A stretch of 64,000 nucleotides of DNA from Telmatactis stephensoni (Eukaryota > Cnidaria > Anthozoa > Actiniaria > Isophelliidae). Under the pieces are notes generated by a model. The model ran no database searches. It worked only from the letters and a program-made list of their open reading frames with translations, and was not told where the DNA came from. Where the stretch lies: NCBI GenBank assembly GCA_029948255.1, contig JALIZF010001614.1, positions 248,001-312,000 of the forward strand. Reading direction: 5' to 3'. The translations under genes were made by a program, and so were the position numbers. Shown here one piece after another: positions 1 through 64,000 of this stretch (positions are counted from its first letter, which is position 1; each line of letters opens with the position of its first letter).

Positions 1-888
1 AGCAAAGATGATAGTCAACATGGCACAGAAGGAAAGTATGATAGACTTTAGAAAGAAACACATTATCACCAACACAAATACCATAGCAATGGCCGGGTAT
101 TTAGCATTGTCTATCAGAAGAATGTTAAAGAGTTGAAATCTGAAGTTCGCAAAGTCAAAAGCAACCACTTTGACACCCTTGTACGTTGGGAACGAGTCTT
201 TGAGGTGTTTCTCATAGATGTATTTGTAAAGGTCATAGCTACTCCACCTAATGGAGGATAAAATCGCGGAATACTCTAAATTCGTCTGGGATGGGGTTTT
301 CAGAAAGGCGCTGTCAGTCAGTTCATTCAGGCTGAAATAGACGGCTTTGCGGAAACTACAAATGCATGGAACAGTTGGACAACCTTTAGTTCCTTGAGAG
401 AATTTATCGAAAATATTATTACATGTACATTCTTCCGTAAGCAGTCCTTGAGCGAAATACACTGAACAGTTCTGAAGAACTTTTAAAGCTGCATTTACAT
501 CCTCGGTAGTTATATCCTCACATTTTTTCTTGCGTCTAAATTGAGCAACAAATCCACCTAATGATGTGCTTTCACAGCAATCAGGACAATTCCCACCGTA
601 ATAGAAATAGTATTCGGGAGGGGCAGATTTCATAATCTTCTTCTCCAACTGACACATTGACTTCAAATTTTCTGCCGTGAAAAGGTTTCCTGATGTCGAT
701 TGGAATACAAGTTTTGGGTAGTAACGACTTTGGCAGACTGATCCAATAGAACTACGGCGTTTTCGTACCAATGAGGAACTACTATTTGTAGTGATGGGCT
801 TCGTCCGAGACAGACCATGACCGTACTTGCCCAAAAGTTGAACGTTATTTATGCGGTTACTCAGTTCTGTTCCTCTTGGCTCAAAACC
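1..888 (-). CDS. Dispatched-like transporter copy 1, large exon (3' end outside window)
   Basis: This is an open frame of 296 codons on the minus strand with no stop, entered through an acceptor (AG at 890-889) and continuing past base 1. It starts GFEPRGTE, the motif that follows the first membrane segment in Dispatched proteins, which export cholesterol-modified Hedgehog. A large Cys-rich extracellular loop follows (CQLEKK, CPDCCE, CTCNN, CPTVPCICSF). Near the left edge the hydrophobic run IAMVFVLVIMCFFLKSIIL begins the sterol-sensing/RND membrane block. The parallel exon of copy 2 (13732-16357) aligns throughout, so the missing part should carry the remaining membrane segments. Family assignment rests on motif recall, not a search; a Patched-domain protein of another subclass is the alternative. 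Confidence 0.8.
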
Positions 889-2206
889 CTACCAAATACA
901 AAAGAGAATCAGCAGCGGATCCAGGATCTTTCCAAGGGGGGTTCTGTTTCTTAAACCCAGCTGTGTATGATACTCTATTCTTTGCTCGATGTTTGACAAA
1001 AAATGGCTTCAGGGGGTATTCCATGGAAACCCCCGCCCCCCCACCCCCACGTGGGGGGTGGGTGGGCCACTCCATTGTAAAAGGATTGGGTATGCTTGTC
1101 GTATCTCTTAGTGGTAAAAATCAGTGATTTGGTATCTTTTAGGGTGTTAAGATTGAAGTTCAGAGTTTTGGCATTTCCTGGTCTCTCTTAGGGTATCAAA
1201 AGAGCCCATCGCTTATTATCTTGTTCTCAAATGGAAGAAATTTGCCCAACAAAAGCATGTTGACCGTTCAATTTGAAGTTTATCATAATAATGTTGATTA
1301 GCTTGTTATTGCTGGTTCTCTTAAGGTTAAAAATTGTCCAGCCACGCCCTTCTTAAAAGACTTCTGGTATCTTTTATGGGTATTTTTAAAAATCTCTGAC
1401 AAGCATACAAGCATGACAAGCATGCATACTGCATGATCCTTTAACAGTGGAGCCCCCCCACTACGGCCATGCAGGCTGTATTTTATGCTTTTTTTATCTA
1501 TATGTGGCACCAGTGAATTACAGTACAGCTGCCCCATCATGTGGAATGCTTATTAAATATTACTGTACTCACAGGCTGAACTTTTTGTGAAGTTCTAGGG
1601 TGGATGAACCTGCCCACTACGCTGAGTGTTTTTGATATTTACAGACTACGTCACTGACAGCCTTAAATTCCAGTCAACATTTTCAATAATGATGTGTAAT
1701 TGACATTTAGCATGACAAAAATTGACACAAGATACCTTAATATTTCAAAGAGTATTTATGTAAGTACTGCGGGCCATGGGCAGGGTCTCTCTATCCATTC
1801 TCCTTTTTCTAGCCCTTGATAATTAAAGCCAGCCACACAAACTAAATATAATATTTTCATAGACCCAATTGGCTAACACATTGTTATGTAAATTTCCACC
1901 CAATTCAAAACCTCTGGACCCGGTTGTACGAAGGTTGGATAAAGTTATCCACTGGATAAGAGTTATCCACTGTATAGATTTTGTATAGATTTTATCCGCT
2001 GGATAAGGATTTATCTGCTGGATAGCGTTATTCACCCTTCGTACAACCGACTCCTGGAAATATATTTCTTTGTCTTTTATCTCGTGGAAATTTTTGGAAC
2101 AAAAGTTCATATTCCCAGAGGTTTTGAATTGGGTGGAAACTTACATAGCAACGCATTAGGCGCAATTAGGTCTATTCAATCTCAGTTCTAAAATATTGCT
2201 ATATAC
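889..2206. other. Intron 2 of Dispatched-like copy 1
   Basis: This is a 1.3-kb non-coding interval between two in-phase exons. It holds a short C/G-rich tract near 1030-1062 and the nested inverted repeat at 1881-2151. Short open frames here are unsupported. Confidence 0.6.
1881..2151. mobile_element. Nested MITE pair (inverted repeat inside inverted repeat)
   Basis: The outer arms 1881-1917 and 2115-2151 are inverted copies of about 37 bp with few mismatches. Inside, 1921-1934 (CGGTTGTACGAAGG) and 2036-2049 form a second terminal pair around A/T-rich GGATAA repeats. This looks like one short TIR element inserted into, or captured by, another. Confidence 0.65.
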
Positions 2207-2339
2207 CTCAATGGGCTTCTCAAAACTTGGTAATTTTGGTGCATTTAGAGCTGGTAAAGTAGAAGCCAGAGCCAAGATAACAACAACAATGAATATCACA
2301 ATGGCAAGTACCAAGGCAATCACATCATGCTTCATGCAT
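2207..2339 (-). CDS. Dispatched-like copy 1, exon 2 (first membrane segment)
   Basis: This 133-nt exon has an acceptor (tttttacag) at 2342-2340 and a donor (GTATAT) at 2206. It encodes a strongly hydrophobic stretch (ALVLAIVIFIVVVILALAS) followed by LPSFEKPIE. It ends in phase 0, and the next exon at 888 begins GFEPRGTE, so the join reads LPSFEKPIE-GFEPRGTE, the arrangement expected after TM1 in Dispatched. It begins in phase 2, matching the donor at 5110. No equivalent was found upstream of copy 2. Confidence 0.75.
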
Positions 2340-3258
2340 CTGTAAAAAGACATAAATATGTTTATTTTTGGCTTAATATTTGTAGGGGAGGAAGTATCAG
2401 TAAAAGATTTATAATATCGATAAATTTTCAAAGCTGCAGTAATGTATTGATTCTAAAGAATAAATTTTTGATTGCAAAATATTAGCAAGAGAGTAGCTCT
2501 GAAAGTTGTATAGTTTAAATTTCTTTGGAAAAAAACTTTGGTGAAAATTAAGATATTGCACGATCTTGTCAGAACCCCTACTCCCAGTCATGCTCCAATT
2601 TTCTCTCCTCTGGGTAATATGCTTAGCCTCCTCCTCTCCTTTATCTAGCTCCTTTTGACTTTTTGGTCATTTTCCATTTGGTTAAAAAAAATTGCATATG
2701 GAAGAGGCCTTACCATCACCTCCACAGTTTTGAAAGAAGGAGATGCAATAAGAGGCGTGGAACTAGAAATACCACCAAATGGTAAGCCCTGTTTTGATTT
2801 GAAAATTCCAATCAAAATATGAGGACAACCTTTTGAGGTACATATTCCACAATTTCCGATCGATCAGAATTTCCAAAATTTAACTGAAATATATTTACAA
2901 TCCAACTGGAATTTTTGAAAATTTTGGCACCCCAAGATTACTGGTAGCAAGTCTTACTCGGTCAAGGTGGCAAAGGGTTCCCATCAGAAAGGTTACCTGC
3001 AGAGGAGGTAAGGTGATGGTGATAAGCTGTGTAAGTTCACTTCACAATGATTGGTTAGACTTCCTCTCAAGGATTTACTTGGTATTTATCAATGAAAAAA
3101 TCCAGTTGCAGCTATAACATATGGCCATGGATTGGAAATGAATTACAGTTGGGAAATCAAACTTGCCCAAGGCCTGTCCCAGCTGCCATTCCCAACCTTG
3201 ACTGAGAAAGAGACTTTGACCAAAGAGGAGAATTGAGAATGGTTTTAATTAAGCTTAA

Positions 3259-4044
3259 GGAGGCTGGAAATGCGGTTCTTGATGATGAAATACGAAGTGA
3301 CTGAACAAGACAAAAGCACTTTTTGGACAAATTTTCGTATTTTATAATGGATGGAATCTATTCAATAGTTGAATCTATTCAATATTCGACCTAAAGCTTT
3401 TTTAGAGAGCAAAAAGCATCAATCTCATACGCATTATTTTGCACAAAATGGTTCTGTTTGCTTGTCTTGTGCTTCAATTGAGGCAAACTGACGCATGTGT
3501 AGTTTGAGCAATTTTACAAGACCCCTCTGATGCGTACACAATAAATTTGAGCAAATATCTTGAAAACTACTTGGTGAATTTTTTTAATTTTTTGCTATTC
3601 TATTCTAACTAAGTTTACAGTAAGAGTGTGTTGATGAAATTTTAAAAAAATTCTGAAATGGGGAAGTCTTTTTATATCTAAAATACGGTTTTTGCAATAT
3701 TTCATGAATTCCATGAATTCTGCATATATAAAGAATTTTTTAATTTTTTCTCATATAAAAGGTCAATAATTAACTAGTGAACTCATCATATGCAGTTTTA
3801 AAAGAACTTTCACTGAACAGAAATCAAGATATGAATATTTATATAATTTGAAGTTTTATGTCAATTTGCTGAAAATCTGTTGTTGTCATGACAACCGCAC
3901 ATGTGATGATTTTTTAAAAATTGAACTCTTCATAAGCTTTAGTATGGTATGTCACATCAATATTATCTTTTTCACAATATAGAAATCTTAGGCATTTTTT
4001 ATGAGTGTGCACTAGCTCATTTATGGGAACCCTTTCCAGCCTCC
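3259..4044. mobile_element. TTAA-flanked non-autonomous DNA transposon
   Basis: The ends are inverted (GGAGGCTGGAAA at the left, TTTCCAGCCTCC at the right) and each is bordered by TTAA (3255-3258, 4045-4048). TTAA target duplication is typical of piggyBac and Kolobok transposons. The 786-bp interior shows no transposase frame. A similar-sized TTAA element with different ends lies at 7776-8570. Confidence 0.65.
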
Positions 4045-4630
4045 TTAATATGCCTAAGATTAATATATTATGTATATATGATTATTTGTCTTGAGTATTA
4101 TATGGCAAAACCTTTATACACACTGGCAAGATTCGGCATAATGTTGCTGTGCAACAGTTGCTATGCAAAATAGGGGTCTTGCTTTGGCCATTAAGGCACA
4201 CACACATGTACATTTTTGGGTGGGAATAATTTGACTTCTGAGTGATGCACGTACACCCAGCAAAATGGACTCACTTTTGTTGTTTTAATTTGTGCATCAT
4301 TGCAGCTAGGACATATAAATTCCAGTTTCTTTAAAAAGTTATCATCTTTGGCAGATCTCATCAAAACATTCTTCAATATTTATTATATTCTTTACAGCCT
4401 TTTCTTCAAAGCCAAGCATGGGATTGGTACAAAATTAAGAAATATCAGTCATTTGCATCATTTGTGACTTCAAAAAATCATAGCGTTTATTTACTTATGG
4501 TAACCATTCTTAAAACACATGCTTAGTTTTAATGCACCTTGATCTCAAGATTTATTTAATTTATTTGAAATCATCCAATATGCATTGCTGAAGGAAATTA
4601 TAGTTTTTCTGTAGCTATGATGTCATGTGA

Positions 4631-4651
4631 TGACGTCAAGCATTGACGTCA
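4631..4651. promoter_or_regulatory. Two perfect CRE-type palindromes
   Basis: TGACGTCA occurs at 4631-4638 and 4644-4651, 13 bp apart, in intron 1 about 460 bp downstream of the probable first exon. This is the CREB/ATF consensus. Function is inferred; the pair could also belong to an unrecognised repeat. Confidence 0.3.
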
Positions 4652-5110
4652 ATAAATTTCAAATTTCCCTCAAGGAAGACGATTCCTATAAAATTTGATA
4701 AATTAGAAGGCATTTTAAAGCATTTTCAAATTTCCTTAGCAACGGGCAATTTATATGTCGGTACGTTAAATTCATTAAGTTTATAACAAGTGAGCGAAAG
4801 AGAAGAAAAATGTCAATACAGCCGGCACATTTTAGCAAGATCGATCGTATCGAGTTCCATCAAGCTCTCTATTGATTGTATGGAAACCTATTGTACAAAC
4901 TATGTTGTATAAAGTAAGATTGAATTCTTTAAAGATATATTATTGCCTAAATTCTTTAACCCTGCAAGGTTAAAAAGTCTAAAGAAAGCAACTGAAGTAT
5001 ATATTGGCCTGATAAACACTAGAACTAGCGGCCTACACTAGTTGTAAACATTGAGAAGTTTAAATAATATGAATGTTTGAAAAATATCGCAAATGAATCA
5101 AAATTCTTAC

Positions 5111-5188
5111 CTCATTCGCTGTTCTTCCTCGTTCTCAGCACCACTAACAGCTCCTTCAAATGAGGGACCCGTCGAGTTCAGACATGGC
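5111..5188 (-). CDS. Dispatched-like copy 1, probable exon 1 (N-terminus)
   Basis: The donor ATGAG|GTAAGAAT at 5111/5110 is in phase 2 and joins exon 2 to read EEEQRMR-CMKHDVIALV. Upstream is a short acidic open frame (SFEGAVSGAENEEEQRMR) that stays open past a possible acceptor (tttttag) at 5190-5189. The only in-frame ATG seen is the one four bases before the donor, so either translation starts there and the rest is 5' UTR, or a further 5' exon exists. The donor and phase match are solid; the exon's 5' boundary is not. Confidence 0.5.
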
Positions 5189-7060
5189 CTAAAAATCGCT
5201 TTTCTTCCTGTGTTTGAACAAGACACGGAGCAACTTGGCTAATATTCAGAGCTGTACAATAATAAAGTCGATCCTCATGATACCTGGAATGAGATTCGTT
5301 CAGGAACGAGTTGTGTTTACATGACACAGAATCTCGTACCAGTACAAGCAGTGCAATATCGATTTCACCTTTTTAGACCTTTTTATTCCGGAACGAAACT
5401 CATTGCGGCATCGATGTACGGCCCCTAATTTTTGTCCAGGTCTGACTGTCAAAATCTACGAAAAACTGATTCAAAACTACACAGGGTGTTAGAGGTAATA
5501 AATAATCGACCTTTTTTAAGCTAGAATGCTCAACGACAATGTAAACAAATATTTTTTCAGTGTTATTGCTCTTTCGTAGGTCTCGATTACCGACCGGTGT
5601 CGATGACCCAATGCAACCTGTAATTAAAATCCACTACATACAGAGTATTTTAACTTACTTTATCTTGAACCGAATTCGTTAAAACTGTTTTGTTGCATTC
5701 GATTTATAAATACAGCAGATATCAACTTCAATGCCGCTCAATTCAGCTTGTAGTATCCCCGAGATTTGGCGAGATTTGGGATTTGTGCATCCCCGTACCC
5801 AGTTCCCTAGTGCCAGTCTTTTTTCTGTGATAAGAAAATTCGCGGGAAGATGAACAGCGTACACCGAAAAGATTAGTCTCTTTCGCAACAATTTTTAGTC
5901 TCGTGGCGTGACGAGACTAAAAACGGTTGCGAAGGAGACTACGAAAAGATGGAACGTCAAAATACGCCAACATCTTTGATTATAAACTAGACGCATTCGT
6001 GCGTTCACTCGTGCCCAGTTGAAAGCGAGCCCAATATCGGCTTAAAAGAGAATTTAGATAGAGCGGTTTTCATATGAGTGGGAAACGGTCCGTACCGTAA
6101 CCGTGTCAGTACCGTAATGCCTATAAAAACATTCAAAAATTCTGCCGTAACTGTGTCGTAACCGTGTCGTGCGGTGACCGTACTGTTTCCCAGTAATCCT
6201 TATCTTCAAAAGCTCCGTGACAACTCTTACATGACCCCACATTTCAAAAGGTATAATAATTATATACAAATTCAGTACAAAAACCGACCTTATTAGCTCT
6301 CATGGCTGTTTGGATGCAAATACAGTTGACTTCCCTCTTACTGCTGTTCGTTTAGCAACATATGCAGTGAGTACTGTGAGTGACAGCTCGCTGCCCCCTG
6401 TGCTTTGATGATAAGAGCTCGTCAGGGACTGGTCATAAAGTACAGAGGAGGATGGGCCATAAAGTTTTCCGCTTGGAAAAGGGTGGGCTGCGTGCAAACT
6501 GAGTATCATCATGCATCAAGGGGTGGGCCATGATTGAAATAAAAATGGACATGACAAACAAACCCCTTCAAAAATCAGAGAGTTCAAACTTTTAATGATC
6601 GACAAACTAAACTGAATCATGCTTTTTTTTGCATATTAAATTAATATTTTTTATGAAACAACCTCAACATCAGTGTCAACATTGTCACTACTATAAGAGT
6701 CATCTGTGCCATCAGATTCACCAGAGTTCGAAGCATCTTTAAATACCAAATTTTTTGGTGATGGATGTGCAATTCTATAGTTCACTTGGGTGAGGTGGGC
6801 AGATAGAGAGGCGGAAAGGGTTGTAAGACGTGTTAATAAATAAAAAATAAGGGTGTTAAAAAGATGGAAATCGAGAGAAGAGATGAAAGGGGAAATAAAC
6901 GGTAGAAGAAAGATCGGGTTAAGCAAAATGAAAATTTGAAATAACTAGAAATAAATATAGAAAAGAGTGTTAATGAAGCGAAAAAGAATGACAGAGTCAA
7001 TCGCATATCCATAGAGTCCGAGATGACAGTGGCCAGAACGCATTGCTTTAGGATAACGCC
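5189..7060. other. Intergenic repeats upstream of Dispatched-like copy 1
   Basis: No convincing gene is seen. A 23-bp-arm hairpin sits at 5882-5933 (TTTTTAGTCTCG against CGAGACTAAAAA). A repeat rich in ACCGTAACCGTGTC occupies about 6070-6195, with GGGAAAC/GTTTCCC ends. The remainder is unassigned A/T-rich sequence. Confidence 0.4.
6657..6760 (-). pseudogene. Acidic Ser/Asp-rich C-terminal remnant
   Basis: The minus strand encodes a short acidic tail (SGESDGTDDSYSSDNVD) ending in a stop at about 6655. Its composition resembles the acidic end of the plus-strand remnant at 8720-9255, so it may be a second decayed copy of the same gene type. No splice context was fixed. Confidence 0.25.
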
Positions 7061-7070
7061 ATGGAATTGA

Positions 7071-7735
7071 ATGCGTGGCTCGTTGCAGATGAGGTATAGA
7101 ACAGGATACAGGACGAACCAGGTCCGTGCAGGAGATTTCATGAAGGCCTACGTGACTGCAAGAAAGGAATCACAGTTGTTTTTTTTTTTCAAAGTCGAGG
7201 AGGTTCGTTTATGGACAGTTACAGCTGAAAGCAAGCAAGAAACCATACCTGGACATTTTTATTTCAAGAAAATGCAATCATTCTTAAGACAGCATCATGG
7301 AGGTTGGAGAACTTTACATGGAGTACTTCAAGGGGTGACTTGCAATACAACATCTAGCAATTTATGTAACTTCTGTGTGAAGTATCCCAAGCTGAATGAC
7401 TCAATCGAACGTGTTCCTAGGTCAAAACCCGATGAAGCTGTTCTTCCAAATTTAAAGTATTTGCCATATGATAAGACACCAATAATTAAAGAAGGTGGCA
7501 TTCCAAATGGATGTTGATGACTATCTGCCCAGAGTACAACTCCAATAGTATTTTGATGATGAAAGAATCTCCTTATATAACAGTGACTCAATTAAAGAGT
7601 TCTCAAAGAAATTTGCAGTTACAGAGGATCTAGTAAGGAAATACTTAGAGCATCTGCAGCACCTTAAAACGAAGAAAACAAAGAGGGCACAGGAAAGGAA
7701 GAAAAGCAAAGATGCCTAGTCGTTAAAAGGGTATG
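7071..7735 (+). pseudogene. Decayed gene of unknown function, N-terminal part
   Basis: One frame runs 7071-7517 and includes CNFCVKYPKLNDSIERV. The reading then shifts frame near 7505 and continues with MDVDDYLPRVQ, an in-frame stop, and YFDDERISLYNSDSIKEFSKKF followed by a basic coiled stretch (LEHLQHLKTKKTKRAQERKK). Composition is protein-like, but frameshift and stop mark it as decayed. The presumed continuation past the element at 7776-8570 is acidic. It resembles transposon-associated or orphan proteins common in cnidarian genomes; no domain is claimed. Confidence 0.45.
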
Positions 7736-7775
7736 AAGACTAGTGGGAAGAAATGCAAGAAACCGGGACACTTAA

Positions 7776-8570
7776 GGACGTTCGCGGGCATTGTTCACGC
7801 GCACTTTTACTGCGCACGCTAGCGCGCGCGCTACCTCAATAAATCCAAGATGGCGGCCTAAAAATATTTTTTCCGGCAATTATTAAATTTCGATCTTTTC
7901 AAATGGAACTTACTTTTATAAGAAGAAAAAATAAAAACAAGGAATTTGAATGAGGAAAAAAATCATTCAGATTGAAAAACTCCAGAAAAAAGGATGAAAA
8001 AGATTTTAGTAGACCCAGTCTCCTCTCGGTATTTAAGATGGCGGGGAAATTTTCAAACTTTACGGCTTGATATCTCCAAAACGAATACGGTGACCCCCAC
8101 CTTTTTTAGTCTTAAAAGGAAGGTACTTTGGAGTAATACAACATTTCTGAAAAAGAAAAAATTCTCATCACAAGGGACATAATGACAACGTTTTTTCGCT
8201 AAAAATTACACCCCTTCGTCTCATCGAACACCGCCGATTTCAACAGCAGCGCACGGAAATAAACACTCGTCAAAACTCAGAGAGATTCATTCATGCTTAA
8301 ATGACCAAACATTGTTGTCAACAATAGTCTCATACAACTGCAGATGAAATTTCTGGTCGTTTAAGGAGCGTTGTATATTTTTAGTATCTATTTTCTCGCC
8401 CTACGCGTATAGCGTATTTCGCGCGCTTTTCTTTGGCAATTTCGACAAAATTGTACGGCTCATAGCTCGAAAACGAATACGGTACCCCCTCTTTTTTATT
8501 TCGTTTATTCAAAGTGTATATCATAAAGTATCAGTACGCGAAATTTCATTAAAATTGCCCGCGAACGTCG
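7776..8570. mobile_element. TTAA-flanked non-autonomous DNA transposon
   Basis: The ends are inverted repeats (GGACGTTCGCGGGCA at the left, TGCCCGCGAACGTC at the right) bordered by TTAA at 7772-7775 and 8571-8574. The element is 795 bp without a transposase frame. It interrupts the decayed gene, so it arrived after or during that gene's death. Confidence 0.75.
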
Positions 8571-8589
8571 TTAAAAGACTAAAAGTTTC

Positions 8590-9255
8590 AGTCTTCGACC
8601 TCTTTCTTATTTCAATTTGCTAAAACATAAAATGAAGAAAAATGAGAAAGTCCTGGTTATTAACGCATGGCTATCGATGCAGTTTCTGAGGGCTACCACA
8701 AATACAGCTACTGAAGAGCATGACGACACAGACCGCAATACATTTGAGGACACGGATTAAGATACGGATGACAGCAGCGACGAGGAAAGAAATGACATTG
8801 TCACTCATGAAATTGGACCAAGAGACCGTAATACTAAGAGAGCGAAGCTCAGTATTGATGTCTGTGCCATGTTCGTGGCGGCTAAGGCTATTTTTAGTAA
8901 CTTCGCCATCGCGCGCGCAAGGCTCTTAAACAATAGAATTCAAACGGTCCCGTCCGCGCGCACGTCAACAATCAAATTCTATTGGTTGAGGGACTTGCGC
9001 GCGCGATGGCGAAGTTACTAAAAATAGCCTTAGCCGCCACGAACATGGCACAGACATCAATACTGAGCTTCGCTCTCTTAGTATTATGGTCTCTTGATTG
9101 GACTTACTAGCGAATATGATACTGAGAGCAGCGAGGAAGATGAAGAATTAGATAGAAATAACGATGACATACCAGGTAAAGTCACAAGAAGCGGTAGAAA
9201 AGTGCTCCAGAGAAAATTCTTTTGGCAGTTTTTACTGGTTGGTGAGTTGAGTTAA
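8590..9255 (+). pseudogene. Decayed acidic gene, C-terminal part, split by a foldback element
   Basis: Before the foldback the plus strand reads an acidic stretch (DTDDSSDEERND). After it, from about 9104, it reads SEYDTESSEEDEELDRNND and then VTRSGRKVLQRKFFW before a stop. The run of Asp/Glu/Ser followed by TRSGRKV looks like one acidic C-terminal domain cut by the insertion at 8819-9096. In-frame stops occur on both sides. Function is unknown. Confidence 0.4.
8819..9096. mobile_element. Foldback MITE with ~106-bp arms
   Basis: The arms 8819-8924 and 8991-9096 are near-perfect inverted copies (ends CAAGAGACC / GGTCTCTTG) around a ~66-bp spacer. ATTGGAC flanks both sides (8812-8818, 9097-9103) as a 7-bp direct repeat, consistent with a target duplication of the 7-9 bp class. 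The arms contain CGCGCGCG tracts. Confidence 0.75.
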
Positions 9256-10249
9256 ATACTTATGGTTCACTGTTATTATCAGCAAATTCTGGGGTGGGTC
9301 ATTACTATTTCGTGACCTTGGGATTGGGTTGGGCCATTTTATTTTCAGCTAAATTTTTTGATGGGTCATTGGAAGACAATACTACCCAATTTTAGTGTAC
9401 GACTTGAAGAAGTCCCTTTATTATTAATTATAATTAGAATTCATTTTTGGTCGTAGAATCGAAGATCGATTTCAAAATAGCTGTCCATTCTAACGCTCTT
9501 ATAATGGAGCTAGTTATGCCTCAAGTAAAAAGCTCGACTTTACTTTTTTTACTGCTGGAAGGGCCCGTTTTTCAAAGCTGTATTCCAGCCTTTGTCCGCC
9601 ATTAAATTCTGCTTACGTCTTCCGTCCCCAGCATAGAAGCGTTCGCACTTGCCTCACGCCTCAAAGATGACTGGATGAATGAATGAATGAATGGGCATTG
9701 TCTTTCTACGTTTATAACCAATCAGTTGTGCATTACGTGACTGATTGCGCAAGAATGGCCTTTTCTCGAGACGAAATGACACACACACAAAAAGAAAAAA
9801 AAAACATTTGCAGTTTATACTTCGTTTCCGGCTACGCCTGGGCACGAGTAAAAATATACAATGTAAAAGTACATTTAACTTGTGTAGGTCTGCCTGATTT
9901 GTACCTTATTATTTTCAAACGCCTACTATTTAATTTCCGTCTCGCGATTGACATTGTATTTTTATTCGTATAGTTTAAACAAATACTTTTACAGTGTTAT
10001 TAAGTTACCCTTATAAATAGTACTGGAAGTTTTAGTTTTCCTCAAACTTACGTTTGCTGCTTCTAGCTTAATCCCAATTGATGCAAAAATAATGCTCCAA
10101 CTGAAATATCTTTATTACTTAAATCATAGTAAATAAGTAACTGTTAAAATACTTTTCAACAAGTAGCTAGTTTGTTTTGTTGTTCTTTATATATAATCTC
10201 ACAAATTATCAGTAACTCTCCTTTTCTATGACTATTATATTTATTATTA

Positions 10250-10425
10250 TTAGTATTATTGTTGTTGTTGTTGTTATTTTTGTCTCCCTTACTCGTTTTC
10301 TATATACATTTACTTGTATTTATTAAAAACACAGCCCGCCTAGATTAGTTATGCTACCTGCGGACTGTGTATATTTTGTAAATATTTATTTATTGTGAAT
10401 AATAAAGTGTAAAGTGTATTGATGA
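10250..10425 (+). mobile_element. Possible LINE 3' tail
   Basis: The segment has a GTT microsatellite, a stem (CACAGCCCGC with GCGGACTGTG, 10331-10370), and then TTGTAAATATTTATTTATTGTG with AATAAAG. This layout resembles 3' ends of non-LTR elements in cnidarians. No coding part is attached. The adjacent 9260-10250 interval holds nothing recognised. Confidence 0.35.
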
Positions 10426-10876
10426 CTTTACGTGGACTTTACTGATATAAAATCAGCACAGCGATAATCATGGCATACATTGTCGAATCATGACCGGTTT
10501 TTGAGAGCACCATTAAAATCACCAGTGTCTGATCTTACGTATCTCTGTTGGAAATTTTGTTAATGAAATTATCTAATCAGCTTGTAAAATCAGCACGCAA
10601 GCAAGTTTTTTGCTGATCATCGACTTGTTTCTTTGATTATTTTCAGGTGCTTTTCATTTCCAACTACTTTTTATCTGTTTTATACTTTTGTCGGATTAGA
10701 TAGTTCAGTGGATATCAAAGAATAGATTTTGTGAAAACCACATCGCACGGTTATACGGCAAGAATTTCATATGTCTTTATATTATAGACGACACGGCGGT
10801 CACAGCATGGTAAGTTTAAATTTTACACTCAAAAGAAATCTTTTCTATACACCGAGGACTCTAACTGCTCAAAACC

Positions 10877-11318
10877 TTACTGCGGTTTTCGGTATTCTGC
10901 GAACTCTGACTTTCAAACGTCAACCGCTAATTTGCGTTTTTGCTTCTGTCAATCAAAAGTAAAAATCACTAATACGAAGAACTATATAAATACCAAAATG
11001 ATAGAGTGATGGCACTTAATCCGTGAAATAGATATTAGTCTAACAGACATTAGTAGACACTATTTCTATTGTTTTCTTTCTTTTGTTTTGATTCGACTAT
11101 TAGACACTGACTATTAGATTTTGTTTCACGGATTAAGTGCCATCACTCTAGTATAGCTAGTATATACTCATTAAAGATCATATTTGGTCATTTGGTAGGA
11201 TTTTAGCAACTTTTAGTATTGATTTTTCGATGTTTTGTTGAGGTGGGCGGAAGCGAATAACCAAATTCCAACGGACTGTTAAGGTCAGAGTTCGCAAAAT
11301 ACCGAAAACCGCAGTAAC
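10877..11318. mobile_element. Foldback element carrying a nested MITE
   Basis: The inverted arms 10877-10912 and 11283-11318 share CTGCGGTTTTCGGTAT and GAACTCTGAC, with weaker pairing further in. The TA-flanked MITE at 11002-11150 lies inside, so it is the younger insertion. Confidence 0.65.
11002..11150. mobile_element. TAGAGTG-ended MITE, copy 1
   Basis: The 27-bp terminal inverted repeats are identical, starting TAGAGTGATGGC and ending in GTGAAA. TA at each end is consistent with a Tc1/mariner-type target. The interior includes a TCTATTGTTTTC stretch also found, often inverted, in the other copies. Confidence 0.75.
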
Positions 11319-11393
11319 TAACCAACCAACCAACCAACTAATTATAACTAACCAACTATAACCAACTAGTAACTAACTAACTGCATGACTAAC

Positions 11394-11699
<306 letters not shown>

Positions 11700-12023
11700 C
11701 GAATGTTTTAACAACTATGTCACAATATCACTGGAGTGTTCTATTGATTGATTAGGAAGAGTAATACATATGTTCAAATATATGTCCGAAAGTATATTTT
11801 TCCAAAAGGGATGCCCGTATTTTAGGAACCAGATTCAATTAATTTATAGGCACATGATCTGCAATCTCAAAGGTGAGATTCATCAATGTCTCCAGGGTTG
11901 TCCTTGATGCTGGGCTTTATTTCTTCATCTAAAGTCGCTGTGTTTGTCAGCATGGATTCTCCTTGTTTCACTTTACACAAACCAATTTTACGACATATCC
12001 TTTAAAGAAAGAAGAAATAGAAT

Positions 12024-12057
12024 AAACAAACAAACAAACAAACAATCAGACAAACAA

Positions 12058-12105
<48 letters not shown>

Positions 12106-12149
12106 ACAAACAAACAAACAAACAAACAAACAAACAAACAAACAAACAA

Positions 12150-12181
<32 letters not shown>

Positions 12182-12236
12182 ACAAACAAACAAACAAACA
12201 AACAAACAAACAAGCAAACAAACAAACAAACAAACA
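12024..12236. repeat. (AAAC)n/(AAGC)n alternating microsatellite
   Basis: The array is about 210 bp of AAAC units with blocks of AAGC units. Open frames of Lys/Gln/Thr/Asn/Ala/Ser or Cys/Leu/Val/Phe/Ala are by-products of the array. Confidence 0.95.
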
Positions 12237-12402
12237 ATATAAAACGAAACACTGATTCGTGGGCCGAGACTTGATTCTTTTACAAAATTATTGGAGTGAC
12301 ATCTTTGAAGCACAGTAGCTTGGGTTTAAGTTCTAAGCGAGACAAAATGTGATTGCTGACATTAAAACACTGATTTATACAAAGTTATGATATGTTTACT
12401 CA

Positions 12403-12551
12403 TAGAGTGTTCGCACTTAATGCGTGAAACAAATAATAATAATTACTACTATTAAATAGCGTTGATTAGACAATAGGAAACAAAGGAATTTGCATAACTT
12501 ATCACCTATTTTGTAATATTTATGCTGCACGGATTTAGTGCGAGCACTCTA
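12403..12551. mobile_element. TAGAGTG-ended MITE, copy 3
   Basis: The ends TAGAGTG / CACTCTA have arms sharing CGCACTTAAT against its inverse (ATTTAGTGCG). It is 149 bp and TA-flanked. Confidence 0.7.
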
Positions 12552-12596
12552 GTTTTCACATTATTTGACACAGTGCATTATATACCATGGGAATTT

Positions 12597-12680
12597 CCAT
12601 TTTACATGGCATTTACTCCATTTTACATGTCCATTGACTCTATTTTTCTCCATTTTACATGTCATTTACTCAACATGTAA
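12597..12680. repeat. Short tandem repeat with unit near CCATTTTACATG
   Basis: Three copies of CCATTTTACATG with spacers CATTTACT or CATTGACT occur in 80 bp. Confidence 0.6.
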
Positions 12681-12760
12681 AAGTATGATACCTATGTGGA
12701 TAGCATTCTCGAGGATCCAGGGCATCAGAGGTTGGGGGAAGTCTTTGTTTGCTTATAACA

Positions 12761-13017
12761 TTAGAGATGTCCTGGGTCTCCGAGAAATACTTTCGTAAAA
12801 CTGAGTTTTCCAAAACAGCAGAATTTTATAAGGTGCACGCATGCTGTAGATACGTACTTTGTAATACTAAGTTGTCCAAAGTCTCCTTCAGGACCAATCA
12901 CTGCACAAAATGACAGAAAACCAAAAGTAGCATATAACCAGCTGAAGGCCATGACAGACATCAGAAACTGTCCAAGCTGAATGTAGGCCAGCACGATTGC
13001 CGGCATCATCAACAAAC
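12761..13017 (-). CDS. Dispatched-like copy 2, last exon
   Basis: The acceptor (gctgtag) at 13019-13018 starts the frame in phase 1, matching the donor at 13731. It encodes LLMMPAIVLAYIQLGQFL, then SWLYATFGFLSFCAVIGPEGDFGQLS, typical of the last two membrane segments and C-terminal end of Dispatched proteins. A stop follows at 12761 after about 35 residues of ordinary composition; an alternative donor (AAGTACGTA) near 12855 could skip that tail. The exon is intact although the exon before it is broken. Confidence 0.7.
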
Positions 13018-13114
13018 CTACAGCACAGATGGCAATTATAAATTGCTATATTTAAAGTGGATTGTTATGGACATTGTAATGCTCTTCTTTCCAGGGGTTG
13101 GTTTAGTAATGCAG

Positions 13115-13405
13115 CATGGAACAAGAAACTACCGACCCTCAACTCGCCAGTGTGTTTTTGAATGAGGGAGAAAAACCGGGAACCAGGGAAAACCGTCGAA
13201 GAAAGGAAGAAAACATACCAACAAACTCAACTCACATGAAGTATCCCTTCGGGAATCGAATCAGGGATCTTTCAGAGATTCCCGGCTCGGGCCATACGTG
13301 AATTGAGTGAGTTTGATGTGCTGTTGTCTGTCTTGTCGGTTTTTCTCCGGGTTCTCCGGTTTTTCCTCCCTCGGCATGTAGAGTATAACAAATAAAGTCG
13401 TGGGG
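13115..13405. mobile_element. Two SINE fragments, head to head
   Basis: On the minus strand, 13310-13115 contains a B-box-like GATTCGATTCCC followed by GAGTTGAGTTTGTTGGT and TCCGGTTTTTCTCC-type text, as in tRNA-derived SINEs of cnidarians. On the plus strand, 13320-13405 repeats the second half (GGTTTTTCTCCGGGTTCTCC). The two form an imperfect inverted repeat. Confidence 0.5.
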
Positions 13406-13464
13406 AGTGTGGAGGGGGGAGTTCAGTGGAGTGTCCACTGTGAAATTTTATATTTATTTATTTA

Positions 13465-13720
13465 ATGTTGCATTCACACCAACTAAACTAGTTTAACTAA
13501 ACCAGGTTTAGATTTTTCCAATTTATTGATAATTCTGCTGCATGTGTTACCTTTATAAGACAAATTCCAAACGACCTTGGCAAGATATGCAAATCAAATA
13601 GGCTTTCGCCTCTTTTAATGGTAAGGTGCGCATGCATGCTACTGATGAGCTACTAATTTTTAGCCTTGTTTGGTTAAACCACTTTTAAGTATGTTTAACT
13701 GGTTGGTGTGAATGCAGCAT
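13465..13720. mobile_element. MITE next to a 5' splice site
   Basis: The inverted ends ATGTTGCATTCACACCAAC and GGTTGGTGTGAATGCAGCAT enclose 256 bp, bordered by TTA/TAA as in PIF/Harbinger-type insertions. The element lies 11 bp from the donor of the large copy 2 exon. Confidence 0.7.
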
Positions 13721-13731
13721 AAGTCATGTAC

Positions 13732-16357
13732 CTGTTACGAATGTTGTTACTGCAGCCATAAGAATTGCAGATCCAATATGCGATAATGAATAACGCACTC
13801 GTTCTTTCCTGTCGTCCTTATTCGGTGCAAGTCGATAAGCTACACCATAATGCAGGGTAAAGTCGATAGAAAGACCAACAGATACTGACAGCACAATAGA
13901 CTCCAACACACTAAGCTGCCATCCTATCAGTACAAGTACACCAACGGTGATTGCCAGGATGCCAATAATGGTAATGATAGCATATACACTGATGAAGATG
14001 TTTAAAGTGGTCAGCAACATCACACCAAAGGCAATCCCTATGGAGATACCCATTGATGAAATTGTACCCTTCTGAAGACTGTACTGCAAGCTGTACATGT
14101 CAAGATATTTACAAACAACCGAGCCATTTTTCAATTTGGGAGGAGCATCGGAGAGCTGCTTGCTTGACCAATCTTTCAATTGATTCCAGAATCGATCCAT
14201 TTTGTCGTATTCCGCACTCCAAGTTACATTAGAGAAAAAGTACATGGTCATGACTCTGACTTTACCACTTTTAATGTCGTAGTATCTTTGGGGTGACGTT
14301 ATCTGTCCTAAACATTTTTCTACGACGTCTTTAGGATATGGAAAACTTGTGTTGGCACAACAAGGGTTGCTGCTGGGTAGAGTACACTTACGAATGATAT
14401 CTTGCATGAAGCAGAGTGATCCCCCGGACCGCCAGGTACTGTGAAAGAACGACTGACTTGAAAGACTGTTACACAATGAGAGCAACCACTTTTGGGTCTC
14501 TGCTGTGAAATCCAACCCAAATGCATCATCGTATTCAAAAGTTCCTTTGTCATCTGGATCCAAATGATTGCCATTATCTTGTGCCTTCAGCCCCCATACC
14601 AACTCGATCCACATCCCCCCCTTACTTTCACTAGCGGAACGAAACTGTTGCCTTATATGAAGATTGTATTGCTCAATTGTACTGCTAGACGAAAAAACTT
14701 GGAATTCTTTACTTGTTGGCAATTGGAAGCCGGGATAAACCAAACTCACGCACAAAAACCCAATGGTCAATCCAATGAACAGAAAAATCCACAAAAAGTG
14801 CAGGCGCTTCTTGAGTACTGCATTAGGTAACCAGTTTTCGAATAGCTTTTGGCTAATTTTGGAGAAAAATGAGCTATAATTAGGAATAAAGTGACATGGA
14901 AAATCGATGCCCCAGCAGATACGACATGCAAGGCTTTGGTCGTTGGCCTCTCTTCTTCCCGTCCTATTGACTGTTTTAGAAATGTCTTGGATGTCTCCTC
15001 TTTCATCACACCTCTCAATTTTCTCATTGTCTGGTTCAGACCTGGGCCTGTCTTCGATGTCTTCGTATCTTGGTTCCCCAGCTCTGGTTTTCCAGTTAAT
15101 CTCATGCCTGAGTTCTTTTGGGATTTGGTCAATCGTCCGTTTGCGAACCCATCGTTCATGCAACATTACAATAATTGGAAACCACGTTATCATTAATAAA
15201 TAGTTGGTCAAAATTGATAGACCAGCGTAGATGCCGAACGCCTTAATAGAAGTGATGTGAGATCAAAGATTGGCAAAAAACGCGGCTGACGTAGTGAAAC
15301 TGGTGACAACTCCTGCATTGGGACTCGCAAGTTTCGTCTGCCTGAAGATATCATAGTAGACAAAGGCATCATCGGCTCCAATTCCCACAAGAAATACCAG
15401 AGTGACGAGATTCAAGAATGGAAAAAACTTGATTCTAAAGACAACGTTATATAGAAAGTACGAGAGTGCAAAAGCCAAAAGGACAGTCAACATTGCACAG
15501 AACGAAAGAATGATAGACTTCAGGAACTGAAGAAACACATGATCAATAATACAAACACCAGAGCAATTCCAGCGTATTTCGCATTGTCTAGAATAAGCCT
15601 GTCAAAAAGTCTGAATCTGAAGCGTCTGAAGTAAAATGCAACTACTTTGACACAATTGTATTCTGGAAATGAGTCCTTGAGGTGTTTCTCATATATATAA
15701 TTGTGGAGGTCATATCAACGCCACTCAATTGGAGAATAAATCATCGAATACTTTAGACTGGTCTGGGATGGGGTTTTCAGAAACTCGCTGTCAGTCAGTT
15801 CATGCAGGATGATAACGACGGCGCGGTTGAAACTACAAATGCATGGAACAGTTGGACAACCTTTAGGTCCTGCAGAGAATTTGTCAAATTTTGTACTATT
15901 ACATGTACAGTCTTTCGTAAGCAGTCCTTGAGCAAAATATACTGAGCAGTTCTGAAAATCTTTCAAAGCTGCATTTACATCCTGGGTAGTTAGTGCATCA
16001 CATCCTGGCTTGCCTCTAAACTGAGCAACAAGTTCACCTAACGATAAACTTTTGCAACACTGAGGACAAGCTCCATAGTAATACCAATAATATTCACGGG
16101 GGACAGATTTCATAATCTTCTTCTCCAAGTGACACATTGACTTCAAATTTTCTGCCGTGAAAAGGTTTCCTGATGTCGATTGGAATACAAGCCGATCAGA
16201 GTAGCCGTAGTACAACCTCGGGCAACTTGAGCCGACTACTGAGCTACGACGTTTTCTATGAACCGAGGAGGACAAAGCCCCGTGCAGAGCTAGACGCCTC
16301 AAAAAGTTTATGGGTATTCATTCTGTTACTGAGTTCTGTTCCTCTTGGTTCAAAACC
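13732..16357 (-). pseudogene. Dispatched-like copy 2, large exon, broken
   Basis: The acceptor (ttccttcttatag) at 16359-16358 and donor ACAG|GTACAT at 13732/13731 bound 2.6 kb homologous to the exon at 1-888 and beyond. Recognisable parts are GFEPRGTELSNR; the Cys-rich loop; GIGADDAFVYYDIF, the first RND GxxxD-type motif (about 15370); and SVGLSIDFTLHYGVAYRLA, the second (about 13850). Four lesions break it: a frameshift near 16302, TGA at about 15715 where copy 1 reads AGC, a frameshift near 15535, and TGA at about 15263. A 495-codon frame (15211-13724) stays open, so loss is recent or that part alone is used. No TM1 exon is present upstream. Confidence 0.75.
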
Positions 16358-17216
16358 CTATAAGAAGGAAATCAAACAATTAGACCAGATGTGAAGGGGT
16401 GTCTCTAGGAAACAGCTGTTCACCATTGTTGCCTTTCGTGACGTCACATATTTTCACAGTGGCAGCGAAACGCATAGAAAGGTTTATACTTCATGACTGA
16501 ATGTCCGCATAGTCGCTCTTTGGGTTAGGTTTAGAGTAAATATTAGGAAGACGACTATATGGCATTCAGCCATGAAGTAGTTACCCATAGAATGGAGTCC
16601 AAGTAGTAAGGGTCAAAAATATCCCCAATTGGCTCAAATCTCAAATAACTGTTTGGCTAAAATTGTTTTGTATTGGTCAGTTAGGTGGCTATATATCTTA
16701 TGTATTGGTCAGTTAGGTGGCTATATATCTTATGCCAGAAATCCATTGTATGGATAAAATCTTGAAGCAATTTTTGACAATTGTCAAGATGAACAAAACC
16801 CTTTTCTATGGAAGTAACTTTCACCCTACGAGGTCTGATAAAGCAGGCTACGATGTTTCCTGATGTGAAATTTCAGTCTTTTTTTTTTGAAAATGACCCC
16901 TAAAAGGTATCTGAGTGGGAGTGGCAACAATTCATTTCTACTCTTAAAAGGTACCAATTCAAAAACAATAATGGATTAAAGTAATGAAACACTTTGTTAT
17001 CGATGTGCTTTGTCCCTGACCCCCCCCCCCCCCCCCCCTGGAGAAAAATAATGAGAACTCTTTCAAACCACAATTTTCTGGAGTAAACTTTAATGCTAAT
17101 AATTGCACCAAATTTTAGGAGTTACTCGAATGTTTTCTGTTTTCTGCCTGTGATAAATTATCGGGTAATCTTCAAGTGGCATTCAATGCAACAGTGTGAA
17201 AAATGTAAATAAGTAA
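16358..17216. other. Region upstream of copy 2: repeats only
   Basis: It holds a TGACGTCA palindrome (16439-16446), an inverted repeat at 16487-16580 (arms sharing ACTTCATG and CATTCAG), a 32-bp sequence duplicated in tandem (16671-16702, 16703-16734), and a run of 19 C (17020-17038). No first exons for copy 2 were found. Confidence 0.6.
16671..16734. repeat. Perfect 32-bp tandem duplication
   Basis: Two identical adjacent copies begin TATTGGTCAGTTAGG. Confidence 0.9.
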
Positions 17217-17251
17217 GAGGCCGAAGATTTCTGATCTTTGAACTTTTTAGT

Positions 17252-18262
17252 TTCAAAGATCAGAAATCTTCGGCCTCAAAAGTAGAAATGAAAGAGTTAT
17301 ATAGGCTGTTTAAGAATCAAAACTCAAAAGTACATCAAAACATAGATAGTCCGCAAACAATAGATCAATTCATAACTATGAATGAAAACCAAGATCCACA
17401 CCTTAATTCAGAAATATCAACTCAAGAAATTTCAGACGCTATAAAAAGACTTGAAAATGGTAAATCACCTGGTAAATACAATATTTTGAATGAGTTGCTA
17501 TTGCGAAGAACATCTAATATCTTCACTAACACGACTTTTCAATATAGTATCATTTCGAATCATTTCCCTGAAGAATGGAGTTATGGTTTTATTATACCGA
17601 TATTTAAAAAAGGAGACCCAAGTCTTGCGGAAAATTATTGTGGTATAACTTTGTTATCATGTTTCGGGAAATTGTTTCCTCAAATTCTTAACAAAAGACG
17701 TTTTAATATTATTTAGAAACTAATGAGATATTACCCAGTGAACTATTGGGCTTTAGAGCTAAACACAGTACAATTGACAATATTCTAATTCTCAAAACAC
17801 TGGTAGATAAATACGTGAAAAACAAAAAGAAAAAAACAAAAATTATCTGTTTACGTGTTTTGTGGATTTTAAAAAGGCACTTGACTCGATTCCGAGAAAT
17901 AAATTATTTGAAAAAATCAGGAAGATTGGAATGTCAAGTAACTTTTATGCTGTGCTCACCTCCTTGTATTCCAATGACAAATCAGCAGTGAAAATTGATG
18001 AAACAGTTACGAAGAGTTTCAAATGTTACAAAGGAGTTAAGCAAGGGTGTATAGTATCTCCCACACTATTTAATATATTCTTACACGATTTACCAGAAGT
18101 TCTCAATGATGATGCGTCGAACCTAACAGTGGTAACTAACTATAGAATAAAAGGTCTTTTGTATGCAGATGATTTAGTTTTGATCTCACAAACGAAGTCG
18201 GGTCTTCAACATCAATTAAACAAACTACAATATTTTTGTGATGTGTCAAAAATATGTTACTA
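17252..18262 (+). pseudogene. LINE reverse transcriptase, frameshifted
   Basis: The frame starts inside the hairpin and runs to 17716 with GKSPGKYNILNE, PEEWSYGFIIPIFKKGDP and GITLLSCFGK. It shifts near 17700 (GFRAKHSTIDNILILK), again near 17835 (FVDFKKALDSIPRNKLFEK), and then carries CYKGVKQGCIVSPTLFNIF and the catalytic LLYADDLVLIS (about 18160). At least two frameshifts make it inactive. Confidence 0.85.
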
Positions 18263-18628
18263 ATTTGGACAAAACTAAAATTATGGTTTTTAACAACAGT
18301 GGCAAAAGAATGAACAATTTTGAATTCTATCTTAAAAAACTAAACTTGAGAATGTGAAAAGCCATAAATATCTAGGATTAAACTTTAATACTTTTGGAAC
18401 TTTTAACAATGCAAGAGAAGAATTAAAGAAAGATTGCGTTAAAAGCACTATTTAAACTTAGAAAAGATCTTGGAAGTCACTTTTTAGAACAGATATCTCC
18501 TAACTAGTAAAACTAATAACTCTCTAATTAAACCTATTCTGTTATATGGAAGTGAGGTTTGGGGCGTTGATATCAAGGACAACATTGATAATGATCCTGC
18601 CGAAACGGTTCATACAAAATTTTGTAAA

Positions 18629-19426
18629 ATGTTACTTGGAGTGAACAAAAGAGCGTCCAATAATGCATGTAGATCTGAACTCGGATTAATTCCTTTGAGA
18701 GTCGACGCAAAACTGAGAGTAGTAAAATTCTGGATTAACTTCGTGATCTCCGACAAAACAAAATTATCTCACTTAACTATACAGGACTGCAACCATGCTA
18801 ACACCCCATGTAGCTGGAGTAGAAAAGCAAAACCTATTTTGGATAAATTGGGTTACAGTTTTGTATGGAATCAAAAGTTTGACAAAACAAAAAAGAAAAT
18901 AATAGTTAAGCAAATAAAACAAAGACTAGAGGATATTGAAATACAAGTTTGGTTTGAAGAAATTCACAACGATATGGGTAGGAAAGACTCCCAAAAAAAT
19001 AAACTTAGAACTTATAGAACCTTTAAAATAATCTATAAGCAAGAAAATTACCTTAAAGGGGTCAGCAATATCAAGCATAGAATAGCACTAACAAAACTAA
19101 GAATTAGTAACCACTACTTACAAATTGAAAGGGGGAGACATTCACGTCCTTATATCAAAGCAGAAGAAAGAATATGTCCTATATGTGAACAAGGAGTTGA
19201 AGATGAAAAACACTTTCTTCTAAAATGTCCCCCCTATTCAACCAAAAGAAAAGAATTAATAAATAAGATAAATACAATCACAAACAAAAAACTTGAATTC
19301 TTAAGCGATGAAGAACAATTCCAAATTTTAATTAATCCAAATGAAAAAATACAAAAAATTATCGCAAAATATGTTTACGAATGTTTTGAAGAAAGAAAAG
19401 GAATTTTAGCACAAACAAACGGATAA
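18629..19426 (+). pseudogene. LINE C-terminal domain
   Basis: This 265-codon open frame begins LLGVNKRASNNACRSELG, which normally follows the reverse transcriptase, and contains CPICEQGVEDEKHFLLKCP, a CxxC...HxxxxC knuckle typical of LINE C-termini. The interval 18263-18628 linking it to the RT is frameshifted. The start is a codon-frame boundary, not a true initiator. Confidence 0.8.
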
Positions 19427-19739
19427 CACTGTTATGAGACATGAAATACAAGTGATATTATCCTGCTAGCAGAGCCTTCTTTAAAGACTCTGCTCGCAGG
19501 ATAAAAGTAAAGTAAAGAAATTATAGTTTACATTATATATTGTTCTGTTATTTAATTATTCTTTTATTAGCATATATCTGATTTACTTGTAAAGGTAAAA
19601 AGAGCTAATAAAAATGTCTGTCTGTCTGTCTAAGTAATGATAGATTGATGCTAACTAATGATAGTCTGAAAGTCTAAATTTATTTGAACAAACTTCAATT
19701 AGAGACCTTAAGATTGACGTTTTTGGCAAACAAGCGTCA

Positions 19740-21590
19740 AAAATTGACCTAGATTTTGATTTTATAGCGGAGCTCCCGCGCGGAGCACCATACCTAAGAA
19801 AAAATGGTAACCCATCAAGTTGATTTTTCATGGCTTGAGTATGCGTCACTTCCGTACGTCCGTCCGTGTACATCGCGATGCTGATTGGCTGATTGATTTT
19901 TGGCGCCAACTTGACGCGCGCTGACACTTTGAAAACTGAAAATGTAATATAAAAATTAGGTACTACCTAATAGCGGAGCTCCCATTTAAATAAATAATAA
20001 TAATTTTAATACTTTGTTTTTGACTTTTTTGATTCAAATGAATTGGGCTTCCTGTGGTAATAGGCAAACAAAGATTGTATTTTGTTGCCTACAGTGATAT
20101 TTATTCAGATTCAGTCAGATTATATAATTGACTTTGTAGCAGTGGTACATGATTCTCAGAAATAGAATGCAAATTAAAATCCCTCAAACTCATTTAATTC
20201 ACATAAATACTGAACCATTTCAACATCCTTCAATTAAACTAGACATTGCAGAACATTATATTTGGATTTTTCTGTCTTGACAATATGATGCAGATAAATA
20301 GTTGTCTTCACACAAAACAAGAATTCTCTCTTCCAGGTTACACTAATCATGACTTTAGATGTAGTTGTAAAACAACTCACAACAACTACTAATAGCAGAG
20401 CTCCAATTTCAATTTTAATATTTTTTGTTCTTGATTCAAATGAATTGGGTTTCCTGTGGTAATTGCCCAATATATTTAGGTTGTTGAAATGAAGACTATT
20501 TTAAAAATCATTTGTTTTAGTTTGTACATGCCCTTTGATCTCCTGTGATATTCAGATTCACTGTCAGATTTCATAATTGACTTTGTAGTTGTTCATAATT
20601 CTCAGAAATAGAAACAAAAATCTCCAAAACCTTTTTTATATTGATACAAGTAATTAAACCTTTTCAACATCCTGGATATTGCAGAACAACATATCTTGAT
20701 TTGTCTGTCTTCACTATATTGTGACATCTTGTTTTTTTGTGGTTGTTGTTGTTGTTGTTGTTTTGTTTTGTTTTATAATGTAGATCGAATAAAATGACAC
20801 ACTAGGTGAATACTTGTCTCTTCCAGATTACACTCTGATAATACAATTTTTAAAACGTGGTTCATAAAAACAGCTGATTGACATAACAAGAAAACAAGGA
20901 ATTAAGCATTTGCAATTTGCATTTAAGGTCTCATAGGTCTCATTAAATTCCTGAGCTGTATTTACACATAAGTGGGGTTGAAATAAGTTCAAAATCATTA
21001 ATATTTTTACTAATTTTAATATTCAAAGTAGTACAAAAAGTTCACTGGTGAAAACAAAATGCTGCTAGCTGTACATGTCATGTACTTGATTGTTTATTTA
21101 AACTTGGCCACAGTTTAACGTACATAAACGTTTACTTTTTTTAAGTCATCAATCCCCAAATAAAAGATAAAAGATCAAATATAGGTACAAGAGATTTTTG
21201 ACATCATTTTCTGGCCAGGGTCTTTACCTTGAAGTGCTTTCCTTGTTGAGTTTTAATCCTCGTTTCACGCTCAATGCAGACGATTTCTTGATTTTGGCTA
21301 GATTTTTAAGCAGCTTTACTGATGAAGGTATCTTCACGAAACGAAGAATACATGCACGATCCTCAATGACTCATTCATTATGAGAAATTTTTGAAGCTAC
21401 GAATCCAACTAAAAATTTGTCTAACTTTGAAAATGTTTTCTGTGTCCTTCGTCTAGCGAGCAGTTTTTGAAACGACACCGGACCCGAAAAAATATTCAAA
21501 CGTACGTTTTTTTCGCTTTAACCCGTCAAGTTTGGCACAGATAAATGATCATGAAAATCGCTAAATTCTTACGAGGTTTCGAGAATAATA
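19740..21590. repeat. Left arm of giant inverted repeat
   Basis: In reverse complement it matches 21870-24060: AATTAGGTACTACCTAATAG with the AGCGGAGCTCC hinge, the GAATTGGGCTTCCTGTGG stretch, and GGCCAGGGTCTTTACCTTG against CAAGGTAAAGACCCTGGCC. Homology is interrupted by many small indels. No gene is seen. Confidence 0.75.
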
Positions 21591-21870
21591 GCGGAGCTCC
21601 CGCGCGGGCCGAAGGCCCGCGCGAGCGGAGCACCATACCTAAGAAAAAATGGTAACCCATCCAGTTGATTTTTCATGGACACACAGGGAGCCCAACGGCT
21701 GTACGTCCGTCCGTACATACATACATACATACATACGTCCGTACGTCCGTGTACATCGCGATGCTGATTGGCTGATTGCTTTTTGGCGCCAACTTGACGC
21801 GCGCTGACACTTTGAAAACTGAAAATTTACAAGTTTCCTTGCAGTTTTAACTTGCAAAGCTTAAAAATAG
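21591..21870. repeat. Centre of the foldback with a GC-rich hairpin
   Basis: GCGCGGGCC-GAA-GGCCCGCGC (21602-21622) forms a perfect stem beside AGCGGAGCTCC. A CATA/ACGTCCGT microsatellite follows near 21700-21745. The same hairpin, inverted, is at 24046-24066. Confidence 0.75.
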
Positions 21871-22822
21871 TATTCTCGAAACCTCGTAAAAATTTAGCGA
21901 TTTTGATGGACATTAATCTGTGCCAATGTTGACAGGTTAAAGCGAAAAAAACCGTACGTTTGAATTTTTTTCGGGCCTGGTGTCGTTTCAAAAACTGCTC
22001 GAAAGACGAAAGACACAGAGGATATTTTCAAAGTTGAACGACTTTTTAGTTGGATTCGTAGTTTAAAAAAATTCCTCATAATGAATGAGTCATTGAGGAT
22101 CGTGTATTCTTCGTTTCGTGAAGATGCCTTCAGTAAAGCTGCTTAAAAATCTAGCCAAAGTTGGAAATAAATCAAGAATCGTCTGCATTGAGCGTGAAAC
22201 GACCGTGAAACAAGGACCAGTATGCTTCGAAAAGACAACAAGGAAAGCACTTCAAGGTAAAGACCCTGGCCAGAAAATGATATCAAAAAGTCTCTTGTAC
22301 CTATATTTGATCTTTTATCTTTGATTTGGGATTGATGACTTAAAAAAAAACCTTTTATGCACGTTGAACTGTGGCCAAGTTTAAAGAAACACTCGATCAA
22401 GCCTTACATGAAATGTACAACGACATTTTGTTTTACGGTGAACTTTTTGCACTAGTTCTAATAATGATAAAATTAGTAAAAAAAAATTAATTTTGAACTT
22501 ATTTCAACCCCACTAATGTGTAAATACAGCTCAAGTTTTGGTCTGGAATTTAATGAAACAATTGACAGGAAAAAAAGAAGGAATTTTGCCATGCAAACTA
22601 GAGTTGTTTTACTTTATTCATCTGGATGAAGTTGCTCAGTGAGCCCTGTGAAGCCTTAAATACAGACTGAAAATGCTTAATTCCTTGTTTTCTTGTTATT
22701 TCAATTAGCTGTTTTTATAATCACTTTAAATTGTATTATCAGTGTAACCTGGAAGAGAAAAGTGGGAGACAAGTATTCACCTAACTAGTGTGTCATTCTA
22801 TTCTACATTAAATAACAAAACA

Positions 22823-22853
<31 letters not shown>

Positions 22854-24120
22854 CACAAAAAAACAAGATGTCACAAATATAGTGAAGACAGACAAATCAA
22901 TATAGTCAATATATGTTGTTCTGTAATATTCAGGATGTCAAAAAGGTTTAATTACTTGTATCAATTTAAAAAAATGTTTTGGAGATTTTGCTTTCTATTT
23001 CTGAAAATTATGAACCCTTACAAAGTCAGTTATGAAATCTGACAGTGAATCTGAATATTGAAATTTACTGTAACAAAGGTCACTGAGCATACAAGCCCAT
23101 ACAATATACAAACCAAAACCAAAACTTATTTTAAAAATGCTTTTTAAATAATCTTCATTTCAACTTTTTCAATTACCACAGGAAGCCCAATTCATTTGAA
23201 TCAAGAACATAAAAAAATTAAAATTGAAATTGGAGCTTTGCTTTTAGGTAGTAGTTGTTTTGAGTTGTTTTACAATTTCATCTAAAGTCATGATTAGTGT
23301 AACCTGGAAGAGAGAATTCTTGTTTCCTGTAAAGACAACTATTTATCAGTGTCATTCTACTCTACATAATACAAAACAAAAAAAAAAAAAACAAGATGCC
23401 ACAATACTGTCAAGACAGAAAAATCTAAATATAATTTTCTGCAATGTCTAATTGTTTAATTGAAGGATGTTGAATTAGGTTCAGTATTTATGTGAATGAA
23501 ATCAGTTTGAGGGATTTTTGCATCCTATTTCTGACAATTATGAAGCACTTACTACTAAGTCAATTATAAAATCTGACACAAATATCTGAATAAATATCAC
23601 TATGGTCACTGAGTTGAAAGCCTTATAATTCTCAGGAGACTGAAGGGCAAGAAATAAAGCTTGATCTATAGTCTTTATTTCAACTTTTACAACAAAATGC
23701 AATCTTTGTTTGCCTATTACCACAGGAAGCCCAATTCATTTGAATCAAAAATGTCAAAATAAAACAAAGTATTTAAAATTATTATTATATTTAAATGGGA
23801 GCTCCGCTATTAGGTAGTACCTAATTTTTATATTATTTTTAAGTTTTGCAAGTTAAAAGTGCAAGGAAACTTGTAAATTTTCAGTTTTCAAAGTGTCAGC
23901 GCGCGTCAAGTTGGCGCCAAAAATCAATCAGCCAATCAGCATCGGGGGGGCGGGCACCGACGGACGGACGGAAGTGACGTATACTCAAGCCATGAAAAAA
24001 TTAACTCGATGTGTTATCATTTTTCTAAAGTATGGTGCTCCGCTCGCGCGGGCCTTCGGCCCGCGCGGGAGCTCCGCTACAAGTTTCCTTGCAGTTTTAA
24101 TTTGCAAAACTTAAAAAGAT
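21870..24120. repeat. Right arm of giant inverted repeat (unit R1)
   Basis: It is the inverse of 19740-21590. It includes a (CAA)n tract (22822-22852, matching GTT at 20738-20760), GGAGCTCCGCTATTAGGTAGTACC at about 23797, and the GC hairpin at 24046. Confidence 0.75.
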
Positions 24121-26110
24121 TATTCTGGAAACCTCGTAAAAATTTAGCGATTTTCATGATCATTAATCTGTGCCAATCTTGACAGGTTAAAGCGAAAAAA
24201 AACCCGTACGTTTGAATTTTTTTTCGGGCCCGGTGTCGTTTCAAAAGCTGCTCGAAAGACGAAGGACACAGAGAATATTTTCAAAGTTGGACGACTTTTT
24301 AGTTGGATTCGTAGCTTTTAAAAACTTCTCATAATGAATGAGTCATTGAGGATCGTGTATTCTTCGTTTCGTGAAGACAACTCCGTGAAGATGCCTTCAG
24401 TAAAGCTGCTTAAAAATCTAGCCAAAGTTGGAAATCAATAATCGTCTGCATTGAGCGTGAAACAAGGACTATGCTTCTATAAAAGACAACAATGAAGACC
24501 AATGAAAGCACTTCAAGGTAAAGACCCTGGCCAGAAAATGATGTCAAAAAGTCTCTTGTACCTATATTTCATATTTTATCATTTTAATTTGGAATTGATG
24601 ACTTAAAAAAAACTTTTAATTATGCACGTTGAACTGTGGCCAAGTTTAAACAAACACTCGATCAAGTAAGCACGAAATGTACAACAACATTTTGTTTTAC
24701 GGTGAACTTTTTGCACTAGAACTTTCTAATAATAATTAATAAAATTAGTAAAAAATGATTTTGAACTTATTTCTACCCCACTAATGTGTAAATGCACGGC
24801 TCAAGTTTGGGTCTGGAATTTAATGAAAAAATTGACAGGAAAAAAAGAAGGAATTTTGCATGCAAACTAGAGTTGTTTTATCATTATTTAAACTTAATAA
24901 ATGCAGACTGAAAAGACTGAAATGCTTAATTCCTTGTTTTCTTGTTATGTCAAGTAGCTTGTGTTTTTATAATCACTTTAAACTGTATTATCAGTGTAAT
25001 CTGGAAGAGAGAAGTGGAAGACAAGTATTCACCTAGCTAGTGTGTCATTCTATTCCATTCTATCTTTAACCGGTAGAAAAAGGATTTGAGTGTTAATCCA
25101 GAACGAAAAATTATTTGGATTAAAACTCGCACGAAGGTCTAGTTTTTGGCGCTTTTCGTCATTATTGCTTGTCATTGAAAATAATCTCCTCTTAATTACT
25201 TGTATCAATTTAAAAAAGGTTTTGGAGATTTTGCTTTCTATTTCTGAAAATTATGAAACACTATAAAGTCAATTGTAAAATCTGACAGTGAATCTGAATA
25301 TTAAAATTTACTGTATTAAAGGTCACTGAGCTTATAAGCCAATACAATATACAAACCAAAACCAAAACTTATTTTAAAAATGCTTTTTAAAATAATATTC
25401 ATTTCAACTTATTCAATTACCACAGGAAGCCCAATTCATTTCAATCAAGAACATAAAAAATATTAAAATTGAAATGGGAGATCTGTTATTAGGTAGTAGT
25501 TGTTTCAATTTGTGTTACCATCTCATCTTATTAAAAGTCATGATTAGTGTAACCTGGAAGAGAGAATTTTTGTTTCATGAAAAGACAACTATCTGTGTCA
25601 TTCTATTCTACATAGTACTAAAACAAGATGCCACAATATAATACTGTCAAAACAGAAAAATCTAAATATAATGTTCTGTAATGTCTAATTGCTTAATTGA
25701 AGGCTGTTGAAATCAGGTCCAGTATTTGTGTGAATGAAATCAGTTTAAGGGATTTTTGGATTTTATTTCTGAGAATTATGAAGCACTACTGCAAATACAA
25801 TTACTGAAAATCTGACTGAATCTGAATAAAAATATCACTGTGGTGACTGAGCTTGCAAGCCTTATAATTCTCAGGAGACTGAAGGGCAAGAGTTTTTTTC
25901 AAACCCTAAAGCAAATGCCATAAAGCTTGATCTATAATCTTTATTTCAACTTTTACAAGAAAATGCAATCTTTGTTTGCCTATTACCACAGGAAGCCCGA
26001 TCAATTTGAATCAAAAACTTCAAAAACAAAGTATTAAAAATTATTATTATTATTGATTTCATTAAATGGGAGCTCCGCTATTAGGTAGTACCTAATTTTT
26101 ATATTATTTT
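24120..26110. repeat. Direct copy of the arm (unit R2)
   Basis: It repeats R1 in the same orientation from AAACCTCGTAAAAATTTAGCG to GGGAGCTCCGCTATTAGG (about 26068), with unique indels such as a ~150-bp replacement near 25065-25195. It contains no gene. Confidence 0.7.
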
Positions 26111-28690
26111 ATCGGCCTTAAGGTGACTGGCTACTATGGATTTTATATTTAACTTTTTTTAAATTTTTAACGGAAATTTAATGCTGATTTCAAATATGAA
26201 AAGAAAAATAGGGTGTCCCGAACTACTTTTTGAGATAATCAGCATAGAATGGATGCATATTTGCGAATTTTTGAGGAAAAGTAGCGTCACCGGAAGTGAT
26301 CAGAAAAAAGTTCTAAATTACAAGAAAATACTTCTACAGGAATACCCTGGGTTCCAGGGGTTTATCGTCTCCTTCCGACGTTAATTTACTTGATAGGAGA
26401 GTCAGTTTATTTTCGCTTCTCGCGCCTTCGGTGCTCGCCTACAAGAGAAAAACTCTCTAATAAAGAAAGCGAATAATAAACCCCTGGAGCCCAGGGTACT
26501 ACAGGAACTGCATTTGCACAAATAATAGCCAATGCTATGTAATGGCATAAATACTTTTGATATAAAGATTAAAAAATACCTTCATTTCTTGACTTTTGTA
26601 CTGTTACTTCCAACAAAAATCTTCTCAAGTCAAACAAAATTTCTTACAAAAATCATTTTTTCATATAGGTTCCAATGAATTATTTTTTTAAATACAAATT
26701 TGATATGTTTGATATAATTAGGAGCTCCGATCTGTCAAATAATCTCAAAAAATAAGAAAAAAAGAAAAAAGAAAAAGAAAGAAAAAGAAAAATAAGTAAT
26801 AACAATGGTAGAAACAAGTAACAACAATGATTGGCTGGTACGAACCAATGATAATCTCTGTTCTATATGAAATACCACAATGCCAAGCGGTCTTCATTTT
26901 CCAATATGGCGCTCCTTCCGGTTGACAGTTTTTTCGCCTTTCTCGCGTTTTCACCGGCACAAAACTCTTCGTTTTTGCACGGGACCCCATACTTTTTTTG
27001 AGCTTATTTGAAAGCGAACAGTAATTATTTCAAATTTTGTGAAAAAATTCATTTTTCCTATGAAAAAAAACTAACTTTTGTAAGAAATTTTGTTCGAGTT
27101 GAGAAGATTTTTTGTTGGGAGTCACGGTACAAAAGTCAAGAAATGAAGGTATTTCTTAGTCTAGCTTTATATAGTCGATTGAAGAAACGTTGTCGGGTCT
27201 AACAACATAGAAGCTGAGACCGAAATGGTGCATGGGATGTCAATAATTATATTCTGATTTATTCATTTAAGCTGCAACCGATAAAAAATCGAAGCCAAAC
27301 GGCCCGCCAACGCAGGTCCTGAACACGCTTTTGGCATTTTGCATCGAAGGCAAACCTGGAAGCGTAAATGAATGAATCAGAATATTATTATTGACATCCC
27401 AAGCACCATTTTGCTCTCAGCTTCTATGTTCTATGTTTTTAGACCCGACAATTAACGTTTCTTCAAATGACTATATCAAAAGTGTTTATGCCATTACGTA
27501 TCATACCATTGGCTATTAAAAACATTCCGCACGGGATCTAGACTTTTGGGAATAGAGACAGCTGTAGTTCTCTGAATACAATTGCTTCTGAGTCTAAATC
27601 CCGTGTGGAATTTTGCAACGGATAGTGAGATGTCGTTTTGAAAAATTAACAAACCATTACCTTGGCAGCTCAAACGTCGACTCGATGTAGTTGCTTACTT
27701 TTGAAGCTTATTGAATTATACCTAGTGCAGCAAAGACAACGACACTTGGCAGCAGGTATGTTAACATCTTGTTCTATCCCATACCTAATAAATTTGACAA
27801 AACAATTCGACAGAATTTGTAGAAGTCGAAGGAATAGAAATTCGCATCGTTCACCTCGTGGTCACAAAAATTACTCCGCAAGTTTGCTTGAGGATAACAT
27901 TGGCGTTTAGCTTCTCGTGTTTCCATATTTTGTTCACAAGTTACAATAGGCATTTGTCTTTCTTATAGCAGATATGGTTCTCGCTGTTTTTGAAATGTTG
28001 TTGAGATTTTGGCGGTAGTTTTGACTACATAATTTTGCATCGTAACAGGTGAGCGCAAATTTGTATCGCAACTTCTAAGGATTAAATTGATGCGATACAT
28101 GGTATATGTAGTCTTTTATGCCTTTCTACTTGATTAACGAAAAAGGAAAAAATTCACCTTGGAATTTTGAATTTATGACCAATTTTTCTCATAAAGCCAT
28201 TTTTAAAAATCGTCTGATATCTCGAAAAAATCATTACCGGTACAAATTTCAAGGCTTGTAGACAAGGGCTGCAAATGTTGTAAAAATCGGACAAGGTTTT
28301 GATTTAAAAAGACGCGATTGAAATTCATGCCCAAAAAACAAATCAATAGGTACGGGCCACCTTATAAATTGATAATTTTTTTCTGATCTCTTCCGGTGAC
28401 ATTATTTTTGCCTCAAAAACTCGCAAATAGGCATCCATACAACGCTGATTATCTCAAAAACGAGCTTTAGACAACATTTTTGAAATCAGCATTAAATTTC
28501 ACTTCAGAAAATTGTGGTTTGACTGATTTCTCTTCATCTTTTTCTATATATAGTAGAATGACTTAAATCAATCCAACAAGCAAATATTTAAGAACAAAAA
28601 ATACAAATATTTTCAGTTAAGTGAAAAATCGGCTGAGGACAGACGGCTAAAGTTTGTCTATTGGCGGTTGCCGTTTGCCGTAAACGTCTA
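26110..28690. mobile_element. Nested inverted repeats
   Basis: The outer pair is about 26165-26310 with 28375-28500 (sharing TTTAATGCTGATTTCAAA and TCACCGGAAG). The next pair is 26515-26565 with 27475-27525. Inside its left flank lies a ~580-bp foldback (26575-26665 with 27040-27160). Inside again, 27205-27270 pairs with 27365-27432. A small TIR pair at 27527-27605 (TTCCGCACGGGAT) follows. No convincing gene. Confidence 0.6.
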
Positions 28691-29005
28691 GTCAATCTTA
28701 AGGTCTCTATTTACTCCAGTCAGAATCTCTCTACCATCGGTCAGGGCAGCAGTGTTTCTTGAATTTATTGCCCCCGGGGTAATGTTGTGTAAGTTCGCTT
28801 TATACGCTAATTGGTTAGTTCCCTCTCCGTCTGAAAGATTTGCCTAGAAGACATGATGACATGAGGTTTTTCCTGTAATTATGTACGTTGGTATTATGGT
28901 CTCTTGGTACGTCATAAACTTTGACGATTGTGTCTAGAGCTGATTTGCTCTGCATAATTGAGATAACCGTCTGAGCCAAGCACTAAATTGCTATATGTAA
29001 TGCTA

Positions 29006-29150
29006 AAAGAGTGATTGCAATAAACACGTGAAATTAAAATTGAATGCTAGTGTGTAATAGTTTAAAAGACACAAAAGAAAACAATGGAAATAAGGTCTAC
29101 TAGTGTCTTCTAGTCTACCAATTATTTCACATTTTTTGCGATCACCCTAT
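29006..29150. mobile_element. TAGAGTG-type MITE, copy 4 (degenerate)
   Basis: AAGAGTGATTGCAATAAAC at the left pairs imperfectly with the inverse at about 29120-29150. It shares the AAGAAAACAATGG interior with copies 5 and 6. Confidence 0.5.
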
Positions 29151-29199
29151 TGATGCATTCTCAAATTAGTATGTCAATTTAGTACATATTTGTTTATAG

Positions 29200-29354
29200 T
29201 AGAGTGATTTTCATCGGACTGTGTAACAATTACTAATAGTCAGTGTTTAATAGTGTCTAATAGTTGTATTGCAACAAAAGAAAACAATGGGTGCAGAGTC
29301 TATTAGTGTCTATTAGCTTAGTAACTATTTCACAGTTCGGTGAAAATCACTCTA
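29200..29354. mobile_element. TAGAGTG-ended MITE, copy 5
   Basis: The ends TAGAGTGATTTTCA and TGAAAATCACTCTA are matched inverted repeats. The middle of the arm (CGGACTGTG against CACAGTTCG) is unlike copies 1-3 and 6. Interior AAGAAAACAATGG is shared. Confidence 0.75.
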
Positions 29355-30604
29355 TTATAAGATTTTAGTGCTGCTGCTAGTTAATGTTGGTTCTACAATA
29401 AAAATTCATGAGATAATAATACATGGGCTAGTGTAAGGGGAGACAAAAACATTAAGCTTGAAAGACGTACGGCGCATATTACGTATTGAATGACATAAAG
29501 GAGTTACGATGCCAAGCTGCTAGCATATGTTGTCAGTGTTTATAAATGTTACTATATCTAAACATTTGCTACACTCAGACAATTTTTGTTGACGACGTTA
29601 GTGACTATAAACACGAGCAATATATAAACCGCAATATACGACCCAACATTGCGAAGTTTGTTGACAAACGAGAAGAAATCCTTGCTCACCTCATTTTCTT
29701 TCGTTCCTCTTCGTTTTCCTCGGTATTCCTGACAGCCTCTCCGCTTGAAGAAGCACAAACGAGCTCAGTCATGCTCTAGAATTGAACTTCCTTTCCTCTG
29801 TGTGAAAAAGGCATGCACTGAGATGAACAGCTAGTCGCGGCTGGTTTACTATGTAGAGCTGTTCAATCAAGCAAAGTACAAGCTATTAACCTTTCTGAAA
29901 TGTGTCAGAGCCAACAGCAAGAGGAGTTTGAATTAATTAGTTAAAAAATGGATTGAAAACAGCGAAAATCTTTGTAAAATCACCGCCGTATATAACGCTG
30001 AAAAGCAGACAAAGAGAAAAAGCCTAGCTACTTAGCCTTGAACTCTGCCAAAAACCATTTAAGAGCAGACGAAGCGATGCTGTGATTGGCCTTTTCCAAG
30101 CAAATGAATTGAACGCCAATCAGTGACATTCTTCGGTGTTATAAGATAGCAATGACCACACGCGTCCGCTTTGACATTCTACAAAATAGAAACTCTTAGT
30201 CCTAGCTACCACTTCTTGAAATCGACCGTTTCGTTCCATTAATTGTAAAAACAAAACAACCAAACCAAAGCACACAAAAACATAAACCAAACGAACCAAC
30301 AACAAAAACAACCAAAAACCCAGTACAAAACAAAACAACAACAGCAACAACAACAAAACAAATAACACGCACTCACGGCCAATGATAAAAATTCTTAAGT
30401 GAACAGAACCACTTTTAGGACAGAAATTTGACATGTTCTTATTTGGCATATTCTAATTTGACATATTCTACTTTAGGCGATCACTCAAAGGGATTGTTAA
30501 AAGAATAATTGCTCAATTGCTCCGTTCTGACAGCCAGGGAAGACATAAAAATATATCGACAGCCAGTTTCAAAGTTAAGGAAAGACAGATAAATCGATCA
30601 CTCT

Positions 30605-31190
30605 AGATAATAATAACCATTTTTATTTATTAGCCTTCCAACAAACTGTTTGGGAGGACTGTATAGGTGATACCACCTTAATATAGTCTCTAGATAAAAA
30701 TACAAAAAATTAAAGAATTAAATTATCAAATCCAAGGAATAAAAATTAATTAATGAATGGTGAATTAATTAATAATTAAGGCCTACAGTAAGAGCAGCGG
30801 CGGCATTTCACCCAATAACAAGTCTTAGAAGTCTCAAAAGAAGACACTGAAAAAGTTGTTGAGATAATGACTGTAAAGTATACGCTTAAAGGTCGATACA
30901 TTAGTAGATTGCCAGAGCTCAGCCGGAAGACCATTCCATAGTGGAACTACACGATTAAAGAAAGATGGGGCAAAGGTCTCGGTCCTAAATAAAGAAACAT
31001 TATAGAGTGGTCTCTTATCTGCTCGCCTTGTGCGTTTAGATTGCTTGTCAGCGCTTTGAAATTTTGATATTTTAATAAATCTAAATCGTAAAGCCCAAGT
31101 CTGCATGTGAATAAAAAGTTAATATCCTGCAATTCTCGTCGCAACGGTAAAGGCAAATTAAAAGCTTGAGAGAAATGACAGAAATGAGTC
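30605..31190 (-). mobile_element. LINE 3' fragment
   Basis: Two minus-strand frames give PLRRELQDINFLFTCRLGLYDL (about 31140-31060) and then, after a frameshift, FNRVVPLWNGLPAELWQST (about 30960-30900). These are the standard C-terminal sequences of CR1/L2-like LINEs. The 3' UTR ends in an ATT-repeat near 30610. The fragment is dead and 5'-truncated. Confidence 0.75.
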
Positions 31191-31630
31191 TAGACTTGCA
31201 TTCTTGTAGTGTCAGAGCATCGTTGAACACCTTAACAAGATTACGCTTGCGCGCGATGAGCTGCAGATCAGACTAGAACACCAACTTCTAACTATTGTAA
31301 AGTAATTTCTTAGCACATAGAAACGTAAAGATACTTACAAAAACACACATTGCTCTGAACAGCTCGGAATTTCGCGGACGCTGACCAAAAAATCGCGGGC
31401 TTAAACGAAAAAGGCGCGAGTTTGTTTGCATTTGACAGCGTTTGAAAGCGATGATGGAATTGTTCAAAGTTGATCCTTGAAAATACCTTTGAAAACGAGT
31501 TATTTTGATCGTTATTCGAATCAGTTCAAGTAGTTTGTATAACATCTTTTTTGAGATAAGTTCTTACAGTTCTCGGCTTGTTCCGGACCGAAACTACTTG
31601 CGCAAACTTGAAATTAAAACCCAATTCCTC

Positions 31631-31812
31631 AATAGGCCATTTGCATGATGGCGTCATATACTACAACTACCAGAATGCTTTGGCCACTTTCTTTATTTAG
31701 TGCCAATTGCTCGACTATTCTCAAAAAAGAATAAAAATCTGAATAAGAAAAAAAATTCGTAGAGCATTCTGGTAGTTGTAGTAAAATGACGCCATCGTGC
31801 AAATGGCCTATT
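31631..31812. mobile_element. MITE with ~50-bp inverted ends
   Basis: AATAGGCCATTTGCATGATG at the left pairs with the inverse at 31791-31812. The arms continue through TACAACTACCAGAATGCT, about 50 bp in all. Confidence 0.8.
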
Positions 31813-31997
31813 CGATCCTCATTGTCGGACTTTTAGCATTGCATACTGTACGTTTGTTAGGCTGTGTTCATATGGACGATTTCGTGACGGGCTGATTTCC
31901 GTTACCTGACGGATTTTACATGTTAGATAGGTTTTTAACTCGTTGATTGCAAATTCGCGAGTTATTGTGGGGGACAGATATGGAGATGAGTCACTCA

Positions 31998-32040
31998 CGC
32001 ACGTACTCACTCACTCACTCACTCACTCACTCACTCACTC
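31998..32040. repeat. (ACTC)n microsatellite
   Basis: This is a pure tetranucleotide run. A longer AAAC/AAGC tract follows at 32418-32545. Confidence 0.9.
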
Positions 32041-33280
32041 GAGTATCACTGTAAACTTTCCACTTTTAATGATGTCGACGAATGCGAAATGCAATCGAGA
32101 GAGGTTAAGCTAAGGTTCACTTAAACGTGAAGCAGCAGGCTACAAAGAAGAATCACTGGACCTGCTTTTTTTCATGTCTACCGTTGCCGTTTTAACGCGA
32201 GGGTGAGTCATTTCGTGTTTGCTGCGAAAGAAATAAGTCACGCTCTCATTTGAGTGCTAAAAGAACAACGCCAGAAAAGAGTAAGTCACGTGATCCTCTT
32301 CACCGTCTGCCGTTTCATCCTGTTTAAGCAAAGTTTAACCTCTCTATTAACGAAACAGAAACTGTGGGACTTGTTTTAAACAGATATTTTATAGTATTAC
32401 GAAGAAGAAAACAATTTCAAAACAAACAAATAAACAAACAAACAAACAAACAAAGCAAGCAAGCAAGCAAGTAAGCAAACAAACAAACAAACAAACAAAC
32501 AAGAAACAAAACAAACAAACAAGAAAGAAACAAGAAACAAAACAAAGGCAACAACTTAAGGCCAAAGTGAATTAAGTGGATAATTGACTTTTGAGAAAAT
32601 TGCTTACTACGTGATTACTAGTTTTTCAAGTCCAAAAACTCTTTAACTAATGAAAAGAAACATTTCAAAGTTAAAAAAGCGCCCGAATCCGCAACCAAAA
32701 GCAAATTAGCATGCTAATTTTACGCAAATATCTAATCCATGATAATTTTGCTAAGATTATTTAAATAAAATTGCTGTGAAAGTTCATTGGATAAGCACTT
32801 TTATCATTACGTAATACACATATTATAGTCAGGTGATTTAATTCCATAGACAGTCCAACATTGCATTGATGAAGGTAAGTTGAATTTTACTTTCTCTAGT
32901 AGAAAATAGTTTTCTTATCAACAACAAGCAGTTCATTTGTTTATTTTTTTAACATTAACGTTTCCCAATATAAGAAACAAGTATCAGGTCCTCGATTGCG
33001 CTCAAGACGTCTAGTGTGCTAACCCACAATTAAATGTTAAAAAAGACACCTATTTTAACTCAAGATTATCAATACTAATCGTCCTTCGAACAATCGCGAG
33101 CTCAGAGGAAGAGAGGCATTAGAATTTAAGAGGTTAGCCAAAAGTAGCCTTTAAGTGAATTGAACTCTTTTAATAATCATAAGTCGCCTTAAAACGTCAT
33201 AAAACGTCTAAATTGTCAATTTTCTAAATGAAAGTGTTTGACTTTTTTCCTAAGCTCTGTGTTTGTATTACTCATTTTAA

Positions 33281-33532
33281 AGGCTGGTTCACACTAGCGT
33301 CGGAATCAGAATCGGAATCGTAAGAAAACAACAAAGAATTTAGGGATTAGAATACAAAAGAAAGGTGTTTTTCTTTGTTCCTTCCTTTGTCTTTGATTAT
33401 GCTTATGCTTGGTCTTATGTTTCTTGCGATGCTTATGTCGATGTCTTATGTCACACGCTTGACTTAACTCTTTTGTCTTTTCCTTTGTTTTCTGCTTCCG
33501 ATTCCGAATCCGACGCTAGTGTGAACCAGCCT
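33281..33532. mobile_element. Harbinger-type MITE in T1, empty in T2
   Basis: The inverted ends AGGCTGGTTCACACTAGCG and the inverse are flanked by TAA (33278-33280, 33533-33535). T2 reads straight through the site with one TAA (about 34884-34892), which fixes the element boundaries. Confidence 0.85.
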
Positions 33533-34030
33533 TAAAATTAATTGGGAAATATTCTTCAGTGTAGTTGCTACAGATCTAGATTCACTTTTTGTCCATTTTT
33601 TTGGTGAACAGCTGCATGCAGCAATTTGTCCGACGACATTGTCATTTCTGAATAAAGCGTTTTGTCGAATAATTTTCTGTTAAACTAAATTCAAATTAAG
33701 AGAATTTTTTTTTTCAAAATCAAGTAATAATTTCTAGAAGTGCCAAAAACTAGCCCCTTGTGGAAGTTTTAATTCAAATTTTCGTTTTGGACTAACACTC
33801 AAATTCTATTTTTATCAGTTAGGAATTGATCTACTAAGATACCATGCCTGTTTAACTACAGTCTTTTGAATTGTACAAAGTGCATGTTATCCTGTATATT
33901 CGTTCAAATTTAGCAAACTTCGAACTAAATGTAAAGAATGATATGGCAAATGAGCGAAAGAAGGCCTAAAACTCACTTTCGATTCAAATTTTCACTTTGG
34001 CCGATTAATACTTTTATCCAACTCTTATTA

Positions 34031-34233
34031 GGGATAATTTACACGCTACGATTTGTCGGCCCGATTTGAAATCCATTGTTTTTGCGCCCCAATTCATTTG
34101 ATTTTCCTTAAAAAAAATCGGCCCGACACGAAAAAATTTGTAGTCGATTTCTGCGAATCGGGCTGATTGTTCCTTTTCCCGAACAAACCTTGTTAAAAAA
34201 TCGGGCCGACAATCGTAGCGTGTAAATCAGCCT
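34031..34233. mobile_element. Second MITE in T1, empty in T2
   Basis: The inverted ends share TTTACACGCTACGATTGTCG-like text and are flanked by TTA. T2 reads ACTCTTATTAATC across the site (about 35380). The ends resemble the MITE at 33281 (AGGCTGRTTYACAC), suggesting the same superfamily. Confidence 0.8.
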
Positions 34234-34349
34234 TTAATCAAAACCACTTACAAACAGCCTAAACTTTCTGAAAGTAATAACGTTAGCTTTGTACAACAGT
34301 TACTCTTTTGTTGCCCAATGCTTGAACGTGAAAAAATCTCGATCCTCTA

Positions 34350-34384
34350 AAAACAAACAAACAAACAAACAAACAAACAAACAA
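34350..34384. repeat. (CAAA)n at the T1/T2 junction
   Basis: A pure tetranucleotide run sits exactly between the end of T1 and the start of T2. Confidence 0.9.
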
Positions 34385-35515
34385 ATTCCGTAGACAATCC
34401 AACATTACATTGATGAAGGTAAGTTGAATTTTACTTTCTCTAGTATAAAACAGTTTTCTCATCAACAAGCAGTTTATTTAAACTTTTTTTTCAACTTTAA
34501 CTTTTCCCAATATAAGGAACAAGTATTAGGTCCTCGATATTGTGCTAACCCACAATTAAATGTTAAAAAAACCATTGATTTTAACTCAAGATTATCAATA
34601 CTAATCGTCCTTCGAATAATCGCGAGCTCTGCAGAGGAAGAAAGGCATTATAATTTAACTAGATCGAGTCTGAGGCTTGTAAATCCTGCATATAGGCCCA
34701 TTCCAGGACTCTTTTGATAAGTTGCCTTAAACGCCTTAAAACGCCTAAAAACGCCAATTGAGCATTAATTGTCAGTTTTCGAAATGAAAGTCTTGTTGAA
34801 CTGTTAAACCACTTTTCACTGAAAATACTTCAAATTGACTTTTTTCTCAGAAGCTTTGTGTTTATGTTACTCATGTTTATTTTTAAAATTAATTGGGAAA
34901 TATTCTTCAGTGTAGTTGCTACAGATCTAGATTCACTTTTTGTCCATTTCTTTGGTGAACAGCTGCAGCAATTTGTCCGATGACATTGTCAATTTTCTGA
35001 ATATAAGTTTTGTCGAATAACTTCCTGTTAAACTAAATCCAAATTAAGAGGATATTTTTTTGTTTTCAATATCAAGTAGTAATTTCTAAGTGCCAAAAAC
35101 TAGCCCCTTGTGGAAGTTTTAATTTAAATTTTCGTTTTGGATTAACACTCAAATTCTATTTTTATCAGTTAGGAATTGATCTATATACTAAGATACCCTG
35201 CCTGTTTAAAACAGTCTTTTGAGTTGTACAAAGTTATCCCGTATTTTCATCCAAATTTAGCAGCTTTCTAATTCGAGCTGAATGTAAAAAATGATATGGC
35301 AAATGATCGTGAGCGAAAGAAGGCCTAAAACTCACTTTCGATTCAAATTTTCACTTTGGATTAACACTTTTAACCAACTCTTATTAATCAAAACCACTTA
35401 CAAATTAACAACCTTTAATTCAATAACTTTAGCTTTGTACAACAGTTACTCTTCAAGTGAATAGATTTTTTGTTGCCCAATGCTTGAACGTGAAAAAAAT
35501 CTCGTTAATCTAGTT
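34385..35515. repeat. Triplicated segment, copy T2
   Basis: It parallels T1 without the two MITEs. The frame 34424-34717 is not preserved in T1 or T3 and is judged non-coding. Confidence 0.75.
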
Positions 35516-36533
35516 AAACAATTATTTCAAAAAAATCTAGTTAACAATTATTCCTCGAAATCGAGTCGTATGTCATGAGAGACGAGTCATCAACTACGAA
35601 ACATTTTCTTAATCTATCTTAGGAAACACAGTAACTTGGCATCTACAAACGTTTGTAATTAATCTTTGAATTTGCACATTTGGCATTTTAACAGCAACCT
35701 GAAGATAGGCTTCCTATCTTACTTGGCTTATGCTTAGTTGTCCTTTCTATTCTTAGAGGGTAGTCCTGCCTATTTTTGCACATAATTACAATTGGCTTGC
35801 AAGAATCAATTGCCAGTCAGGAAATTGCCATTCGAGACAAGAGTAATTTGAAAGTCAACCAGATTGGACGTTTTCAAGATAAAAAAAAGCAATTTAGCTC
35901 CGTGAAGGAAGTTGTCAGTTCTTCTCCTACGTGTGTCCTTTGCAGAAAGTTTTGGATCAAAATATGTTGACAGGGAAACTAGGATATCAAACAATTGTCA
36001 AAAAGTTGTCATTCGCTCGGCAGTCAACTCTATTCCATATTTGGGCAGGCATTACCTTATTTGGAAATCACGTTGATCCATTTTTGCTGATTTTTCGGCA
36101 AAACGGTCAAAAATTTGATCAAAACTTGCAGAAATTGTAGCTATGAAACACATCACATTGTCCACCATCTTGAAAATTGCTTAGAAACCTCGCTTTTCAA
36201 TAAACAGGAAACCCAATGGTAAAAACACAGGAAGCCCGCGAAAGGTAACAATTGAGTCTGCTGCAAAACACTATTTTCGACGAGCGGCGGATTATGAGAT
36301 ATTTTATGAGATATTTTTGTTTTTCATAAGGCAGCTGTGTCGATGATCGGCTAACAACGCTGACTACTATCTTAATGAAAACTCTTTACAAACACGTCAA
36401 GAATATCTTTGAATATTTAAAATATACTTCAGCCAATGTAAACAGTGAACAATTTAGAACCAAAGCCGGCTAACTTGACTGATCTACTTTAATATTTTGT
36501 AAATTGAATAACTATCGTAAAAACTATACGATT
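35516..36533. other. Unassigned, partly repetitive
   Basis: The segment 36036-36250 (CATTACCTTATTTGGAAATC, ATGAAACACATCACATTGTC, GGAAGCCCGC) recurs at 48080-48490. A frame at 35776-35970 (SSPTCVLCRKFWIKIC) has no recognisable family. Confidence 0.4.
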
Positions 36534-36628
36534 GGATGGCGCAGTAGTGAAAGCTTTTGACTTCGTTCGAGCCAGATGAACCGTGTTCGAGATAACTATG
36601 AAATAAAGAATTTGTTCTGTTCTGTTAT
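36534..36628 (+). mobile_element. tRNA-derived SINE
   Basis: An A-box-like TGGCGCAGTAGTGAAAGC and a B-box-like GTGTTCGAGATAAC are about 35 bp apart. AATAAAG and a TTCTG repeat tail follow (36613-36627). The layout matches a short tRNA-SINE; no cloverleaf tRNA gene is claimed. Confidence 0.5.
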
Positions 36629-36744
36629 ACTTTTTTCTTTCTCTTTCTTTTTTTTAGATTACCATTCGTTCTTGTGTAAAAAGGAACAGCATTCATTCCA
36701 TTATATAGAAAATTGACTTTCCTTTTCATTATATATATCAATTC

Positions 36745-37480
36745 AGATTATCTAAATGAAATTGCTTTGAATTTTCATTGGATAGGCATTTCTATTACGT
36801 GATACATACATAATAGTCACGTGATTCCGATAAACAATATAACAGTGCATTTATGAAGCTAAGTCGAATTTTCCTTTTTTTCAGCGGAAAACAGTTTTCT
36901 CACCAATAACACTCTCTTCGTTTAAAGTTTTTTTAACTACACAATCATAACTTTTCCCAAATTAAGAACGCAGGATTAAATGAAATGAATTGATTTTAAC
37001 TCAAGATTATTAATACAAATCGTCCTTCGAATAAACCGGGCTTAAAATTAGTTTATCTACAGCAAATCTGAAATTGCAAATCTTGCATGACTTATATAAC
37101 TTCAGGATTTGTATTCATTTAGTATTAGTATAACACAGTTCAAAACCTTGAAAAACGTCAATGAAGCTACAACATATCTAGATTTATTTTTGTCTCTTTT
37201 CTTCGATAATTAAAGAGAAGCAATTTTTCCGACGAAATTGTCAATTTCTCAAGTTTTCTTGAACTGTAAAACAGTTTGCCATTTAAAGCATTTTAAACAA
37301 ATCTTTTTCTTTATCTTTAACTTTGTATTTATTTCACTCGTAATTTTAAAATTTATTCTGCTTATACCTCAATCCACAAGAGAGTAGTTAACAATTATAT
37401 TCCACAATAATCGAGTCGTATGTGAAGAGATCCAAGTCACCAACTAGAAAATATTCTTCTTTAATTTATGCAGTTACGAG
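36745..37480. repeat. Triplicated segment, copy T3 (divergent)
   Basis: It shares TTCATTGGATA, TACGTGATAC, the GCATTTATGAAG site and AATCGAGTCGTATGTGAAGAGA with T1/T2, but has lost much of the centre. This is the oldest of the three copies by appearance. Confidence 0.6.
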
Positions 37481-37739
37481 AAACCAAACTGACACTTAGA
37501 AACGTTTCTAATCATTCTTTCAATTTGCACTGACATTTTAATAGAACCGCCAACTCGTGAACCTATCTTTACCCTGCGGGATATCTTCTTAAACAGCATC
37601 GTTAGACGCTCTGTCTCTTACTTGACATAAGCTTAGCTGTCTGTTCACACGATTGTTACAAGCTTAGCCTTGGAAGATAGTCTTCCCTCCTTTTCTTGCA
37701 TATACACTTGGCTACGCCCTAGCCTAACTTCATTAACTT

Positions 37740-37910
37740 ACTAGTATTTTTGCTTTTATATTTTAATTTCTTGTATATATATATTTTTATATCTATTTTT
37801 CGTATACATATATATATTTACTATTTCATAGTATTTTTTATATATATGGCATTTTATTGCAAAGCGCATTGAGATTTTGCAATGGGCTGGATAAGAAATA
37901 AAGTTATTAT
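37740..37910 (+). mobile_element. LINE 3' tail
   Basis: The tail AAAGCGCATTGAGATTTTGC, GGGCTGGATAAGAAATAAAG and ATTATTA is characteristic of L2/CR1-type elements. No coding part is attached. A MITE abuts its end at 37911. Confidence 0.6.
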
Positions 37911-38055
37911 TAGAGTCGTTACACTTAACCCGTGAAACACTGAATGAACTTTAGTGTGTAATAGTTCAATAGAGACAAAAGAGAACAATGGAAATAAGGT
38001 TTACTAGTAACTAGTAGTCTACTAATTATTTCACGGGTTAAGTGTAATCACTCTA
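37911..38055. mobile_element. TAGAGTG-ended MITE, copy 6
   Basis: The arms share TACACTTAACCCGTGAAA and its inverse, with ends TAGAGT / CACTCTA. Interior AGAGAACAATGGAAATAAGG is shared with copies 4 and 5. Confidence 0.75.
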
Positions 38056-38584
38056 TTATAGCATCTTAACTTTATTGTCTTTATTTTCCGTTTTCGTCTT
38101 TCTTACATACAAAGCGGGATTGCACCTGTGCTTTGTTGTGGTTTCCTTTTTTTTCTTATGCTAATTTACATCACTTTGTTCTCGCTAGCAGTGGACTCAT
38201 AGAACTTTTTGACGATTTCTGCGTTATGGGATAGGATCCATTTTTTATGTATTTTTAAGGAGATAGTGTGTTTCTTGGCTGTTTGTTGTCACAGAGTTCA
38301 TTTCTTTTTATAATAGGTTGTGATAACCTCCGAGAAAACTGATCAAATACGGTTACTGTACAGTCACCGTAGATGTTCTTTATATCAGCTCTTAAGTGAA
38401 ATAAAAAATAAATAAAATAACTGTTTATTTAAGTGTCTTAGTCTTCTAGCGCTCGCGCACTAATTGGGGGACACTATACTCTCACACTCACTACCTCTAC
38501 GTTAAATATTTTGCAAATAATCACTCGACTCACCAGTTCGTTTTTGATGGAGGGAGGAAAACCGGAGGACCAAGTGTTTTTTCC

Positions 38585-38960
38585 TTGTTTCTATCTTGTT
38601 CTTTCTTCGATGCTTCCAACACTGCAAATGGTTTCCTCTACCAAGGTCCGTGTTTTGTTTCCTTTGTCTATTCTGTAGATTCTGTTGGCTCCATTCTCAG
38701 GGGTCTTTTCAAGGTGAAAGGGCAGGTTCCATATTATTTTGGCTTTTTCGTTCTCCACGATTGATGCTGGAGTACTTTGTTGATACCAAGGCTTGTACAA
38801 GGTCTGTGCAATTCTTGGGCGTGCACATAGAACATGTGTTGTTGATTCAGTATAGTTGCTGTATGACACATGCGACATTTGTTGTCGGTTACTTGCATTT
38901 GTAACGTGCTTTGATGGTGTGCCTTCGTTGGCAAGAGTTGTTGTCTTACGGTTTTATTCG
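38585..38960 (-). pseudogene. Retroelement C-terminal fragment
   Basis: Minus-strand frames give DNKCRMC, THVLCARPRIAQTLY and PASIVENEKAKIIWNLPFHL in different frames. This is the typical end of cnidarian RT-encoding proteins with a degenerate Cys/His knuckle. It has frameshifts throughout and is not functional. A SINE-like TGATGGAGGGAGGAAAACC lies at 38546. Confidence 0.6.
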
Positions 38961-39308
38961 CACTCTGTTCGTCGGGTATGTTCTTGCATGTTTTGGGGAT
39001 TTTTTAGCTCTTTTTGACATTTTTGGGTCATTGAGCTGTTTAGTTGTGCTTCTAACCATTGTTGGCTTCTGAGTTCTTCAAGGACTTCAAAGCATTTCTC
39101 GTTAACATTCGAGCATAGTAGTTCTTTTAGTTACCCTGCAATTTCCCTATGCTTCAAAGCCTACACCAGTTACTAGTTACTCTATAGAATATAGAACGCT
39201 GAAAAAACGAGCCCTGAGTCACGCAGTATTTTGACGAGCCCTTAGGGCGAGTCAAAATACAAGTGAACGAGGAAAATATCCAGCCAAACTACACTTCAAA
39301 CCGTCTAA

Positions 39309-39664
39309 TAAGTTATTTATTATCCAACTGTCTACACTGAAAAAGAAGAAACGCGAAAAAACGCCTTTTTAAAACGCATTTTAGGACGAGAAAGTTCTTT
39401 TGAAATAACATTGTGAAAACGTGACAGTCTGCCGTGACTTTGGCGTGTGGCGTGAGCTGTGCGGTCTCTGATTGGCTGAAAAGTGACAAGAAGTCAAACT
39501 AGTTTTCTGGCGCGCGCGAGGTTTTTTTCACTGCGTACGAAGTGGTGATGGCGCGTATTTCGACAACTTGTAAAACTGGTTTCCTACAATACAAATATCG
39601 CGAGATATTTGTACTCGTTTTAGGCGTTATTTGTACTCTGCTGAGTACAGTTGGATAATAAATG
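39309..39664. mobile_element. Foldback element
   Basis: The ends TTATTTATTATCCAACTGT and ACAGTTGGATAATAAATG are inverted. The 356-bp interior includes GGCGCGCGCGAGG and a short IR around CGCGAGATATTTGTA. No frame is present. Confidence 0.65.
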
Positions 39665-40524
39665 TAGAAATTAATGATTTAGAACGATCTTTTTCCCGGT
39701 TATTTCAAAACTTTGGCTAACTAGGCAAACTTCACTGAGGGTTTGGAGCTCAAAATGATTATATATATCTTGTGCATTGACTGGCTATACCTTTATGGAT
39801 CAATCGTTGCTTTTGCAGCCTAAAAAAAGTGTTTTGAGGCATGATATAATTCAATCCTTAAATAAAAAATAGCATTTTCAATATCTTGTGTAGCTTTAAG
39901 GTGGCCCACGGGTATTTATTGTGGGGGAGGTTCGATTTTTTAGGTCAAATTTTGAGGGTAAATAGCAACCGATTTCTGAAATTTTTGGTGAAATAAGACA
40001 TCTTTCCTTTTTAAAACGGTATAGCTTTTAAGGCAAATAAAGTAAAAAATTTAGGAGATATAGTCGATATATATTCTAAAACCAGGCTTTTTATGAAAAT
40101 TGGCATAACTTCGTAAATAGAGTAGAAATTTTGTTCTTATTTCTGACAATGTCTTCTAGCAATTCAGGGGTTACTGTGAACGAGCTAGAACAAAATATTC
40201 TGGATCAAAATTGTTGTACAGTTGATTGCTAAATTTTGCCTTGAAAACATTAGTCCCTTGTATTTACCTTAACTCTTTTCACGATACAGAAATATCTCTA
40301 GAAATACTATTGCCGTTAGAAAGCTTTAGGATATCTACACCTTCGATAAGTAAATCGAAAAGATCGAATACTTTTATGAAAAGTTATAGATCTCGGTCCA
40401 TGCACAGTATAGTATACTGTTAGCATTCAGTGTAAATAATTGCGTATAATTAGAGGTTAACGCACGCAGCGAGTGAATTACCAACGCCGAGTGCAGTATG
40501 AGAAAATTTCGAGTTCATTTGTTG
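39665..40524. other. Unassigned interval with one TTAA-type transposon end
   Basis: TTAAGGTGGCCCACGGG at about 39896 looks like the end of a TTAA-class element whose partner end was not found. A related inverse (ACGGGCCACCTTA) occurs at about 28349. Nothing coding is seen. Confidence 0.35.
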
Positions 40525-40737
40525 AATTCATATTAGAGACGGGAAACTCGTCTCAGACGGAATTTCGTTGCACAAAAATCTTTATAAACAGAAAACCCGT
40601 CGCGATTTCCACGTCTTATGGGAATTTAGGACGGTTTTTATCATTAGACGAATTATCCGTCCAACTTTCTCGTCGTTTTGGCCGGGAAAGTAGGACGAGT
40701 TTTCTGTCAGACGAGTTTCCCGTCTCTAATATGAATT
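40525..40737. mobile_element. MITE with GAGACGGGAAACTCGTCT ends
   Basis: AATTCATATTAGAGACGGG at the left pairs with the inverse ending at 40737, about 30 bp per arm. An open frame at 40473-40913 runs through it by chance. Confidence 0.8.
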
Positions 40738-41300
40738 TAGCTAATAGTAAACGAGTGAAGATAAATCCCGACGATTCACGAGCAAAGAGTGCGTTAACCT
40801 TTTTATTATTCAATTTGAATACACTGCAGAAGCAGGCTAAAACTGTCAGCCGACATCTAAGATCACTAGAAATAACTCGAGTCACTCAAAATATTAATTC
40901 AAAATTTGTTTAATAGCATTTGATAATTTTAACAATATAAAATAAACTTTTCAGAAGAAAGCTACTGGAATATTACCGTGATACAAGAACTTTAGATTGT
41001 TAAAAGATAATAAACAGTTCTCAGAATCCATGTTTACAACTTGCTCGGTAAAATTGAAATCGTCCATATAAACAAAGAACTCAGACTTTTTTGGATCGTT
41101 AAAAGTGATTCAGCACTGAGTCCTAGAACTCTGTAAGTGAAAGGTAGTAAAGGTCTAGAAAATTATCGCTGGAGTTTTGGATATAGGTTTAACTGAACTG
41201 GCGACTTACTGTTGAAACGCTGCTAAACCTTGGTGCAAGAAGCCGGGAAGAAGTAGTTTTCGTTTGTCGACGAGCTGAAGGCTGAAGTACTCGTTTGGCG

Positions 41301-41416
41301 TCAGTTTTCTTCGATTCCTGATAAAATTTCTTTACCCCATCTCATGCCATCTGAGAGAAGTTGCGGGGAAAGGATTTCCAGACTTTCTGTTGGATATTTT
41401 CTTTTAGATAGCCAGT
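41301..41416 (-). pseudogene. Crypton/DUF3504-like gene, second exon remnant
   Basis: The acceptor (gttttttag) at 41418-41417 leads to DWLSKRKYPTESLEILSPQ, joining the donor of the exon at 41533 in phase. The frame ends in TGA at 41303-41301 after 37 codons. In cnidarian relatives the protein continues into a tyrosine-recombinase-like domain, which is not seen here. Confidence 0.5.
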
Positions 41417-41532
41417 CTAAAAAACAAAAATTTTAATAATGAATTTGCAAAGCCGGCGAATAGTTGTTTTGACAAAAACAACACGCCAAAAACTGAATAG
41501 TTTGAATGAAAGTTAGAACTTCGTAAGCTTAC

Positions 41533-41655
41533 CTTTAAAAACAGAGACACCCCAAGCGGTTACCCTCTTTGTGTTTTGTGGTGTGGCATTTTCTATCAGA
41601 TTTCAATGTCCGACGACGAAAAATTGTCAAACTTGGATTCTCTGGATTCAGCCAT
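41533..41655 (-). pseudogene. Crypton/DUF3504-like gene, first exon with frameshift
   Basis: The ATG at 41655 begins MAESRESKFDNFSSSDIEI. After a one-base loss near 41597 the frame resumes as IENATPQNTKRVTAWGVSVFK and meets a donor (AAAG|GTAAGC) at 41533/41532. The N-terminal pattern and the WGVSVFK-DWLSKRKYPTE join are typical of KIAA1958-like/Crypton-derived tyrosine recombinase proteins in cnidarians (family from memory). It is inactive as it stands. Confidence 0.55.
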
Positions 41656-42851
41656 GCTGTAATGCCGTAGAGTGTATATATTTATTGCATAGTTACGTGT
41701 TGTCACGTCATAACAACACGTCACGTGGTACAAACTGACCAATCAGAAAATCAGAATTTGCACAGTGTATGAAACTTGAATAATAATTACCATTAGCAAC
41801 CAATAACCAAAGCCGGGGTATTGCAAAGGGAAGCAGCCTGGTTACATTCTGAAACCACACGTGCACAGAGCAAGGATTACTATGAAATGATGAGTGAATG
41901 TGAGACATATTGCATTTTGAAGTATAAAGCTTTACAAATGCAACCATTATTCCATATGAAAAAAAAACAAAAAACAAAAAACAAAACAAAACAAACTGAA
42001 TTATACATTTGTTTTCAACACAATTTCATACGCCTAAAATCATACTAAACCATGCTGAAAACGATCCAGGAAAATTTCCCCTTTTCGTGTTTTGTGTAAT
42101 CAGATAAAGAGCTAGCGTTTTTGCTTTTAAAAAAAGTGAGCGTTCACCCTCCGTAGGCCTATTCTGGGCCGGGGCTAAAGTCGCCTAACTTCGGACGACT
42201 TTAGGCGATTTAAGCGAAAATTGTCCAAAAAGGCAACTTTGTGCGATTTAAGGCGACTTTAGATTAAGCGACTTAAGGCAACTTTGGGGGCCGGAGTAGA
42301 CCTTCTCCGCGTTCAACTAAGGGAAGAGGTCAAAACAACGGTCCAAAGTAGGGACCCGATTTGTTTAGATCTGGTGGTGGGTCCCAGGACATACCACCTC
42401 TCCCCTAGTGGGTACCCTGAAAATCTCAATAGTGACTGCATGTAGTTACAGTTTCTATTTAGAAATACGTTGTTTAGCACTGCCTTGGAACATACAGTTC
42501 ATTAATAACTGCAATTTATAATTTACTTTTCGAGATCAGTTGTTGACAAAGTTCAGCATTCACTCCTAAGGCTGGTGGGTGCCGGTTAATACCACCCCAC
42601 TCGTTTAATTTCAAGGGTACCTTCAGATGACCATTGTTTTGACCTCATCCCTAAAACATTTGCTATAACGACTTTTAGTTAACCTATATATCAAACTTTG
42701 CAACTGAAGATCTACAGATTTCTGCTTATAAATGACTGACTGACATTACGCACAATGCCATAAATTAAACGAGAAGCAAATATGCTAGATGCTGGTGAAA
42801 TGATGAATGATGAATTAATGATATTCTATTTATTTATCTCTAGTGAACAAG
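41656..42851. other. Region upstream of the LRR gene
   Basis: It contains a 142-bp repeat at about 42155-42300 with inverted GGGCCGGGGC / GGGGGCCGGAG ends and several GCGACTTTAGGCGATTTAAG-like units. No TATA or initiator is identifiable with confidence. An acceptor-like TCTCTAG at 42837-42843 may start the coding exon after a 5' UTR intron. Confidence 0.4.
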
Positions 42852-42912
42852 ATGACGATGCGAGGTGCTTTTCTTCATCTTTTGATTCTCATGGTTATCG
42901 CCATGACAGCAG
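42852..42912 (+). CDS. LRR receptor-like gene, exon 1 (signal peptide)
   Basis: The ATG at 42852 gives MTMRGAFLHLLILMVIAMTA, a clear secretory signal peptide, ending in phase 1 at the donor G|GTTAGA (42913). The frame joins exon 2 to give GGCPSPCKC. It predicts an extracellular or membrane-anchored protein. The intron begins with a 28-bp tandem duplication (AAGTGTTTCTTTG...) at 42920-42976. Confidence 0.75.
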
Positions 42913-43209
42913 GTTAGACAAGTGTTTCTTTGTTTTGATAAACTGACAAGTGTTTCTTTGTTTTGATAAACTGACAGACAGACAGTTAACAAACTGCCTT
43001 TGTGGTATACTGTTAAGAATGACTAGGGTTCAAAGGGTCACTTGATCATCGGATGTCCACGTGCACCTTATTAATAAACCAATCACGAGATAGCATGACT
43101 GTCAAGCTGTTTAGTATATTTCCGATTAGCTCACGTTTCATTCTGATGCAAGTTACGCTCCCACCCGTCCCATGCATTCTTGGCAGTATAATTATTACAT
43201 TGCATTCAA

Positions 43210-43381
43210 TAGTCCACTTTCGATATATGGTTGAGTTAGCGCACACAAAGGAATCAGTACGAGGCTCCGGGGAATAATGCTTAGTAGTGCGTAACAAAAC
43301 AATTGTCGATTCATTATTCCCCAGAGCCTCGAACTGATTCTTTTGTGTGTGACATCTCAACCATATATCGAAAGTGGGCTA
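43210..43381. mobile_element. Foldback with ~70-bp arms
   Basis: The arms 43210-43279 and 43312-43381 share CACTTTCGATATATGGTTGA and GAGGCTCCGGGGAATAATG, around a 32-bp spacer. Confidence 0.8.
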
Positions 43382-43415
43382 TTATTACCTCTCTTTGCCT
43401 AGCCAGTGGCCTATA

Positions 43416-43543
43416 GGGGATTATCACCCCCTCGGCGGTCTCGGGGATTATCACCCCTGGAGTGCGAGGATTATCACCTCCTGCCAAGCCAGTGGTCAAG
43501 TAGGGCATGACTGATCACCCCTTGAGAGAGGATCATCACCTCT
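43416..43543. repeat. Series of small hairpins around ATTATCA/ATCATCA
   Basis: GGGG-ATTATCA-CCCC (43416, 43443), GAGG-ATTATCA-CCTC (43466) and GAGAGG-ATCATCA-CCTCTC (43525) repeat. The stems change in matching pairs between copies. Confidence 0.7.
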
Positions 43544-43565
43544 CTTTGCCCGACCAGTATGCTTG

Positions 43566-44299
43566 GATCGTGTCTAAAAGTACACACGAGTGACCACGAG
43601 TGTCCACGAATGACCACGAGTGAAAAAGCGAAAAAAAAAAAGATTATTAACTAAAATAAAAATAATTGATTAGATAAGAAAAATATTACAGTGAATTTTA
43701 TGGGAAATATTAAAGGAAAAAGAACTGTAGGGCTGACCGACAATCCACATTTTTAGTTATCTACTATATTTCATTTTCTTTTTTACTACTCTTTTCTTTC
43801 TTTCTTTCTTTCTTTTTTCTCTATATTTTTTTTCTTTACATTTTTTCTTCATTTTTTATACCCATTTGCCCTATCCCATTGCATATCCTTCATTCACAAT
43901 TTTACTTTTTATATTTAATTTCGCATTTATTTCTTTGCTTCTTAATTTCATCTTGCATTTCTTTGTTTTCATTATTTCATTTGTTCTACATGTTTATTTT
44001 ACATTTAGTTGTTTTTCAATTTCGTTTTACATTTATTTGTTCTAATTATTTCATTTGTTCTACATTTATATATCTTTTCTTTTCTTTTTTATTTCTTTAT
44101 TTTTTTGTTTATTTTTCTTTTTTTTATTATTTTTCATCTATCTAAAAGTCCTATTGAATTGCATATCCTTTATTTACAGAAAATTCACTGTAATATTTTT
44201 CTTATCTAATAAATTATTTTTATTTTAGTTAATGATTTTTTTTTTGGTTTTTCACTCGTGGTCACTCGTGGTCACTCGTGTGTACTTTTAGACACGATC
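43566..44299. mobile_element. Mutator-like (MULE) non-autonomous element
   Basis: The terminal inverted repeats are about 135 bp (GATCGTGTCTAAAAGTACAC inward, with subterminal CACGAGTGAC repeats), bordered by a perfect 9-bp direct repeat GTATGCTTG (43557-43565, 44300-44308). Long TIRs with a 9-bp duplication are the MuDR signature. The T-rich interior has no transposase. Confidence 0.8.
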
Positions 44300-44582
44300 G
44301 TATGCTTGTGTCCATGCATGTGCAAATGGAGCCCTTATCCCCATGCCCCTTTACCCCACAAGCGTGTCACAGTTATTTTTATGTGAGGGCTAAAGGGTGA
44401 AAAGCATTAATTCACATTTTATTTTCAAAATGTGCTATCCATAGAATATGATTTGTTATCCGTTTGAAAACCAAGATTAGCTTTTACGCCCATGGCCATT
44501 AATTGTTACTTAAGAGATAAAGAAAGAAGAATCAGGAAAGATCTCAGAAGGACTAACATTTGTCCCATTTTTTTGCTTCCAG

Positions 44583-44697
44583 GTGGCTGTCCTTCACCGT
44601 GTAAATGCTACTATCGTGACGGAGACTACTACACTGACTGTAGTTCGAGAAATCTGACAAAAGTCCCTCGAGGCATAGAAAACATTACAACTAACTT
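44583..44697 (+). CDS. LRR gene, exon 2 (N-terminal cap, LRRNT)
   Basis: The acceptor (ttttgcttccag) at 44582 and donor AACTT|GTAAGT at 44697/44698 bound 115 nt. It encodes CPSPCKCYYRDGDYYTDC followed by SSRNLTKVPRGIENITTNL, the Cys-x3-Cys-x-Cys...Cys cap that precedes LRRs in extracellular proteins. It ends in phase 2, matching all four downstream LRR exons. The architecture resembles Slit/LRR-Ig/TLR-like extracellular LRR proteins; the C-terminal part is outside the window. Confidence 0.85.
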
Positions 44698-44800
44698 GTA
44701 AGTCTGTCTCCTTCAGTTGCTGAAACATTGAAATATGTAATTGTAATTTGAATTAAATTTGAATCTTAGAAGTATGAAATAGTCAGTGACGTAGCAAGGC

Positions 44801-44906
44801 GGGGAGGGAGGGAGGGAGGGAGGGAGGGAGGGAGGGAGGGAGGGAGGGAGGGAGGGAGGGAGGGAGGGAGGGAGGGAGGGAGGGAGGGAGGGAGGGGGGG
44901 GGGGGG
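44801..44906. repeat. (GGGA)n array
   Basis: This is about 93 bp of pure GGGA/GGAG followed by a G run. The Pro/Ser-rich antisense frame is an artefact of the array. Confidence 0.95.
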
Positions 44907-45162
44907 CAACTGGATGAATTCGCTTCCAAAGGGTTGTGTTCACAATTTGAAGTTTTTAGGTTGCCTGGTTGGAACTCCGTGTTACTGATAAAGGTAGACC
45001 TTCAAATAAATCAGGCTCTTTTTCGTAGGAAATGTAGTCGATCTTGTGTTTGAATGAGATGCTTTTGGTGATTTAGTTCGTACGGGGCTGACCTATCTAA
45101 ATCATCATTTGTATGTACTTCACTATGGCGTTCAAATCCCGCCAAAAATCAATCTGACACTC

Positions 45163-45330
45163 CAACATTCAACTTCATTCTTCAACATTGAAGTTTAGCT
45201 GGCAACTTTCAATACCTCATCCCTCAACATTCAACTTCACTTATCAACATTGAAGTTTAGATCGCAACTTTCAATACCTCATCCCTCAACATTCAACTTC
45301 AGTTTATCAACATTTAAGTTAAGATCATTG
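45163..45330. repeat. 62-bp tandem repeat, about 2.7 copies
   Basis: CAACATTCAACTTCA starts at 45163, 45225 and 45287, an exact 62-bp period. Each unit also contains TCAACATTGAAGTT, a small inverted pair. Confidence 0.85.
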
Positions 45331-46829
45331 TCATTATGATGAGCTAGATTAATCGGGTCTCATCAAAACTAAGTGTCTTTTTTTTGTAACCAGAGTGTTT
45401 TTCTCATTGGAAGATATTTTTACTCAGTACTGATTTTGGTGAGTTTCTACGACAACCTCGTTCCCCGGACCCTTCTCCCGCCTGACCCCAAGCGGAAGGA
45501 AAGGGTCCTGGGAATGAGATAGTTTCTACGACGGACAACGCCATTACACAGTGTTACAAATTTTCGTCATAAAAATCTCTTGACATTCCTTTTTGCACGC
45601 GTCATTTTTTGCTACTAAATAAAGAAACCGTTAAGTAAAAGGGGTGCCGACGTGTGCAAAAAGGAATAAGACTAAAAGGTTGGCGTTTGTAGGCGTAATC
45701 ATTCTTTTCTGATGTACAACAAATTAATATATGGGGTAAGATCGGCAATTTCATTTTTGATGGAAGTGAAAATGACATGCTTAAAACGTACACTGTGAAG
45801 CGAAGGCACCCCAGCCTCATCCCCCAGCCCCTCCCCTTGCTACGGTCCTCCTACTGAGCCTGATGGTGACAAAAATTGTGCGTCTCGACAAAATTCAATG
45901 TCTCAAAGTCCGGGCATTTTAGAATCAGCGTCTCGAATTTTGATTTGTCGCGGCTCGAATCTTAAATCATTTGTATTGTGTATTTACCTCTTGGAAGATC
46001 GGAATTTTCCTGATAAAAGTAATAGTAATTACAGTCGAGGTAGGTTTTTTCTGTAGGTAACCGTGATTTTTGAGTTACAGATAGACTTCGAGCTACGTCC
46101 TTTTTTAGTTGAGTTACACGCTCGGGCACCCATTTTTCTGAGACAGCGCCCACTTTGACATCAATCTGTATTTCGATCCTATTAGTCGAGAAATACGTTT
46201 TCGAGTTCACTTTTGAAAATAGACCCGATAAAACGAAATAACGGTGAAAAAGAAAACAAAATCTCGAGAAAATAACACATTAAAAACTACAAAGTAATAG
46301 CTTATGACACTGGTTAACAGATAGTGTAATAATACAAAATCCGATAAAATCGCGCTCCACAATTAATGTCATAGAAATAAGCCTTTACCTTTATGACGTT
46401 CCATACCTTTATCCATACCAGAATCCTCTTCAATAATCTTTCATATTCAAATTTAAAAATCCCTGAAGAATACAAACACTATATTCTTAAAGCAGCAAAT
46501 GCTAACATCTGTGCATTTCTCCAACTTCTCTTGTCTTGGCCGGACTAATGGATAAGTTTGAAAGGATTATTTCTAGCTGTTCATACTTCTGCACTCGAAT
46601 GTGATGTTCCGAAAAACTTTGGAGAGAGTATATATACGACTCTATTTATGAGAGAGGTAGCCCTAAGCCAGGTTAAAACCGTAATTGAGGCCACTTCCGT
46701 CCAGCGGCTCGCGCATACTCGTCATGTTATCACTTGCTGTTTAAAGGCTTATTGTCGTGGTGAACTTCACAAATTCAAGGTGGTTTTGAGTTGCCTGTTC
46801 TCTTATTGACACACTCTTGACGTCATAAA

Positions 46830-47460
46830 ATGTTCAAAACTCAAATGGAATAACGAGCGCAGCGAGTGGTGTGGTCATAGCTTCAAAATAGAAGGAGATT
46901 GCAATTCACATATTGCCTAGTAGTTTTACATCCAAACTTTCCAAGTATATTTCTGAAAATCTCATAAGCATTATAAGATTTTCACGGACAGTCATCTATA
47001 TGAACCTCGACGTTTTTGAGCAAAAAAATCATACGTTTAAATATTTTTGGTTACCAGCGTCGTCTCAAAAACTTTTCGAAAGACAAAGAACTCAACAAAT
47101 CATTTTCAAGACTGGTTGACGTTGTTGATGGATCTGTAGCTTCAAAAACATTCCCCTTAAAACTGAGTCATTGAAATTATGTATGTCTTCGGTAGAACTG
47201 CTTAACAATCTCTCCAAAGTCGGAAAACAAGAATCGTCTCAAAATTGAGGGACTTTTATGATTTGTAAGACAGACAACAAGCAAAGAAAAACATTTCAAG
47301 GTTAAATGCGGGATAAAAGAAAATGTGAAGTCAAAAAGTCTCTTGTGCATATTAGATGAGGTATTTTTATTTAGAATTGATGACTGTTGAAAAATATACA
47401 TTTTTGTGGTAAAAACTGTGGCCAATAATTAAGTTGAGTACAAATCAACTTGGAAAAATT
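46830..47460. repeat. Diverged copy of the 19.7-26 kb foldback unit
   Basis: GTCGTCTCAAAAAC...TTCGAAAGAC, ATTTTCAAGACTGGTTGACG and AGTCTCTTGTGCATATT align with 21950-22400 (GTCGTTTCAAAAACTGCTCG, AGTCTCTTGTACC). Its duplicate lies at about 58960-59590. Confidence 0.55.
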
Positions 47461-47740
47461 GATTCTAACACGTGTAGTCGGATAGAAGGCAAATTTTAAA
47501 ATGAACCTTTTTCTTTTAAAAAAGGCATATCGAGTTTGTTTAGTGGCTGACTAATGTTTTATGAAGCAATTTCTTTTATTAATAGCGACATTTTGCTACA
47601 GAGAGAAACAGTTTTTGCATTATTGTTTATAGGTTCGCGCCAGTGCGTTTGTGGGGTTACAACCTCAAATTGACAACATATATATACACACAAAATCTAG
47701 CCAAAACATCAAGCAATGGCTGAATGGTTTTCCGAGATGA

Positions 47741-48470
47741 AGGTGGCTTAGAGTTTGAGTCTCTCGTTGATCGACTTAATGTTTTTCGCTATTTTTTCCT
47801 CATTATTTTTTCTTTTATAGCTCATGCCTCTTTTTTTGCTAAAGAATTACGATAACTCTTATTATTAATATAAGAGAAGAAGAAGATTGCGTTCAATCGA
47901 AATGGAAGGTTAACGTTGCGGATTCGAAATTTCCGATGGATTCGCTCAACCTTTTTATCCCCTGTTTTATTAATACTGATTTCTTTGCACTTACACATCC
48001 TTTTTATCAATAATTTTTGATTTTTAACATATCAAACATATTGGCTCTATAAAAATGTGTCGTTCGCACGACCATGAAGTCTATTCCATTACCTTATTTG
48101 GAAGTCACGTAGATATGTTTTTGTTGATTTTGCAGATATTGTAGCGATGAAACACATCACATTGTCTACCAATGTTGAAATAAGCTTAGAAACCTACAAC
48201 AGCGTGCAGAATAGTTAGACACTGTGCCCTAACACTGACGTTCTTTGATATCATACCCACCATGTAGGTCGTTGAAACGGCCATATATTAAACCCCCTCC
48301 CCCGACACAATGTTGGTGGGTCAAGTGTTGGACCTAGCACTGAGAGATGGGGAAAGGTGAGCATAAAACAGGGGCGGCTAACTAAAGCCAAAATTGGGAC
48401 AGTGTCTCAACAGGTTCTGCACGCCGTTCAGCTTTTCGGTAAACAGAAACCCAATAGTAGAAATACTGGA
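47741..48470. other. 730-bp segment absent from block 2
   Basis: Block 2 jumps from GAGATGAAG to CCCGCAC at 59880, missing this stretch. Part of it (48080-48470) has a relative at 36036-36250, continuous with the retained flank, so deletion from block 2 is more likely than insertion here. Confidence 0.65.
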
Positions 48471-49150
48471 AGCCCGCACAAACGATACAATATCTTTGAT
48501 ATGAGATGTATTTTTACTTCTTCTGCCATATATAAAAATAAAAAGTTGAACGAATCCATCGGAGATTCGAGCCTGTAACCTTCCATTTTGAACGCGATCG
48601 CAAAGCCATAATGTTCAGGAGCTGAACTTGGGCTGCCTGTTGGTACTGAAGAGATTTGCTGCTTCGTCGACACAAAAAAGCTAACATTTAAACTCATGAA
48701 AGTATCGTCGATTCGTAAATTTCAAAATGAAGAGGCTTTTATATTTTACCTTGATTGATACTCGTGTGAAGCTGTTATAACGCAATGACTGCATTTTATA
48801 GTGCAGTTTAATATAATATATATATAATGTATAATGTAATATTTTGACATTTTAGAGTGACGTGTCTATCATTATTAGATTTTATTGTTTAGATATATGG
48901 CCTGAAGGTATTGAACAGGTCCAATGTAGTTGTTATAAATTTTATGATCTATATCAGTTGCATATTAATTTGCTTTGTCACATATTTATATATAAATAGT
49001 TTTTATAATTCTTTTTATAATTTTCATAGATTTTTCAATAAAAGACTTCGTTTTTTATAGTGCACTTTAACTTACTAAACGTCCCTGACTCATGAAAATA
49101 TTGCATGTTTTGCTCAGAAGCTCGAGACTTGCTCGCGTTGCCTCGATTTC

Positions 49151-50843
49151 GACGCTAGACTGATAGATAGAAAACCTAAACCTAGACTCGCGCACTCCAC
49201 TTATATTTCCCGTAGATGATCGAACGCGTAAAATTATCGAGATGCACTCGGGTGCCTGGATTTTACTGAACAAATAAAGACTGACTTACCAATGTAACCG
49301 TTTACCTCCAACTTGCGATGTTATTATTACTTTGAGTCGCTGCTCATCTATTTGCTCTGGTGGATTCCTTAACGTAAAACCACTTATTATTCTGAATCGA
49401 TCAGTCGGCGTGGTCGTTGTTTACTACTTTCGTCATTGTTTATCCACAGATCAATAGACCTCTTTACGCTGTCGTGCGCAATTTTGAATTGGGACAAACA
49501 CGCAATAATTTTTAGAAATTCCTAGCACTTTCACTTATTACATGCAATTCCCCTCTGTTTGGATGGATTTTCAAAGTTTGGCATATTTTTAAAAGGTAAC
49601 GTCGATCTTCTTTAGGACTTCTACAATAAAAATTGGGAGGCTATTTTGTCGGGAAGAAAAAGCATTTTTGAACCATTCGTGAAAAATAGGCTTTTGCAAA
49701 AATATAGTTAAATCTCTTACATTACTCTTATTTTCAGTCCCACAACTGATGTGCATATACCTTTTGTTTCTTGAAGTTTAGATTTTCAAAATCCATCAAT
49801 CCAAAATCCACAGCGTGAAGAGGTCAATCAGCAACAACAACCTGAACATTTTTACCCACAAACCTCTTCACCAACAACAAGCGACTTGTTAGTATATTGC
49901 GATATGACTAGTTGTTTGTTTGTTGGTTTCGACAACAGAACTGAAAACCTTTTCATTTTCATACCTTTTTGAATTTTGGTATCTTTTTGTTACTTTAATG
50001 AAAACCGGCAAAGCTGTGCTGTATATATTATTTCAATTAATTAAATTTTAGCCCCAGTCAGTACAATCGTTTATTCTGTATATAGTTACTAAAACATGAA
50101 TATTAAACATTCCTTTCCTAGAGTTCTCAGGAACAACCAAATCTCCAACCTGGATAAAGACCTATTTGCTAATCTTACTAATCTTCAGATTCTGTAAGTA
50201 TAAAATATTGCTTTTAACAACTTAAAAGTTGTTAAGGTTAGAACGTGATTATATTAGAGTCAAAAGTTTGTGCATGACACGTCTAGAGTTGCTCAAACGT
50301 TGAATGAATCGAAAAGAAGCAAACTTTGAAAATGTTGGACGTATATATACTAACACTTAAAAGACCTTTAACAATCATTTTTTATTATAGATATCTGTAT
50401 TGAAACCGCATTTCTATATTTTGAGCGATGCAGGATAAATTCCACGATGCAATTGTTCCGTGCAGTTTGTATCGTAACTCCACGACTTGAAAACTAATGC
50501 CATCTCGTTTCCAGAACTCTATTCCCTCTCAGTTACGCATGCGCGACGAAAAAATAAGGCTCTGGAAAAATCCAATACCGGAAGCCAAAATTAGGCTATT
50601 TCACCACCTGCGCAGTATGAACGTTTTGTTCAAAATCTTCAACCTTACCTGATTGGTCGCTATGCAAAGCAAAATGAAGTTAAAAATAGAACCTCTGTGG
50701 GACCTTTTCTTCAAAGATTGTGTAGGTCACAGGAATGGAATAAAAACTCAAGTTTTTATTTTTATCGGTTTACTGCTGGAAGAATTTACACATGGCCTTG
50801 GAGGATTCGAAGTAATTTTGATTCGAATTCAACGATCGACTAC
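49151..50843. repeat. LRR unit U1
   Basis: It runs from CGACGCTAGACTGATAG to the next occurrence at 50844. It carries the ACCTCTTTACGCTGT inverted repeat (about 49457-49833), LRR exon 1, an intron hairpin (50214-50235) and a truncated TIR element. It has the short allele at 49667 (no GTTTTCGAAATAAAAC insert). Confidence 0.8.
50122..50193 (+). CDS. LRR exon 1 (single 24-aa repeat)
   Basis: This 72-nt exon has acceptor tcctttcctag and donor CT|GTAAGTA, phase 2 at both ends. It reads VLRNNQISNLDKDLFANL then TNLQI plus a split Leu, one canonical LRR (LxxLxLxxNxI). Joining to exon 2 gives TTNL-VLRNNQIS. It can be skipped or included without shifting the frame. Confidence 0.85.
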
Positions 50844-52569
50844 GACGCTAGACTGATAGATAGAAAACCTAAACCTAGACTCGCGCACTCCACTTATATT
50901 TCCCGTAGATGATCGAACGCGTAAAATTATCGAGGTGCACTCGGGTGCCTGGATTTAACTGAACAAATAAAGACTGACTTACCAATGTAACCGTTTACCT
51001 CCAACTTGCGTTGTTATTATTACTTTGAGTAGTAGCTCATCTATTTGCTCTGGTGGATTCCTTAACGTAAAACCACTTATTATTCTGAATCGATCAGTCG
51101 GCGTGGTCGTTGTTTATTACTTTCGTCATTGTTTATCCACAGACCAATAGACCTCTTTACGCTGTCGTGCGCAATTTTGAATTGGGACAAACACGCAATA
51201 ATTTTTAGAAATTCCTAGCACTTTCACTTATTACATGCAATTCCCCTCTGTTTGGATGGATTTTCAAAGTTTGGCATATTTTTAAAAGGTAACGTCGATC
51301 TTCTTTAGGACTTCTACAATAAAAATTAGGAGGCTATTTTGTCGGGAAGAAAAAGCATTTTTGTTTTCGAAATAAAACATTCAGTGCACGAATTTTCGAA
51401 ATGATAAGAACCATTCGTGAAAAACAGACTTTTGCAAAAATATAGTTAAATCTCTTACATTACTCTTATTTTCAGTCCCACAACTGATGTGCATATACCT
51501 TTTGTTTCTTGAAGTTTAGATTTTCAAAATCCATCAATCCAAAATCCACAGCGTGAAGAGGTCAATCAGCAACAACAACCTGAACATTTTTACCCACAAA
51601 CCTCTTCACCAACAACAAGCGACTTGTTAGTATATTGCGATATGACTAGTTGTTTGTTTGTTGGTTTCGACAACAGAACTGAAAACCTTTTCATTTTCAT
51701 ACCTTTTTGAATTTTGGTATCTTTTTGTTACTTTAATGAAAACCGGCAAAGCTGTGCTGTATATATTATTTCAATTAATTAAATTTTAGCCCCAGTCAGT
51801 ACAATCGTTTATTCTGTATATAGTTACTAAAACATGAATATTAAACATTCCTTTCCTAGAGATCTCAGTGACAACCAAATCTCCAACCTGGATAAAGACC
51901 TATTTGCTAATCTTACTAATCTTCAGGTTCTGTAAGTATAAAATATTGCTTTTAACAACTTAAAAGTTGTTAAGGTTAGAACGTGATTATATTAGAGTCA
52001 AAAGTTTGTGCATGACACGTCTAGAGTTGCTCAAACGTTGAATGAATCGAAAAGAAGCAAACTTTGAAAATGTTGGACGTATATATACTAACACTTAAAA
52101 GACCTTTAACAATCATTTTTTACTATAGATATCTGTATTGAAACCGCATTTCTATATTTTGAGCGATGCAGGATAAATTCCACGCTGCAATTGTTCCGTG
52201 CAGTTTAATTTGTATCGTAACTCCACGACTTGAAAACTAATGCCATCTCGTTTCCAGAACTCTATTCCCTCTCAGTTACGCATGCGCGACGAAAAAATAA
52301 GGCTCTGGAAAAATCCAATACCGGAAGCCAAAATTAGGCTATTTCACCACCTGCGCAGTATGAACGTTTTGTTCAAAATCTTCAACCTTACCTGATTGGT
52401 CGCTATGCAAAGCAAAATGAAGTTAAAAATAGAACCTCTGTGGGACCTTTTCTTCAAAGATTGTGTATAAAAACTCAAGTTTTTATTTTTATCGGTTTAC
52501 TGCTGGAAGAATTTACTCATGGCCTTGGAGGATTCGAAGTAATTTTGATTCGAATTCAACGATCGACTA
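50844..52569. repeat. LRR unit U2
   Basis: Its layout matches U1, with the long allele (46-bp insert beginning GTTTTCGAAATAAAAC at about 51364) and a 16-bp loss near 52467. Its right boundary has the same junction as U1/U2. Confidence 0.8.
51860..51931 (+). CDS. LRR exon 2
   Basis: It has the same exon structure and phase as the exon at 50122. It reads DLSDNQISNLDKDLFANL then TNLQV. Compared with exon 1, all four base differences change the amino acid, at exposed beta-strand positions (V to D, R to S, N to D, I to V). Confidence 0.85.
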
Positions 52570-54110
52570 CGACGCTAGACTGATAGATAGAAAACCTAAA
52601 CCTAGACTCGCGCACTCCACTTATATTTCCCGTAGATGATCGAACGCGTAAAATTATCGAGATGCACTCGGGTGCCTGGATTTTACTGAACAAATAAAGA
52701 CTGACTTACCAATGTAACCGTTTACCTCCAACTTGCGATGTTATTATTACTTTGAGTCGCTGCTCATCTATTTGCTCTGGTGGATTCCTTAACGTAAAAC
52801 CACTTATTATTCTGAATCGATCAGTCGGCGTGGTCGTTGTTTACTACTTTCGTCATTGTTTATCCACAGATCAATAGACCTCTTTACGCTGTCGTGCGCA
52901 ATTTTGAATTGGGACAAACACGCAATAATTTTTAGAAATTCCTAGCACTTTCACTTATTACATGCAATTCCCCTCTGTTTGGATGGATTTTCAAAGTTTG
53001 GCATATTTTTAAAAGGTAACGTCGATCTTCTTTAGGACTTCTACAATAAAAATTGGGAGGCTATTTTGTCGGGAAGAAAAAGCATTTTTGAACCATTCGT
53101 GAAAAATAGGCTTTTGCAAAAATATAGTTAAATCTCTTACATTACTCTTATTTTCAGTCCCACAACTGATGTGCATATACCTTTTGTTTCTTGAAGTTTA
53201 GATTTTCAAAATCCATCAATCCAAAATCCACAGCGTGAAGAGGTCAATCAGCAACAACAACCTGAACATTTTTACCCACAAACCTCTTCACCAACAACAA
53301 GCGACTTGTTAGTATATTGCGATATGACTAGTTGTTTGTTTGTTGGTTTCGACAACAGAACTGAAAACCTTTTCATTTTCATACCTTTTTGAATTTTGGT
53401 ATCTTTTTGTTACTTTAATGAAAACCGGCAAAGCTGTGCTGTATATATTATTTCAATTAATTAAATTTTAGCCCCAGTCAGTACAATCGTTTATTCTGTA
53501 TATAGTTACTAAAACATGAATATTAAACATTCCTTTCCTAGAGTTCTCAGGACCAACCAAATCTCCAACCTGGATAAAGACCTATTTGCTAATCTTACTA
53601 ATCTTCAGGTTCTGTAAGTATAAAATATTGCTTTTAACAACTTAAAAGTTGTTAAGGTTAGAACGTGATTATATTAGAGTCAAAAGTTTGTGCATGACAC
53701 GTCTAGAGTTGCTCAAACGTTGAATGAATCGAAAAGAAGCAAACTTTGAAAATGTTGGACGTATATATACTAACACTTAAAAGACCTTTAACAATCATTT
53801 TTTATTATAGATATCTGTATTGAAACCGCATTTCTAAATAAGGCTCTGGAAAAATCCAATACCGGAAGCCAAAATTAGGCTATTTCACCACCTGCGCAGT
53901 ATGAACGTTTTGTTCAAAATCTTCAACCTTACCTGATTGGTAGTTAAAAATAGAACCTCTGTGGGACCTTTTCTTCAAAGATTGTGTAGGTCACAGGAAT
54001 GGAATAAAAACTCAAGTTTTTATTCAAGTTTTTATTTTTATCGGTTTACTGCTGGAAGAAATTACCCATGGCCTTGGAGGATTCGAAGTAATTTTGATTC
54101 GAATTCAGCG
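52570..54110. repeat. LRR unit U3
   Basis: It has the short allele as in U1. It lacks about 130 bp at 53836, removing the left end of the TIR element, but keeps the element's right half into the following tail. Confidence 0.8.
53542..53613 (+). CDS. LRR exon 3
   Basis: It reads VLRTNQISNLDKDLFANL then TNLQV. It differs from exon 1 at two bases (N to T, I to V), both amino-acid changing. Splice sites and flanks are identical to the earlier units. Confidence 0.85.
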
Positions 54111-57100
54111 ATCGAGAGTTTGAAAAAAATATTCGTTTCGGGTCAGTGATATCCAAATTAAACCCTAAAATAAAAGCAGTTCACGAGAAGAATCATGCGT
54201 TTGCAAGCTTCAAGAAACAGCTCTTGCACATTAATATTCCATTGGTCAATATTTTGATGGCTAGATGTTCTAGGTCTTTTCTAGTACATAGTGTTTTCGT
54301 TAAGAATCGACAGCTTCACGTGAACTTCCGGTCTCTCGCTTTGTTTTCTGTAAGCCACCAATCACCAAACAGGAAATTTGGATTTTCCGCGCATGCGTAA
54401 GAGGGAATAAGGTTCTGGGAACGAGATTGGGAACGAGACTGACACTAATGAAAAATTAAACGTCTGTGCATGCGTGCATTATACGATGTTTTCCTACGAA
54501 ATGTGTGAGTTTTAGCTTGAAATAAAATGTTCCTGTTCTCGGTGTGTAGTACATAAAATGTCTCTTGTATACTTTTGTGTGACAAAGAAATTGCATTAAT
54601 GAAGACATTATGTGAATACTGGCCCTACGTTTCAAGACTTGACCTTGAATTTTGACATTTGGTGAAAACTATTGTTGAAGGCAAGCGTAAAAGCGAAATT
54701 AGCAGTAGTTTACAATAGCGCGAAGACGAGACTACCAGCATGCGCAGACGTTTTTTACTAGTGTCCACGGCGAGATCAGTTGTAGCAATAATTGCACGTG
54801 CGGCCTTGCAGGTACTATAGTGCTCGGAAATGTGTATGTAACAAACATCTTTGTTGTCAACTGAAACCGGGAACTTGCACACACAATCTCAACAAAATAA
54901 GTTTTGAGGAGTGACAAGAACTGTTTTTTAAAAGTTAAAAGGAAAAAGGTATAAAAGTTGGTCAAAAAGTAAGCAAGATTTTCATTTTCAGAATCTGTAA
55001 GCGCGAGTTCTTTGTGAAATGGGATGTTGCACATTGTTTCTCACACAATGTTTTGCATAGTCGATTCTAATAAGTCAACTACGAACCTGGAGCCCGTTTT
55101 CTCGAAAGATCCAATATACCTTTACGGAACCGTTAACTTGGCGCAAGAGATACGTTTTCGAGTGTTTCTCGAAGCGAACGTTAATATTTAATTCTAATTT
55201 CTATGATTTTACAGGCAAGTGTGCGGGTGATTGAGCACTCCAGGAATATTTCCCGTAAATTATCGAACGCGTAAAATCATTGACATTTTGACATTGACAT
55301 TTTTTGATTTGTCATTTACACATAAATTTACACATTGAATGAAATATAGTTGTGTTTTCTACAAAATAAAAATATAATTAAGTATTTGGCAAAGACAGAG
55401 TATGGCAAAAAATCACATTAAAAAAACACATTCACACAAGAAAACACACACAAAAATAGAAATGGCGAGGTGATCTAAAAGAAACCCCTAGGCTTATGGA
55501 ATTTAGATCCCCTCAGTCTTTAATCTAGTCTTTAAAGACAGGGGTGGGTGCCTTGGTTTTACTGAACAGATAAAGACTAACTAACGAACGTAACCGTTTA
55601 CCACCAACTTGCGTTGTTGTTATTACTTTGAGCCGGTAGCAGCTCATCTATTTGATCTAGTGGATTCCTTAACTGGCGGACCGGAAAACCACTTCTTATT
55701 CTGAATCAGTCTGCGTGGTCGTTGATTATTGCTCTCGTCATTGTTTAGATTTTGAGCTATACAGGATAAGTTCCACGCTGCAGTGGTTCGTGCAGTTTGT
55801 GTCGTAACGACACGGTAAAAACACTAATGAAAACGGTCTGCGCATACGAGCATATTACGATGCCGTTTTCTTACGAAATGTGTGAGTTTTAGCTTGAGAT
55901 GAAATGCTCGTCTTCTTAGTGTATACATAAATCGTACACTTTCGTGTGTCAAAGAAATTGCATTAATGAAGGCATTCGGTGAATACTGACCGGCTTACGT
56001 TTCAAGAGTACTAAAGAGTTGACCTTGAGTTTTGACGTTTGGTGAAAACTATTGTTGAAGGCAAGCGTAAAAGCGAATTTAGCAGAAGTTACCAAAAGCA
56101 CGAAGACGTGACTTGAAGCATGAGCATCGACGATTTTCACTAGTGTCAATGGCGAGAACAGTTGTAGAAATAATTGCACCGTGAGCCCTTGCGAGTAGTA
56201 CAGTACTTGGAAATTTGTATGTAACAAACGTCTTTGTTGTAAACTTAAGTCGGGAATTTACACACACAATCTCAACAAAATAAGTTTTGGGGAGTGACAA
56301 GAATTTTTTGAAGTTAGCCAAAAAGCAGGCAAGACTTTTGATTGCCGAATTTGTAAGTGCGAGCTCCTTGTGAAATGGTTGGCTGCACATTGATTTTACA
56401 GAATTATTTGCATACTCGATTCTAATATCTCCAATACGAACCTGGAGCCCGTTTTCTCAAAAGATCCTATAACCTTTGCGGACCCGTTAAATCGACGCAA
56501 GAGTTAGGTTTTCGAGTGTTTCTCGAAACGCACGATTATTTCAATTTCTATGATTGTACAAGAAAGTTTACAGGTGATCGCGCACTCCAGGAATATTTCC
56601 CGTAAATTATTGAACGCGTAAAATTATCGGGTCTTTAAAGACACGCGCGGCTGCCTGGACTTTACTGAACAAATAAAGACTGACTTACCAATGTAACCGT
56701 TTACCTCCAACTTGCGATGTTGTTATTACTTTGAGTAGCAGCTCATCTATTTGCTCTGGTGGATTCCTCAACGTAAAATCACTTTTTGTTCTGAATCAGT
56801 CGGCGTGGTGGTTGTTTATTACTTTCGTCATTGTTTATCCACAGATCAATAGACCTCTTTACGCTGTCGTCCGCCATTTTAAATTCCGACAAACACGCCA
56901 AAAGTATTAGAAACTCTCATGACTTTGAAAGGCCTACTATAATTCCGCTCTGTTTTGATGGATTTTCAAAAATTCTCAGTTTTTGAAAAGATAAACTCGA
57001 TCTTCTTTTATAGGACATTTACTACGATGAAAATTGAAAAACTTTCGGCCTGCAAATTTTCGAAATGATAAGAACCATTCGTGAAAAAGAGGCTGTCTTT

Positions 57101-57237
57101 AAAATATAGCAAAAATACTTAGATTGCTGTTATTTTCAGTGCAACAATAAATAATGGTGCATACCTAAAGTTGATTAAAGTTGAAATTTTGAAAATCGAA
57201 TAAAACAGAGCGGAGTTACAGGGCATATTGTAAAACT

Positions 57238-57316
57238 GGACTGGACTGGACTGGACTGGACTGGACTGGACTGGACTGGACTGGACTGGACTGGACTGGA
57301 CTGGACTGGACTGGAC
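57238..57316. repeat. (ACTGG)n microsatellite
   Basis: A pure pentanucleotide array of about 79 bp lies near the end of block 1. Confidence 0.95.
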
Positions 57317-57525
57317 TCAAAATCTGTAAAACATGGACTGGACTATAAAAATCTGTAAAACCTGGACTGGACTCAAAAAATCTGTAAAACATGGACTGGA
57401 CTGAGAGAAAAATCTGTAAAACATGGACTGGACTGAGAAAAATCTGTAAAACATGGACTGGACTGAAAAAAAAATCTGTAAAACATGGACTGGACTGAGA
57501 AAAATCTGTAAAACATGGACTTGAG
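57317..57525. repeat. ~30-bp tandem repeat grown from the ACTGG array
   Basis: About six units of AAATCTGTAAAACATGGACT with GGACTGAGA-type spacers of variable A length occur directly after the array. The repeats are degenerate and contiguous, not spacer-separated. Confidence 0.85.
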
Positions 57526-58255
57526 CGAATAGTAATACGATGTTGTTATGACTTTGAGTAGCAGCTCATCTATTTGCTCTGGTAGCACTGTTGAAAGGCC
57601 ACATCCTCGCCCAATCTCGCAGCGAGATTGGGAAAGATTAAGCGAGAATTGGGCTTTCAACAGGCCTTCTTGTGAATCCACTTCCTATTCTGAATCAGTC
57701 GTTGAAAATTACCTTCGTCATTGTTCATCCACAGATCATTAGACCTCCTAACACTGTCGTCCGCCATTTTGAATTGGGACAAACACGCAAGAATCATTTT
57801 GACTTGCCACAATTCCGCTGTGTTTTGATGGATTTTGAAAATTTGGCATTTCTTGAAAAGATAACGTCGATCTTCTTTTGGACTCGTACTATGATGAAAA
57901 TTGGGAGGCTATTTTTTGAGGAAAAATGCGGTATTTTTGATGAAAGGCGGCTCTTTACTTCCTGATGATGACTGAAATTGTGCGTCTCGACAAAATTTAA
58001 TAAAGTCTCAAAGTCTGTGCATTTTAGAATCAGCGTCTCGAATTTTGATTTGTCGCCACTCGAATCTTAAATCATTTGTATTGTGTATTTACCTCTTGGA
58101 AGATCGGAATTTTCCTGATAAAAGTAATAGTAATTACAGTCGAGGTAGGATTTTTCTGTAGGTAACTGTGATTTTTGAGTTACAGATAGACTTCGAGCTA
58201 TGTCCTTTTTTAGTTGAGTTACACGCTCGAACACCCATTTTTCTGAGACAGCGCC

Positions 58256-58283
58256 AAGAGAGCATAAATATTTACGCTCTCTT
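58256..58283. mobile_element. 28-bp palindromic insertion with 9-bp target duplication
   Basis: AAGAGAGCATAAATA pairs with its inverse to form a 28-bp near-perfect palindrome. GACAGCGCC occurs on both sides (58247-58255, 58284-58292), while block 1 has one GACAGCGCC (46142-46150) and no insert. This is a precisely dated miniature insertion. Confidence 0.75.
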
Positions 58284-60569
58284 GACAGCGCCCACTTTGA
58301 CATCAATCCCTTATCTCGATCCTATTAGTCGAGAAATATGTTTTCGAGTTCACTTTTGAAAATAAACCCGAAAAAACGAAATAACGGTGAAAAAGAAAAC
58401 AAAATCTCGAGAAAATAACACATTAAAAACTACAAAGTAATAGCTTATGATTAACAGATAGTGTAATAATACAAAATCCGATAAAATCGCGCTCCACAAT
58501 TAATGTCATAGAAATAAGCCTTTACCTTTATGACTTTCCATACCTTTATCCATACCAGAATCCTCTTAATTCAATAATCTTTCATATTCAAATTTAAAAA
58601 TCCCTGAAGAATACAAACAGTATATTCTTAAAGCAGCAAATGCTAACATCTGTGCATTTCTCCAACTTCTATTGTCTTGGCCGGACTAATGGATAAGTTT
58701 GAAAGGATAATTTCTAGCTCTTCATACTTCTGCACTCGAATGTGATGTTCCGAAAAACTTTGGAGAGAATATATATACGACTCTATTTATGAGAGAGGTA
58801 GCCCTAAGCCAGGTTAAAACCGTAATTGAGGCCACTTCCGTCCAGCGGCTCGCTCATACTCGTCATGTTATCACTTGCTGTTTAAAGGCTTATTGTCGTG
58901 GTGTACTTCACAAATTCAAGGTGGTTTTGAGTTGCCTGTTCTCTTATTGACACACTCTTGACGTCATAAAATGTTCAAAACTCAAATGGAATCACGAGCG
59001 CAGCGAGTGGTGTGGTCATAGCTTCAAAATAGAAGGAGATTGCAATTCACATATTGCCTAGTAGTTTTACATCCAAACTTTCCAAGTATATTTCTGAAAA
59101 TCTCATAAGCTTTATAAGATTTTCACGGACAGTCATCTATATGAACCTTGACGTTTTTGAGCAAAAAAATCGTACGTTGAAATCTTTTTGGTTACCAGCG
59201 TCGTCTCAAAAACATTTCGAAAGACAAAGAACTCAACAAATCATTTTCAAGACTGGTTGACGTTGTTGATGGATCTGTAGCTTCAAAAACATTCCCCTTA
59301 AAACTGAGTCATTGAAATTATGTATGTCTTCGGTAGGACTGCTTAGCAATCTCTCCAAAGTCGGAAAACAAGAATCGTCTCAAAATTGAGGGACTTTTAT
59401 GATTTGTAAGACAGACAACAACCAAAGAAAAACATTTCAAGGTTAAATGCGGGATGAAAGAAAATGTGAAGTCAAAAAGTCTCTTGTGCATATTAGATGA
59501 GGTATTTTTATTTAGAATTGATGACTGTTGAAAAATATACATTTTTGTGGTAAAAACTGTGGCCAATAATTAAGTTGAGTACAAATTAACTTCGAAAAAT
59601 TGATTCTAACACGTGTAATCGGATAGAAAGCCAATTTTAAAATGAACCTTTTTCTTTTTAAAAAAGGCATATCGAGTTTGTTTAGTGGCTGACTAGTGTT
59701 TTATGAAGCAATTATTTTATTAATAGCGACATTTTGCTGCAGAGAGGAACAGTTTTTGCATTTGTTTATAGGTTCGCGCCAGTGTGTTTGTGGGGTTACA
59801 ACCTCAAATTGACAATATATATATACACACACAAAATCTAGCCAAAACATCAAGCAATGGCTGAATGGTTTTCTGAGATGAAGCCCGCACTAACGATACA
59901 ATATAATATCTTTGATATGAGATGTATTTTTACTTCTTCTACCATATATAAAAATAAAAAGTTGAATGAATCCATCGGAGATTCGAGCCAGTAACCTTCC
60001 ATTTTGAACGCGATCGCAAAGCCATAATGTTCAGGAGCTGAACTTGGGCTGCCTGTTGGTACTGAAGCGAGATTTGCTGCTTCGTCGACACAAAAAAGCT
60101 AACATTTAAACTCATGAAAGTATCGTCGATTCGTAAATTTCAAAATGAAGAGGCTTTTATATTTTACCTTGATTGATACTCGTGTGAAGCTGTTATAACG
60201 CAATGACTGCATTTTATAGTGCAGTTTAATATAATATATATATAATGTATAATGTAATATTTTGACATTTTAGAGTGACGTGTCTATCATTATTAGATTT
60301 TATTGTTTAGATATATGGCCTGAAGGTATTGAACAGGTCCAATGTAGTTGTTATAAATTTTATGATCTATATCAGTTGCATATTAATTTGCTTTGTCACA
60401 TATTTATATATAAATAGTTTTTATAATTCTTTTTATAATTTTCATAGATTTTTCAATAAAAGACTTCGTTTTTTATAGTGCACTTTAACTTACTAAACGT
60501 CCCTGACTCATGAAAATATTGCATGTTTTGCTCAGAAGCTCGAGACTTGCTCGCGTTGCCTCGATTTCG

Positions 60570-62320
60570 ACGCTAGACTGATAGATAGAAAACCTAAACC
60601 TAGACTCGCGCACTCCACTTATATTACTTATATTTCCCGTAGATGACCGAACGCGTAAAATTATCGAGATGCACTCGGGTGCCTGGATTTTACTGAACAA
60701 ATAAAAACTGACTTACCAATGTAACCGTTTACCTCCAACTTGCGTTGTTATTATTACTTTGAGTAGTAGCTCATCTATTTGCTGTGGTGGATTCCTTAAC
60801 GTAAAACCACTTATTATTCTGAATCGATCAGTCGGCGTGGTCGTTGTTTACTACTTTCGTCATTGTTTATCCACAGACCAATAGACCTCTTTACGCTGTC
60901 GTGCGCAATTTTGAATTGGGACAAACACGCAATAATTTTTAGAAATTCCTATCACTTTCACTTATTACATGCAATTCCCCTCTGTTTGGATGGATTTTCA
61001 AAGTTAGGCATATTTTTAAAAGGTAACGTCGATCTTCTTTAGGACTTCTACAATAAAAATTGGGAGGCTATTTTGTCGGGAAGAAAAAGCATTTTTGTTT
61101 TCGAAATAAAACATTCAGTGCACGAATTTTCGAAATGATAAGAACCATTCGTGAAAAACAGACTTTTGCAAAAATATAGTTAAATCTCTTACATTACTCT
61201 TATTTTCAGTCCCACAACTGATGTGCATATACCTTTTGTTTCTTGAAGTTTAGATTTTCAAAATCCATCAATCCAAAATCCACAGCGTGAAGAGGTCAAT
61301 CAGCAACAACAACCTGAACATTTTTACCCACAAACCTCTTCACCAACAACAAGCGACTTGTTAGTATATTGCGATACGACTAGTTGTTTGTTTGTTGGTT
61401 TCGACAACAGAACTGAAAACCTTTTCATTTTCATACCTTATTGAATTTTGGTATCTTTTCGTTACTTTAATGAAAACCGGCAAACCTGTGCTGTATATAT
61501 TATTTCAATTAATTAAATTTTAGCCCCAGTCAGTACAATCGTTTATTCTGTATATAGTAACTAAAACATAAATATTAAACAATTCCTTTCCTAGATGGCT
61601 AGAGAACAACCAAATCTCCAACCTGGATAAAGACCTATTTGCTAATCTTACTAATCTTCAGGATCTGTAAGTATAAAATATTGCTTTTAACAACTTAAAA
61701 GTTGTTAAGGTTAGAACGTGATTATATTAGAGTCAAACGTTTGTGCATGACACGTCTAGAGTTGCTCAAACGTTGAATGAATCGAAAAGAAGCAAACTTT
61801 GAAAATGTTGGACGTATATAAACTAACACTTAAAAGACCTTTAACAATCATTTTTTACTATAGATATCTGTATTGAAACCGCATTTCTATATTTTGAGCG
61901 ATGCAGGATAAATTCCACGCTGTAATTGTTCCGTGCAGTTTGTATCGTAACTCCACGACTTGGACACTAATGCCATCTCGTTTCCAGAACTCTATTCCCT
62001 CTTACGCATGCGCGACGAAAAAATAAGGCTCTGGAAAAATCCAATACCGGAAGCCAAAATTAGGCTATTTCACCACCTGCGCAGTATGAACGTTTTGTTC
62101 AAAATCTTCAACCTTACCTGATTGGTCGCTATGCAAAGCAAAATGAAGTTAAAAATAGAACCTCTTTGGGACCTTTTCTTCAAAGATTGTGTAGGTCACA
62201 GGAATGGAATAAAAACTCAAGTTTTTATTCAAGTTTTTATTTTTATCGGTTTACTGCTGGAAGAAATTACCCATGGCCTTGGAGGATTCGAAGTAATTTT
62301 GATTCGAATTCAGCGATCGA
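60570..62320. repeat. LRR unit U4
   Basis: It lies in block 2, with the long allele as in U2 and an intact TIR element at its end (61973-62672). It carries LRR exon 4. Confidence 0.8.
61595..61666 (+). CDS. LRR exon 4
   Basis: It reads WLENNQISNLDKDLFANL then TNLQD, in the second 12-kb block. It is the most divergent copy: eight base differences from exon 1, seven of them in three changed codons (GTT/TGG, AGG/GAG, ATT/GAT) and one silent. Only three or four differences occur in the ~200 nt of adjoining intron. Confidence 0.85.
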
Positions 62321-62672
62321 GAGTTTGAAAATAATATTCGTTTCGGGTCAGTGATATCCAAATTAAACCCTAAAATAAAAGCAGTTCACGAGAAAAATCA
62401 TGCGTTTGCAAGCTTCAAGAAACAGCTCTTGCACATTAATATTCCATTGGTCAATATTTTGATGGCTAGATGTTCTAGGTCTTTTCTAGTACATAGTGTT
62501 TTCGTTAAGAATCGACAGCTTCACGTGAACTTCCGGTCTCTCGCTTTGTTTTCTGTAAGCCACCAATCACCAATCACCAAACAGGAAATTTGGATTTTTC
62601 CAGAGACCTATTTTTTCGTCGCGCATGCGTAAGAGGGAATAAGGTTCTGGGAACGAGATTGGGAACGAGACA
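61973..62672. mobile_element. TIR element with 10-bp target duplication
   Basis: The inverted ends of about 70 bp (TCTCGTTTCCAGAACTC / inverse GTTCTGGGAACGAGA; ATGCGCGACGAAAAAATA against its inverse) enclose 700 bp. GACACTAATG borders both sides (61963-61972, 62673-62682), suggesting a MULE-type 9-10-bp duplication. Truncated copies end U1 and U2; U3 has lost the left end. Confidence 0.7.
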
Positions 62673-64000
62673 GACACTAATGAAAAATTAAACGTCTGTG
62701 CATGCGTGCATTATACGATGTTTTCCTACGAAATGTGTGAGTTTTAGCTTGAAATAAAATGTTCCTGTTCTCGGTGTGTAGTACATAAAATTTCTCTTGT
62801 ATACTTTTGTGTGACAAAGAAATTGCATTAATGAAGACATTATGTGAATACTGGCCCTACGTTTCAAGACTTGACCTTGAATTTTGACATTTGGTGAAAG
62901 CTATTGTTGAAGGCAAGCGTAAAAGCGAAATTAGCAGTAGTTTAGAATAGCGCGAAGACGAGACTACGAGCATGCGCAGACGTTTTTTACTAGTGTCCAC
63001 GGCGAGATCAGTTGTAGCAATAATTGCACGTGCGGCCTTGCGGGTACTATAGTGCTCGGAAATGTGTATGTAACAAACATCTTTGTTGTCAACTGAAACC
63101 GGGAACTTGCACACACAATCTCAACAAAATAAGTTTTGAGGAGTGACAAGAACTGTTTTTTAAAAGTTAAAAGGAAAAAGGTATAAAAGTTGGTCAAAAA
63201 GTAAGCAAGATTTTCATTTTCAGAATCTGTAAGCGCGAGTTCTTTGTGAAATGGGATGTTGCACATTGTTTCTCACACAATGTTTTGCGTACTCGATTCT
63301 AATAAGTCAACTACGAACCTGGAGCCCGTTTTCTCGAAAGATCCAGTATACCTTTACGGAACCGTTAACTTGGCGCAAGAGATACGTTTTCGGGTGTTTC
63401 TCGAAGCGAACGTTAATTCCAATTTCTATGATTTTACAGGCAAGTGTGCGGGTGATTGAGCACTCCAGGAATATTTCCCGTAAATTATCGAACGCGTAAA
63501 ATCATTGACATTTTGACATTGACATTTTTTGATTTGTCATTTACACATAAATTTACATATTGAATGAAATAAAGTTGTGTTTTCTACAAAAATATAATTA
63601 AGTATTTGGCAAAGACAGAATATGGCAAAAAATCACATTAAAAAAACACATTCACACAAGAAAACACACACAAAAATAAAAATAGGCTTATGGAATCTAG
63701 ATCCCCTCAGTCTTTAATCTAGTCTTTAAAGACAGGGGTGGGTGCCTTGGTTTTACTGAACAGATAAAGACTGTCTAACGAACGTAACCGTTTACCACCA
63801 ACTTGCGTTGTTGTTATTACTTTGAGTAGCAGCTCATCTATTTGATCTAGTGGATTCCTTAACGGACCGGAAAACCACTTCTTATTCTGAATCAGTCTGC
63901 GTGGTCGTTGATTATTGCTCTCGTCATTGTTTAGATTTTGAGCTATACAGGATAAGTTCCACGCGTAATAATTTTGTGTATTACACGTCTAGAGTTGGTC

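Follow-up and report, generated by a model that had tools for sequence, protein, structure and literature searches.

The LRR exon array and its gene

The window, a 64-kb stretch of DNA corresponding to bases 248001-312000 of contig C340, was analysed within the 483-Mb assembly (1782 contigs). It contains a signal-peptide exon, an LRRNT exon and four 72-nt LRR exons, u1-u4, at the following window positions.

42852..42912, + strand: signal-peptide exon (MTMRGAFLHLLILMVIAMTA), read and translated; donor GTTAGA
44583..44697, + strand: LRRNT exon (GCPSPCKCYYRDGDYYTDCSSRNLTKVPRGIENITTN), read and translated; ends in phase 2
49143..54110, + strand: three tandem units of about 1.7 kb with u1-u3, starting near 49143, 50836 and 52563
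50122..50193, + strand: LRR exon u1, VLRNNQISNLDKDLFANLTNLQI
51860..51931, + strand: LRR exon u2, DLSDNQISNLDKDLFANLTNLQV
53542..53613, + strand: LRR exon u3, VLRTNQISNLDKDLFANLTNLQV
60570..62313, + strand: unit with u4, belonging to a longer duplication of the region
61595..61666, + strand: LRR exon u4, WLENNQISNLDKDLFANLTNLQD

The LRR exons have the ends given in the first-pass annotation, and each is flanked by the same acceptor (CCTAG) and donor (GTAAG) and is in phase 2 at both ends. The signal-peptide and LRRNT exons lie upstream of them on the same strand, with compatible phases. The LRRNT exon matches the Pfam LRRNT profile with E = 5e-4 and 20 bits, below the 25.8-bit cut-off. The LRR ectodomain matches the LRR_8 profile (E = 6e-49), and a DUF7630 match in the gene reaches 27.2 bits against a cut-off of 27. 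The Cys-rich/TM tail has 42 homologues, of which the best four, all Actiniaria (Actinia and Actinostola), are 61-81% identical over the Cys-rich region, DUF7630 and TM tail. All of the array and flanking exons are predicted, by their strand, phase and order, to lie on one transcript. The product would comprise a signal peptide, LRRNT, LRRs, a Cys-rich/DUF7630 region and, probably, a multi-TM tail. As part of the explanation favoured below, the window is likely to hold the 5' portion of a single long gene that encodes a predicted anthozoan surface receptor.

The array runs 64 kb beyond the window, bringing the copies on C340 to 14 (298-376 kb). Eleven are intact at 72 nt; of the others, two carry frameshifts that give lengths of 71 and 74 nt, and the third is truncated. 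With three of 14 exons damaged, that allele would be broken unless the damaged exons are skipped or are assembly errors. Searching the genome at the DNA level with u1 and its flanks gave at least 39 matches: 14 on C340, three on C1611, nine on C1326, 11 on C992 and two on C43. On C1326 and C992, 18 of the 20 exons measure 72 nt, the remaining two being longer by three bases and shorter by six, respectively. A ten-base-pair hairpin 3' of the splice donor is confined to u1-u4 and their C1611 copies. A protein-level search of the genome returned 79 matches, with identities of at most 64% on C43 and at most 45% outside these five contigs. Protein searches with the array repeats, which were subject to length limits and scored only the candidates with most shared words (7981 and 7978), yielded no relative of the array among the best 120 of 2042 and the best 120 of 4456 matches, these being generic LRR proteins of at most 52% identity.

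Divergence of exons, codons and introns

The exposed residues of u1-u4 were re-read as V/D/V/W, R/S/R/E, N/D/T/N and I/V/V/D, as first annotated, and the single silent change among the four exons was located in the CTC/CTA codon of the fourth. The constant exon core is indeed identical in all four, with a length of 55 nt (bases 13-67) rather than the roughly 48 nt first given. The zero to four flank differences described per pair rise to five on the upstream side when the fourth unit is one of the pair. Aligning the four units gave 11 variable sites out of 72 in the exon, 5/200 in the adjoining upstream sequence and 3/200 downstream; the rest of the ~1.7-kb unit is variable at 29 of 1437 ungapped columns (Fisher p = 1e-6 against the exon).

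The claim that the exons have diverged more than their introns holds in further copies, with a peak at the five x codons of the LxxLxLxx motif. Counts were made on 11 non-overlapping nearest pairs with intron divergence below 8%. Differences amounted to 49/165 nt in x codons and 97/5459 in introns, and the other exon codons were also slightly above the introns (19/594, p = 0.026). The first-pass reading would be refuted if silent changes were equally represented in further copies, but the same pairs show otherwise: 40 codon changes were replacing (27 in x codons, 13 elsewhere) and two were silent, both outside the x codons, with 23% silent expected (binomial p = 0.0013). The C1611 copies were omitted from these pairs, as were C992:861 and C992:3443, which represent loci already present at the end of C1326. 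Five of 37 aligned copies were left out of the codon counts owing to indels or truncation. The pair C992:6259/49401, left uncounted with an intron divergence above the 8% limit, differs at 43/427 intron and 16/72 exon positions, with seven replacing and three silent changes.

The excess is visible in individual pairs. Two 6.9-kb duplicates on C340, at 361301 and 368747, differ at 15/72 exon and 65/6811 flank positions; the values are 5/72 and 22/2480 for C340 368747 and 375771, and 9/72 and 21/2427 for C1326 36448 and 39029. Counter-examples also occur, with identical exons between differing flanks in C1326 10312/19151 (62/2312) and C992 11865/14853 (8/500).

Nei-Gojobori counting across the 51 closest pairs, which overlap, gave pN = 0.38 and pS = 0.21 in x codons, against 0.021 in introns, and pN = 0.019 and pS = 0.036 in the other codons. 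The multiple alignment behind these values misplaced the u3 intron (42/594); the counts were taken from unit or pairwise alignments instead. The raised pS of the x codons results from replacement of whole codons, many of which differ at two or three bases, as 16 of the 27 changed x codons do in the disjoint pairs. It favours some multi-base or conversion input and tempers the result for selection.

With two overlap copies removed, 27 intact exons from contigs other than C1611, 23 of them distinct, were used to assess variability per codon. The five codons of highest entropy among the 23 in the exon are 22, 0, 21, 2 and 3, and these coincide with the x positions of LxxLxLxx, also five in number; a random pick would give this set once in 33,649. 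These codons were chosen post hoc, yet they equal the x positions of the motif in PMC8226289, where the available text describes them as an exposed array on the concave beta-sheet. Placed by the motif, the variable residues would lie on the concave LRR face. The framework varies little overall, and its codons D10, K11 and T18 each encode one residue across the 23 distinct exons. Splicing would form every binding strand, since one exon ends with two x codons and the following exon opens with the other three.

Presumed haplotypes and exchange between units

C1611 is collinear with C340:288246-308351, mostly at 97-99% identity with one 1-kb block at 89%. The 3' end of C992 (101001-104952) is 98.4% identical to C340:404028-408000, and two pieces from the start of C992 that were compared with the end of C1326 show no mismatch, one of them having two gaps. 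C1611, C1326 and C992 look like a second haplotype, in which the link between C1611 and C1326 is absent from the assembly. Only three of the 11 intact C340 exons, u1-u3, are matched in protein sequence among the 19 intact exons of the second haplotype. The exon complement appears to differ in large part between the two copies of the gene, a pattern expected where a gene serves self/non-self or pathogen recognition.

Within u1-u3, the haplotypes show no mismatch at 216 exon bases or at 2392 flank bases, the latter with 8 gap columns. This part of the array is not diverging, which counts against the explanation favoured below. Elsewhere in the gene, the LRRNT exon has 13/114 mismatches plus indels, against 21/757 in its flanks (p = 1.4e-4), and the exon at C340:393774 has 8/72 against 10/605 (p = 2e-4). 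The allelic exons at 398094 (6/72, flanks 61/705) and 401210 (3/72, flanks 14/188) are not above their flanks, and that at 399302 shows a six-base in-frame deletion. No haplotype differences occur in the signal-peptide exon (0/56), the Cys-rich exon or the exons at 399628 and 399887. The excess in LRRNT and 393774 beside an unchanged signal peptide and Cys-rich exon speaks for the favoured explanation, the behaviour of 398094 and 401210 against it.

The array repeats are tandem duplicates of exon plus intron, and they appear to have been exchanged and homogenised. The unit at C340:361301 is a mosaic: every window from -300 to +372 places it nearer to 331476 than to 368747, and beyond about +570 six of seven windows place it nearer to 368747. 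Within the exon the four-gamete test fails for 126 of the 253 informative column pairs, a result that exchange or repeated mutation can produce. Taken with the mosaic introns, these failures indicate that units have exchanged sequence.

A probable recognition receptor, rival explanations and known systems

The first-pass annotation had offered diversifying selection or targeted gene conversion as the cause of the exon excess. Judged from the pair counts and the variability per codon, the former is supported as the best single account, and conversion or unequal exchange between units is seen alongside it. Its narrower form, conversion targeted to exons, fits the data less well: the one traced tract takes in several hundred intron bases, and such a tract alone leaves the exon excess unexplained. 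Exon-only conversion as the sole cause is rejected on these grounds; the multi-base codon changes leave room for short conversion, which is possible.

On balance, the locus probably encodes a highly polymorphic, germline-encoded recognition receptor on which diversifying selection and exchange between units have both acted. An array of cassettes with one LRR per exon would sit between the LRRNT exon and older LRR exons, followed by the Cys-rich/DUF7630 and TM parts. The LRR face may bind a changing partner, be it the cells of another individual, a microbe or a symbiont, and selection would then reward new binding surfaces, with signalling left to the constant Cys-rich and TM part. The germline is assumed to be where the diversity arises. 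A role in recognition or allorecognition is suggested, and the sharing of just three of 11 intact exons points the same way. If correct, the gene is a candidate highly polymorphic recognition receptor in sea anemones.

Alternatively, exon-sized or shorter conversion from donors elsewhere could have acted with little or no diversifying selection. The many x codons changed at two or three bases, their high pS, the four-gamete failures and the visible mosaic unit are all consistent with it. Nevertheless, besides the intron bases in the traced tract, conversion alone fails to predict a peak at five x codons with the residues of the L and N codons between them retained, or the ratio of 40 replacing to two silent codons, and it needs donor exons that had already diverged at the same codons. 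It is considered unlikely.

A VLR-like or Dscam-like generator of repertoires was also considered, in which symmetrical one-repeat exons would be picked by regulated splicing or somatic rearrangement. Since the intact exons are all of 72 nt and one phase, the frame would be kept under any choice of exons, and with the joints inside the binding strand each splice choice would give a new strand. The two frameshifted C340 exons, tolerable only if skipped, also fit selective use. The proposal is rated as quite improbable; if true, it would mean a combinatorial LRR receptor per cell or per individual in a non-bilaterian animal.

Positions x are variable in many LRR proteins. Relaxed constraint would leave them free to vary over a framework under purifying selection, and the little-varying framework agrees with this. 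Relaxation cannot exceed the intron rate, so the x-codon excess over the introns of the same pairs rules against it, and the invariance of D10, K11 and T18 counts against it as well; it is disfavoured as very unlikely. An origin of the exon differences in collapsed or chimeric repeats or in sequencing error, which the repetitive region, the uncollapsed haplotypes and the small frameshifts in two C340 exons might suggest, is rejected as scarcely credible, because u1-u3 recur base for base on the separate contig C1611 and errors would be expected in flanks and silent sites as well.

For the favoured receptor, the hnwd genes (het-d/het-e/het-r) of Podospora offer a close parallel. Their WD40 repeats are reported to undergo concerted evolution with positive diversifying selection at four interaction-surface codons per repeat, and strains to differ in repeat number and sequence (PMC1805685, PMC2873952). 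In the anemone, too, repeats appear to be exchanged and homogenised, with raised replacement at a few presumed surface codons per repeat. Unlike the fungal STAND proteins with their WD40 repeats, the anemone gene has LRRs, one per exon, separated by kilobase introns and encoding part of an animal protein with several predicted TM segments. The hnwd genes are reported to control non-self recognition, whereas for the anemone gene recognition is a suggested role. If the favoured explanation is right, the array is an animal LRR counterpart of the repeat-array strategy of fungal non-self genes.

As in lamprey VLRs, LRRNT and LRR modules are combined and the variable residues are mainly concave (for VLRs, as described in PMC3900441). 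VLRs are reported to be assembled somatically from incomplete cassettes (PMC13428168), whereas the anemone cassettes are complete exons with splice sites in one gene. The exposed variable positions of highly variable plant NLRs are likewise described as the x residues of LxxLxLxx (PMC8226289). Those proteins are intracellular and are compared between alleles, while the anemone gene varies also among tandem cassettes within the gene. The PRDM9 zinc-finger array is reported to share coding repeats with selection at recognition residues; unlike the anemone array, it is described as DNA-binding, minisatellite-encoded and meiotic.

Closer in sequence are Actinia LOC116294778 and its relatives (LRR/DUF7630 multi-TM proteins), which share the Cys-rich region, DUF7630 and TM tail. 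The Actinia protein P0122 differs from the anemone gene in having ordinary divergent LRRs without a homogenised array. When the related protein P0123 was examined in its AlphaFold model (mean pLDDT 73), the TM part had no convincing PDB match, a result that speaks for neither a new nor a known fold.

No comparable cnidarian LRR exon array was found in the open-licence literature, searched by word matching mostly of titles and the starts of abstracts. In the available text of a 2009 survey of repeat-rich Nematostella proteins, no LRR exon array was found, and Ka/Ks > 1 is reported for about 40% of 94 sequences (PMC2805694). Haplotypes of corals are reported to differ in the copy number of tandem genes, the units there being whole genes, not exons (PMC12314368).

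Hairpin downstream of the splice donor

A perfect hairpin of ten base pairs (TTAACAACTTAAAAGTTGTTAA) lies at window 50214-50235, about 20 nt past the splice donor of u1, the first of the four 72-nt LRR exons in the window. The same hairpin, TTAACAACTTAAAAGTTGTTAA, was found at the equivalent place after u2-u4 and in their copies on C1611, the collinear contig read as the second haplotype. In the other intact units, stems within the first 80 nt reach 6 bp at most.

LRRNT exon and related gene copies

The LRRNT exon (window 44583-44697) differs strongly between the window and C1611 haplotypes in its first half (CKCYYRDGDYYTDCSSRNL vs CTCRNLPRGRYKTDCGWRKL); the second half is the same in both.

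On C340, the contig that carries the window, the Cys-rich/DUF7630 exon located 3' of the array has a second copy, 94% identical and inverted, about 61 kb downstream (468004-468435, - strand), which is a neighbouring paralogue. No array exons near this copy were among the matches listed in the genome DNA search with u1 and its flanks. A related gene on another contig, C43 (8001-18000, - strand), has 72-nt exons with one LRR each that are not homogenised, and possibly offers a view of the state preceding expansion of the array.

Elements, repeats and other genes

Near-identical inverted Fic-domain ORFs are placed in intron space of the array (C340:334380-334982, + strand, the copy used for the domain scan, and 337538-338140, - strand). 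The array region also holds a minisatellite (C340 ~313548-316269) that translates as a YQVHRSMHHYMKK repeat.

Further features of the window
13724-15262, - strand: exon of a sterol-sensing-domain gene (sequence reading and domain scan), possibly patched-like
17213-19426, + strand: broken reverse-transcriptase-like ORFs (sequence reading only)
44802-44904 and 57235-57317: simple repeats, GGGA and ACTGG, in introns of the array gene
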